The notes beneath the pieces are model-generated. The model did not search any database. It worked only from the letters and a program-made list of their open reading frames with translations, and was not told where the DNA came from. This document shows, piece after piece, positions 1-43,818 of a stretch of 43,818 nucleotides of DNA. Within the stretch, counting starts at the first letter, position 1; every line of letters begins with the position of its first letter. Location: the NCBI GenBank assembly GCA_016192985.1, contig JACPTC010000054.1, forward strand, positions 1 to 43,818, in the 5' to 3' direction. The translations under genes were made by a program, and so were the position numbers. Origin of the DNA: Candidatus Woesearchaeota archaeon (lineage in GTDB: Archaea > Nanobdellota > Nanobdellia > Woesearchaeales > GW2011-AR4).

Positions 1-123
1 AGAGAAATTCTAAGGGATGTTAGGCGAGTGGAATTGAAGCAGTGAAATGGTGAGCGAGTTTTGCGAACCTCGCATGTCACTCGGAAATTCCACCAAGCGA
101 ACGAATGAAATTCGTGAGCGAAG

Positions 124-155
124 AGTTTTTGAGCTGCCGAAAATTCGTTGGTGGC
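124..155 (+). repeat. Left copy of shared motif AGTTTTTGAGCTGCCG...GTTGGTGGC bordering the defence module
   Basis: 16-nt match at 124-139 plus 9-nt GTTGGTGGC at 147-155; the reverse complement of both words occurs at 3813-3828 and 3775-3783. Confidence 0.55.
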
Positions 156-303
156 GTAATTTTTGGTTGATAAATTTCTGCGAAGCAGGGTAAAGTTAGG
201 TGGGGTGAGAAAAAGTCTTTTTTAATGATTTAATAGCGAAAAATGCAGAAAAAGTGCAAAAATAACCGATAAATTTATAAATAGAGGGTATTTACTAGAT
301 AAC

Positions 304-1539
304 ATGATAATTGAAATATCCATAGAAAATTACCTTTCAGTAAAAGATAAAGTTACACTTAGCTTAGATTCAAGTCCAAGCAAAAAACTTCCCCAGAATT
401 TAATAAATTTATCTAGAGATGATAAGTTACTAAAATCTGTAGTTATATATGGAGCTAATGCTTCTGGAAAGTCCAATATAATTAAATCTGTATTCTTTCT
501 ATGGAATATGGTTAGGAGTTCTCATAATTTTAATGTAGATACAAAAATTCCCAGATTACCATTTAAATTAGATGAAATCTATTTAGAGAAGCCAAGTAAA
601 TTTGAAATCATTTTTATTCATAAAAATATAAAATACAAGTATGGATTTTCATGCACTAATGAAAAAATTATTGATGAATATTTGTTTTATTGGCCACGTG
701 GAAGGGAAGCACTTATATTCTCTAGGAAAGATACAACTAAATATGAATTTAAGTCAGATAAAAGAAGACAAGATATAATCAAAACTCAAACAAACAATAA
801 CGTCTTATATTTATCTAGGGCTACTCAATTAGGTTATGAAAAAACAAAGGGAGCTTATGAATTCATAGTTAATAATATTGTTATAAATATTAGTCCTTTA
901 TGGCAGGACATTACAATTAAAAAAATTTTTGAAAATCAAGATGTAAGAAAAAAAATCCTAGAAGTATTAAAGAAGGCAGATTTTGGGGGTATTGTTGATG
1001 TAAAAGTCGACAAAAGAAAGGGTCACCTACAAAGTGTTGAATTTAAATTCGGTAAAGAAGGACCTACTTTCAACCCATTGAAACCTCAAGAACAAGATGT
1101 TTACAATGTAAAATTTCAGCATAAGACTAAAAAAGGTAACTTAATTGATTTTGAATTTCATGAAGAATCTTTTGGTACTCAAAAATTCTTTTCAATGCTC
1201 GGCCCAATTTTTGATATTTTAGAATCTGGAAAGGTAGCAATAATTGATGAATTAGAATCTAGTTTGCATCCCAATATTATAAAATTTTTAGTAAAGTTAT
1301 TTAATAGTAAATATAATAATAATGCACAATTAATATTTACTACACATAATACAAATCTATTGGACAATGAACTAATAAGAAGAGATCAAATTTATATTTG
1401 TACTAAAGAACCAAATAAAAACACGATACTTATCTCATTTTTAGATTTTGATTTAAGAGAAACTGCTGATTTTGAAAGGGCATATCTAAATGGTAGAGTT
1501 GGAGGTCTTCCTTTTATTGATGAAACCCTATTTGATTGA
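304..1539 (+). CDS. RloA/AriA-like AAA15-family ATPase (defence ATPase)
   Basis: 411 aa; N-terminal IENYLSVKDKVTLSL, Walker A GANASGKSN, C-terminal AIIDELESSLHP and LIFTTHNTNLLD typical of OLD/AAA15 ABC-type ATPases; overlaps an RloB-like gene. Confidence 0.85.
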   Translation: MIIEISIENYLSVKDKVTLSLDSSPSKKLPQNLINLSRDDKLLKSVVIYGANASGKSNIIKSVFFLWNMVRSSHNFNVDTKIPRLPFKLDEIYLEKPSKFEIIFIHKNIKYKYGFSCTNEKIIDEYLFYWPRGREALIFSRKDTTKYEFKSDKRRQDIIKTQTNNNVLYLSRATQLGYEKTKGAYEFIVNNIVINISPLWQDITIKKIFENQDVRKKILEVLKKADFGGIVDVKVDKRKGHLQSVEFKFGKEGPTFNPLKPQEQDVYNVKFQHKTKKGNLIDFEFHEESFGTQKFFSMLGPIFDILESGKVAIIDELESSLHPNIIKFLVKLFNSKYNNNAQLIFTTHNTNLLDNELIRRDQIYICTKEPNKNTILISFLDFDLRETADFERAYLNGRVGGLPFIDETLFD

Positions 1540-2135
1540 AAATGGTAAGAAAAAGAGGGAGGAAGCCCACAAAAGCGCTATGGATATTTTGTGAAGGTAA
1601 AACTGAAAAATTATACTTTGATAAGTTAAAATTTGAAGAGCGCATAAGTAGGTTAAGAATAAAATCTTTCCAATCTGGGTATAGAAATGCTGATGACATA
1701 GTTAAGGAAGCAGCAGATTTTATAAGCAAAGTGGATTTTCAAAAAGGCGATTTAATTGCGTGCGTATTTGACAGAGATGCAAATTCAAATGAACAATTAG
1801 CAAGAGCTAAAGCAACTGGAGAAAATAAAGATATTCTTATTTCATTTTCAAATCCTTGCTTTGAATATTGGATTCTGTGTCATTATGGATATTTTGCAGG
1901 CCAATATGAACAGAGGGATATTATAGCAGAAATAACTAGTCGAATTACGAATTATAAAAAGAATGATCCTGATTTATATTCAAAAACTAAGAACAAAATT
2001 CAAGATGCCATCAATAATGCTGATAAAATTAAAAATAAACATACAAAAGAAAAAACTATAATTCTAAGTCGTGAGAGTAATCCGCTTACACTTGTTTTTG
2101 AATTGGTCAATATTATAGATAAATTCAGAAATTGA
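1536..2135 (+). CDS. RloB-like protein (TOPRIM-type putative nuclease)
   Basis: 199 aa; RGRKPTKALWIFCEGKTEKLYFDKL, DLIACVFDRDAN, ISFSNPCFEYWILCHYG are RloB-family signatures; 4-nt overlap with the upstream ATPase. Confidence 0.85.
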   Translation: MKMVRKRGRKPTKALWIFCEGKTEKLYFDKLKFEERISRLRIKSFQSGYRNADDIVKEAADFISKVDFQKGDLIACVFDRDANSNEQLARAKATGENKDILISFSNPCFEYWILCHYGYFAGQYEQRDIIAEITSRITNYKKNDPDLYSKTKNKIQDAINNADKIKNKHTKEKTIILSRESNPLTLVFELVNIIDKFRN

Positions 2136-2165
2136 GAATTAGCAAAATAAATTTTTATAGATATA

Positions 2166-3670
2166 TTATCGTTTCTTTTTGAAATAATCTGCAATTTCTT
2201 TATTAATGTATGTTTCATCCAAATCTTGATTCTTTACTATATTGGGCATTGGAAAATCACCTTGGAGTGAACCCCATTAAGTTTACGGTAAGTTAAGAGA
2301 CTTTTTATTTAAAACCTCCGCTTCAAATTCTGCTGGCCTTCCTCTTGAAGAACTAGGTTTTTTAAAATATATGCTCCTCATTACTTGGAATAATCTTCTG
2401 GAATCAATAATCTTATTTAATGGATAATTTCTTCTCCTATAGAAGTTTTTTCTACGCTCGTAGTATACACTATCTTTCCCACTTTTAAGAAATTCTTCTA
2501 TTGTTTTATGTATTCGTTCTTGAGATTTTATTGAAGTTTGATCGATTGGAATTTGTGAGTTTGTCGCCTGAATAATCTCTAATGCTATATCATCATTTGT
2601 AGTTTCAACAATTTTTACTATTAGCTCAAAATTTTTTATAGATTTATCATCCTTTAAAACTTCCCAAATACTATAAGAAGTTTGACAACCATTTATAATT
2701 TGGTAATCTTCTAAACGAAATGTATCCCTTTTTGGTTCAATTTTTGAGGCCAAAATAGTAACTCCATTATTCATGCACCAAAAATTACTTCTTGTTGATG
2801 ATTTAAGTGTTTCTTTAATATTATTTATGACCTCTTTCTTATCTCCTTGGTAATCTCTTACATTTGCTTCAAAAATTTTTTCATCAATTTCGTCATTACC
2901 TTTTGTTATAAAATTATAAAACTCATTTCCATCTACGATAGTTGTATAACCCCTAACATCCTTGTTATGTTCAAAATCATACTCACTAGATTTTATTGAT
3001 GTAAGAATTTTATGATATTTTTGAATTGAGCTTATATCAAAAATTTCTTTTTGGTCTACAAAGAAAAACTCAGAAGCTTTTAATCCAATGTAATTCAAAA
3101 AATCAAGAATTTTGGTTCTTTTATCGAGAACCTTATGATTTATATCTTCTTTTTTACCCAAAGAGGCATATTCCAATTTAACAGAAAATTTATTTTTATT
3201 GCCAGATTCGTGCCATTTTTTCCATAATTCTCTAATAATTTTTGACCTCTCTTTTAATTGATTGTTTCCTAAAAGTTCTTTTGTAATATCAAATATATTC
3301 TCTAAACCATCTTTTAATTTAAGTAATGCCTCTTCACTAAATCCATTTTCTTTTTTAGTTTGAACTATTCTTACTAATATCTGAGATTGGTATTTAGAAA
3401 TTGTTCAATTTCATCTATCGAATTGATTACGTGCCCATCTATAAGTGAATAAATTGCGTCAATTCCAAAATCATCACCTCCCTCAGTGATGCCTAATAAA
3501 AGGTCTTCACAATCCATTTCATATTCCTTTAAAAGATGAAAAAGACAAAAAATCTGGAATTGCTCAGATTCCGATTTATTCTGTAAATCAGGATAACTAC
3601 CAACAAAATGTTTTATTTTCTCAAAAATTATTCCTTTTAGTGGCATATACTTTAACATTAATATACGCAA
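2166..3670 (-). pseudogene. Degraded AIPR-family (abortive infection phage resistance) gene
   Basis: N-terminal piece 3670-3374 (GITEGGDDFGIDAIYSLIDG), readable middle in another frame (QILVRIVQTKKENGFSEEALLKLKDGLENIFDITKELLGNNQ...), large piece 3176-2283 (MNNGVTILASKIEP, YQIINGCQTSYSIWEVL), then two in-frame stops before WGSLQGDFPMPNIVKNQDLDETYINKEIADYFKKKR. Confidence 0.8.
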
Positions 3671-3774
3671 ATCTATAAAACTTTCTATTTATATTCTTCT
3701 CGCCCCCGTAAATTAGCGTTGACAAAAATTTCAGAGTGCAAAGCGAACCGTATAATCTACAGAGATTATGCGAA

Positions 3775-3828
3775 GCCACCAACATAAAGGACTTTCGGTT
3801 AAACATTAACAACGGCAGCTCAAAAACT
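3775..3828 (-). repeat. Right, inverted copy of the defence-module border motif
   Basis: On the minus strand: AGTTTTTGAGCTGCCG (3828-3813) followed by GTTGGTGGC (3783-3775); compare 124-155 on the plus strand. Confidence 0.55.
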
Positions 3829-3895
3829 TCTTGCCTAACACACGTTTTGCGAACTTTTGCTTTATTTTCATACGTAAATCTTTCATTTCAGCCAT
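3806..3895 (-). CDS. Possible 29-aa ORF immediately downstream of hef, maybe a truncated gene 5' end
   Basis: GTGAAAGGG then ATG; MAEMKDLRMKIKQKFAKRVLGKKFLSCRC*; its 3' end lies inside the border motif. Below the ORF-track cutoff. Confidence 0.35.
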   Translation of the reverse strand: MAEMKDLRMKIKQKFAKRVLGKKFLSCRC

Positions 3896-3900
3896 CCCTT

Positions 3901-6156
3901 TCACTCCTTATACTCCCCCTCAACTACATCCTTTATCTGCTTTGCCTTTATTGGACCGATTTTCTCAACTTCTTGCAGCTCCTTTTCTGAAGAATTTACA
4001 ATGTTTTTTATAGTCTTAAAATTTTTAAGCAATGGTTTTGCCAATGTCAAGTTTATGCCAGGCAAAGAGCTTACAATGAACTCCTGCTGCTCTTTCAATG
4101 CTGCTGGCTTTCTGTTTGCATGAAGGCTGAAATCCCTGCCAGTCTCTTTCTGTTCGCGCCTTGCAATTATTTGCAGCAAAGCCGCAGTTTCCTTGAAATT
4201 TCTTGTTTGTGTTATTGGTATTCCATAGCTCACAGCAATAGTTGCCATCATTCCAAGTATAGAGTTGTGGTGCACATTCCTAACGCCATAAATATCCTGA
4301 GTGCCTTCAATCACAACTATCGGCCTTTCAAAATTATTTTTTAGATTTTTTATCTGCTCAAGCAATCTGCCGTCTATGATTGAATCAACAAAATCCTCGA
4401 CTGTCTTGATTTCTACACCGCATCTGGAAGAAACAATATAGTCAGCATGCTCAAGCCTTTCTAGCTCAACTGTTATGCCGTTTTCGGCAAGCTCCTTTAT
4501 AGCCCCGCTTCCTTTTTCCCTGTAATCGGCAAAAATTTTTATTTTCTCCTCTGTAAATTTTGTTATTTGAATTTCCTTTTTATCATTAATGGAGAGATTA
4601 AGCTTTTTTCTTAGGTTTGCAAGATGCTTGTACATCTTCTTTTCCTTATTGTGGGCAACCCATCTGTAGGCTTCATCCCTTGTGCCTTTTGCCACTAGAA
4701 TAATGACCCTGCCTTTTTCCTGCCTTCCTGTCCTGCCTCTCCTTTGTATGCTTCTTATTGCACTTGGGATAGGCTCGTAAAATACAACCAAGTCCACTCT
4801 TGGAATATCAAGCCCTTCTTCGCCAATGGATGTGGCAACAAGAACATTAAACAATCCATTTCTAAAATCGTCAAGCATCTGCTTCTGCTCTTTCTGGCTT
4901 AACCCAGTTCCGCCTTTTTTCTGCTGGCCGACAAATATCTTTGCTTTAACATTTGGGATTCTATTCAATTTTTCAATAATATCAAGCGCATTATCCCTGT
5001 ATTGGTTAAAAATTATAATTTTAATGCTGGAATTCCCATTAACCTCACGCTCAACAATATTCTGCAATTCTATCAATTTTGGATGTTCAACCTTTTCTTC
5101 CTGCAATATTCTTGCTTTAATCATTGCAGACTTGAAGTTTGAATCGGCCATTATAGACCTAATTGCCTTGGTTTTCAATGTTGCTGACTCGGCAACCAGT
5201 TTCTGGAAATACTTGTGCAATGCAGCTATGCCTTGGGTTTCAAGCAGCTCAAGGGCATGGTATATTTTCATTATCTCTGCAAGCAAAGAGATGGAATTCC
5301 ACACAACAAAGTCTTTTTCTCCTTGCGCAATCCTGCCTCTCAGCCCAGCCTGCAGCTGCAGCAAATCGGATTTTGTCACGTATTTCAGCTCTGCCCTTCT
5401 CAGCACGCCCCACTTCCTTAATTTTTCAAATCTCTCTTTAAGAAACAAAAGCAGGAGCCTCTGTATGTCCTTGAAGACTTTTGGGAGCTCAGCATAAATC
5501 CAGTCTATCTGAATCTCCTGTATGTAAGGCCTAACATCATTGTCGTCATCGGTTCTTACTTCAATGTCCTCTATAAACAAATTCCTGCAAACTTCCTGTA
5601 TTTTGTCCATGTCGCTTCCAGGAGAGGCTGTTAAAGCTATTATCCTTGGAAATCTTGACAATTTCATAAACTGCTTTGCTAAAAATACGTAAGCATAATC
5701 TCCAACTGCGCGATGCGCCTCATCAAAGCCGAGCAAGCACACTTCTTCAAGATTAATCTTGCCGGATATTATGTCGTTTTCAAGCCCTTGCGGAGTCGAA
5801 AAGATTATTTTTGCGTTTTTCCAAAGCTCCCCTCTTTTCTCAGGACTTACCATTCCTGTAAATACTGCCATCTGCTCTTCATCAATCTCGAAATGCTCCT
5901 TGAATACGCTTAGATACTGTTCAATTAAAGGTCTTGTAGGTCCAATAAAAAGAACCTTTGATTTGGGATATTGCCTAATCCTTTGGGCGGCAAGCATAAG
6001 AAAAATGTTGGTTTTGCCCATGCCTGTAGGCAGCACCACTAATGTATTCTTTTCAGCTGCTGTGGCAAGTATTGTCTGCTGGTACAGCCTTGGCTCAAAA
6101 TTCTTAATCATAGGAAGCAGGGTATTTTTTGCATTTATAAGGTTTATTGAAATCAC
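3901..6156 (-). CDS. hef: Hef helicase-nuclease (FANCM/XPF-like)
   Basis: 751 aa; SF2 helicase motifs LPTGMGKTNI, GFDEAHRA, ALTASPGSD, QRRGRTGR; ERCC4 nuclease region (VEIKTVEDFVDSIIDGRL); C-terminal HhH (LPGINLTLAKPLL..., VEKIGPIKAKQI). Confidence 0.95.
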   Translation of the reverse strand: MISINLINAKNTLLPMIKNFEPRLYQQTILATAAEKNTLVVLPTGMGKTNIFLMLAAQRIRQYPKSKVLFIGPTRPLIEQYLSVFKEHFEIDEEQMAVFTGMVSPEKRGELWKNAKIIFSTPQGLENDIISGKINLEEVCLLGFDEAHRAVGDYAYVFLAKQFMKLSRFPRIIALTASPGSDMDKIQEVCRNLFIEDIEVRTDDDNDVRPYIQEIQIDWIYAELPKVFKDIQRLLLLFLKERFEKLRKWGVLRRAELKYVTKSDLLQLQAGLRGRIAQGEKDFVVWNSISLLAEIMKIYHALELLETQGIAALHKYFQKLVAESATLKTKAIRSIMADSNFKSAMIKARILQEEKVEHPKLIELQNIVEREVNGNSSIKIIIFNQYRDNALDIIEKLNRIPNVKAKIFVGQQKKGGTGLSQKEQKQMLDDFRNGLFNVLVATSIGEEGLDIPRVDLVVFYEPIPSAIRSIQRRGRTGRQEKGRVIILVAKGTRDEAYRWVAHNKEKKMYKHLANLRKKLNLSINDKKEIQITKFTEEKIKIFADYREKGSGAIKELAENGITVELERLEHADYIVSSRCGVEIKTVEDFVDSIIDGRLLEQIKNLKNNFERPIVVIEGTQDIYGVRNVHHNSILGMMATIAVSYGIPITQTRNFKETAALLQIIARREQKETGRDFSLHANRKPAALKEQQEFIVSSLPGINLTLAKPLLKNFKTIKNIVNSSEKELQEVEKIGPIKAKQIKDVVEGEYKE

Positions 6157-6165
6157 TTAAGATAG

Positions 6166-6948
6166 CTACTCCTTAACATAGACTGTCAAAGTCGCTTTCT
6201 TCACTCCCGATGCAGGCCACCATGAGGTTATCCTAGTCTCTTCTTTCATTGTAAACTCCCTAGTTACAGGCTGCTGCCCTTTCAGCTTGTATTTGATGTC
6301 TTCAAAAGGCCCCTTTACATCCAAGCCTGCAAAATATATAGAATCATCTTTGAACTTGAAGTGAATTATCACATTGTCGCCTAACTTTGCTTTTACTGTG
6401 CTTGGATAAAACCCATTGTCATCAGATTCTACTGTGAACTCTGCAATTCCTGGCTGCTGCGTTGGCTGCTCAGTCTTTGGAACAAAATCTGATTCAACGT
6501 TTATTGTTATGCTTTGAGCTGTCTTAGGGACTAAAGATGAATGGTTGCTCCTGACTAATTCAGCAACTATTGTATGCTTTCCAGAAACGATATTTTCAAA
6601 AGCCACTTTATTCTCAGCTATCACCTTTTTCTCGCTGTCAAGCCAAACATGGAAATGACCTTCTTCCTCCTTTACAGGAGCTCCAACAGGAACTATTTTG
6701 AAATTTTCTGCCTGCAACTCAACAGCCACTTTTGAGCTTTTTATAAGCTCGCCATTTTGAGGGGAAGCAATCCTTACAGAAGGGATACCTTTTGGTTCGT
6801 CTATTACAACTTTTTCAGCAGCTTTCTCTTGCTTAATAACAGGCACTGCAGCAGCCGGCTGTTGTGTTTGTTGCTGGACACATGCAGATATGAGCAAAAT
6901 CAATGGTGCCAGTACGCCAAAAAGACATTTAATATTCATAAAAATCAC
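6166..6948 (-). CDS. Predicted lipoprotein with Ig-like domain and C-terminal cupredoxin-like domain
   Basis: Signal peptide with lipobox LLISAC; SPQNGELIKSSKVAVELQAENF; C-terminal FYPSTVKAKLGDNVIIHFKF. Confidence 0.6.
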   Translation of the reverse strand: MIFMNIKCLFGVLAPLILLISACVQQQTQQPAAAVPVIKQEKAAEKVVIDEPKGIPSVRIASPQNGELIKSSKVAVELQAENFKIVPVGAPVKEEEGHFHVWLDSEKKVIAENKVAFENIVSGKHTIVAELVRSNHSSLVPKTAQSITINVESDFVPKTEQPTQQPGIAEFTVESDDNGFYPSTVKAKLGDNVIIHFKFKDDSIYFAGLDVKGPFEDIKYKLKGQQPVTREFTMKEETRITSWWPASGVKKATLTVYVKE

Positions 6949-6954
6949 TCAAAT

Positions 6955-7278
6955 CTAAAATCTTAAATCTTTTAATATCTTGCTGTCATATAACTTGTAG
7001 CTTAGCATTGTTCCTATCACAAACAAAGCAATGATGACTCTTCTGCTTCCATAATAAGCCCCAACAAGATAGCCTATGACAAAACCTGAAATAATCATAA
7101 AATATGGAAATTGGATATTATTCCTTCTTTCATAAAGCAGCCTTCCAGCAAAAATTCCAGACAAGAAGATAATTATATAGCTTATAACTGCGCTCGGTGC
7201 CGATAGCGCAATTAGAATTCCAATTATCATGAGCGCAAGGAAGAAAAATTCCATCCAGTTTCTATGCAAGTCAAGCAT
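6955..7278 (-). CDS. Small integral membrane protein
   Basis: 107 aa with several hydrophobic segments; tightly packed with its neighbours on the same strand. Confidence 0.6.
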   Translation of the reverse strand: MLDLHRNWMEFFFLALMIIGILIALSAPSAVISYIIIFLSGIFAGRLLYERRNNIQFPYFMIISGFVIGYLVGAYYGSRRVIIALFVIGTMLSYKLYDSKILKDLRF

Positions 7279-7279
7279 A

Positions 7280-8038
7280 TTACTTTACACCCATGTAGAG
7301 CCTTCTTTCAAAGCTTATGTAATAAACAAGCCATAAGGCAATGCCTATTAATAATGAAAGCACCAATGAAAAAAATACGGGAACATCTATGATCATCAGG
7401 ATAGTTGAAGCTACAATTGCAGGCAGTGCAAATGCATAAAGCATCCTGCTGCCAAAGTATATTTTGCTGCCATCCAAAGGCGGGATCGGCAATAAGCTTG
7501 TTATCGCATAAATAACATTAAAAACAATTGCTTTGTGTATCAATTGGCTCATAAAAAATCCGCCTAAAATTTTAAGCAGTATGACCAACATTAATGTAAA
7601 CAAAGGACCTGCCAAAGCAACCATCGCTTGACCAAAATAATTTATGCCGTACCTAAACCACCCCAAGCGCGGACCTGCAAGATGATGAAGCAGGAATCCG
7701 CTTGGAATAATAAGCCAAAAGTTTCCATTGCTTATAAAGGCAAGGATCAAGGCAAACACCAGACCAAAAGTCCACATCCTAAATTCAACCCGGTATCCTA
7801 TTGCCAAACCGCATAAGCGTTGTCCTGCGTCATGCACAAGGATAGACAAAGCTACAATTAGTATAGCATTAAACAAATTATAAACTCCCACCTCAAAATC
7901 AAATTTAGTTATGCCCCATTCCTTGAAGGAAATTATGAACGCAACTGCCAATATACAAATTATCATTCCCCTTAGCTCATATGGAGTAAACTTATAATAC
8001 CTTTTTATCTTATCAATAAAATCAACGACTTCTGCCAT
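7280..8038 (-). CDS. Site-2-protease (M50)-like membrane protein with altered zinc motif
   Basis: 252 aa, multiple TM segments; SILVHDAGQRL where HExxH is expected; LLPIPPLDGSKI matches the second M50 motif (NPxPPLDG-like). Confidence 0.7.
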   Translation of the reverse strand: MAEVVDFIDKIKRYYKFTPYELRGMIICILAVAFIISFKEWGITKFDFEVGVYNLFNAILIVALSILVHDAGQRLCGLAIGYRVEFRMWTFGLVFALILAFISNGNFWLIIPSGFLLHHLAGPRLGWFRYGINYFGQAMVALAGPLFTLMLVILLKILGGFFMSQLIHKAIVFNVIYAITSLLPIPPLDGSKIYFGSRMLYAFALPAIVASTILMIIDVPVFFSLVLSLLIGIALWLVYYISFERRLYMGVK

Positions 8039-8093
8039 AACTGCTCAATTAGAAATACCCTATTTAAAGATATCGAAAAAAATCAGAAATTGA

Positions 8094-8834
8094 TTAACCA
8101 ACTTTAAAACTGAAACTTATGTGCGGATTTTCTGCAGACTTAACAATATTTAAAACCTCCTCAACATGTCCTGCTCCTAAAATCACAAGAATTTTTTTTT
8201 CATTGTTAGCTTCCATCAGATTTATTAGATTTTCGGCAATAACTTTATTCCTTCCTTCGATTAAAATTTTGTAGACACTAGGATAGCGCTCATTTAGCTT
8301 ATTCGTCATTTTTCTTATTATTTTTTTATCAGGAACGGTCGAAAGGTCAAATTCAATCTCGCGCTTTCTTGAAAAAAACGCCTTAACTAAATCAATAAAA
8401 AAATTTTTCTTTTCTCCCCATGTTATTGAGTTTGACAATCTGTTTAATGTGACCTCTATATCCTGATCCACTAAAGCAACTTTAATTCCCCTTTTTCGTG
8501 CAAGTTTTATTGCTTGCTTCATCTCAGAGCCTGGAGATACCCCAACAAGTTTGCCGAGCTTTTTTTCTGCCCAGGCTCCAAATAAAGAGAAAAAAAATCC
8601 TTTAAGACCTATTTTTTTTATATCTTTCAGTGTTATTTTACTTTGCCGCTTGCTCATTAAGGCAGGAAGCCTTTTTTTGTCCAATTCCAGGGCTATGATA
8701 TCGGGAGTTTCTTTTTCTATGTATCTTTTTACCTCATTCAGGCTTTGCTTTGCTATATGCGATGTGCCCAACAATACCAAGTTTTTATACTTCACTGCCT
8801 GCAGGAAATCTGCTGCTTTAATAAGGGTTTTCAA
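8094..8834 (-). CDS. TraB-domain family protein
   Basis: LVLLGTSHIAKQSLNEVKRYIEKETPDIIALELDKKR and ILVILGAGHVEEV motifs. Confidence 0.85.
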   Translation of the reverse strand: MKTLIKAADFLQAVKYKNLVLLGTSHIAKQSLNEVKRYIEKETPDIIALELDKKRLPALMSKRQSKITLKDIKKIGLKGFFFSLFGAWAEKKLGKLVGVSPGSEMKQAIKLARKRGIKVALVDQDIEVTLNRLSNSITWGEKKNFFIDLVKAFFSRKREIEFDLSTVPDKKIIRKMTNKLNERYPSVYKILIEGRNKVIAENLINLMEANNEKKILVILGAGHVEEVLNIVKSAENPHISFSFKVG

Positions 8835-8946
8835 AGCGGCAAAACAATTTAAGATTTTAAATCACAAAATTTCAAAAGATTTAAATACTTGGCAGTAGAT
8901 AAAACGCAATGTTAAAACAGTTTGATAAGCCTAAAGGTGATTGAAT

Positions 8947-9228
8947 ATGTTAAAACTGAAAAAAATAAGCGAAACGTATGATATGAGGGTATTTACTGAT
9001 ACAGGAGAGTATTTTGGCGATGTTGAAGAGAGCATACTGACTCAAAACAAGGTTTTTGGATGGCGCGTAAGGGCAACCAAGAATTCATTTTTAAACAAGG
9101 TGCTGGGCTCTGCAAAAGGAGTTATTGTACCGCACCAGCTTGTCAAGTCCATAGGTGATATAATGATAATAAGCAAGGCAGCTGTGCCTTCTTATTCTGA
9201 GGGAGAGAAGGAAGGAAAAGAAGAGTAA
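8947..9228 (+). CDS. PRC-barrel domain protein
   Basis: VFTDTGEYFGDVEESIL...VIVPHQLVKSIGDIMIISKAAVP; preceded by AAAGGTGATTGA. Confidence 0.8.
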   Translation: MLKLKKISETYDMRVFTDTGEYFGDVEESILTQNKVFGWRVRATKNSFLNKVLGSAKGVIVPHQLVKSIGDIMIISKAAVPSYSEGEKEGKEE

Positions 9229-9241
9229 TCCAAGTGAGACT

Positions 9242-9500
9242 ATGACGATTCAGATTAATGGTAAAATAGTAAGAGCGTATGAAGTAGCTGGGGGTAGAGC
9301 TTTTAATTTCTGGATATAGAGGTATGACCTCTCTAGTCAAGAATTCTGGCGTGATAAAATTATTTTTGGATGAAAGAGCTGTGAGGGAATTTATATTTAA
9401 GCTTAGGATGTCCGACCTTAGTGCGGAAAAAAAACTAAGACCAATTAGTGACATCTCTGAATTCTCAGGAAGAGTTATAGATATTTTAATTCAAGAATGA
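9242..9500 (+). pseudogene. Small frameshifted gene of unknown function
   Basis: MTIQINGKIVRAYEVAGGRAFNF in one frame continues as SGYRGMTSLVKNSGVIKLFLDERAVREFIFKLRMSDLSAEKKLRPISDISEFSGRVIDILIQE* in the next; 9324-9500 alone is a 58-aa ORF. Confidence 0.4.
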
Positions 9501-9550
9501 AAGTTTCAAATACTTTCCATGAGTTTTTACATACGCTCTAAAAAACCAAT

Positions 9551-9838
9551 TCAAGAAATCACTTTTCTGGCGGTCTTAAGGGCGTGCTCAACATCTTCTT
9601 TTTCCAAATTCAAGTAAACATTATGCTCCTTAAGCAAATCAATAAATTCACTTAGTGTTACGCCTGCAAGCTTTGCTCCTAGACCAAGACTAACCTTTTT
9701 CATTTTGTAAAGCTCAACTGCTTTGTGCTTCTTTCCAGACTCAACCAACTCCCTGACTACTTCAGAGCGTTTTTCTTTCAAAATCTTTCCAAAAAGATTA
9801 ATTGTTTCCAAATCCAAACGTGATGATACAGTTTCCAT
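9551..9838 (-). CDS. UPF0175-family antitoxin
   Basis: 95 aa; KEKRSEVVRELVESGKKHKAVELYKMKKVSLGLGAKLAGVTLSEFIDLLKEH; directly abuts the PIN-like gene. Confidence 0.8.
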   Translation of the reverse strand: METVSSRLDLETINLFGKILKEKRSEVVRELVESGKKHKAVELYKMKKVSLGLGAKLAGVTLSEFIDLLKEHNVYLNLEKEDVEHALKTARKVIS

Positions 9839-10327
9839 TTATTCTACCTCCGATTTAAAATGCTCATAAAGTTTTTCCGAATATCTGCCAATTTTATGCA
9901 AATCCCATAATTTATCCAACGCTTCTTTTTTGGATAACTTTTTCATTTCAAATAACCTTATGACGACAGCCATTGCACAGATAAACGGCACGTTTTCCAG
10001 TTTGCACAGCTTAATAAGTTCTCCATCATCGGTTAATATAGCTTTATGTTTTTTATTATCAAACAGTACATACGCTGCAGCTTCGCCTTCATCAAGCTTA
10101 AAGTCCGTCAATGTCTTATTTACTTGAGTTTTATCAACAGGCAAAACAATAATCTTCTTGAGCTGAATAAATTTTCCAATTAATTTCGCATAATACGAAT
10201 CTTTCTCAAATAGCGCTTCTTTTTTCACCTGAATTGGTACAACAATATTTGGCGATATTTCAATAAACCCCTCTAAGCATCCTATTTTTGCCAATAATAC
10301 AAGCGTCGAGGTGTTTGAAACTAGCAT
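9839..10327 (-). CDS. PIN-like (DUF3368-type) putative toxin
   Basis: 162 aa; VSNTSTLVLLAKIG, DEGEAAAYVLF, AILTDDGELIKLC acidic PIN motifs; upstream partner of UPF0175. Confidence 0.8.
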   Translation of the reverse strand: MLVSNTSTLVLLAKIGCLEGFIEISPNIVVPIQVKKEALFEKDSYYAKLIGKFIQLKKIIVLPVDKTQVNKTLTDFKLDEGEAAAYVLFDNKKHKAILTDDGELIKLCKLENVPFICAMAVVIRLFEMKKLSKKEALDKLWDLHKIGRYSEKLYEHFKSEVE

Positions 10328-10506
10328 TTACATTTGTATACAAACGTAAGTATTTAAGCCTTTCTATTTTCAAAACAAAAAATTTCAATTTACTTCCAAA
10401 TACTTCTTATGCGCGCTTATATATGCTCTAAAAAACCAACTGACAAAAATGATTGATCAATTCAATTGCATATATTCATTTTTTTGGTTAAAATGTAACT
10501 GTAGAA

Positions 10507-10830
10507 CTAATATCCCATTACCCTTGCATTGCAATAGGGACAATTCTTGGGCTTGCCTGTTTCAGAATCTATCTTGAACTTGTATCCGCATGAAGTGCAT
10601 TTATGGGCAATTTTATTTGACTTTTGCTCAATAACGGGCTTGTTAATAACAGGTGCCTTCAAAGCCTGCTTATGGAACACCTCTTCTTGTATCTCTGTAT
10701 GGAGCTTCTTATTTTTTATGCATTCAGGACATATGACCATCTTCTCGTCCAAATCGAGCTTTAAAGAGTAAGAAGGAAATTTATTACCGCACTTTTTGCA
10801 AGGAACCATTACATCATGCACTTTATCCAC
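10507..10830 (-). CDS. Zinc-ribbon protein
   Basis: CKKCGNKFP...CPECIKNK and CTSCGYKFKI...CPYCNARVMGY; start may be GTG at 10830 or an internal ATG. Confidence 0.65.
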   Translation of the reverse strand: MDKVHDVMVPCKKCGNKFPSYSLKLDLDEKMVICPECIKNKKLHTEIQEEVFHKQALKAPVINKPVIEQKSNKIAHKCTSCGYKFKIDSETGKPKNCPYCNARVMGY

Positions 10831-11056
10831 CTTTCATCCTGAATGCATCTGCCATAATTCTTGCTGTGCTACCTTTTGCCATTATTGAACCAGAGCCGCA
10901 ATAAGGGCAAGTGCTGATAACAACGTGCTTTGCCCTTTTAAAATTATACTTACACTCTTTGCAGAAATACTCTTTTACACGAGACTCATCTTTTTTTTGG
11001 GACTTAACTTCTGCCTTTACTTCTTCTTTCTTGATATCGGAGTTTTTTTCGATAAT
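10823..11056 (-). CDS. Second zinc-ribbon protein, absent from the ORF track
   Basis: ...EEVKAEVKSQKKDESRVKEYFCKECKYNFKRAKHVVISTCPYCGSGSIMAKGSTARIMADAFRMKGG*; overlaps the next zinc-ribbon gene; AAAAGGTGAG upstream but no ATG/GTG/TTG in frame. Confidence 0.5.
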   Translation of the reverse strand: MIEKNSDIKKEEVKAEVKSQKKDESRVKEYFCKECKYNFKRAKHVVISTCPYCGSGSIMAKGSTARIMADAFRMKGG

Positions 11057-11164
11057 CTCACCTTTTAAGCAAAATTTCTTTGAATGTTTTTATATTTAAA
11101 TTTTGTGTGGTGGTTTCAAATTTGGAAAAATTTTATAATGTGGGACAATAAACCATGTCAATAC

Positions 11165-11269
11165 ACGGCTGTGATCTAGCGGCTATGATTCGAGCTTCCC
11201 AAGCTTGATACCCGGGTTCAAATTGTGGCAAGCGAGCATGCTTGTCGCATGCAAGTCCCGGCAGCCGTA
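11165..11269 (+). tRNA. tRNA-Gly(CCC) with a 33-nt T-loop intron (11223-11255)
   Basis: Acceptor ACGGCTG/CAGCCGT; anticodon stem CGAGC/GCTTG with loop TTCCCAA; T-stem CCGGG/CCCGG; removing 11223-11255 restores T-loop TTCAAAT and a 72-nt tRNA. Confidence 0.85.
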
Positions 11270-11313
11270 TTTTTTAGAAACTTATTTATACATCAACTTA
11301 AAATGACGTTGTT

Positions 11314-11922
11314 ATGGCATGGGGATTTTTTCATGAGATTGGAAGGAAAATAATTCACATCACAATTCTTATTGTTCTTGCAGCTTATTTTGTTATACAA
11401 AACAGCCTTATGGATGCAGGATACAATGCAGTGCTTGCAAAGCAAGTGGCTTTGCTCTTTCTTGTGGCATTGCTGCTTACATTCTTAGTGCTTGAATATT
11501 TCAGGCTTGAGCTGGGATGGAAAATGCCCTTCTTTTCCCAATTCATAAGGCCAAAGGAGCAAAATAGGATGTATGGTGTGATTTATTTCCTATCAGCGAC
11601 AATAATCTCACTTGCTGTCTTTGACTACAAAATCGCTCTTGCAGCGTTGCTTATGACTACTTTCGGCGACATGGTTGCAGCATTGATAGGCAAAAAATAC
11701 GGAACAACTTTGATTTACCGCAACAAGACATGGGCAGGTTTCTTGGCAGAGCTTGGTACAAACCTGATTGTAGGTTTTATAATACTTGACAGCATTTATG
11801 TAATATTGGGCATGGCTATTGTTGCAACAATTGTAGAAACAATGGTAGACGAGCTTGATGACAATCTGCTTATCCCGATATTTTCCGGATTTGCAGGGCA
11901 GATTATCCTGTTCAGCCTGTGA
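11314..11922 (+). CDS. Dolichol kinase/CTP-dependent DGK-like membrane protein
   Basis: FFHEIGRKIIHITI; TTFGDMVAALIGKKYGTTLIYRNKTWAGFLAELGTNL. Confidence 0.75.
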   Translation: MAWGFFHEIGRKIIHITILIVLAAYFVIQNSLMDAGYNAVLAKQVALLFLVALLLTFLVLEYFRLELGWKMPFFSQFIRPKEQNRMYGVIYFLSATIISLAVFDYKIALAALLMTTFGDMVAALIGKKYGTTLIYRNKTWAGFLAELGTNLIVGFIILDSIYVILGMAIVATIVETMVDELDDNLLIPIFSGFAGQIILFSL

Positions 11923-12442
11923 TTTTTGCAGCCAACTGCTCTTCCTCAATTGGCTCTACCATATTAAACATTGACTTCAAGCCAGTTTTCAAGGAAGACT
12001 CATCACATATTCTTTGATGCGTGTAGGGAAAGACAATCCATTTCTTGTCAAGCCCTGAAAATGGGTTGATAAAAATTATATTAAGGAATTTAAAGCCAGT
12101 CAATCTGTTCCAGTTTTTTAATATAATTTCAAAATTCTCCTTTGAATTCAAAGTTACAATGCTGAAATAGAAATTATTGTTTATTTTTTGAATAAGTGAG
12201 TCAAAATCAATAATATTCGGCGCAATTATAAAATATTGCTCCCTGTCTTTGTATCTAACATACAAATCAAAGCCATCCTTTCCATTTTCAATTTTTTCTA
12301 TTTTTTTAGCAGTAATGTCCTTGTTTTTTATGAAATTGATGGTCCACTCAACCAGGAAAAAATGCAGTTTGTTTTCCATAACCAAATTTTTTGAATGGTT
12401 ATTTATAAAATTAGCGGTTATTTTATTTGGAATTGATGCCAT
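11912..12442 (-). CDS. Hypothetical protein
   Basis: 176-aa ORF between oriented neighbours, overlapping the phosphatase gene by 20 nt. Confidence 0.5.
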   Translation of the reverse strand: MASIPNKITANFINNHSKNLVMENKLHFFLVEWTINFIKNKDITAKKIEKIENGKDGFDLYVRYKDREQYFIIAPNIIDFDSLIQKINNNFYFSIVTLNSKENFEIILKNWNRLTGFKFLNIIFINPFSGLDKKWIVFPYTHQRICDESSLKTGLKSMFNMVEPIEEEQLAAKITG

Positions 12443-13010
12443 TGTTTAATGATTTAAGATAAAAATGTTTACCTACTCTTTCTACTGTCGCACACTTACC
12501 ATAATCAATATAGAAGTTAAAAACCATTTTTAATGGGATACCAAATAAATGAGAAATAATTAACCTTATAACACCATGATGAATAACAAATGCCATATTA
12601 CTATGATTATGTTCCAGAAGTTCTGAGAATTTGTTTATTGCTCTTTCTTTAAGATTGTAAATTGATTCCCCTTCAGGAAAAGTAAAGTCTAATGGGCTTT
12701 CTAAATAAAATTTGGACTCTTTTTTATACTTTTTTGCAATCTCCTTCCAAGAAAGCCCTTCCCATTCTCCAAAAGAAATTTCTCTTAATTCCTTGTATTT
12801 AGAAATTTTTTTGGACATACCCATGTAGGTTCTTTTTAAGTCGCTTGTGATTACAGTACAATTATTTAATTTTTTTATAAACTTGGCTATTTTTTCATTC
12901 TGCTGTTTTCCGCGAACGGATAAGCCAACATCAAGATGGCCAATCCACTTACCTAGATATTTGGATTCAATTTCTCCGTGTCTGAAAAGGTAAATTGTAC
13001 TAGATTTCAT
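12423..13010 (-). CDS. cobC: Histidine phosphatase, probable alpha-ribazole phosphatase
   Basis: IYLFRHGEIESKYLGKWIGHLDVGLSVRGKQQ (RHGE motif), FGEWEGLSWKEI, VIHHGVIR; next to cobS/cobT. Confidence 0.85.
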   Translation of the reverse strand: MKSSTIYLFRHGEIESKYLGKWIGHLDVGLSVRGKQQNEKIAKFIKKLNNCTVITSDLKRTYMGMSKKISKYKELREISFGEWEGLSWKEIAKKYKKESKFYLESPLDFTFPEGESIYNLKERAINKFSELLEHNHSNMAFVIHHGVIRLIISHLFGIPLKMVFNFYIDYGKCATVERVGKHFYLKSLNNGINSK

Positions 13011-13765
13011 ATTAGTATCATAACCAAAAAGTATACTAATAATTCAGTAAGTTGCACAGTTGTTCCACCACAATCACCAGTGACACCATCAATCTTTTTT
13101 TTGTAATAGATTGCTGAAAAGAAAATGACTAATAATGTACTAACAATCAGATATATGCTTTGAGCTGGAAACAACCATATCACAACAGCAAAAGTAAAAA
13201 TTAATGATATTAAAATAGCAAAAAATGGCACTTTATCGAGATTTGCAATAAACGCTTTTCCTATTCCTGCTGACTTTCTAAGATATTTTAAAGATCTAAA
13301 TAATGGAAGCGCTGACCAACGACTGAGTACTAATGCTGCCATAATGCTTTTTGGTATTAGTTCCAATTTTGTTTCGGTTAGAAAAATAAATTTTCCCAGA
13401 ATTAAAAATATCAAAGCAAGGGCACCAAATGTTCCTATTCTGCTATCCTTCATTATTTCTAATATCCTTTTTTTGGAATATCCTCCACCAAAGCCGTCAA
13501 ACGTGTCAGCAACTGCATCTTCGTGCAAAGCTCCTGTTGCAAGTGTAAGAAACACCAATATTATGAAAACTAAAATATTTACGGAAACATGATTGACTAA
13601 GAGTGAATATATACCCCACGCAACTAAACCCAATAGAAATCCCACAACTGGAAAGTATAAAGTAGATTTGGCAATATCTTCATCTTCAAATTTATGATTA
13701 GTTGGTATAGGAATTCTAGTTAAGAGTGTTAATGCCAACACGAATTGCCTGATATGTTTATTCAC
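13007..13765 (-). CDS. cobS: Adenosylcobinamide-GDP ribazoletransferase
   Basis: ALTLLTRIPIP, ALHEDAVADTFDGFGGGYSKKRILEIMKDSRIGTFGALAL, GVTGDCGGTTVQLTEL. Confidence 0.95.
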   Translation of the reverse strand: MNKHIRQFVLALTLLTRIPIPTNHKFEDEDIAKSTLYFPVVGFLLGLVAWGIYSLLVNHVSVNILVFIILVFLTLATGALHEDAVADTFDGFGGGYSKKRILEIMKDSRIGTFGALALIFLILGKFIFLTETKLELIPKSIMAALVLSRWSALPLFRSLKYLRKSAGIGKAFIANLDKVPFFAILISLIFTFAVVIWLFPAQSIYLIVSTLLVIFFSAIYYKKKIDGVTGDCGGTTVQLTELLVYFLVMILI

Positions 13766-14822
13766 GTTTATCTACTCCAGCACTTTCAAATGTGGCCATG
13801 TTGTTGTAAAGATTGATAGCTGATTCAAGTAAAACTACGGCAAGAACACCGCCAGTACCCTCTCCAAGCCCCATATCTAAGTTGAGAATTGGTCTCAGAT
13901 TGAGAAATTGTAAAAGATGACTATGACCTTTCTCTAGTGAGGAATGTGATGGAAAAATAACATCTTTTACCTTAGACGAGAAACATGTGCCAAGCGCAAT
14001 TCCTGTTGTTGATATAAACCCATCAGCAATTAATGGAATTTTGTAATAAGCACAACCAAGAGCAAAACCAGCTATAGCTCCAATCTCAAAGCCACCAACT
14101 TGTGAGAGTATACTTAATGGATCACTTATAACAATTTCTCTTTTTTCTAAAGCTTTCTTTAAGATAATAATTTTGTGTTTCAATTCTTCATCAGATAATC
14201 CAGTACCTTTTCCAGTAACTTCTTCTACAGGCTTTTTACATATTAAAGATGTAATTGCACTTGATGGGGTTGTATTTCCAATTCCCATGTCTCCAGGAAT
14301 TAAGCATTCTACTTTTTCTTCTTTTGCTTGCTTTACCAATTCAATTCCAATAAATATAGATTCAAGTGCTTGCTTCCTAGTCATGGCAGGTTCTAAAAGA
14401 AAGTCTTTAGTTCCTTTTGCTATTTTTCTTTCTATTAGGTTTTGTATATTTATAAAATCATAATTTACCCCTACATCAACTACTTTAACTTCAACATCAA
14501 ATTGTCGTGCCAAAACATTGATAGCTGCTCCACCTCTTAAAAAATTCAAAACCATCTGTGCTGTTACGCTTGATGGATAAGCACTAACATTTTCTTGAGC
14601 AATACCATGGTCGCAAGCAAAAACATAAACTCTCTTTTTATTTATTTTTGGAAAAGCAGTTTTCTGTATAGTCCCTAACTTTTTTACAAAGTCTTCAAGT
14701 AATCCTAAACTTCCTAGCGGTTTTGTTAAGTTGTCCAAACGATTTTGTATAATTTTAGAATAATCATTAAGCGGTGGACTTATAGACTCCACAAAGTTTT
14801 TCAAATCTTTTTCTGTTTCCAT
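13758..14822 (-). CDS. cobT: Nicotinate-nucleotide-dimethylbenzimidazole phosphoribosyltransferase
   Basis: RLDNLTKPLGSLGLLEDFVKKLGTIQ, VFACDHGIAQENVSAYPSSVTAQMVLNFLRGGAAINVLARQ, DMGLGEGTGGVLAV. Confidence 0.95.
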   Translation of the reverse strand: METEKDLKNFVESISPPLNDYSKIIQNRLDNLTKPLGSLGLLEDFVKKLGTIQKTAFPKINKKRVYVFACDHGIAQENVSAYPSSVTAQMVLNFLRGGAAINVLARQFDVEVKVVDVGVNYDFINIQNLIERKIAKGTKDFLLEPAMTRKQALESIFIGIELVKQAKEEKVECLIPGDMGIGNTTPSSAITSLICKKPVEEVTGKGTGLSDEELKHKIIILKKALEKREIVISDPLSILSQVGGFEIGAIAGFALGCAYYKIPLIADGFISTTGIALGTCFSSKVKDVIFPSHSSLEKGHSHLLQFLNLRPILNLDMGLGEGTGGVLAVVLLESAINLYNNMATFESAGVDKRE

Positions 14823-14839
14823 TTCAGGTTAGCAAGTTA

Positions 14840-15194
14840 CTAATAAACGGGAAGTGGTGCATAAGGAACACCAACAGACAATGCAGCAATACTTGCTAAA
14901 ACAACTACTAAACCAGCAAGAGACTGTCGAGGCGTTAGATTAAACCATCCACCTGAAGTGGTTTTACCAATTTGTTTTTTGTCGCTATTTTTATTGTGTG
15001 TTCAAGTCCTCCTTGCGCTTTTTCTTGATCTTTAAGAAGAATTGTTAACGTGTTGAAAGCATCCGAATAAGGTAGCTGAGGACCTCCAAACAGTTTTTGA
15101 TTTGCTTTATTTTCATATTCGCCTTTTAATTGACCATAAAGAGCAGTTATCTGATTTTCTTGTTATTTTGTCCAATCTTAAACCATTTTTCATC
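14840..15194 (-). pseudogene. Frame-disrupted gene upstream of cobT, ending in a TM segment
   Basis: Readable pieces in successive frames: MKNGLRLDKIT / QITALYGQLKGEYENKANQKLFGGPQLPYSDAFNTLTILLKDQEKAQGGLEHTIKIATKNK / TTSGGWFNLTPRQSLAGLVVVLASIAALSVGVPYAPLPVY*. Confidence 0.45.
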
Positions 15195-15246
15195 ACTTGG
15201 ATATCATAACCATCAATTCAGCCAAAAAAATGATCTTGAAATTAGT

Positions 15247-15993
15247 TTAATCGTTTTCTACCCTTGGTGCTAGAATAAATGATAGCATTACCTTGTCAAC
15301 TGTCTTGTACTCAAGCTTTAATGGGTAATCCTTGCTGAATTGTATTAAAACATCATCGCTGATCTTTGAGCCGTTTATCATCTTTTTCAAATATTCAATG
15401 CTGTATTTTGCCTTTATCTTTTCATTGCCGCTTATGTTTACCTTTGTTATGTCATCTTCTTGTATCTCAATCTTTGCCTGGTTTAAGTCGCCTTCTGCCT
15501 GCAAAGTGAACTTCCTTGGCTCTGCAATAAATGAAACTGATTCCCCTACAACATCAACATCAGCAATTGCCTCATTAAGAATGCTTGAAGATGTTTTTAC
15601 TGAAATAGGAAACTTCAAGTCAGGAACTTTTTGGTCTTTCTCCTCAAGTTCAATTATTGGAAGATTGAATGTCCTTGTTGTGCTGCTCTTCAGAGTTACC
15701 TTCAGTCTGTTATCCTCATCCATCTCAAGCGTAAGCATGTCTTTAGCAGAAGCTCTCCTAAGCACCTGCTTCAAGTTTGCCAGATTAATTGCAATTTCCG
15801 TGTCTTTTTTCGTATCATACTCTGTGAAAGTGCTGCTCAGCAATTTGAAAACAACCATTGCAACATTTGCAGGGTCCATTGCAACAAGCTCAATTGCATC
15901 AGGAGTTATCTTAAACCGTGCTTCATTAACTAAATCGGAAATAATGCTTATGCTTTCCTTTAAGTAGCCTGGTTCTGCAAGAGTTAACCTCAT
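15247..15993 (-). CDS. pcn: PCNA sliding clamp
   Basis: MRLTLAEPGYLKESISIISDLVNEARFKITPDAIELVAMDPANVAMVVFKL; C-terminal LEYKTVDKVMLSFILAPRVEND. Confidence 0.95.
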   Translation of the reverse strand: MRLTLAEPGYLKESISIISDLVNEARFKITPDAIELVAMDPANVAMVVFKLLSSTFTEYDTKKDTEIAINLANLKQVLRRASAKDMLTLEMDEDNRLKVTLKSSTTRTFNLPIIELEEKDQKVPDLKFPISVKTSSSILNEAIADVDVVGESVSFIAEPRKFTLQAEGDLNQAKIEIQEDDITKVNISGNEKIKAKYSIEYLKKMINGSKISDDVLIQFSKDYPLKLEYKTVDKVMLSFILAPRVEND

Positions 15994-16059
15994 TTTTACC
16001 CCCACAAAGAAGTTATCTATCCCTATTTATATTTTTTATGGTTTTGAAAAATTTTTGTA

Positions 16060-17388
16060 TTAAAGGACAATTCTTTCCCCATTTTCCATGACATGCACAT
16101 TACTTCCTTTTTTGTAGCCCATCTCAACAGCCAAGTCAGCCAAAGCACCTGTCATTTTAAGCTCGCCATGAGCTGGAATTATGTGTTGCGGCTTCGTAAT
16201 GTTTATCAAGTCCCTTAAATCTTCCCTTGCCGCATGACCGCTTTGGTGTATGTCTTTGAAGACTCTCACATTAAATGCCCTTAGATTTAATTCAAGCCTT
16301 TCCCTGTTTGCAATGTTTGTTGGAGTTGGTATTGTCTTACAAGAAAATATGATGTTGTCCTCGGGCAAAAACTTGAACTTGAGCTCGCCATTCATCATTT
16401 TTGCAAGCACTGATTTTGGCTCGCCTTGATGACCAGTAACTACCATTAGGTATTTGCCCCTGTCCTTTGCAATCTTCTTCAGCTTACTTTTTATCTGGCC
16501 GCTGTACTTCAAAATCTCCACCTTGTTGGTGAATTTTGCAATGCCGGTGCTTTCCGCGGCCCTCACATATTTTGCCATTGAACGCCCCATAAAGACTATC
16601 TTCCTATTCAGTTTTTGTCCAAACTCAACGATAGAATTGAGTCTCGCTATGTGGGAAGAGAATGTTGTGACAACAACATGCTTGTTTCTTGAATTAATGT
16701 CAAGCATCACTTCACGAAGCATCTGCTTTGCCACAGACTCAGAAGGCATTTTTCTTGCGTCAGAGGCATAAGTTGAGTCGCAAATCAATGCAAGTACCTT
16801 TTGCTTGCCAAGCTCCTCGAGCCTTTTGAAGTTTGGTTTCTTGCCAAGAGTAGGAAACATGTCAAACTTGAAATCATTTGCATAAAGGATAACCCCCTCT
16901 TTTGTATGCAATGCAATTATTACCGTATGGGGGGTGGAATGTGTTACATGAATAAACTCGACCTTAACCTTGTTTGACAATTGAAATGAAGAATTGGCTG
17001 ACATGCTTTTTATTTTGCTGTTGATTTTTATCTTGTCTTCTGCAAGAATCCCTTTGAGCACTTCTGATGTGAAAGGAGTGCACATTACAGGAACTTTAAA
17101 GTTGTTTGCAAGATATGGAATTGCGCCTAAGTGGTCAAGGTGAGCATGAGTTGGAAGTATCATTCTTACTTTGCTTTTCCAATCGTCAATAACAGAAACG
17201 TTTGGCACAGCCCCTGCTTGCATCAATTCTTTTGGCTCAACAACAATAATATCCTCATCTTCTGTGTATCTTATGTAATTCTCGAGATGAATTCCCATGT
17301 CAAGAATATATACCTCGTCATCAACCTTTACTGCTGTTGAATTTTTGCCAACCTCATTGTAGCCTCCGATAGTGCAAATTTCTGCCAT
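16060..17388 (-). CDS. RNase J-type metallo-beta-lactamase/beta-CASP ribonuclease
   Basis: Starts MAEICTIGGYNEVGKNSTAVKV; LPTHAHLDHLGAIPYL; ANDFKFD; C-terminal PAHGELKMTGALADLA. Confidence 0.93.
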   Translation of the reverse strand: MAEICTIGGYNEVGKNSTAVKVDDEVYILDMGIHLENYIRYTEDEDIIVVEPKELMQAGAVPNVSVIDDWKSKVRMILPTHAHLDHLGAIPYLANNFKVPVMCTPFTSEVLKGILAEDKIKINSKIKSMSANSSFQLSNKVKVEFIHVTHSTPHTVIIALHTKEGVILYANDFKFDMFPTLGKKPNFKRLEELGKQKVLALICDSTYASDARKMPSESVAKQMLREVMLDINSRNKHVVVTTFSSHIARLNSIVEFGQKLNRKIVFMGRSMAKYVRAAESTGIAKFTNKVEILKYSGQIKSKLKKIAKDRGKYLMVVTGHQGEPKSVLAKMMNGELKFKFLPEDNIIFSCKTIPTPTNIANRERLELNLRAFNVRVFKDIHQSGHAAREDLRDLINITKPQHIIPAHGELKMTGALADLAVEMGYKKGSNVHVMENGERIVL

Positions 17389-17469
17389 TGTAAAAAAGAT
17401 AAGACTATGGTTTAAAAAGGTTATTAAAAATAGGCAATGCAAAACCATTAAAAACCCGAAAACAAATCC

Positions 17470-18831
17470 TTGTGCATGATTCCTATTAATGTTTCGTTGA
17501 GCTACTATAAAAGGAAGGATATTCAGGAAGAGATAATTGCCAATTCCGAAGACAGGGAAGTGGTGGCAAAGTTCAATGAAAGTTTTGGCAAAAGGCCAGA
17601 CATTCTGAGACATGAAAGTGATATTCTCGAGCTTGCAAAGCAAGGTGCCACCTCTTTTCATGCGTCTGAAGAGCTTTGGAGGAATCCTCTGCAACTCGAT
17701 ACTTCATTTAGGAAATATGAACTTGATAATCTAAGGATTGGCTGGGATTTGGTGCTTGACATTGACTGCGGCATTTTCGAATACTCAAAAATTGCCGCTG
17801 ATTTGGTGGTTAAGGCTTTAAAATTTCACAGTATTAAATCGGTTTCATGCAAATTTTCAGGCAATAGGGGTTTCCATATAGGAGTGCCATTTGAGGCATT
17901 TCCAGAGAAAGTAAGCAATGAAGAGGTCAGAAAGTTGTTTCCGGATGCGCCGAGGAAGATAGCTCTGTACCTCAGGGAGATGATTAAAAGAGAGCTTGTG
18001 CAAAGGATTCTGGAATTAGACGGTCTTAACGCAATTCTGCAAAAAACAGGAAAAAAAGAAAGCGATATTGTAAAATATAAAAATAATAGAAAAATATTGG
18101 ATTCAGAGCCGTTTTTGAATATTGACACTTTGCTTATTTCATCAAGACATCTTTACAGGATGCCTTATTCTTTGCATGAAAAATCAGGATTGGCTTCAGC
18201 GCCTTTAAATCCGGAAAAAGTGCTTTTGTTCAGGAAGGAATTTGCAATTCCTAAAAATGTCAGAATTAGCAGACACCGGTTTCTTGAGAGGAATGATGTC
18301 TATAAAGACGAGGCAAAACAACTGCTCACTGAAGCATTTGACTTCCATGCCAAGGAGGATGTAAAAGTCCTTTCAAGAAATGAAAGAGAATTTCAAGCTC
18401 CGGAAAAGGCTTTGCCAGAAGAATTGTTCCCGCCTTGTATTAATATTATTCTTGGTGGGCTTGAAGACGGGAAAAAAAGGGCATTGTTTATTTTGCTTAA
18501 TTATTTTACATCAATTGGTTGGGATTATGGCTCTATTGAGAAGAGACTTAGAGAGTGGAACCCAAAAAACAAAGAGCCTTTGAGGGAGGTTTACCTTCTC
18601 ACTCAGTTAAGATATCATAAACAATCGCGGAAAAAAATTCTGCCGCCGAATTGCCCAGGAAGGGTGGGCAATATGCCATTAACAAATCAGCATAATTATT
18701 ATACCGATTTGGGTATATGCAAACCCGACAATTTCTGCCTAAAGATAAAGAATCCTGCACAATATTCAACAAAAAAAGCCTGGATGATGGGCAGAGGCAA
18801 AAAGGCTGAAAAATTAGTAAAGTTTAAATAA
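17470..18831 (+). CDS. Archaeal primase: PriS catalytic domain fused to PriL-like C-terminal Fe-S domain
   Basis: PriS motifs LVLDIDCG, CKFSGNRGFHIGV, SSRHLYRMPYSLHEKSGL; C-terminal LFPPCINIILGGLEDGKKRALFILLNYFTSIGW...PPNCPG...GICKPDNFCLKIKNPAQY with the four-Cys PriL-CTD pattern. Confidence 0.85.
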   Translation: MCMIPINVSLSYYKRKDIQEEIIANSEDREVVAKFNESFGKRPDILRHESDILELAKQGATSFHASEELWRNPLQLDTSFRKYELDNLRIGWDLVLDIDCGIFEYSKIAADLVVKALKFHSIKSVSCKFSGNRGFHIGVPFEAFPEKVSNEEVRKLFPDAPRKIALYLREMIKRELVQRILELDGLNAILQKTGKKESDIVKYKNNRKILDSEPFLNIDTLLISSRHLYRMPYSLHEKSGLASAPLNPEKVLLFRKEFAIPKNVRISRHRFLERNDVYKDEAKQLLTEAFDFHAKEDVKVLSRNEREFQAPEKALPEELFPPCINIILGGLEDGKKRALFILLNYFTSIGWDYGSIEKRLREWNPKNKEPLREVYLLTQLRYHKQSRKKILPPNCPGRVGNMPLTNQHNYYTDLGICKPDNFCLKIKNPAQYSTKKAWMMGRGKKAEKLVKFK

Positions 18832-18862
18832 TTGTAGATAAATTAAAATTAGAGGTGATTTG

Positions 18863-19051
18863 ATGGTATTTGGTGTTCAGGAAATAACACTTGCTATTAT
18901 CATAGGCACTTTGGCAGCCATAGTTTATTCTTTAAGAATCCTTGTATTGATGGAGCGCAGGATTGCAAGAATTGAGATGCATATTGAAAGGGTTGTGGAT
19001 AAGGTAATCAAAGAGGAAGTGAGGATCGAAAGGGCTGTCAAAAAAAGATAG
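18863..19051 (+). CDS. Small membrane-anchored protein
   Basis: N-terminal hydrophobic segment then charged helix; good SD (gaggtgat) upstream. Confidence 0.6.
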   Translation: MVFGVQEITLAIIIGTLAAIVYSLRILVLMERRIARIEMHIERVVDKVIKEEVRIERAVKKR

Positions 19052-19053
19052 TT

Positions 19054-19440
19054 CTACTTTATCAGCTCGTCTATCAACAAGCCCCTTCTTTCCGCGACTT
19101 TGACATCTATGACATAGCCATTCTCTGTCTTTTCTATGTCTTCCAAGCTTAAAAAAAGCCATTCTTTCTTCACAAATCTCACGGCAAACCAAGGCTCTGC
19201 GCCAAAAACATCACAAAATTCCCTGAGCTGGTCAACATCATATTTGTCTAGGTACTTCTTTTTTTCTTTTGTTGATTTACATTCAATCGCAATCTTCCTA
19301 AGCTTATTTCCAACAATTAAGTCTGGCCCAGGGTATTTCATTGAACCTGAACCTGCACTGCGCAAACAAGCAAGGCCTTTGCTCCAGAATAAGTGTAATA
19401 ATTCTCTCTCAGCTTTTGACCCTTTGGATTTTGATGACAT
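19054..19440 (-). CDS. hjc: Holliday junction resolvase Hjc
   Basis: SKGSKAERELLHLFWSKGLACLRSAGSGSMKYPGPDLIVGNKLRKIAIECKST. Confidence 0.93.
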   Translation of the reverse strand: MSSKSKGSKAERELLHLFWSKGLACLRSAGSGSMKYPGPDLIVGNKLRKIAIECKSTKEKKKYLDKYDVDQLREFCDVFGAEPWFAVRFVKKEWLFLSLEDIEKTENGYVIDVKVAERRGLLIDELIK

Positions 19441-19468
19441 TTACCCGTTCCTTCCCTAATCAAACATT

Positions 19469-20359
19469 TTATAGCTGAAGTTTCATAAAATCCTTTGCGC
19501 AAATCACATTGTCAAAAATGGTTCTTGCGTCTTCTTCCAGCTCTTGAGTATTTTTGTAGCGCGCGCTGAAATGTATTAAAACAAGCCGCTTCACATTTGC
19601 TTTGTTTGCAACTTGTGCAGCCTGCTTAGCGGTCATATGTCCGTATTCTTCACTTTTTCCAACAAGCTTAGATGAGTATGTGGCTTCGCAGATGAGCAAA
19701 TCAGTATTATCTGCAATCTTATAGCAATTATCACATAATAAGGTATCAGTAATGTAGGCAATTCTTTTACCATTTTCAATATAAGTAACGTCATCCGGCA
19801 TTATTGTTTTACCCTCAATCTCTATAGGCTTGCCTTGCTGCAATTTTGCCAGAAAAGGTCCGATAGGAATGTTAAATTTTTTGACTTTTTTAATGTCTAT
19901 TCTCCTTTTGTCTTTTTCCACAAACCTAAATCCCACAGTTTCTACTCCATGCTCTAATGGATAAGCTTCCAGTTCAAACTCTTTATCTTCAAAAAAAATG
20001 CCGCTTTTAACCTCTTTAACAGAAAAGTCAAGTTTTTTGTCAAAAACAAAAGCCTCAAACATTTTTTCCATTCTTTTGTTTGTTCCAACAGGTCCGTAAA
20101 TCTCAAGTTTGCTGTTGTAATCGCTCGAGCTCAGGCTTTGCATCAGTCCCGGCAAGCCTAACACATGGTCACCGTGCCAGTGGCTAATTAGAATTTTGGT
20201 GACTTTTGTCAAACTGATTCCTGCAATTTTGAGCTGTCTTTGAGTGCCTTCGCCGCAGTCAAAAAGAATTCCAGAAGAGCCGTAGCTAAGGAAAACTGCT
20301 ATCTGGCTTCTTTCTTTTGTTGGAACCATTGATGATGTTCCAAGAAATGTGATTTGCAT
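19469..20359 (-). CDS. rnz: Ribonuclease Z
   Basis: FLGTSSMVPTKERSQ, LISHWHGDHVLGLPGLMQSL, AYITDTLLCDNC, GHMTAKQAAQVA. Confidence 0.95.
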   Translation of the reverse strand: MQITFLGTSSMVPTKERSQIAVFLSYGSSGILFDCGEGTQRQLKIAGISLTKVTKILISHWHGDHVLGLPGLMQSLSSSDYNSKLEIYGPVGTNKRMEKMFEAFVFDKKLDFSVKEVKSGIFFEDKEFELEAYPLEHGVETVGFRFVEKDKRRIDIKKVKKFNIPIGPFLAKLQQGKPIEIEGKTIMPDDVTYIENGKRIAYITDTLLCDNCYKIADNTDLLICEATYSSKLVGKSEEYGHMTAKQAAQVANKANVKRLVLIHFSARYKNTQELEEDARTIFDNVICAKDFMKLQL

Positions 20360-20480
20360 AATTTATTGTATTCGTCAATACTATTTTAATGTTTTTGTTT
20401 TTACATCCTCTTGTTATAGATTCTAGCTATGCAAAAAAAGATTTATAATTCTTAACTTTTCGACACATTAAATAAAAAAA

Positions 20481-20629
20481 TGCGGGGAGAAGGATTCGAA
20501 CCCTCGTAGGCACTAAGCCAGTAGATATCACGCTTGCCTGAAAATAAGTGGACAGGCTTAAGCTTGCCAGAAGCCTTGAGTTTGGGTACTTTAAAGTTCT
20601 ACCCCGTTTGGCCACTCCGGCATCCCCGC
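20481..20629 (-). tRNA. tRNA-Leu(CAA), type II, apparently with two introns (20582-20598 and 20527-20574)
   Basis: Acceptor GCGGGGA/TCCCCGC; D-stem CCG/CGG; variable arm GGC/GCC; T-arm GAGGG-TTCGAAT-CCTTC. Removing 17 nt and 48 nt gives GTAGA-CTCAAGA-TCTAC and an 84-nt tRNA. Confidence 0.8.
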
Positions 20630-20764
20630 ATGAAACACAGAGAATAGGAATATCATTTAAAAAAGTTATTGTTAAACAAAGATTTATCAAAACAAACATG
20701 CTACCATCTCTATGACTGGTGGTTTTTGACACAACACTTATTAAAAACCCGGGGTTTAACATAG

Positions 20765-21259
20765 ATGAAAACAGTAATAGTATCTGGAGTTCCAGGAACT
20801 GGAAAGACAACCTTATCTAAGAAACTATCTAAGAAATTGGATTATTATTATTTTGACGTCAACAATTTTATTGTAAAGAACAAGTTATATGAGGGATATG
20901 ATAAAGAAAGAGGAACAAGGATTATTGACATCAGCATATTAAACAAGAAATTGATCAATGAAATAAAAAATATTGAAAAAAATAAAAAATATCGCGGAAT
21001 AATCATTGATTCCCATCTATCCCATTATCTGCCAAAAAAATCTGCTGATTTCTGCATTGTAACTAAATGTGATATTAAAGAGCTAAATAAAAGATTAAAG
21101 AATAAAAGATATAATAAAGGCAAGGTAGCGGAAAATCTCCAAGCAGAGATATTTGATATTTGTCTGAATGAGGCGAGCGAAAGAAGGCACAATATTCTTG
21201 TTATAGACACTACAAAAGGTTTTAATATAGACGCAATAATTCATAAAATTGGTGGTTAA
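20765..21259 (+). CDS. AK6/Fap7-like adenylate kinase
   Basis: VSGVPGTGKTTLSKKLSKKLDYYYFDVNNFI; GIIIDSHLSHYLP; CDIKELNKRLKNKRYNKGKVAENLQAEIF. Confidence 0.9.
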   Translation: MKTVIVSGVPGTGKTTLSKKLSKKLDYYYFDVNNFIVKNKLYEGYDKERGTRIIDISILNKKLINEIKNIEKNKKYRGIIIDSHLSHYLPKKSADFCIVTKCDIKELNKRLKNKRYNKGKVAENLQAEIFDICLNEASERRHNILVIDTTKGFNIDAIIHKIGG

Positions 21260-22438
21260 ATGCTAGCTCAAAGGGTAAGGAATATTGCGCCAAGCGCTAC
21301 TCTTGCAATTGATTCAAAAGCAAAACAGCTTAAAAAAGAAGGCAAGGATGTGGTCATTTTCGGGGCAGGAGAGCCAGACTTCAATACTCCTGAAAACATT
21401 AAGCAGGCTGCTATCAAAGCAATAATCAGCAATCAAACAAGATACACTCCGATTGACGGAATACCCGAGCTCAAACAAGCTGTTGCAAACAAGCTGAAGC
21501 GAGAGAATAACCTAGACTATGGTATTTCTGAAATTATTATAAGCTGCGGCGGAAAGCATTCACTTTATAACATTGCAATGGCCGTTTTGGATAAAGATGA
21601 CGAAGTGATTCTTCCAGTTCCTTATTGGACAAGTTATAGCGAGATGATAAAGCTTGCAGAAGCTACTCAAATTTTTTGCAAAACAGACGAGAGATTCAAG
21701 CTTACAGCAGATATTGTTGAGCAGAAAATAACTGAAAAGACAAAAATGCTAATCTTGAATAACCCAAGCAATCCTTCAGGGGCAGTTATCGAGCCACAAG
21801 AAATAAAAAAGATTGCTAGGCTTGCTGTTGAGAATAATTTTTATGTACTTTCAGATGAGGTCTATGAACATTTCATTTACGGGAGCGACAGACACATAAG
21901 CATTGCTTCACTGGGAGCGGATATAAAAGATTTAACCACAGTCTCAAGCTCTGTGTCAAAAACATATGCCATGACAGGCTGGCGCATTGGCTATGCAGCT
22001 GGAAATAAGGAAATAATCAAGGCTATGGGCAACCTTCAAAGCCACTCGACAAGCAATCCCACAAGCATTGCGCAATGGGCCGCTGTAGAGGCGTTGAACG
22101 GGCCGCAAGATAGTGTCAAGGAAATGATAAGTGCTTTTGATGAAAGAAGGCGCTTTATGCACAAAAGGCTTAATGAGATTGACGGCATTTCGTGTATCGA
22201 GCCTGAGGGGGCTTTCTACGCTTTTCCCGATATAAGCGAAATAGGTATATCGTCAACAGAATTTGCGGGCAGGCTTCTCAATGAAGCGCTTGTTGCAGTT
22301 GTACCTGGCATTGTATTTGGGAGTGATAACCATGTAAGGCTTAGCTATGCTACGTCCATCCATGAAATCGAAAGGGGTCTTGATAGGATTGAGAAATGGG
22401 TGAATCAAAAGACAGCCGCAATAGAAAATGAAATATGA
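21260..22438 (+). CDS. Class I/II pyridoxal-phosphate aminotransferase (AspC-like)
   Basis: VIFGAGEPDFNTPENI; LNNPSNPSGAVI; SVSKTYAMTGWRIGYAAG. Confidence 0.93.
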   Translation: MLAQRVRNIAPSATLAIDSKAKQLKKEGKDVVIFGAGEPDFNTPENIKQAAIKAIISNQTRYTPIDGIPELKQAVANKLKRENNLDYGISEIIISCGGKHSLYNIAMAVLDKDDEVILPVPYWTSYSEMIKLAEATQIFCKTDERFKLTADIVEQKITEKTKMLILNNPSNPSGAVIEPQEIKKIARLAVENNFYVLSDEVYEHFIYGSDRHISIASLGADIKDLTTVSSSVSKTYAMTGWRIGYAAGNKEIIKAMGNLQSHSTSNPTSIAQWAAVEALNGPQDSVKEMISAFDERRRFMHKRLNEIDGISCIEPEGAFYAFPDISEIGISSTEFAGRLLNEALVAVVPGIVFGSDNHVRLSYATSIHEIERGLDRIEKWVNQKTAAIENEI

Positions 22439-22452
22439 CACTTAATCGAATA

Positions 22453-22821
22453 ATGAAAATAAAAATTAATTTTGGAAATTTTTCTGCTGTTGCAGAATTG
22501 AAGAATAATCTTACAGCAAAAGTAATTTACAATGCGCTCCCCATGGAAGCATCAGCAAACAGATGGGGAGATGAGATTTATTTTCCAATTTCAGTAAAGC
22601 TTGATACAGAGCAGGATGCAAAGGAGGTTGTTGAAGCAGGCGATGTCGCTTACTGGCCGGAGGGCTCCTGTTTCTGCATATTCTGGGGCATAACCCCTTC
22701 ATCAAAAGGAAACGAGATAAGGGCAGCTTCGAAGGTTAATGTATTTGGGAGGATTAAATGTGATGCAAATATTTTCAAGAATGTTAAGAATGGAGATTTG
22801 ATAATTTTAGAGAAGAATTAG
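22453..22821 (+). CDS. Cyclophilin-like (DUF369-type) protein
   Basis: LTAKVIYNALPMEASANRWGDEIYFPI, GDVAYWPEGSCFCIFWGITPSS. Confidence 0.8.
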   Translation: MKIKINFGNFSAVAELKNNLTAKVIYNALPMEASANRWGDEIYFPISVKLDTEQDAKEVVEAGDVAYWPEGSCFCIFWGITPSSKGNEIRAASKVNVFGRIKCDANIFKNVKNGDLIILEKN

Positions 22822-22871
22822 TTTGATTCAAAATTAAAACATTTAAATATACTGATTGAAAATATAATTTT

Positions 22872-23987
22872 ATGAAAAAGCAGCTTTCGTCAATTGACTT
22901 TTCTTATCTTGTAAAAGAGCTTCAGGTTTTGGGGGGTTCAAGAATAGATAAGATTTACCATCCAGAAAAAGACCTGATTATTTTTAACCTCTACAAAAAA
23001 GATGTTGGAAAAAGGATTCTGAGGATTGATATTGGAAAATTTATATTTATAGCAAATGAAAAAGAGGATTATTCTGAAATCCTTGGATTCGGCCAGTTTT
23101 TGAGAAAACACTTAGACGGATATTTTTTAACAGAAATAGTACAAATAAAACCAGAAAGAATACTTAGGTTAACATTCAAAATTAAAGAAGAACAAAAATT
23201 TCTCTATTTAGAGTTTTTCGGCAAAGGAAACGTAATTTTGTGCAATGAGCATGGTGTGATAATCAACTCCCTGGAGCATCACGAATTCAGGGAACGGGTC
23301 GTAAAGCCAAAGCTGAAATATGTATATCCTGTTATGGGCTGCAACCTGTTTGATTTAAAGGAACATGATTTGCCAGATTTATTAAAAAACTCAAAAAAAG
23401 ATACTCTTGTGGCTTCTTTGGCGACGGAATTGGGGTTAGGTGGTTTGTATTCTGAAGAAGTTTGTTTATTATCAAATATTGATAAAATAAAAAATCCGCA
23501 AAACATTGACAACAGTTCAATCAAATTAATAACCAGTTCAATAAAAAAAATAATTAATAAAAAAATTGAGGCAAAAGCAATATTTGAAAATTACAATCTT
23601 GTGGATGTTGTTCCATTTGACTTGACATTTTACCAGAATGAAAAATACCAAAAGCAAGTATTCTCAACATTCAGCGAAGCTATATCGTTCCTCTATTCTC
23701 ATTTCAAAGAGCCGAAAGAAACAGAGTTTGACAAAAAGCTGAATTCATTAAAGCGTATAATTGAACATCAGCAGCAAACCATAGAGCAGTTGAAGAGGGA
23801 AGAATATGAGCTAAGGCAGAAAGGTGAGTCAATCTATAAAAATTACCAGCTAGTAAAAGAGATATTGGAGGAAATCAACAAAGCCAGCAGAAAATACTCA
23901 TGGAGAGAGATAAAGGAAAAATTAAAAGAGCATAAGACAATAAAAGAAGTTAATGAGAAAGAGAGGAAGGTTGTGGTAGAAGTTTGA
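22872..23987 (+). CDS. NFACT-family (RqcH/Tae2-like) protein lacking the C-terminal NFACT-R domain
   Basis: SSIDFSYLVKELQVLGGSRIDKIYHPEKDLIIFNLY; GFGQFLRKHLDGYFLTEI; coiled-coil; ends KEVNEKERKVVVEV* at 371 aa. Confidence 0.8.
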   Translation: MKKQLSSIDFSYLVKELQVLGGSRIDKIYHPEKDLIIFNLYKKDVGKRILRIDIGKFIFIANEKEDYSEILGFGQFLRKHLDGYFLTEIVQIKPERILRLTFKIKEEQKFLYLEFFGKGNVILCNEHGVIINSLEHHEFRERVVKPKLKYVYPVMGCNLFDLKEHDLPDLLKNSKKDTLVASLATELGLGGLYSEEVCLLSNIDKIKNPQNIDNSSIKLITSSIKKIINKKIEAKAIFENYNLVDVVPFDLTFYQNEKYQKQVFSTFSEAISFLYSHFKEPKETEFDKKLNSLKRIIEHQQQTIEQLKREEYELRQKGESIYKNYQLVKEILEEINKASRKYSWREIKEKLKEHKTIKEVNEKERKVVVEV

Positions 23988-24018
23988 AGGGGTTTGCTTT
24001 GCGAGTAATAGATGTATG

Positions 24019-24831
24019 TTAAATTAATCTCTCCAAGTCTTTGGTTAAGGGGGTATTTACCAACACCCCCGTATCGTATGATGGATGCACCTCGCTGTCA
24101 TCAAGGACCATGAATATCATTTCCTTGCCGTCGACTATGCAGAACCTTGCTTTGTTGTTTGTGTGTCTCACTTCTACAGAATGTTTTATTTCATCTGAAT
24201 ATTTTTTTGTGTGTCTTCCAATTTGTGTTAATATTTTTACTGTTATATTCTTCTTTTTTAACTTATCAAATACTGTTTTGAACTGCCCAACCAGACTGAT
24301 AAATTCTTTTTGTGTTGTTGATATTACAACAAACCTCTCAGCTTTTTTTAACATATTTCCTATATGATTGTAAATGTTGTTGTTTCCCCGTATAGTGCTG
24401 ATTAAGTTGGTTTGGTCTATAAGGTGTGCGCCTTGTGTGTGTAGGTTTGTTAATCTTTGAAGGATGTTGGTGTTTTTAATATTAATAACGAGGGTTTTTA
24501 TTTGCTCTTGTGCGTCTTGTTCTGCGCCTTTCTTTGATAATTCTATTGCTGTTTGTGGAGAGACTGAAATGTACTTCATAGGCTTCCCGGGCTTTGACGT
24601 AACAAAACCTTTCTTCTCCAGAGACTCAAGAACATCATAGCTTCTCGATCTCGGCACATTTGCTATGTCACTTAGCTCTCCAGCTGTAGAAACCCCCCTG
24701 CTTAACAAAGCAGTCCAGATTTTCACTTCGTAGTTATTCAAACCCAAAACCCTAAGTTGACTTTCTACTTTCAAGGTGAACACAGCACGGGGTAGTTTGT
24801 TGTTATTTAAAAATCTTTTTATTTTTATCAT
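24019..24831 (-). CDS. TrmB-family transcriptional regulator
   Basis: LRVLGLNNYEVKIWTALLSRGVSTAGELSDIANVPRSRSYDVLESLEKKGFV. Confidence 0.88.
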   Translation of the reverse strand: MIKIKRFLNNNKLPRAVFTLKVESQLRVLGLNNYEVKIWTALLSRGVSTAGELSDIANVPRSRSYDVLESLEKKGFVTSKPGKPMKYISVSPQTAIELSKKGAEQDAQEQIKTLVINIKNTNILQRLTNLHTQGAHLIDQTNLISTIRGNNNIYNHIGNMLKKAERFVVISTTQKEFISLVGQFKTVFDKLKKKNITVKILTQIGRHTKKYSDEIKHSVEVRHTNNKARFCIVDGKEMIFMVLDDSEVHPSYDTGVLVNTPLTKDLERLI

Positions 24832-24865
24832 TATTTAGTGATTACTTTGTTATGACCTACTGTGT

Positions 24866-25028
24866 TGTTTCCGATGGAGTTTATTTTTAAGTTATTGTTC
24901 GTTGTTTTTATTTTCTATATAGAAATTATTGTAATAAAGAAATAGAAAAATAGAAAGTGTTTTCCACAAGAAGTGATGGGGTGTACTAAGTAAAGAAAAT
25001 ATTTAAATACCTCCACTTCTTCTGGAAA
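24866..25028. promoter_or_regulatory. Putative replication origin with ORB-like Orc1/Cdc6 boxes overlapping the cdc6 promoter
   Basis: TTTCCACAAGAAGTGATGGGG (+, 24961-24981), TTTCCAGAAGAAGTGGAGGTA (-, 25028-25008), weaker CTCCATCGGAAAC (-, 24879-24867); AT-rich tract with palindrome TTTCTATATAGAAA (24912-24925); TATA-like atttaaata before the cdc6 ATG. Confidence 0.65.
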
Positions 25029-25031
25029 TCA

Positions 25032-26240
25032 ATGGTGGTAAAGGAATTTGGGGATATTTTTGAGGTGTTTCTTCGGAAAGAAAGTGTTTTTTTTGATAAA
25101 AGGGTTTTTCAATCAAATTACACCCCCGAAACAATCCCTCACAGGGAAGAGCAAGCAAAACAAATAGCGAATATACTGGCTCCTGCCCTAAAGGGAGATA
25201 AACCCTCCAATATTTTTATTTACGGCAAAACCGGAACAGGAAAAACACTGACCGTAAAATACACCACACAAAAATTGATGGAAATTGCTGAAAGAGAAAA
25301 AATACCGTTAAAGGTATTATATGTTAATTGCAAGCTAAAGCGGAGCGCAGACACGGAGTACCGGCTTATTGCCCAACTTGCAGCAGAGCTAGGTAAACCA
25401 CTACCACCAACGGGGTTACCCACAGAGGAAGTTTACAAGGCATTTATTAGGGTGTTAAACAAAAACAAGCAGAACCACATACTAATACTTGATGAAATAG
25501 ACCAGTTGGTGAACAAAACAGGCGACAATGTTCTTTACAATTTAACAAGAATAAATGAAGAACAAACAGAATCACAAGTTTCTTTAATTGGAATATCCAA
25601 TGATGTCTTGTTTGTTGACAGCTTAGACCCGAGAGTGAGGAGTTCCCTTTCTGAAGAAGAAACGGTTTTTCCCCCCTACAATGCACTGCAAATACAATCA
25701 ATTTTAAAACAGAGATCGGAGCTCGCATTCAACAAGGAAGTTTTACAGCCGGGAGTTATTGAGAAATGTGCAGCATATGCTGCTAGGGACCATGGAGACG
25801 CAAGAAGGGCATTGGAGTTGCTGAGGGTTGCAGGTGAAATTGCTGACAGAGGAAATTCAAAAAAAATAATGATTGAGCACATAGACGAGGCAGAAGAAAA
25901 AATTGATAGGGATAGGGTCATAGACATAGTCACAACGCAACCAAAACAATACCAACTTGTTCTTTACTCCATTATCTCCTTGCAGTCAATCAGAAACAAC
26001 AAAATATTCACTGGCGAGGTTTATGAAGTATACAAATCGCTTTGCAACAAAACAAAAACATATGTCTTAACCCAAAGGAGAATCTCGGACATAATATCGG
26101 AATTTGATATGTTGGGTATAGTAAACGCCAAAGTAATTTCAAAGGGAAGATATGGAAGGACAAGGGAAATTTCAATAGAGATACCCCAAACAATATTACC
26201 AAAAACCAAAAAATTGCTTGAAGAAAACATAAAGGCATAA
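25032..26240 (+). CDS. cdc6: Orc1/Cdc6 replication initiator
   Basis: PHREEQAKQIANILAPALKGDKPSNIFIYGKTGTGKTLTVKY; HILILDEIDQLV; C-terminal winged helix (TYVLTQRRISDIISEFDMLGIVNAKV). Confidence 0.96.
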   Translation: MVVKEFGDIFEVFLRKESVFFDKRVFQSNYTPETIPHREEQAKQIANILAPALKGDKPSNIFIYGKTGTGKTLTVKYTTQKLMEIAEREKIPLKVLYVNCKLKRSADTEYRLIAQLAAELGKPLPPTGLPTEEVYKAFIRVLNKNKQNHILILDEIDQLVNKTGDNVLYNLTRINEEQTESQVSLIGISNDVLFVDSLDPRVRSSLSEEETVFPPYNALQIQSILKQRSELAFNKEVLQPGVIEKCAAYAARDHGDARRALELLRVAGEIADRGNSKKIMIEHIDEAEEKIDRDRVIDIVTTQPKQYQLVLYSIISLQSIRNNKIFTGEVYEVYKSLCNKTKTYVLTQRRISDIISEFDMLGIVNAKVISKGRYGRTREISIEIPQTILPKTKKLLEENIKA

Positions 26241-26241
26241 G

Positions 26242-27741
26242 ATGCAGCAACAAGAATTAATAAAAAAAAAAAGAGAAATAATTGATATTTTTCTAAGAAA
26301 AGGGATTTTGATAAGCTCGGAGCTATTGAACAAGATAAATGACAACGAGCAAATTTCTAGGATATTTGGTATGTTAAATTCCGAGGAGATTGATGATAAA
26401 ACCGTGACGGGTTTAGACTTGAATAATCAAACAATTGTAGATAAAAAACAAAAGATAGAAAGCGTAGACTCCAATAAAGAAAACAAAATCAAGGTTTTGT
26501 ATTCCTACAAAGAAGAAGCCAAAAAAAGAGAGCCACAGGACTTTGTTGATTATTTCAACAAGAGGTACAGGGCCATAGAAAAAATATTGAAGCAACATCA
26601 AGAACTAGTAAATACTATCTCCATCAATAGAACAACCAACAAAAGAGAAAAAGAAAACATAGCAATAATAGGAATAGTCAGCAGCAAGCAAGTGACAAAA
26701 AACGGCAATCTCGCGTTTTTGCTTGAAGATCCAACAGGCCAGAAGAGGGTGATTGTCAATAAAAACAAACCCACATTGTATAGGGAAGCAAAAGACATAG
26801 TGTTAGACGAGGTTATCGGCGTTACAGGGGTAAATGTAGATACAATAATTTTTGCAAACAACATAATATGGCCCGACGTGCCAGCAAGCAAAGAATTAAT
26901 AAAGTCAGAACAGGAAGGTTATGCTCTATTTTTGTCAGATATCCACGTGGGATCCACCAAATTCCTACCTGACGATTTTGAGAGATTTCTCAAATGGATA
27001 AATGGTAATATAGGAAATGAACAACAAAGACATATAGCCAAAAATGTAGAATATATCTTTATTGCAGGTGACTTGGTGGATGGTTGTGGGATATACCCAG
27101 AACAAGACAAGGAACTAATTACCAAAGACGTCTACCAGCAGTATAAGGAATGTGCAGATTTGCTAAAACAGATACCAAAACAAATACCCTTAGTTATTTG
27201 TCCGGGCAACCATGACGCAATGCGAATCTCAGAGCCACAACCCCCCTTATCAAAAGAGTTTGCCAAACCAATGTACGAATTAAACAATGCTATAATGGTG
27301 TCAAATCCTGCCCTCGTCAACATTCATTCTTCCAGCGGTTTCCAAGGTTTTGATATTTTGATGTACCACGGATATTCATTTGATTATTTTATTGCGGAAG
27401 TCGACACGTTAAGAAGTCAAGGCGGCTACGATAGGGCAGATCTAATCATGAAATTCTTATTAAAAAGAAGGCACCTGGCACCAACACATTTATCAACACA
27501 ATACATACCCGACACAAAAAAAGACCCGCTTGTAATTGAAAAAGTTCCAGACATATTTCTTAGCGGCCATATACACAAGACAGCAACGGTAAATCATAGG
27601 AACATAACTTTGATCTGCGGGAGTTGCTGGCAGAGCAAAACCACTTTTCAGGAGAAAGTGGGTCACAATCCAGAACCTAGCAGGGTACCAATTATAAACC
27701 TGCAAACAAGAGACATAAAAATACTCAAATTCGGGCAGTAA
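26242..27741 (+). CDS. polB: DNA polymerase II (PolD) small subunit DP1
   Basis: LFLSDIHVGSTKFL, FIAGDLVDGCGIYPEQ, VICPGNHDAMRISEPQPPL, FLSGHIHKTATVNHRN. Confidence 0.96.
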   Translation: MQQQELIKKKREIIDIFLRKGILISSELLNKINDNEQISRIFGMLNSEEIDDKTVTGLDLNNQTIVDKKQKIESVDSNKENKIKVLYSYKEEAKKREPQDFVDYFNKRYRAIEKILKQHQELVNTISINRTTNKREKENIAIIGIVSSKQVTKNGNLAFLLEDPTGQKRVIVNKNKPTLYREAKDIVLDEVIGVTGVNVDTIIFANNIIWPDVPASKELIKSEQEGYALFLSDIHVGSTKFLPDDFERFLKWINGNIGNEQQRHIAKNVEYIFIAGDLVDGCGIYPEQDKELITKDVYQQYKECADLLKQIPKQIPLVICPGNHDAMRISEPQPPLSKEFAKPMYELNNAIMVSNPALVNIHSSSGFQGFDILMYHGYSFDYFIAEVDTLRSQGGYDRADLIMKFLLKRRHLAPTHLSTQYIPDTKKDPLVIEKVPDIFLSGHIHKTATVNHRNITLICGSCWQSKTTFQEKVGHNPEPSRVPIINLQTRDIKILKFGQ

Positions 27742-27742
27742 A

Positions 27743-30700
27743 ATGATAAGTGATAAAAATTATGTTTTTGACATAAATAAGAAGATTGAGCAGGCTTATA
27801 AAGTTGCATCAGCAGCACGATTAAAAGGGTATGATCCTGAAGAAAAGGTAAGTATCCCGCTGGCAGAGAGCATGGCAGAGAGAGTTGAAGGACTGGTGAG
27901 TGTAGCTGTGCCAAAACTAATAAACAATGGAATTCCTAAAAGGATAAAGGAACTAGAAAACATTTACGGAAAACTTGATTGGAGGGTAGCATTAAAAATA
28001 TCCTTAGAAACAACACAACAAAAATTTTGCAAGTTCGATGTGGAAAAAGAGGCCATAGAAGCAGGCATAAGGGTAGGGCTGGCTTATTTAACTCTTGGAG
28101 TAGTTGCATCTCCATTGGAAGGTTTTGTGGGTTTGAAACTAAGAAAGCGCAAAGACGGAAGCGAATATTTTGCTTTGATGTACTCAGGACCGATAAGAAG
28201 TGCTGGTGGCACAGCAGGAGCACTAAGCATCATCATAGCTGACCATATACGCAAAAATTTAGGTTACCAACCTTATGATCCAACAGAAAAAGAAATAAGA
28301 AGAATGGTGACCGAACTTTATGACTATCATGAACGGGTCACCAATCTCCAATATCTGCCAAGCGAGAAAGAGATAAGATTTCTAATAAGTAATATACCAA
28401 TCCAAATTGACGGCGACGCATCAGAGGTAGCAGAAGTTTCCAACTACAAAGATTTAGACAGGATAGACACAAACAGGATAAGAAGTGGACCATGCCTTGT
28501 TGTGGGGGAATGTATTGCCCAAAAAGCTGCGAAAATTTGGCCGCAACTAAAGAAGTGGTACAGAGAATTTGATATTGATCATTGGTCCTTTTTGCAGGAG
28601 TTCGTGCAAATCCAAAACGAAACAAAGGCAAAAGAAAAATCATCAAAAAAAGGAATAACTCCGATATATACCTATATTCAAGATCTTGTTGCTGGAAGAC
28701 CCGTTTTAACACACCCCTTGGCTGTTGGTGGATTTCGCCTTAGATACGGAAGATGCAGAACCTCTGGATATTCGGCAACAGCAATTCATCCATCAACAAT
28801 GCACATACTCAACAAATACATTGCAATAGGCACCCAGTTAAAGGTTGAGAGGCCTGGCAAGGCCACAGCAATAACAGTATGTGATTCGCTGGAAGGGCCA
28901 ATTGTGAAGTTGCTTGATGATTCCGTTATCAGAATCGATAACGAGCAAAAAGCAAAAGAAGTAGCAAGCAGCGTTAGGGAGATATTATTCCTAGGGGATA
29001 TCCTAATTAGCTATGGTGATTTTTTTAACAGAGCACACAACTTGGTGCCTGCTGGTTATTGTGAGGAATGGTGGGCTCTTGAAGTTGAAAAGGCCATTGT
29101 CAACCTATTCGGTTCTTTGGATTATTACAAATTATCACAATTGACAAGTATTAACGCAGCTTATCTGGAAAAATTGACAACAGATTATTTCTCTCAAAAG
29201 CCTGACGCAAAAACGGCCATAAGTTTAAGTTTAACTTTGAACGTGCCTTTGCATCCTTACTACACTTACCATTGGAAATCAATATCAAGGGAAGAGTTTT
29301 TAGAGATGCTGAAATGGATTTTATCAGCAAAAACAGAATTTGAAGGAACAAACACCATCAAAATCGTATTACCTAGAAACGACATTGCAAAGAGAGTTCT
29401 GGAATTGCTTGGAATCCCTCACCTTTTTATCAACAAGGAATTTACAATAATAGAAAAGGAAGATGCGGAAATTTTGCATGCATTACTCAATCTTGATAAA
29501 ACCACTGCCATTGAGCTGTACACGAGTTCAGATACAGAAGATGTTGTTAGCTTGATAAATTCCAATTCTAAACTTAAGGTTAGAGACAAATCTGGAACAT
29601 TTATAGGCGCAAGGATGGGCAGACCGGAAAAAGGAAAGATAAGAAAACTCGATGGAGATCCGCATACACTCTTTCCTGTTGGAAAAGAAGGTGGCAAGAT
29701 GAGATCATTTCAAAGTTCGATAGAAGTGGGTTTTGTTGAAGCAGAATTTCCCACTTACCTTTGCGGTGGCTGTAAAAAACAAACTGTGTTGAGTGTGTGT
29801 GGATTATGCAATACAAAAACGAAAAAAATTGGCTTTTGCAATTCTTGCGGTTTGATTGAAGGAGCAAAATGTGTGCACGGCGAATTGCTTCAGTATAAAG
29901 TGCAACGAATCAGTATAGGTGAATATTTCAAGAACGTGTTAAAAAATCTTAACATGGATAATTACCCTGACCTAATAAAAGGTGTTAGGGGCACAGCAAG
30001 CAAAAACCACATACCGGAGCATCTTGCAAAGGGAATCTTGAGAGCAAAATATGAAATATATGTTAATAGGGACGGAACAACAAGGTACGATATGACCCAG
30101 CTCCCAATCACTCACTTCAAACCAAAAGAAATTGGAACATCGGTGGAGGAATTAATAGATATGGGATACGAGAAAGACATATATGGGATAGAGATTACAA
30201 ATCAGGACCAAATACTTGAACTAGAGCCACAGGACATCATCCTGCCAAAATGTGAAGATGCTTTAGAGTATGGCGCCGATAAGATTCTTTACAACCTAGG
30301 GCAATTTATAGATGAGCTTTTGGTTTCATTGTACAACCAGAAGAGGTTTTATAACCTAAAATCAGAAAAAGACCTAGTTGGACACCTTGTCATAGCTTTA
30401 GCGCCGCACACTTCAGCCGCTATCGTTGGAAGAATCATTGGGTTTTCCAAGACGCAGGCTTTATATGCACATCCTTTATTCCACGCAGCAACCAGGCGCG
30501 ATTGTGATGGTGATGAGGCATCAGTCACATTGCTTATGGATGCTTTACTTAATTTTTCGCGGGAGTTCTTGCCGGATTCAAGAGGTTCAACTCAAGATGC
30601 TCCATTGGTATTGACTTCAATATTGGTGCCCTCAGAAGTTGATGATATGGTTTTTGATCTAGACATTGCACAGCGATACCCTCTAGAATTTTACGAAGCA

Positions 30701-31252
30701 GCGCAACAGTATGAATTACCATGGAATACGAAAATTGACAGATTCTCCAATATCTTAAACTCGGAAAACAAATACACAAAAATTGGATATACCCATCCTA
30801 TTAGCAACATTAACACAGGGATAAGATGTTCTTCATACAAGACAATTCCCTCAATGGAAGATAAATTGAAAGGCCAGATGGAGCTAGCCGAAAAAATTAG
30901 GGCGGTTGATGCGGCAGATGTTGCAAGACTGGTGATTGAAAAACATCTGTTGAGGGATATAAGGGGCAACTTAAGAAAATTTTCAATGCAAGAGTTTAGA
31001 TGCAGCAAATGCACTGAAAAATACAGAAGACCGCCGTTGATAGGCAAATGCCTTGCGTGCGGAAGCAGGCTTATCTTCACAGTATCAGAGGGCACCATCA
31101 CAAAATACCTCGAGCCAGCTATATCCCTGTCCGATAAATATAATCTTCCATCATATTTAAAGCAAGTATTAGAACTTACAAAAGACAGGGTTGAAGGATT
31201 GTTTGGCAAGGACAAGGACAGGCAGGAAGGATTAGGAAGATGGTTTGGGTAA
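27743..31252 (+). CDS. polC: DNA polymerase II (PolD) large subunit DP2
   Basis: 1169 aa; SGPIRSAGGTAGALSI, HPLAVGGFRLRYGRCRTSGYSATAIHPSTM, AATRRDCDGDEASVTLLMDALLNFSREFLPDSRGSTQDAPLVL; zinc fingers; no intein. Confidence 0.97.
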   Translation: MISDKNYVFDINKKIEQAYKVASAARLKGYDPEEKVSIPLAESMAERVEGLVSVAVPKLINNGIPKRIKELENIYGKLDWRVALKISLETTQQKFCKFDVEKEAIEAGIRVGLAYLTLGVVASPLEGFVGLKLRKRKDGSEYFALMYSGPIRSAGGTAGALSIIIADHIRKNLGYQPYDPTEKEIRRMVTELYDYHERVTNLQYLPSEKEIRFLISNIPIQIDGDASEVAEVSNYKDLDRIDTNRIRSGPCLVVGECIAQKAAKIWPQLKKWYREFDIDHWSFLQEFVQIQNETKAKEKSSKKGITPIYTYIQDLVAGRPVLTHPLAVGGFRLRYGRCRTSGYSATAIHPSTMHILNKYIAIGTQLKVERPGKATAITVCDSLEGPIVKLLDDSVIRIDNEQKAKEVASSVREILFLGDILISYGDFFNRAHNLVPAGYCEEWWALEVEKAIVNLFGSLDYYKLSQLTSINAAYLEKLTTDYFSQKPDAKTAISLSLTLNVPLHPYYTYHWKSISREEFLEMLKWILSAKTEFEGTNTIKIVLPRNDIAKRVLELLGIPHLFINKEFTIIEKEDAEILHALLNLDKTTAIELYTSSDTEDVVSLINSNSKLKVRDKSGTFIGARMGRPEKGKIRKLDGDPHTLFPVGKEGGKMRSFQSSIEVGFVEAEFPTYLCGGCKKQTVLSVCGLCNTKTKKIGFCNSCGLIEGAKCVHGELLQYKVQRISIGEYFKNVLKNLNMDNYPDLIKGVRGTASKNHIPEHLAKGILRAKYEIYVNRDGTTRYDMTQLPITHFKPKEIGTSVEELIDMGYEKDIYGIEITNQDQILELEPQDIILPKCEDALEYGADKILYNLGQFIDELLVSLYNQKRFYNLKSEKDLVGHLVIALAPHTSAAIVGRIIGFSKTQALYAHPLFHAATRRDCDGDEASVTLLMDALLNFSREFLPDSRGSTQDAPLVLTSILVPSEVDDMVFDLDIAQRYPLEFYEAAQQYELPWNTKIDRFSNILNSENKYTKIGYTHPISNINTGIRCSSYKTIPSMEDKLKGQMELAEKIRAVDAADVARLVIEKHLLRDIRGNLRKFSMQEFRCSKCTEKYRRPPLIGKCLACGSRLIFTVSEGTITKYLEPAISLSDKYNLPSYLKQVLELTKDRVEGLFGKDKDRQEGLGRWFG

Positions 31253-31285
31253 AAAATAACTTAATTAAATGGAAAAATATTAATC

Positions 31286-31705
31286 TCAAATCTTCGCCTT
31301 AACTATGTTCTTTGCTCCACATGCAGTGCATTTCATATAAGTAAAGTTGTCTTCCCTAACAATCTGGGTGTCGGGTTTTCCGCACTCAAAACAAAGCACA
31401 AACGCATTTGCATATTGCCTTATCTTCTCATTGATTCTTGAAGCGGGGACTTTTGTGCCGATAATCAGCGCACCGCTCTTCTTAATTTCACCTGGCGTTG
31501 CAAGCTCTTTTAAAACATACTTTAGTAGATGGTCTACTTCCCTCCTTAAGTTGGAAGCTATCTGAAGAAAGTTGGATATTATGGTCCTATTGCCTTGTAT
31601 GTGCCCAAGTGCCTTTGGTATTTCAAACCTCTCCTTAATAAAAACAACCTCGGGCAAGCTTTTCCTCACTTCTTCCAGCATTTTTTTATACTCATCCATA
31701 CTCAT
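31286..31705 (-). CDS. Translation initiation factor aIF2 beta subunit
   Basis: GHIQGNRTIISNFLQIASNLRREVDHLLKYVLKELATPGEI; C4 zinc finger CFECGKPDTQIVREDNFTYMKCTACGAKN. Confidence 0.95.
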   Translation of the reverse strand: MSMDEYKKMLEEVRKSLPEVVFIKERFEIPKALGHIQGNRTIISNFLQIASNLRREVDHLLKYVLKELATPGEIKKSGALIIGTKVPASRINEKIRQYANAFVLCFECGKPDTQIVREDNFTYMKCTACGAKNIVKAKI

Positions 31706-31787
31706 AAAAACATACCACGGTTTATAAATTTAATGATATCTTTCTTCTATTCAAAAAATATATAAATAAATCCCTTAAAGTAAACCT

Positions 31788-32639
31788 ATGGTTGTTGAAT
31801 CATTGATTAATCCGTTCAAAGCCGAAAAAAGCCCATGGCAGATGTTTTTTCTCGGTTTTTTATACACATCAATCGGCATATTCCTATCATTATGGATTTT
31901 TAGGGATGAGGCAAGCCTGATTATGGTATTTATGATAACCATGGCAGCATTGCCAATATTTTATAATGCCATTAAACTGGAAGAAAGCAAAGATATGGTT
32001 ATGGATAAAGAGACGGAGATTTTGAAAGAGCATAACAAGGCAATCTCTTTTTTTATGTATATGTTCGTTGGGATCACTATAGCTTGCGCCGTTTGGTACT
32101 CTTTACTGCCTGCAGAGACGATAAACAACCTTTTTGATAAACAAACAGGCACAATACAATCTATAAATAATCAAGTATCTGGCAACGCAGTTTATAGTTT
32201 AAACATTTTTGCCAAGATATTCTTTAATAATTTCAAGGTTTTGGCCTTTTCAATACTATTCTCTTTTGTATATGGTGCAGGAGCAATTTTCATTTTGGTT
32301 TGGAATGGAACAGTGATAGGGGCAGCAATCGGAAATTTTATCAGAGCGAACATAAGTAGCTATACACATTCTTTAGGTTTCCTGGAAACAGGCAATTATT
32401 TCCACGTAGTGTCTTTAGGTTTGCTGAAATACTCTATTCACGGCATTCCAGAGATTTTGGCTTATTTCTATGGCGGCTTGGCAGGAGGCATACTCTCCGT
32501 GGCATTAATAAGGAAGCATTTCGCTTCTGAGAAATTTTCCAAAATAATGATAGATTTTTCAGAACTTGTTCTTATAGCGGTCGGCTTTTTGGTTGCAGCA
32601 GCATTTCTGGAGGTATATATAACGCCAGTGCTGTTCTAA
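31788..32639 (+). CDS. SpoIIM/DUF95-like membrane protein
   Basis: Multiple TM segments; FIRANISSYTHSLGFLETGNYFHVVSLGLLKYSIHGIPEILAYFYGGLAGGILSVALI. Confidence 0.8.
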   Translation: MVVESLINPFKAEKSPWQMFFLGFLYTSIGIFLSLWIFRDEASLIMVFMITMAALPIFYNAIKLEESKDMVMDKETEILKEHNKAISFFMYMFVGITIACAVWYSLLPAETINNLFDKQTGTIQSINNQVSGNAVYSLNIFAKIFFNNFKVLAFSILFSFVYGAGAIFILVWNGTVIGAAIGNFIRANISSYTHSLGFLETGNYFHVVSLGLLKYSIHGIPEILAYFYGGLAGGILSVALIRKHFASEKFSKIMIDFSELVLIAVGFLVAAAFLEVYITPVLF

Positions 32640-32685
32640 TAAAGTTAAATACAACCATTCTGGTTTGTGGCATCTGCATCAAATA

Positions 32686-33321
32686 TCACTCAAGCACTTT
32701 GAGCTTGCCTGGTTTCACCTCGAAAATACTTCCATTTTCTAAGAGCTTATTTATGATATCTTCGGCTTTACTGTTGCTACATTTTTTAACTAACTCCTCT
32801 ATGGGAGCCCCGTCCCCGTTGTCAAGTTTTTTTATCAGTAAATACACCTCTTCATTGCCGTTCTCAAAAATCTCTTGCTCCAACTTTTTGCTAGTGTTCT
32901 CAAAAATCTCTTGCTCCGCTACCTTTTCAAACTCCATCCTCCTGACATCTATCCATTGGAAATTATCAACCTTCCTCAAGATTTCTGGGGTTATATACTT
33001 TTCATTATTAAATTCCCTAATTCTTCCAATAACCAGAACAAAATCACCGACATCGACCATTGAAAAAATTTCTTTATTTTCAAAACTCCGCAAAGCAAGC
33101 CTTCCAGTCCCATCATCGATTACTACATTCGCGTAACTTAAATCTTCACTTTTGAATACAATTGTTGCTATTATATTAACCCTCAAAACATTAATTTTAT
33201 TTATGATTGCATAACCCGCAGAAAGGGCATCTTTAACAAAAAGATTGTTCAGAATGTCAACTATTCTTACCTTATACGCAACCTGCCGTTTCTGAAAAGT
33301 GTTATGTTGCAGTTCTGGCAT
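32686..33321 (-). CDS. RPA-like OB-fold ssDNA-binding protein with C-terminal winged helix
   Basis: MPELQHNTFQKRQVAYKVRIVDIL; ANVVIDDGTGRLALRSF; VGDFVLVIGRIREFNNEKYITPEILRKV; adjacent to mcm. Confidence 0.75.
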   Translation of the reverse strand: MPELQHNTFQKRQVAYKVRIVDILNNLFVKDALSAGYAIINKINVLRVNIIATIVFKSEDLSYANVVIDDGTGRLALRSFENKEIFSMVDVGDFVLVIGRIREFNNEKYITPEILRKVDNFQWIDVRRMEFEKVAEQEIFENTSKKLEQEIFENGNEEVYLLIKKLDNGDGAPIEELVKKCSNSKAEDIINKLLENGSIFEVKPGKLKVLE

Positions 33322-33367
33322 TTCAGTAAATCCCACCAACCTCACATGTATTAAAAATCTAGGTAGA

Positions 33368-36300
33368 TTATATTTTGCTGACGAAGCCGCGTCTCGGTTC
33401 AAACACATCCCCCGAACGCTTTAACCTCTCAAGAGCATCCTCAACCTTATCCTCATCTAAGCCTCTGTTTTTTGCTTCTGCAACAACCTCTTCAATTGGA
33501 ATTGCCTTTCCAAGCTTTGTCTCAAGCTCACCAATAATCTCTTTCAAAGTCAATATGTGGCTTCTTTGCGTGGCAGGAATTCCAGTCGCTATTCTGTCAA
33601 TATCTATCTTTCCCGTCTCCCTATCAAAACCAACTTGCATCAGACAATAATCCAACAACTCAATAGCTTTTCTGGCATCTTTTCTAGTGACTCTACTATC
33701 AAGCCTAGCTCTCGCAGAAGCTTCGCTGAGCCTTACTAATGCTTCCAGCTGTCTCGCAGAAATAGGAATGGTTTTTACACCACCTTCGCCACCGCCCTTT
33801 CTCATTCTAAGATAAAACTCCTTAATTTCCTCTAAAGCACCATCTGTAAGTTTCGGATGCATTTTTTGCCTTGCATACGCAACATACTTTCTTAATAAAT
33901 CAGTGTGTATTTCTGGCTCTTGTATGTCTGGACTCTGGTGTAAAGTCAAAATATGCTTTGCCATCTTCTCATCTCGAGTTTCTTCTGGCAAGTCTTTTAT
34001 AGGAAATATCAAGTCGAATCTGTTAATGAGCGTAGGTGGTAAATCTATTTGGTCTGCAATTATCCCGTAAGGGTCAAATCTGCCAAACTTTGGATTTGCA
34101 GCCGCAAGCACGGTTGTTCTGGCTATCAGCGTTGCCTGTATATTTGCTTTGCTGATGCTCACTGTTTGATTTTCAAGAGCTTCATGCATTGCTGCCCTGT
34201 CCTCAGAATTCATCTTATCAAGCTCGTCAACACAAACCAGTCCATCAGAGCTTAATACCATTGCTCCTGCTTCCAAAGCCCAACCGCTTAAAAACTCATC
34301 CCTTACAACAGCGGCTGTAATTCCGGCTCCACTCACGCCTTTGCCGCTTACATATCTTCCTTTTGGGGCGATTTGGGTTATCCTTTTAAGCAATGCGGAT
34401 TTTCCTGAGTTATGGCAGACAATCCCATTTGCTATGAATGTATGACTAACAGGCACTTCAAAATCATATACATCCATAACTCCAGACGGTAAAATTTTAA
34501 CAACTCTTTCCCATCTCTGAGGTTTTTTTCTTTTTTGAATATGGCTTTTATTTTTTATTACTTCCAAAACATTATTCAATGCTGTTTTCTTTTTTTCAGA
34601 ATTAAATCCTATATGCTTGGCAAATAATTCCATATCATAAGACCTTCTTATACATAAATTGTTTCCTATAACTCTTGATTGTAAACCGAAATAGAGAAGT
34701 AATAACTGCACATCTTGTAGCACATCTATTGTAGAAGATTTTAATTGTATAGATGTTCTTCCTCTTCCGTTTCCAAAAGCACAACCATCGGCTTCAAAAA
34801 GCCAGCTGATAAATTTTGCTATAACATGCTTTGGACTTTTAAATATTTGCTGAGGAACCCTTTTATTTGCTAAAAAGGAAAGTGATTGCGCAATTTGCCT
34901 GCTATTCATCTCTAGTACATATATTTGTTGGGTTGAAATAAACTGCCTTAAAAGTCCACTTCCATCATCAATAGTTTTCACTTTTCCATCAATGTTCTTA
35001 GTATAGATTGAAGGCTCTACATTAAATGTTATTTTCCACAACTCTGAAAGATTTTCAATCAAATCCCTTTCCTCATTATTAACATAACAGGTTACCCTAT
35101 ATCCATTTGGATGGATATTTCCATCCCCGATAATATAACCACACAAAGAAGCAAGCTCAGGTGTAAATTTACTTGGCAGAGAAACTTCTTTTAGATGCTC
35201 AGATTTTTTCTCTACTCTTTCAAAATTAGTTTGGGCAAGCTTTTTGACCATTGTTGGAATTTTTGGCATAACCCTAATCGGTGTGTTCAATAAAATTTCA
35301 TCAGCTCTTTTCCAGCCATCTTTTGTCAGAAAAGGCTGATTATAGGTACATGTAACTTCTTTTCCCGTTTCAGTAACAACCTTAAGTACGGGTTGCTGTG
35401 GATAATGTTGAAAAATAGTTGCAAAATCATAATATTTATCTTTTCCATGTTTTCTTATTTTTGTGACAACCTCCCTAATTTGCTGCAAGTGCTTGTTTCC
35501 AATATTTTTTATCTGTTCCATCCCTTTGCATATTAACGCAACTTGGGAATCACCTGCAATACATCCAGGGTCACCAACCAGCAGAATATGCATGTCGCCT
35601 CTACTAACCACATTGTCCATCCTCGTCTTTCTTACACCTCCCATTAGCTGAAGCAGCAACGCTTCCTTCACCTTTTCGTATCCATAAATCGAAGGAGCCA
35701 TTGAATTCACAAGCTTTTCATACCCTTTTGGGTCATTCGCAATTTCCAGAATTTCCTTTTCATCTTCCTCGCTTATCTCAACTTCATAAAATGTGCCTTC
35801 AACAGGCTTTATGTGATTGGTATCAATCATCAAATCAAGCTTCGTTGATTTTGCGCCACTTCTCGATATTATAGGAACTTCTTTTACTACACCAACAACC
35901 TCTACCTTGCTGCCTGGTGAAGTTCTTTTCTCGCTTAAAGGGCTAACCAAGTCATCTGTCAGAAGAACATTGATGCGTTTTGGCTGCTCCCCTCCTTCAA
36001 GGTTTTCGTGAGCCTCTTCAACTACAATTCCCTGTGCGTCTACCAATTCTTTGTCAAGCATGACAAACTTACCCTTTCTCCCGCAGCCGCACCTTGTTGG
36101 CTCCCTGAAAGTGCCTTCAAGCTGCAATACATTGATTATGTTGCCACACACAGGGCACTCAAATCTTGCGGATGTAACCTGAGGCCTTACATCGGATTTT
36201 CGCCTTATAACACCCTCAACAAAAAAAAGCTTGTTTATGTGCTTGCTTCTGATGTCCCTTATCATTATGTGCTGGCTTTGCGGTAAATTATGGAATCTTA

Positions 36301-36547
36301 TTCTAAAATTGATTAAACCTTCTACATCAAATTGTTCAACTGCCTTTTCAATAGCCTTTATTGTCTCGTCAGGCGCATCCAGAAGCTGTGTTGCAAGGTC
36401 AAGGTCGTACTTAGAAAGCTCTGCAAAATCTATTAAGAGGAACCTATCACCATTTCTCACACTCTCTAATAGGGAAGTGTAGTAATTGCTATCAATGAAA
36501 TCCTGAAACCTCCTTACCTGCTCGATGACATTAAGTTCCATAAGCAC
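33368..36547 (-). CDS. mcm: MCM replicative helicase containing an intein
   Basis: HILLVGDPG|intein|SGKSALLKRITQIAPKGRYVSGKGVSGAG; MVLSSDGLVCVDELDKM; AANPKFGRFDPY; N-terminal zinc finger CPVCGNIIN...CGCGRKG. Confidence 0.97.
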   Translation of the reverse strand: MLMELNVIEQVRRFQDFIDSNYYTSLLESVRNGDRFLLIDFAELSKYDLDLATQLLDAPDETIKAIEKAVEQFDVEGLINFRIRFHNLPQSQHIMIRDIRSKHINKLFFVEGVIRRKSDVRPQVTSARFECPVCGNIINVLQLEGTFREPTRCGCGRKGKFVMLDKELVDAQGIVVEEAHENLEGGEQPKRINVLLTDDLVSPLSEKRTSPGSKVEVVGVVKEVPIISRSGAKSTKLDLMIDTNHIKPVEGTFYEVEISEEDEKEILEIANDPKGYEKLVNSMAPSIYGYEKVKEALLLQLMGGVRKTRMDNVVSRGDMHILLVGDPGCIAGDSQVALICKGMEQIKNIGNKHLQQIREVVTKIRKHGKDKYYDFATIFQHYPQQPVLKVVTETGKEVTCTYNQPFLTKDGWKRADEILLNTPIRVMPKIPTMVKKLAQTNFERVEKKSEHLKEVSLPSKFTPELASLCGYIIGDGNIHPNGYRVTCYVNNEERDLIENLSELWKITFNVEPSIYTKNIDGKVKTIDDGSGLLRQFISTQQIYVLEMNSRQIAQSLSFLANKRVPQQIFKSPKHVIAKFISWLFEADGCAFGNGRGRTSIQLKSSTIDVLQDVQLLLLYFGLQSRVIGNNLCIRRSYDMELFAKHIGFNSEKKKTALNNVLEVIKNKSHIQKRKKPQRWERVVKILPSGVMDVYDFEVPVSHTFIANGIVCHNSGKSALLKRITQIAPKGRYVSGKGVSGAGITAAVVRDEFLSGWALEAGAMVLSSDGLVCVDELDKMNSEDRAAMHEALENQTVSISKANIQATLIARTTVLAAANPKFGRFDPYGIIADQIDLPPTLINRFDLIFPIKDLPEETRDEKMAKHILTLHQSPDIQEPEIHTDLLRKYVAYARQKMHPKLTDGALEEIKEFYLRMRKGGGEGGVKTIPISARQLEALVRLSEASARARLDSRVTRKDARKAIELLDYCLMQVGFDRETGKIDIDRIATGIPATQRSHILTLKEIIGELETKLGKAIPIEEVVAEAKNRGLDEDKVEDALERLKRSGDVFEPRRGFVSKI
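34409..35563 (-). mobile_element. LAGLIDADG-type intein in the MCM Walker A loop (385 aa)
   Basis: Starts CIAGDSQVAL, ends SHTFIANGIVCHN then S+1; dodecapeptides LCGYIIGDGNI and FISWLFEADGCA. Confidence 0.95.
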
Positions 36548-36580
36548 ACTCTTATTTTTTTAATAAAATAAAAAACAACA

Positions 36581-37135
36581 TCAAGCCTTTACGCGCTTTA
36601 GGTTTTCTATCAGCTTGTCAAGCGCGGCATGCACCTCTTTCTCACTTTTTGTTCCTGTGCAAACCACTTTGCCGTTGCTGAAAAGCAGGAAAGTTGCCTT
36701 TGCGGCTGTAAGCTTGTACACTAAGCCAGGGAACTGCTCTGGCTCGTATTCTGTGTTTTCTAGCTTCATAGCCAAAGTATTCAGATTCAAGTCCATTCCA
36801 ACACTACCTGAAGCCACAATGTTCTGAATCTTAATTTCTGGCTTAATCGTTATTTTTACATTGATTTTCTCAAGGCTTTTGATTATTTTCTTGATGCTCT
36901 CTTCAACTTTATCCATTGAGCGGGCTCCTGTGCAAACAACCTTGCCTGAGCTGAATATCAAAGCAGAGGTTTTAGGCTCCTTGATTCTTATAACAAGGCC
37001 AGGGAACTGCTCTGGGTTGTATTCTGTGTTGCTAAGCGTAGCTGCCATCTTTTCAAGCGGTATATCATGCTTTAAAGATGTACTAACAACTATATTAACT
37101 ACTTTTATGTCTCTTTTAGTTTCTTTTTTAGCCAT
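36581..37135 (-). CDS. tbp: TATA-box binding protein
   Basis: Two-fold repeat: NTEYNPEQFPGLVIRIKEPKTSALIFSSGKVVCTGARS and NTEYEPEQFPGLVYKLTAAKATFLLFSNGKVVCTGTKS. Confidence 0.97.
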   Translation of the reverse strand: MAKKETKRDIKVVNIVVSTSLKHDIPLEKMAATLSNTEYNPEQFPGLVIRIKEPKTSALIFSSGKVVCTGARSMDKVEESIKKIIKSLEKINVKITIKPEIKIQNIVASGSVGMDLNLNTLAMKLENTEYEPEQFPGLVYKLTAAKATFLLFSNGKVVCTGTKSEKEVHAALDKLIENLKRVKA

Positions 37136-37181
37136 TTTTAATTACACCCCCAAATAAAGCTTATTTAAACTGAAAAACAAC

Positions 37182-37217
37182 AAAAAATGCTTTTTTAAGA
37201 TTAAAAAAGCATTTTTT
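37182..37217. repeat. 15-bp perfect inverted repeat upstream of tbp
   Basis: aaaaaatgctttttt-aagatt-aaaaaagcatttttt. Confidence 0.85.
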
Positions 37218-37231
37218 GCCATATATCGTTA

Positions 37232-37276
37232 TTTTATTTATAAATACTTATAAAGCACTTTTATTTATAAATACTT
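37232..37276. repeat. Two copies of an 18-bp direct repeat upstream of tbp
   Basis: ttttatttataaatactt at 37232-37249 and 37259-37276. Confidence 0.85.
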
Positions 37277-37369
37277 TTATTTTTAAATAGAACTATCCAC
37301 ACATAGATTTTACAAAGAATATGCCCCCTTAATTTCGCATGGAGATTTTTGTTTATCTGAATTTATTTT

Positions 37370-37410
37370 AACCCTGCTGAAAATACAAATATTTAAATAT
37401 CAGTAGGGTT
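37370..37410. promoter_or_regulatory. Inverted repeat flanking a TATA-like promoter element
   Basis: AACCCTGCTG (37370-37379) and CAGTAGGGTT (37401-37410), 9/10 complementary, around aaatatttaaatat just upstream of the 37416 ATPase. Confidence 0.6.
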
Positions 37411-37415
37411 ATTTT

Positions 37416-38657
37416 TTGGGCATGGGATACATTAAAAGGGATATTGAGGGGGATATCTACAAATATCTTAATGTAAAAGAAATAATAGCAGTTGTCGGAG
37501 CGAGACAATGTGGTAAAACAACCCTTATAGAGAATATTCTTAAAAATCTTAATAAAAAAGGTAAGAAAATAAGCAAAGTGAGTTTTGATAATATAAAAGA
37601 ATTACAGCTTTTCGAAAATGACATTGACTCTTTTATTGAGATTCATGTTAAGGGATATGATTTCTTATTTATTGACGAAATTCAATATTCAAAAGACAGC
37701 GGCAAAAAGCTAAAGTATATATATGATAATTTCAAGATAAAAATATTTATTTCAGGATCCTCAGCAGCAGAGCTTGCAATACAGAGCTTGAAGTATTTAG
37801 TAGGAAGAATTTTTGTTTTTACTCTTTATCCCTTTTCTTTTAAAGAGTATATAAGAGTAAGAAATCAAAAACTATTACCCCTTTATGTCTCAGTAAAGTA
37901 TAAGAAAGAGGTAACATCAGAATTAAACAAACACCTCAAAGAATTCATGCTCTATGGAGGGTACCCAAGAGTAGTGCTTGCAAAGGACGAAGAAGAAAAG
38001 CGGACAATATTAAAAAACATCTACAGTACATACTTACTAAAAGAAATTCGGGAAATACTGGCTTTAAGCGGCGATTATAAGCTTATTAATCTAATTAAAT
38101 CTCTCTCGCTACAAATAGGGGGTATTATTAACTATAATGAACTTTCAACAATCACTGGATATTCTTACAAGGAATTAAAAAACTCCCTTAATATTCTTGA
38201 AAAGACATTTATATGCAGCCAGATAAGGACTTTTCATACTAATAAAAGGACAGAACTTGTGAAAAGCCCCAAGATATATTTTTATGATTTAGGCTTTAGA
38301 AATACTAGTTTTGATAATTTCAGCGGTGAAAGGACGGATATGGGCAGAATGTATGAGAATTTCATTTTTTCGGAATTTGTTAAAAATGATTTTTTCCCAA
38401 AATATTGGCACACGAAATCAGGGGCAGAAATTGATTTTATTCTGGAAAAATCAAATAAACTTATTCCTATTGAAGTAAAATCAACCTTATCAAAAGAAAC
38501 ATTAACTAAGTCATTCTACGCTTTTGTAGAAAAATACAAACCTAATAGAGGCTTTATTGCTTCATTGGATTTTGAAGGCAAAAAGAAAATAAATGGCTGT
38601 GAAATTATTTTTACCTCCTTACTAAAACTTATTAATCATTTAAAATCAGAAGCTTAG
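37416..38657 (+). CDS. AAA_14/DUF4143 family ATPase
   Basis: AVVGARQCGKTTLIENIL; FLFIDEIQYSKDSGKKLKYIYD; ISGSSAAEL; C-terminal YWHTKSGAEIDFILEKSNKLIPIEVKST. Confidence 0.9.
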   Translation: MGMGYIKRDIEGDIYKYLNVKEIIAVVGARQCGKTTLIENILKNLNKKGKKISKVSFDNIKELQLFENDIDSFIEIHVKGYDFLFIDEIQYSKDSGKKLKYIYDNFKIKIFISGSSAAELAIQSLKYLVGRIFVFTLYPFSFKEYIRVRNQKLLPLYVSVKYKKEVTSELNKHLKEFMLYGGYPRVVLAKDEEEKRTILKNIYSTYLLKEIREILALSGDYKLINLIKSLSLQIGGIINYNELSTITGYSYKELKNSLNILEKTFICSQIRTFHTNKRTELVKSPKIYFYDLGFRNTSFDNFSGERTDMGRMYENFIFSEFVKNDFFPKYWHTKSGAEIDFILEKSNKLIPIEVKSTLSKETLTKSFYAFVEKYKPNRGFIASLDFEGKKKINGCEIIFTSLLKLINHLKSEA

Positions 38658-38664
38658 GAAGAGC

Positions 38665-39273
38665 ATGTTTAGCGATATTGTAATCCCAAATAATAATGAA
38701 GCGGAATTTATAGAGATAGCTGCAAAACTTGGTACTAAAAAACTCACTTTTCTTTACGATTTTGATGAATATAATGAGGGAAAAGCCCAAGAGGCAATCC
38801 AAAATCATAAAATAAACGCCGAGATTGGCTTTATAGTTAATCAAAAAAACATAAACAGGGTATCTAAAGCATCAAAGCTGCTTATTGTCAAAAGCTCGGA
38901 TAATGACAGGCGCTTTATTGAGAGCAAAAAAATAAATTTGATTTATGGATTTGAAGAAATCCACAAAAAGGATTACTTGCACCAGAGGGCATCAGGATTA
39001 AATCATACATTGTGCGAAATCATGAACAAGAATAATGTCGCGCTAGGGATTTCATACGACTCATTGCTCAAAGCAAATAACCATGCCAAGGCCTTATTGA
39101 TGGGAAGGATCATGCAGAACATTGCTTTGTGTCAAAAATATACTGTAAAAACATTTATCGCGTCTTTTTCAGAAAATCCATACGAACTAAGGGCACAACA
39201 CGACTTAATAAGTCTTTTTAAAATACTTGGGATGAACAGTAAACTATCAAATTCTCTAACATCTTTATCTTAA
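38665..39273 (+). CDS. rnp3: RNase P protein component 3 (Rpp30-like)
   Basis: FSDIVIPNNNEAEFIEIAAKLG; HQRASGLNHTLCEIMNKNNVALGISYDSLL; PYELRAQHDLISLFKILGM. Confidence 0.88.
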   Translation: MFSDIVIPNNNEAEFIEIAAKLGTKKLTFLYDFDEYNEGKAQEAIQNHKINAEIGFIVNQKNINRVSKASKLLIVKSSDNDRRFIESKKINLIYGFEEIHKKDYLHQRASGLNHTLCEIMNKNNVALGISYDSLLKANNHAKALLMGRIMQNIALCQKYTVKTFIASFSENPYELRAQHDLISLFKILGMNSKLSNSLTSLS

Positions 39274-40346
39274 AAATTAATCTTCAACCCTTTTTCTTTC
39301 AATAAAATACATATAACACCAATAATATAACTAAAAAATAACATGAAGATTATTACTAGAAAAAGAGTATATAAATGATATGCAACAGTATTTTTTAGTA
39401 TTGAAACTAAATTATAACCAATGATAATATGTAAAACAAAAATCCAAAGCACACCTTTGCTAAAGGAATTAACTACATTATATTTTCCAAGTTTTTTAAT
39501 TTTAGAAAGCATAATATCAAAAAAAGCTACTGTTAGAAAGGCAAAACCAAAAGCCCCTACTAATGTAAAAGTTGGTGGTTGGAAAATATTAGGTCCCCAA
39601 AAATTCTCCGGATAGATTTTAAAAAAAACCTGTTTTTTTACAATTGCTAAAATCAATAAGGTTGTTCCCAAAATAGTAAATAAAATACGCATTTGGGATA
39701 CTTTGTTTTTAGATTTAAAATTAATATAGTGATGACCGATTAAAAATCCCAATACGAAAATTGAGAACCAAGGAAAGAATGGCCAAAAATGATGACCACT
39801 TCGATTGCCAACAAGCACTAATGCCCAATATTGGTTTTGGTATAAATCCAAAATTTCATGCAAATACGGTGCTAATATAAGATTTAAAGCCCCAGTCATT
39901 GCTAGTATTAATACAGAACCAAATTTTACAATAAAAATTGTTACTGTAATAGATAATGCCAAGAATTGCAAAACATCCCAAGCAAACAAATCTTCAAGAC
40001 CAAAAGCCAAGTAATTTAACAAATATCCAAGTAGCATAAGCCCAATAGCTTTAACAAATATACGTTTATAGTAAAAATTTCTATCTAGCGAATTATGCTT
40101 GCCACCTTGAATAGGTCTTATATACAATCTCAGCGAAGTTCCTGCTGCAAACGGCACTAACCCAGTAAAAAATATAACCGAATTTAGAAAAACAAAAAAA
40201 AATTTTTGATTGAACAAAGCAGAATTAGTGCCATAATCTAAGTCAATAAACCACCATACTACTATGTGTTCAATAATTATCAAAACAATTCCAATAGCCT
40301 TTATGGCATCTAGAGTTACCCACCTATCACCATTTTTATTAATCAT
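39270..40346 (-). CDS. Acyltransferase/DUF1624-like polytopic membrane protein
   Basis: N-terminal RWVTLDAIKAIGIVLIIIEHIVVWWF followed by about ten TM segments. Confidence 0.6.
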   Translation of the reverse strand: MINKNGDRWVTLDAIKAIGIVLIIIEHIVVWWFIDLDYGTNSALFNQKFFFVFLNSVIFFTGLVPFAAGTSLRLYIRPIQGGKHNSLDRNFYYKRIFVKAIGLMLLGYLLNYLAFGLEDLFAWDVLQFLALSITVTIFIVKFGSVLILAMTGALNLILAPYLHEILDLYQNQYWALVLVGNRSGHHFWPFFPWFSIFVLGFLIGHHYINFKSKNKVSQMRILFTILGTTLLILAIVKKQVFFKIYPENFWGPNIFQPPTFTLVGAFGFAFLTVAFFDIMLSKIKKLGKYNVVNSFSKGVLWIFVLHIIIGYNLVSILKNTVAYHLYTLFLVIIFMLFFSYIIGVICILLKEKGLKINF

Positions 40347-40379
40347 ATCAGTCTAATCTGAAGTTAATACATTAAAAAA

Positions 40380-41972
40380 CTACTGATCAGCAACACCTTT
40401 AAAATAGTAATTATTCTGCATATATACATGCACTATCGGGTTTTCATCGGTAGAAATTTGTATAGTATTGTTATTGAAATAGTTTTGCAGGAATTTTGGG
40501 AATTTAAACAAGAATTCATTATCGGGAGATGAATACCAAACTCCGCTGACAGCATAATTTCTAACAATTCCGGGATATAGACTTTTTCCTGATATTATAT
40601 ATCCTATTGAGCCGGATGCAGAGCCTGGGAACAAATAAGGAAAAGTCAGCGGCATAACAGCTTTCATTGTTTTGTATATTGATGTATACCCTTCAAGAAA
40701 ATAATATGGCGAATCAGCCTGTGTAACAACAAACCCGTCTTTGCGAAGAACTCTTTTGATTTCTTCATAAAATTCTTTTGTATAAAGAGGCACTACCTCT
40801 AATACTTTTGGGTCAGGGAGGTCTATTATTATCACATCATAAGTGTCATTTTTGGCATGCTTCAAATATCTTCTGCCATCCATTATTATCCTATCCACTC
40901 TTTTGTCATCTAAAGAGCCTTTGTGGACATTTTTTAGGTATTTTTTCGATACTTCTATCACACTTTTGTCCAGCTCAACGTGGTCTATTCTTGTTAAATT
41001 AAATTTTAGTAATTGATACAATGCACCACCATCCCCTCCTCCAATAACCAAAACACTTTTTGGGTTGGGATGAGCAGCCATGGCTGGTAAAACAAGATAT
41101 TCATGGTACCTCATAGATTCCTTGTCTGAAATCTGTATCTTGCCGTCCAAAACTAATTGATTGCCATAATAGGGCGATTTGATGATAAGTATATGCTGAA
41201 AAGGAGTTATCTCGGAATAAACAACTTCAGTATAATAAGTTTCTGAAAATAACGAACCTATAGAATAAAAAGAGTCTAAAAAGTCAAGTTTTAATTTACT
41301 AAACAAAGGCTTGGATACGAATAACAAGGATAAACCAATAATAAAAATAACAAGTACAGATGCCAAAAACGCAGTATTCCTTTTATTGCCTATTCTTGTC
41401 GCAAGTATGGCTGTTAAAATATTCAAAAAACCTCCAAAATACATAGCGCCATGAAACCCTAAAATTGGTATAAATAATATGCCAGAGAATAAAGCTCCAA
41501 TAACCCCGCCAAGAGTGTCAGAAAAATAAACAAAACCCGTCACATTCTTATTGCCTAAGTTTTCTAGGATTCTCACAGCAATCGGAATTTCCATGCCCAT
41601 TAGTGCAGTCGGCACCAAAAGAGCGGCAATTACAATCCAGAAAATAGCATTAAAGGACAAGCCAATAGAAGCAATGCCGGCAACAATACTCAAAAACAAA
41701 AAGCCGAATAGTGCTATAAAAACCTCTATCAATATAAGTATGCTTATAAGATTGAATTTCCTTTTTACTAAATTGCCTCCAATTAAAGCTCCAATTGCTA
41801 AACCTAGCAAGAAAGACGCAATAACTATTGATGCTGAAATCTCTGTTGCACCTACAATTGTTACAACAACTGAAAGAAGCACTACCTCATAAAGCAAACT
41901 TGCAAGCCCAGTAGAAAACATAGTTAAAAAAATTATAATATGATTAGACGAAAAAAGATTAATCCTTCTCAT
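40380..41972 (-). CDS. Membrane-fused spermidine synthase-like aminopropyltransferase
   Basis: N-terminal TM helices (GLASLLYEVVLLSVVVTIVGATEISASIVIASFLLGLAIGALIGG); C-terminal LVLDGKIQISDKESMRYHEYLVLPAMAAHPNPKSVLVIGGGDGGALYQLLK, DVIIIDLPDP. Confidence 0.88.
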   Translation of the reverse strand: MRRINLFSSNHIIIFLTMFSTGLASLLYEVVLLSVVVTIVGATEISASIVIASFLLGLAIGALIGGNLVKRKFNLISILILIEVFIALFGFLFLSIVAGIASIGLSFNAIFWIVIAALLVPTALMGMEIPIAVRILENLGNKNVTGFVYFSDTLGGVIGALFSGILFIPILGFHGAMYFGGFLNILTAILATRIGNKRNTAFLASVLVIFIIGLSLLFVSKPLFSKLKLDFLDSFYSIGSLFSETYYTEVVYSEITPFQHILIIKSPYYGNQLVLDGKIQISDKESMRYHEYLVLPAMAAHPNPKSVLVIGGGDGGALYQLLKFNLTRIDHVELDKSVIEVSKKYLKNVHKGSLDDKRVDRIIMDGRRYLKHAKNDTYDVIIIDLPDPKVLEVVPLYTKEFYEEIKRVLRKDGFVVTQADSPYYFLEGYTSIYKTMKAVMPLTFPYLFPGSASGSIGYIISGKSLYPGIVRNYAVSGVWYSSPDNEFLFKFPKFLQNYFNNNTIQISTDENPIVHVYMQNNYYFKGVADQ

Positions 41973-42331
41973 ATATGCTCCACTCTTCTAAGTTCTTTAA
42001 TAACACCTTTAAACTCTCTTGAAAGGGCACTAAGATACTCTTTTTCATTTAATTCCTCGTTGCATGTAAAAATATCAAAAAAAACCTTGCTTTCTTCTGG
42101 CCAGGTGTGCACAACAAAATGTGATTGTGAAAGAATAAAGCAGTATGTGATTCCCTTAGGGCTTTTAAACACATGGTATTTTTTCCCAACTATCTTAAGC
42201 CCGATAACTTTACATACCCTCACCACTGCGCCTTTTATAGCATTAATAGATATTAAAAGTCTTTTATTTCTTGTTTCAATATAACCAATAATGTACACCC
42301 CTCTCATGTAGTACGAAGATTTTAAACACAT
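41969..42331 (-). CDS. SpeD-like (AdoMet decarboxylase family) protein with QSH cleavage-site variant
   Basis: 120 aa; ILSQSHFVVHTWPEESKVFFDIFTCN; overlaps the downstream SpeE-like gene. Confidence 0.8.
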   Translation of the reverse strand: MCLKSSYYMRGVYIIGYIETRNKRLLISINAIKGAVVRVCKVIGLKIVGKKYHVFKSPKGITYCFILSQSHFVVHTWPEESKVFFDIFTCNEELNEKEYLSALSREFKGVIKELRRVEHI

Positions 42332-42426
42332 TATAAATCTTATTATTTAATTTGCAGTGTGTTATGGAAACTTTTAAATATGAATATACAAATTATTACC
42401 TAACTTGTAAAAAGAGGTCAAAAATT

Positions 42427-43818
42427 ATGTCTAGCACCATTAAAATAATTAAAATTTTACTTGTTGTAGCAATTATTGTTTCTATATTCCCAAACTTAGT
42501 TTTTGCGGACTCGCCACCCCCGCCACCACCCCCGCCGCCATGCACAATAAGAAGCGCAGGCTGCTATAAAGAAGGAAATGTAAAAGCAGGCTTTGGGGAA
42601 CTTTCATCAACAACCTTTGCTTATTTTCTTACTGAAAGCAAATGCATAAGGGCAGGGGGTTGTGATTGCAGAGGCACTCCAGATGATGTAAAAGAAGAAA
42701 CGAATCCAGATGATTCAAATGGAGCATGCAACTGCATTGCCGGAGCTGGGTGGAACGCTAAAGCAAAGTGCTGTGGAGATGATGAATCAGATTGTGGGAG
42801 AATAAGTACAGGAGTGCTTTGCAGCATTGACGCAAACAGAGAAGCAGCTTCATGGATTTCATCATCACAAAGCCTAGGAGATATCAGATATGTAGGATGC
42901 GACGGAACAGAATCTCTATCAGATGGAACCACTTGGCATAAGTGCGATGGACAGTTCTGGAAAAGAACAATTAGCGGTAACGAATACATATGCATTGGCA
43001 GGGGCCGCGAATCAATTGTTGAGTGCTGCGGAGATGGTTCTTGCAAATCGAGAATAGATGGCAAGAGACTGTCAACAGGACATTCAGTAAGTCCAGCAAA
43101 TCAGCAAAACGAAGCATCAACAATAAACCTTGCCAGCAATCCAGTTGGGCTTTGCACTCTTTTAAACATAGATGACAATCCCGAATGTGGCTTAGAGTCT
43201 ACTAATCCAGCATGCGTTTGCATACCGTCAAGCACAAAAAAAGAAAGCTTTCAAGAATGCGTTGACGTACCTGATACAACGATTAACCAGGGGGGATTTA
43301 GTGGAGAATCCGCTGGAGGAGTTGTTGCTGCAGACTCTTTGATTACAGGTGCAGCTACAGAATGCACGACAAAATACAAATGCGTGAGTTCTCAGCCTAT
43401 TCAGTGCGGTGGTCCACCTGAAATTTTATGCCCAGCTGGTTATTTTTGCAAATTTGATACAAACCAAATCACAGGGAACGCAGTGTCAAGCGGATACAGC
43501 AAAACCTATTATTGCACTCCAGCCAGAAAATTTGTTACAGATTTGGATGTTGACCAGCTCGGAGTTAGCACCAGCGATAGGCAATCAACATGCGGAAAGG
43601 CTGGCTTTACATGGACAGGCACAAAATGCTGCAGCGAAGCAGACGATATAGGTGAATATTACAATGATGCTGATGGCGTAGGCGGATGCTGGAACAAAAA
43701 GCCAATTCTTAGCGTTAATTTTGTTGAAGGAACGGACAATTCAGTGGTAAACTTCAATGGCGAATTTAATGGTTGTGCAATAGAAAGGACAAATTTTAAT
43801 ACAAACAACGACAATCTG
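42427..43818 (+). CDS. Partial secreted Cys-rich surface protein, open at the window end
   Basis: Signal peptide MSSTIKIIKILLVVAIIVSIFPNLVFADS, then PPPPPPPPPC; 464 codons without a stop; CC motifs AKCCGDDESDCG, VECCGDGSCKS, TKCCSEADDIGEYYND. Absent from the ORF track. Confidence 0.88.
   Translation, partial: MSSTIKIIKILLVVAIIVSIFPNLVFADSPPPPPPPPPCTIRSAGCYKEGNVKAGFGELSSTTFAYFLTESKCIRAGGCDCRGTPDDVKEETNPDDSNGACNCIAGAGWNAKAKCCGDDESDCGRISTGVLCSIDANREAASWISSSQSLGDIRYVGCDGTESLSDGTTWHKCDGQFWKRTISGNEYICIGRGRESIVECCGDGSCKSRIDGKRLSTGHSVSPANQQNEASTINLASNPVGLCTLLNIDDNPECGLESTNPACVCIPSSTKKESFQECVDVPDTTINQGGFSGESAGGVVAADSLITGAATECTTKYKCVSSQPIQCGGPPEILCPAGYFCKFDTNQITGNAVSSGYSKTYYCTPARKFVTDLDVDQLGVSTSDRQSTCGKAGFTWTGTKCCSEADDIGEYYNDADGVGGCWNKKPILSVNFVEGTDNSVVNFNGEFNGCAIERTNFNTNNDNL

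Follow-up and report, generated by a model that had tools for sequence, protein, structure and literature searches.

The tRNA-Gly(CCC) gene at 11165-11269 (+ strand) of the analysed window (the whole 43,818-nt stretch of DNA) carries a 33-nt insert at position 59/60. Very probably this insert is a bulge-helix-bulge (BHB) tRNA intron belonging to a T-loop-specific family whose copies have passed from one tRNA gene to another inside a single Woesearchaeota genus. The structure of the insert, its recurrence, its covariation with the host gene and its patchy distribution were observed directly, in comparisons with relatives many of which are metagenome-assembled genomes (MAGs). Membership of a multi-gene intron family is visible only when relatives are compared and hence lay beyond the earlier note, which was made from the sequence of the window.

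The window represents one entire contig of a Candidatus Woesearchaeota MAG, that of a groundwater archaeon (1.26 Mb, 65 contigs, 77% complete). Approximately 20 tRNA genes were located in this genome and all except Val(CAC) seem longer than an uninterrupted tRNA, lengths other than that of Gly(CCC) being judged by eye only. A second interrupted tRNA, of the long-variable-arm type and probably Leu, lies at 20481-20629 (- strand) of the window and has a large insert in its anticodon loop. The earlier note had raised the possibility of another, intact tRNA-Gly(CCC); none was found in this 77% complete genome. The interrupted gene itself sits amid chromosomal genes (PCNA, RNase J, cobalamin synthesis, PolD, Cdc6, MCM), with no integrase seen. 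Delivery of the introns by mobile elements integrating in tRNA genes has been proposed for Caldiarchaeum (PMC3293823), and tRNA genes are common integration sites, but this chromosomal neighbourhood and the lack of any exact pattern match among 2.9 million viral contigs make such delivery very unlikely here. The same exact pattern scan led us to reject a viral origin.

The layout of the gene, all on the + strand, is ACGGCTG TG ATCTAGCGGCTATGAT T CGAGC TTCCCAA GCTTG ATAC CCGGG TTCAAA [33 nt] T CCCGG CAGCCGT A. The 5' exon (11165-11222, tRNA positions 1-59) comprises the acceptor strand ACGGCTG, the D arm, the anticodon arm with CCC, the variable loop, the T-stem strand CCGGG and the loop sequence TTCAAA. 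It is followed by the 33-nt intron TTGTGGCAAGCGAGCATGCTTGTCGCATGCAAG (11223-11255) and by a 3' exon (11256-11269) consisting of T60, the T-stem strand CCCGG, the acceptor strand CAGCCGT and A73. A possible archaeal TATA box, the A/T-rich ATTTTATAAT (11130-11139), lies ~26-35 nt upstream, and a T6 run directly 3' of the gene (11270-11275) may act as terminator. ARAGORN found no tRNA in the unspliced DNA of the window and Rfam returned nothing above threshold there; against the Rfam tRNA model the unspliced gene scored 20.1 bits, and this only via misalignment into the insert. Once 11223-11255 was removed, restoring TTCAAAT, ARAGORN called tRNA-Gly(ccc) and the RNA folded into a complete cloverleaf, which bore out the exact gene coordinates and the non-canonical 59/60 intron that the earlier note had read from the letters. 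The mature tRNA-Gly(CCC) predicted after splicing would contain ...CCGGGUUCAAAUCCCGG... As a 33-nt removal slid along the gene gave an ARAGORN call at 16/71 offsets, the intron borders cannot be set by ARAGORN alone and were set by the BHB rule together with the T-loop sequence TTCAAAT.

An unconstrained fold of all 105 nt produced the cloverleaf with the insert hairpin extending the T arm (-44.3 kcal/mol, z -3.9; 0/200 shuffles as good). Within it, exon strand TTCA (11217-11220, positions 54-57) faces intron strand TGCA (11250-11253) in a 4-nt central helix with 3/4 pairs, the exception being a U55.C mismatch that recurred in 46/64 family genes. This helix is flanked by two 3-nt bulges: AAT (11221-11223; AAT in 57/64 genes), with a cut predicted from the known BHB rule at AA|T between 11222 and 11223, and AGT (11254-11256; last base T in 64/64 genes), with a cut predicted in the same way at AG|T between 11255 and 11256. 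The inner hairpin (11224-11249), whose helix shows double changes in the family, has 10 bp formed by TGTGGCAAGC (11224-11233) and GCTTGTCGCA (11240-11249) around the loop GAGCAT. The earlier proposal of a BHB with CCGGG/CCCGG as T-stem, one central mismatch, these bulges and a 10-bp inner helix therefore held in every part, and the predicted motif is a near-complete hBHBh'. No group I/II catalytic core was found in the insert, which is only 33 nt long and has no Rfam match except tRNA.

The same intron was recovered throughout the genus. BLAST of the gene against 39 relatives gave two kinds of match, one to the Gly(CCC) body and, separately, one to the T-loop plus intron in other tRNAs; among the former, the Gly(CCC) gene of G002 was 94% identical with the same intron. 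A covariance model (R1) built from 24 intron copies had matches in 20/20 genus genomes searched, with up to 11 per genome at E<=0.01, the lowest-scoring being uninterrupted T arms or noise. All 70 strong matches inspected (from about E<=1e-6) fell in a tRNA T arm or T-loop, and in the 64 distinct genes the intron always interrupted the T-loop at 59/60. Short copies, 48 in all, came from 18 genomes and covered 18 anticodons for 12 amino acids, the isoacceptors (assigned by eye) including Gly, Ala, Glu, Leu, Ser, Arg, Thr, Pro, Trp, Tyr, Asn and a CAT anticodon. Three copies occurred in the source genome (Gly(CCC), Ala(GGC) and Trp(CCA)), where unrelated introns also occupy the T-loop site, e.g. 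in Arg(CCT). ARAGORN recognised 48/68 family genes after removal of the family intron alone compared to 3 unspliced, and agreed with the by-eye isoacceptors where genes were recovered, except for some with additional introns. Standard tRNA finders miss most such genes, so that MAGs of this kind are credited with fewer tRNAs and a lower completeness than they have.

Beyond the genus the family was weakly represented. Phylum-wide, R1 had matches in 52/371 genomes, mostly weak; a near-identical copy in Ala(GGC) of G168, a member of another family (74.9 bits), may reflect transfer or mis-binning. An exact pattern scan of 84,980 genomes, with no mismatch allowed, returned Woesearchaeota and one bacterium only. 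This Saccharibacillus match (L064) was taken as chance, in keeping with a rough estimate of about one such hit.

Across 24 copies, the T-stem, central and inner helices had 89.9% standard pairs compared to 76.6% in shuffles, and the whole structure contained 43 double-change cells compared to 11 in shuffles and 3-13 in slid-partner controls. Among the 64 genes, the T-stem was 5/5 paired and C56-G present in all, and U54-A was present in 63. Exon base 57 and its intron partner formed A-U in 46 genes, G-C in 16 and a mismatch or wobble in 2 (Fisher p=6e-13, kinship ignored), counts to be read with the caveat that R1 was trained with these pairs and favours matching hits. The same exchange separates Gly(CCC) orthologues, A57-U in G000 and G57-C in G003. 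Intron-bearing Thr(GGT) genes (L116, L127, L131, L160) have G at the normally invariant U55, where it pairs with the intron C. Since exon base 57 belongs to the mature tRNA, the intron appears to track the host exon; the position-57 pair suggests that each intron copy is tuned to its host gene.

A chance origin of the insert is excluded because the same intron recurs, at one fixed site and with covariation, in 64 distinct tRNA genes. It is likewise extremely improbable that a random insertion has inactivated this tRNA gene, although neither ARAGORN nor Rfam calls it: its stems are intact, a 94% identical gene in G002 has the same intron, and covariation runs through the whole family.

The closest intron lay in a different isoacceptor for 37/48 copies, and introns from different isoacceptors reached up to 97% identity while the T-stems differed. 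Against movement, mean intron identities were close, at 0.75 within an isoacceptor and 0.70-0.73 between isoacceptors, and ~33 nt carries little phylogenetic signal. The near-identical loop GCGAGCATGC, which the BHB does not require, spans isoacceptors, which points to common descent and away from convergence. On a tree of the PolD large subunit, genomes with intron-free Gly(CCC) (G006, G001) were interleaved with intron-bearing ones (G003, G012; G002), the grouping of G001 and G002 having weak support; this interleaving fits repeated gain and loss. An alternative is that ancient introns at 59/60 in most tRNAs were inherited vertically and repeatedly lost, their likeness reflecting one ancestral burst. 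In its favour, the family is present in all 20 genus genomes and weakly beyond, and some orthologues are close, e.g. Ala(GGC) is identical in G002 and G014; it is nevertheless unlikely, given the nearest relatives in other isoacceptors and the patchy presence in close relatives.

The preferred reading, movement among tRNA genes, would have a structural basis, and we infer cleavage, ligation and the route of movement as follows. The T-stem would serve as outer helix of the BHB, exon bases 54-57 (the conserved TTCR) would pair with the intron 3' end as central helix, and the intron would supply the inner hairpin. Cleavage at AA|T and AG|T would fall to the single EndA of the genome, and the exons would be sealed by an RNA ligase, which in most relatives is RtcB. 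Nearly all tRNAs present the same T-loop sequence closed by a 5-bp stem, so that a copy inserted at 59/60 of another tRNA would splice with little or no adjustment, which accounts for the presence of one intron in many isoacceptors. Counting against this reading are the U55.C mismatch in the central helix and the failure to find RtcB in the 77% complete source genome. As to the route, we offer only as a tentative idea that the ~33-nt intron is a minimal mobile element copying site-specifically into the universal T-loop of any tRNA, e.g. by reverse splicing of the excised intron and return to DNA, in a lineage whose EndA comes from a single gene. Alternatively, the introns may have spread through gene conversion between T-loops or their microhomology-driven recombination, without any transposition of their own; this is conceivable though somewhat doubtful. 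Short homology could be provided by the flanks TTCAAA and T, which most tRNAs share, and no mobility gene is linked; the T-stems, however, remain gene-specific, so that tracts would need to end within ~7 nt on each side. An IS200/IS605-type Y1 transposase was rejected as mover, being missing from 12/20 genus genomes including intron-rich ones such as G006, an absence that also accords with conversion. The system provides a compact test of archaeal tRNA intron gain, combining a small intron, a single insertion point, many target genes and close genomes with and without the intron.

Other elements occurred in and around the introns. A second inverted repeat, GCATGC...GCATGC, overlaps the splicing hairpin in 11223-11255 and 60 family introns, and may serve movement instead of splicing. 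The conservation evidence for it was mixed: the duplex energy was -7.7 with own partners compared to -6.2 with shuffled partners (sd 0.18), and the 24-sequence alignment held only 2 double-change cells, with 91.6% paired versus 89.9% in shuffles. A repeated hairpin element, GGTAAATGGYGAGCGAG...CTCGCATGTCAC, lies in the loop of some T-loop introns (L159, L164, L166, L169) and also stands alone outside tRNAs (L214-L216, L219-L221, L223-L225). These outside copies make a repeated DNA element likelier, and we rejected an interpretation of the nested insertions as BHB-in-BHB twintrons. By eye, four T arms (L120, L051, L173, L147) have apparently two introns, at 53/54 and 59/60, with a 6-nt exon (TTCAAA/TTCGAA) between them. 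Another repeated intron element, CAACCTTTTCTTTGCTCGC..., occurs in the T-loops of two tRNAs of the source genome (L178, L179) and in a Pro anticodon-loop intron of G013 (L128), and the hairpin GGGTTTCGCTTCGCTCAAGCCC and its variants recur within long introns of different tRNAs (L035, L036, L040, L051, L171). Finally, tRNA-Gly(CCC) of G011 (L029) stops in the T-loop, with no 3' strand of T-stem or acceptor ahead of the conserved downstream gene. Its 3' half, CCCGGCAGCCGT, was found nowhere in this 78% complete genome, which may reflect a split tRNA, a deletion or an assembly fault.

The earlier note had suggested identifying the EndA type, and had stated that T-loop introns require an endonuclease with broad specificity. 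The source genome encodes one EndA of 198 aa, adjoining rpsB and with both EndA domains present, whose best matches were N. equitans NEQ205 (3iey_A) and M. jannaschii EndA (1a79). It aligns with the latter over residues 52-198 without a large insertion, with the Tyr, His and Lys that we take to be catalytic in aligned places. It lacks the ~9 residues inserted in A. pernix chain 3p1z_B, presumably the CSL. Of the 59 relatives, 52 (including 99-100% complete ones) had a single EndA match, G013 had two, and six incomplete genomes had none; neither a second subunit nor a three-unit fusion, as in (alpha-beta)2/epsilon2, was found in the source genome and the relatives searched. EndA is likely a homotetramer, because of the single gene match per genome in 52/59 relatives and the missing 9-residue insertion. 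With a near-complete BHB and what appears to be a single short M. jannaschii-type EndA gene in these genomes, the need for a broad-specificity endonuclease was not supported. Reviews tie broad EndA specificity to CSL or ASL loops (PMC6379350, PMC12397907). In this lineage many non-canonical introns seem to coexist with an EndA that has no such loop, which would challenge the view linking these introns to multi-subunit or loop-bearing EndA.

RtcB was not found in the 77% complete source genome and was present in 50/59 relatives, in several of which (G002, G005) rtcB had no insert. In six relatives (G003, G010, G001, G011, G013, G039), an insert of 30-34 nt that contains in-frame stops interrupts rtcB after the codons for PDGHWG (L246, L247, L249, L250, L252, L253). 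This insert forms a perfect BHB (central GGGG/CCCT 4/4, bulges ATT/TGA, inner helix 9/9) whose base changes keep pairing, and in the four tested its removal extended the frame from 421-445 to 487-512 codons. The presumed exon ligase would depend on BHB splicing of its own gene. Additional inserts were observed at three other sites, all in conserved motifs: after PDGH (L248, L251, L254, L255), in FDI/NCG (L250, L251, L255), and at GGAAT TTAAACCTTAGT CGGG (L248, L249), the insert there being only 12 nt and in frame with a stop. Long interrupted frames in rtcB (G019, G040) and in the PolD large subunit (G010, G013, G014) suggest inteins, and the MCM gene of the window (33371-36547, - strand) carries an intein with LAGLIDADG domains. 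No description of BHB introns in rtcB was found in the literature searched. BHB introns are known in the cbf5 pre-mRNA of Crenarchaeota (PMC2738675); both are protein-coding genes, but rtcB is a different one, whose product is the ligase credited with joining BHB exons.

We found no description of tRNA introns of Woesearchaeota in the literature searched, a search that subscription papers mostly lay outside. Large-scale tRNA intron transposition is known in the Thermoproteales (Fujishima et al. 2010, MBE 27:2233; via PMC4090602, PMC4033280). As far as these secondary accounts describe it, similar BHB introns there also occupy different isoacceptors and non-canonical positions in many interrupted tRNA genes, whereas our case concerns a DPANN phylum, Woesearchaeota, and one family bound to a single site, 59/60. 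The crenarchaeal EndA is heterotetrameric, unlike the single short EndA gene of the Woesearchaeota genomes here. Among the classes alpha4, alpha'2, (alpha-beta)2 and epsilon2 (PMC6379350, PMC12397907), this EndA matches the alpha4 kind of M. jannaschii in its N domain and its catalytic domain and also resembles NEQ205; no second subunit or crenarchaeal-type insertion was found. Non-canonical introns at 59/60 are listed for Crenarchaeota and Nanoarchaeota (PMC4090602); these share the insertion point and BHB logic of the Woesearchaeota family, which differs in being multicopy, homologous and covarying with exon base 57. The Asgard Atabeyarchaeia and Freyarchaeia likewise have intron-rich tRNA sets, with most genes interrupted, often at non-canonical positions (PMC11291895), a likeness drawn by description to an unrelated lineage. 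T-loop introns at 59/60, intron transposition in Thermoproteales and intron-rich Asgard tRNA sets are already known; new are the lineage, the single-site family spanning many isoacceptors, the covariation at exon position 57 and the setting in which EndA comes from one gene.
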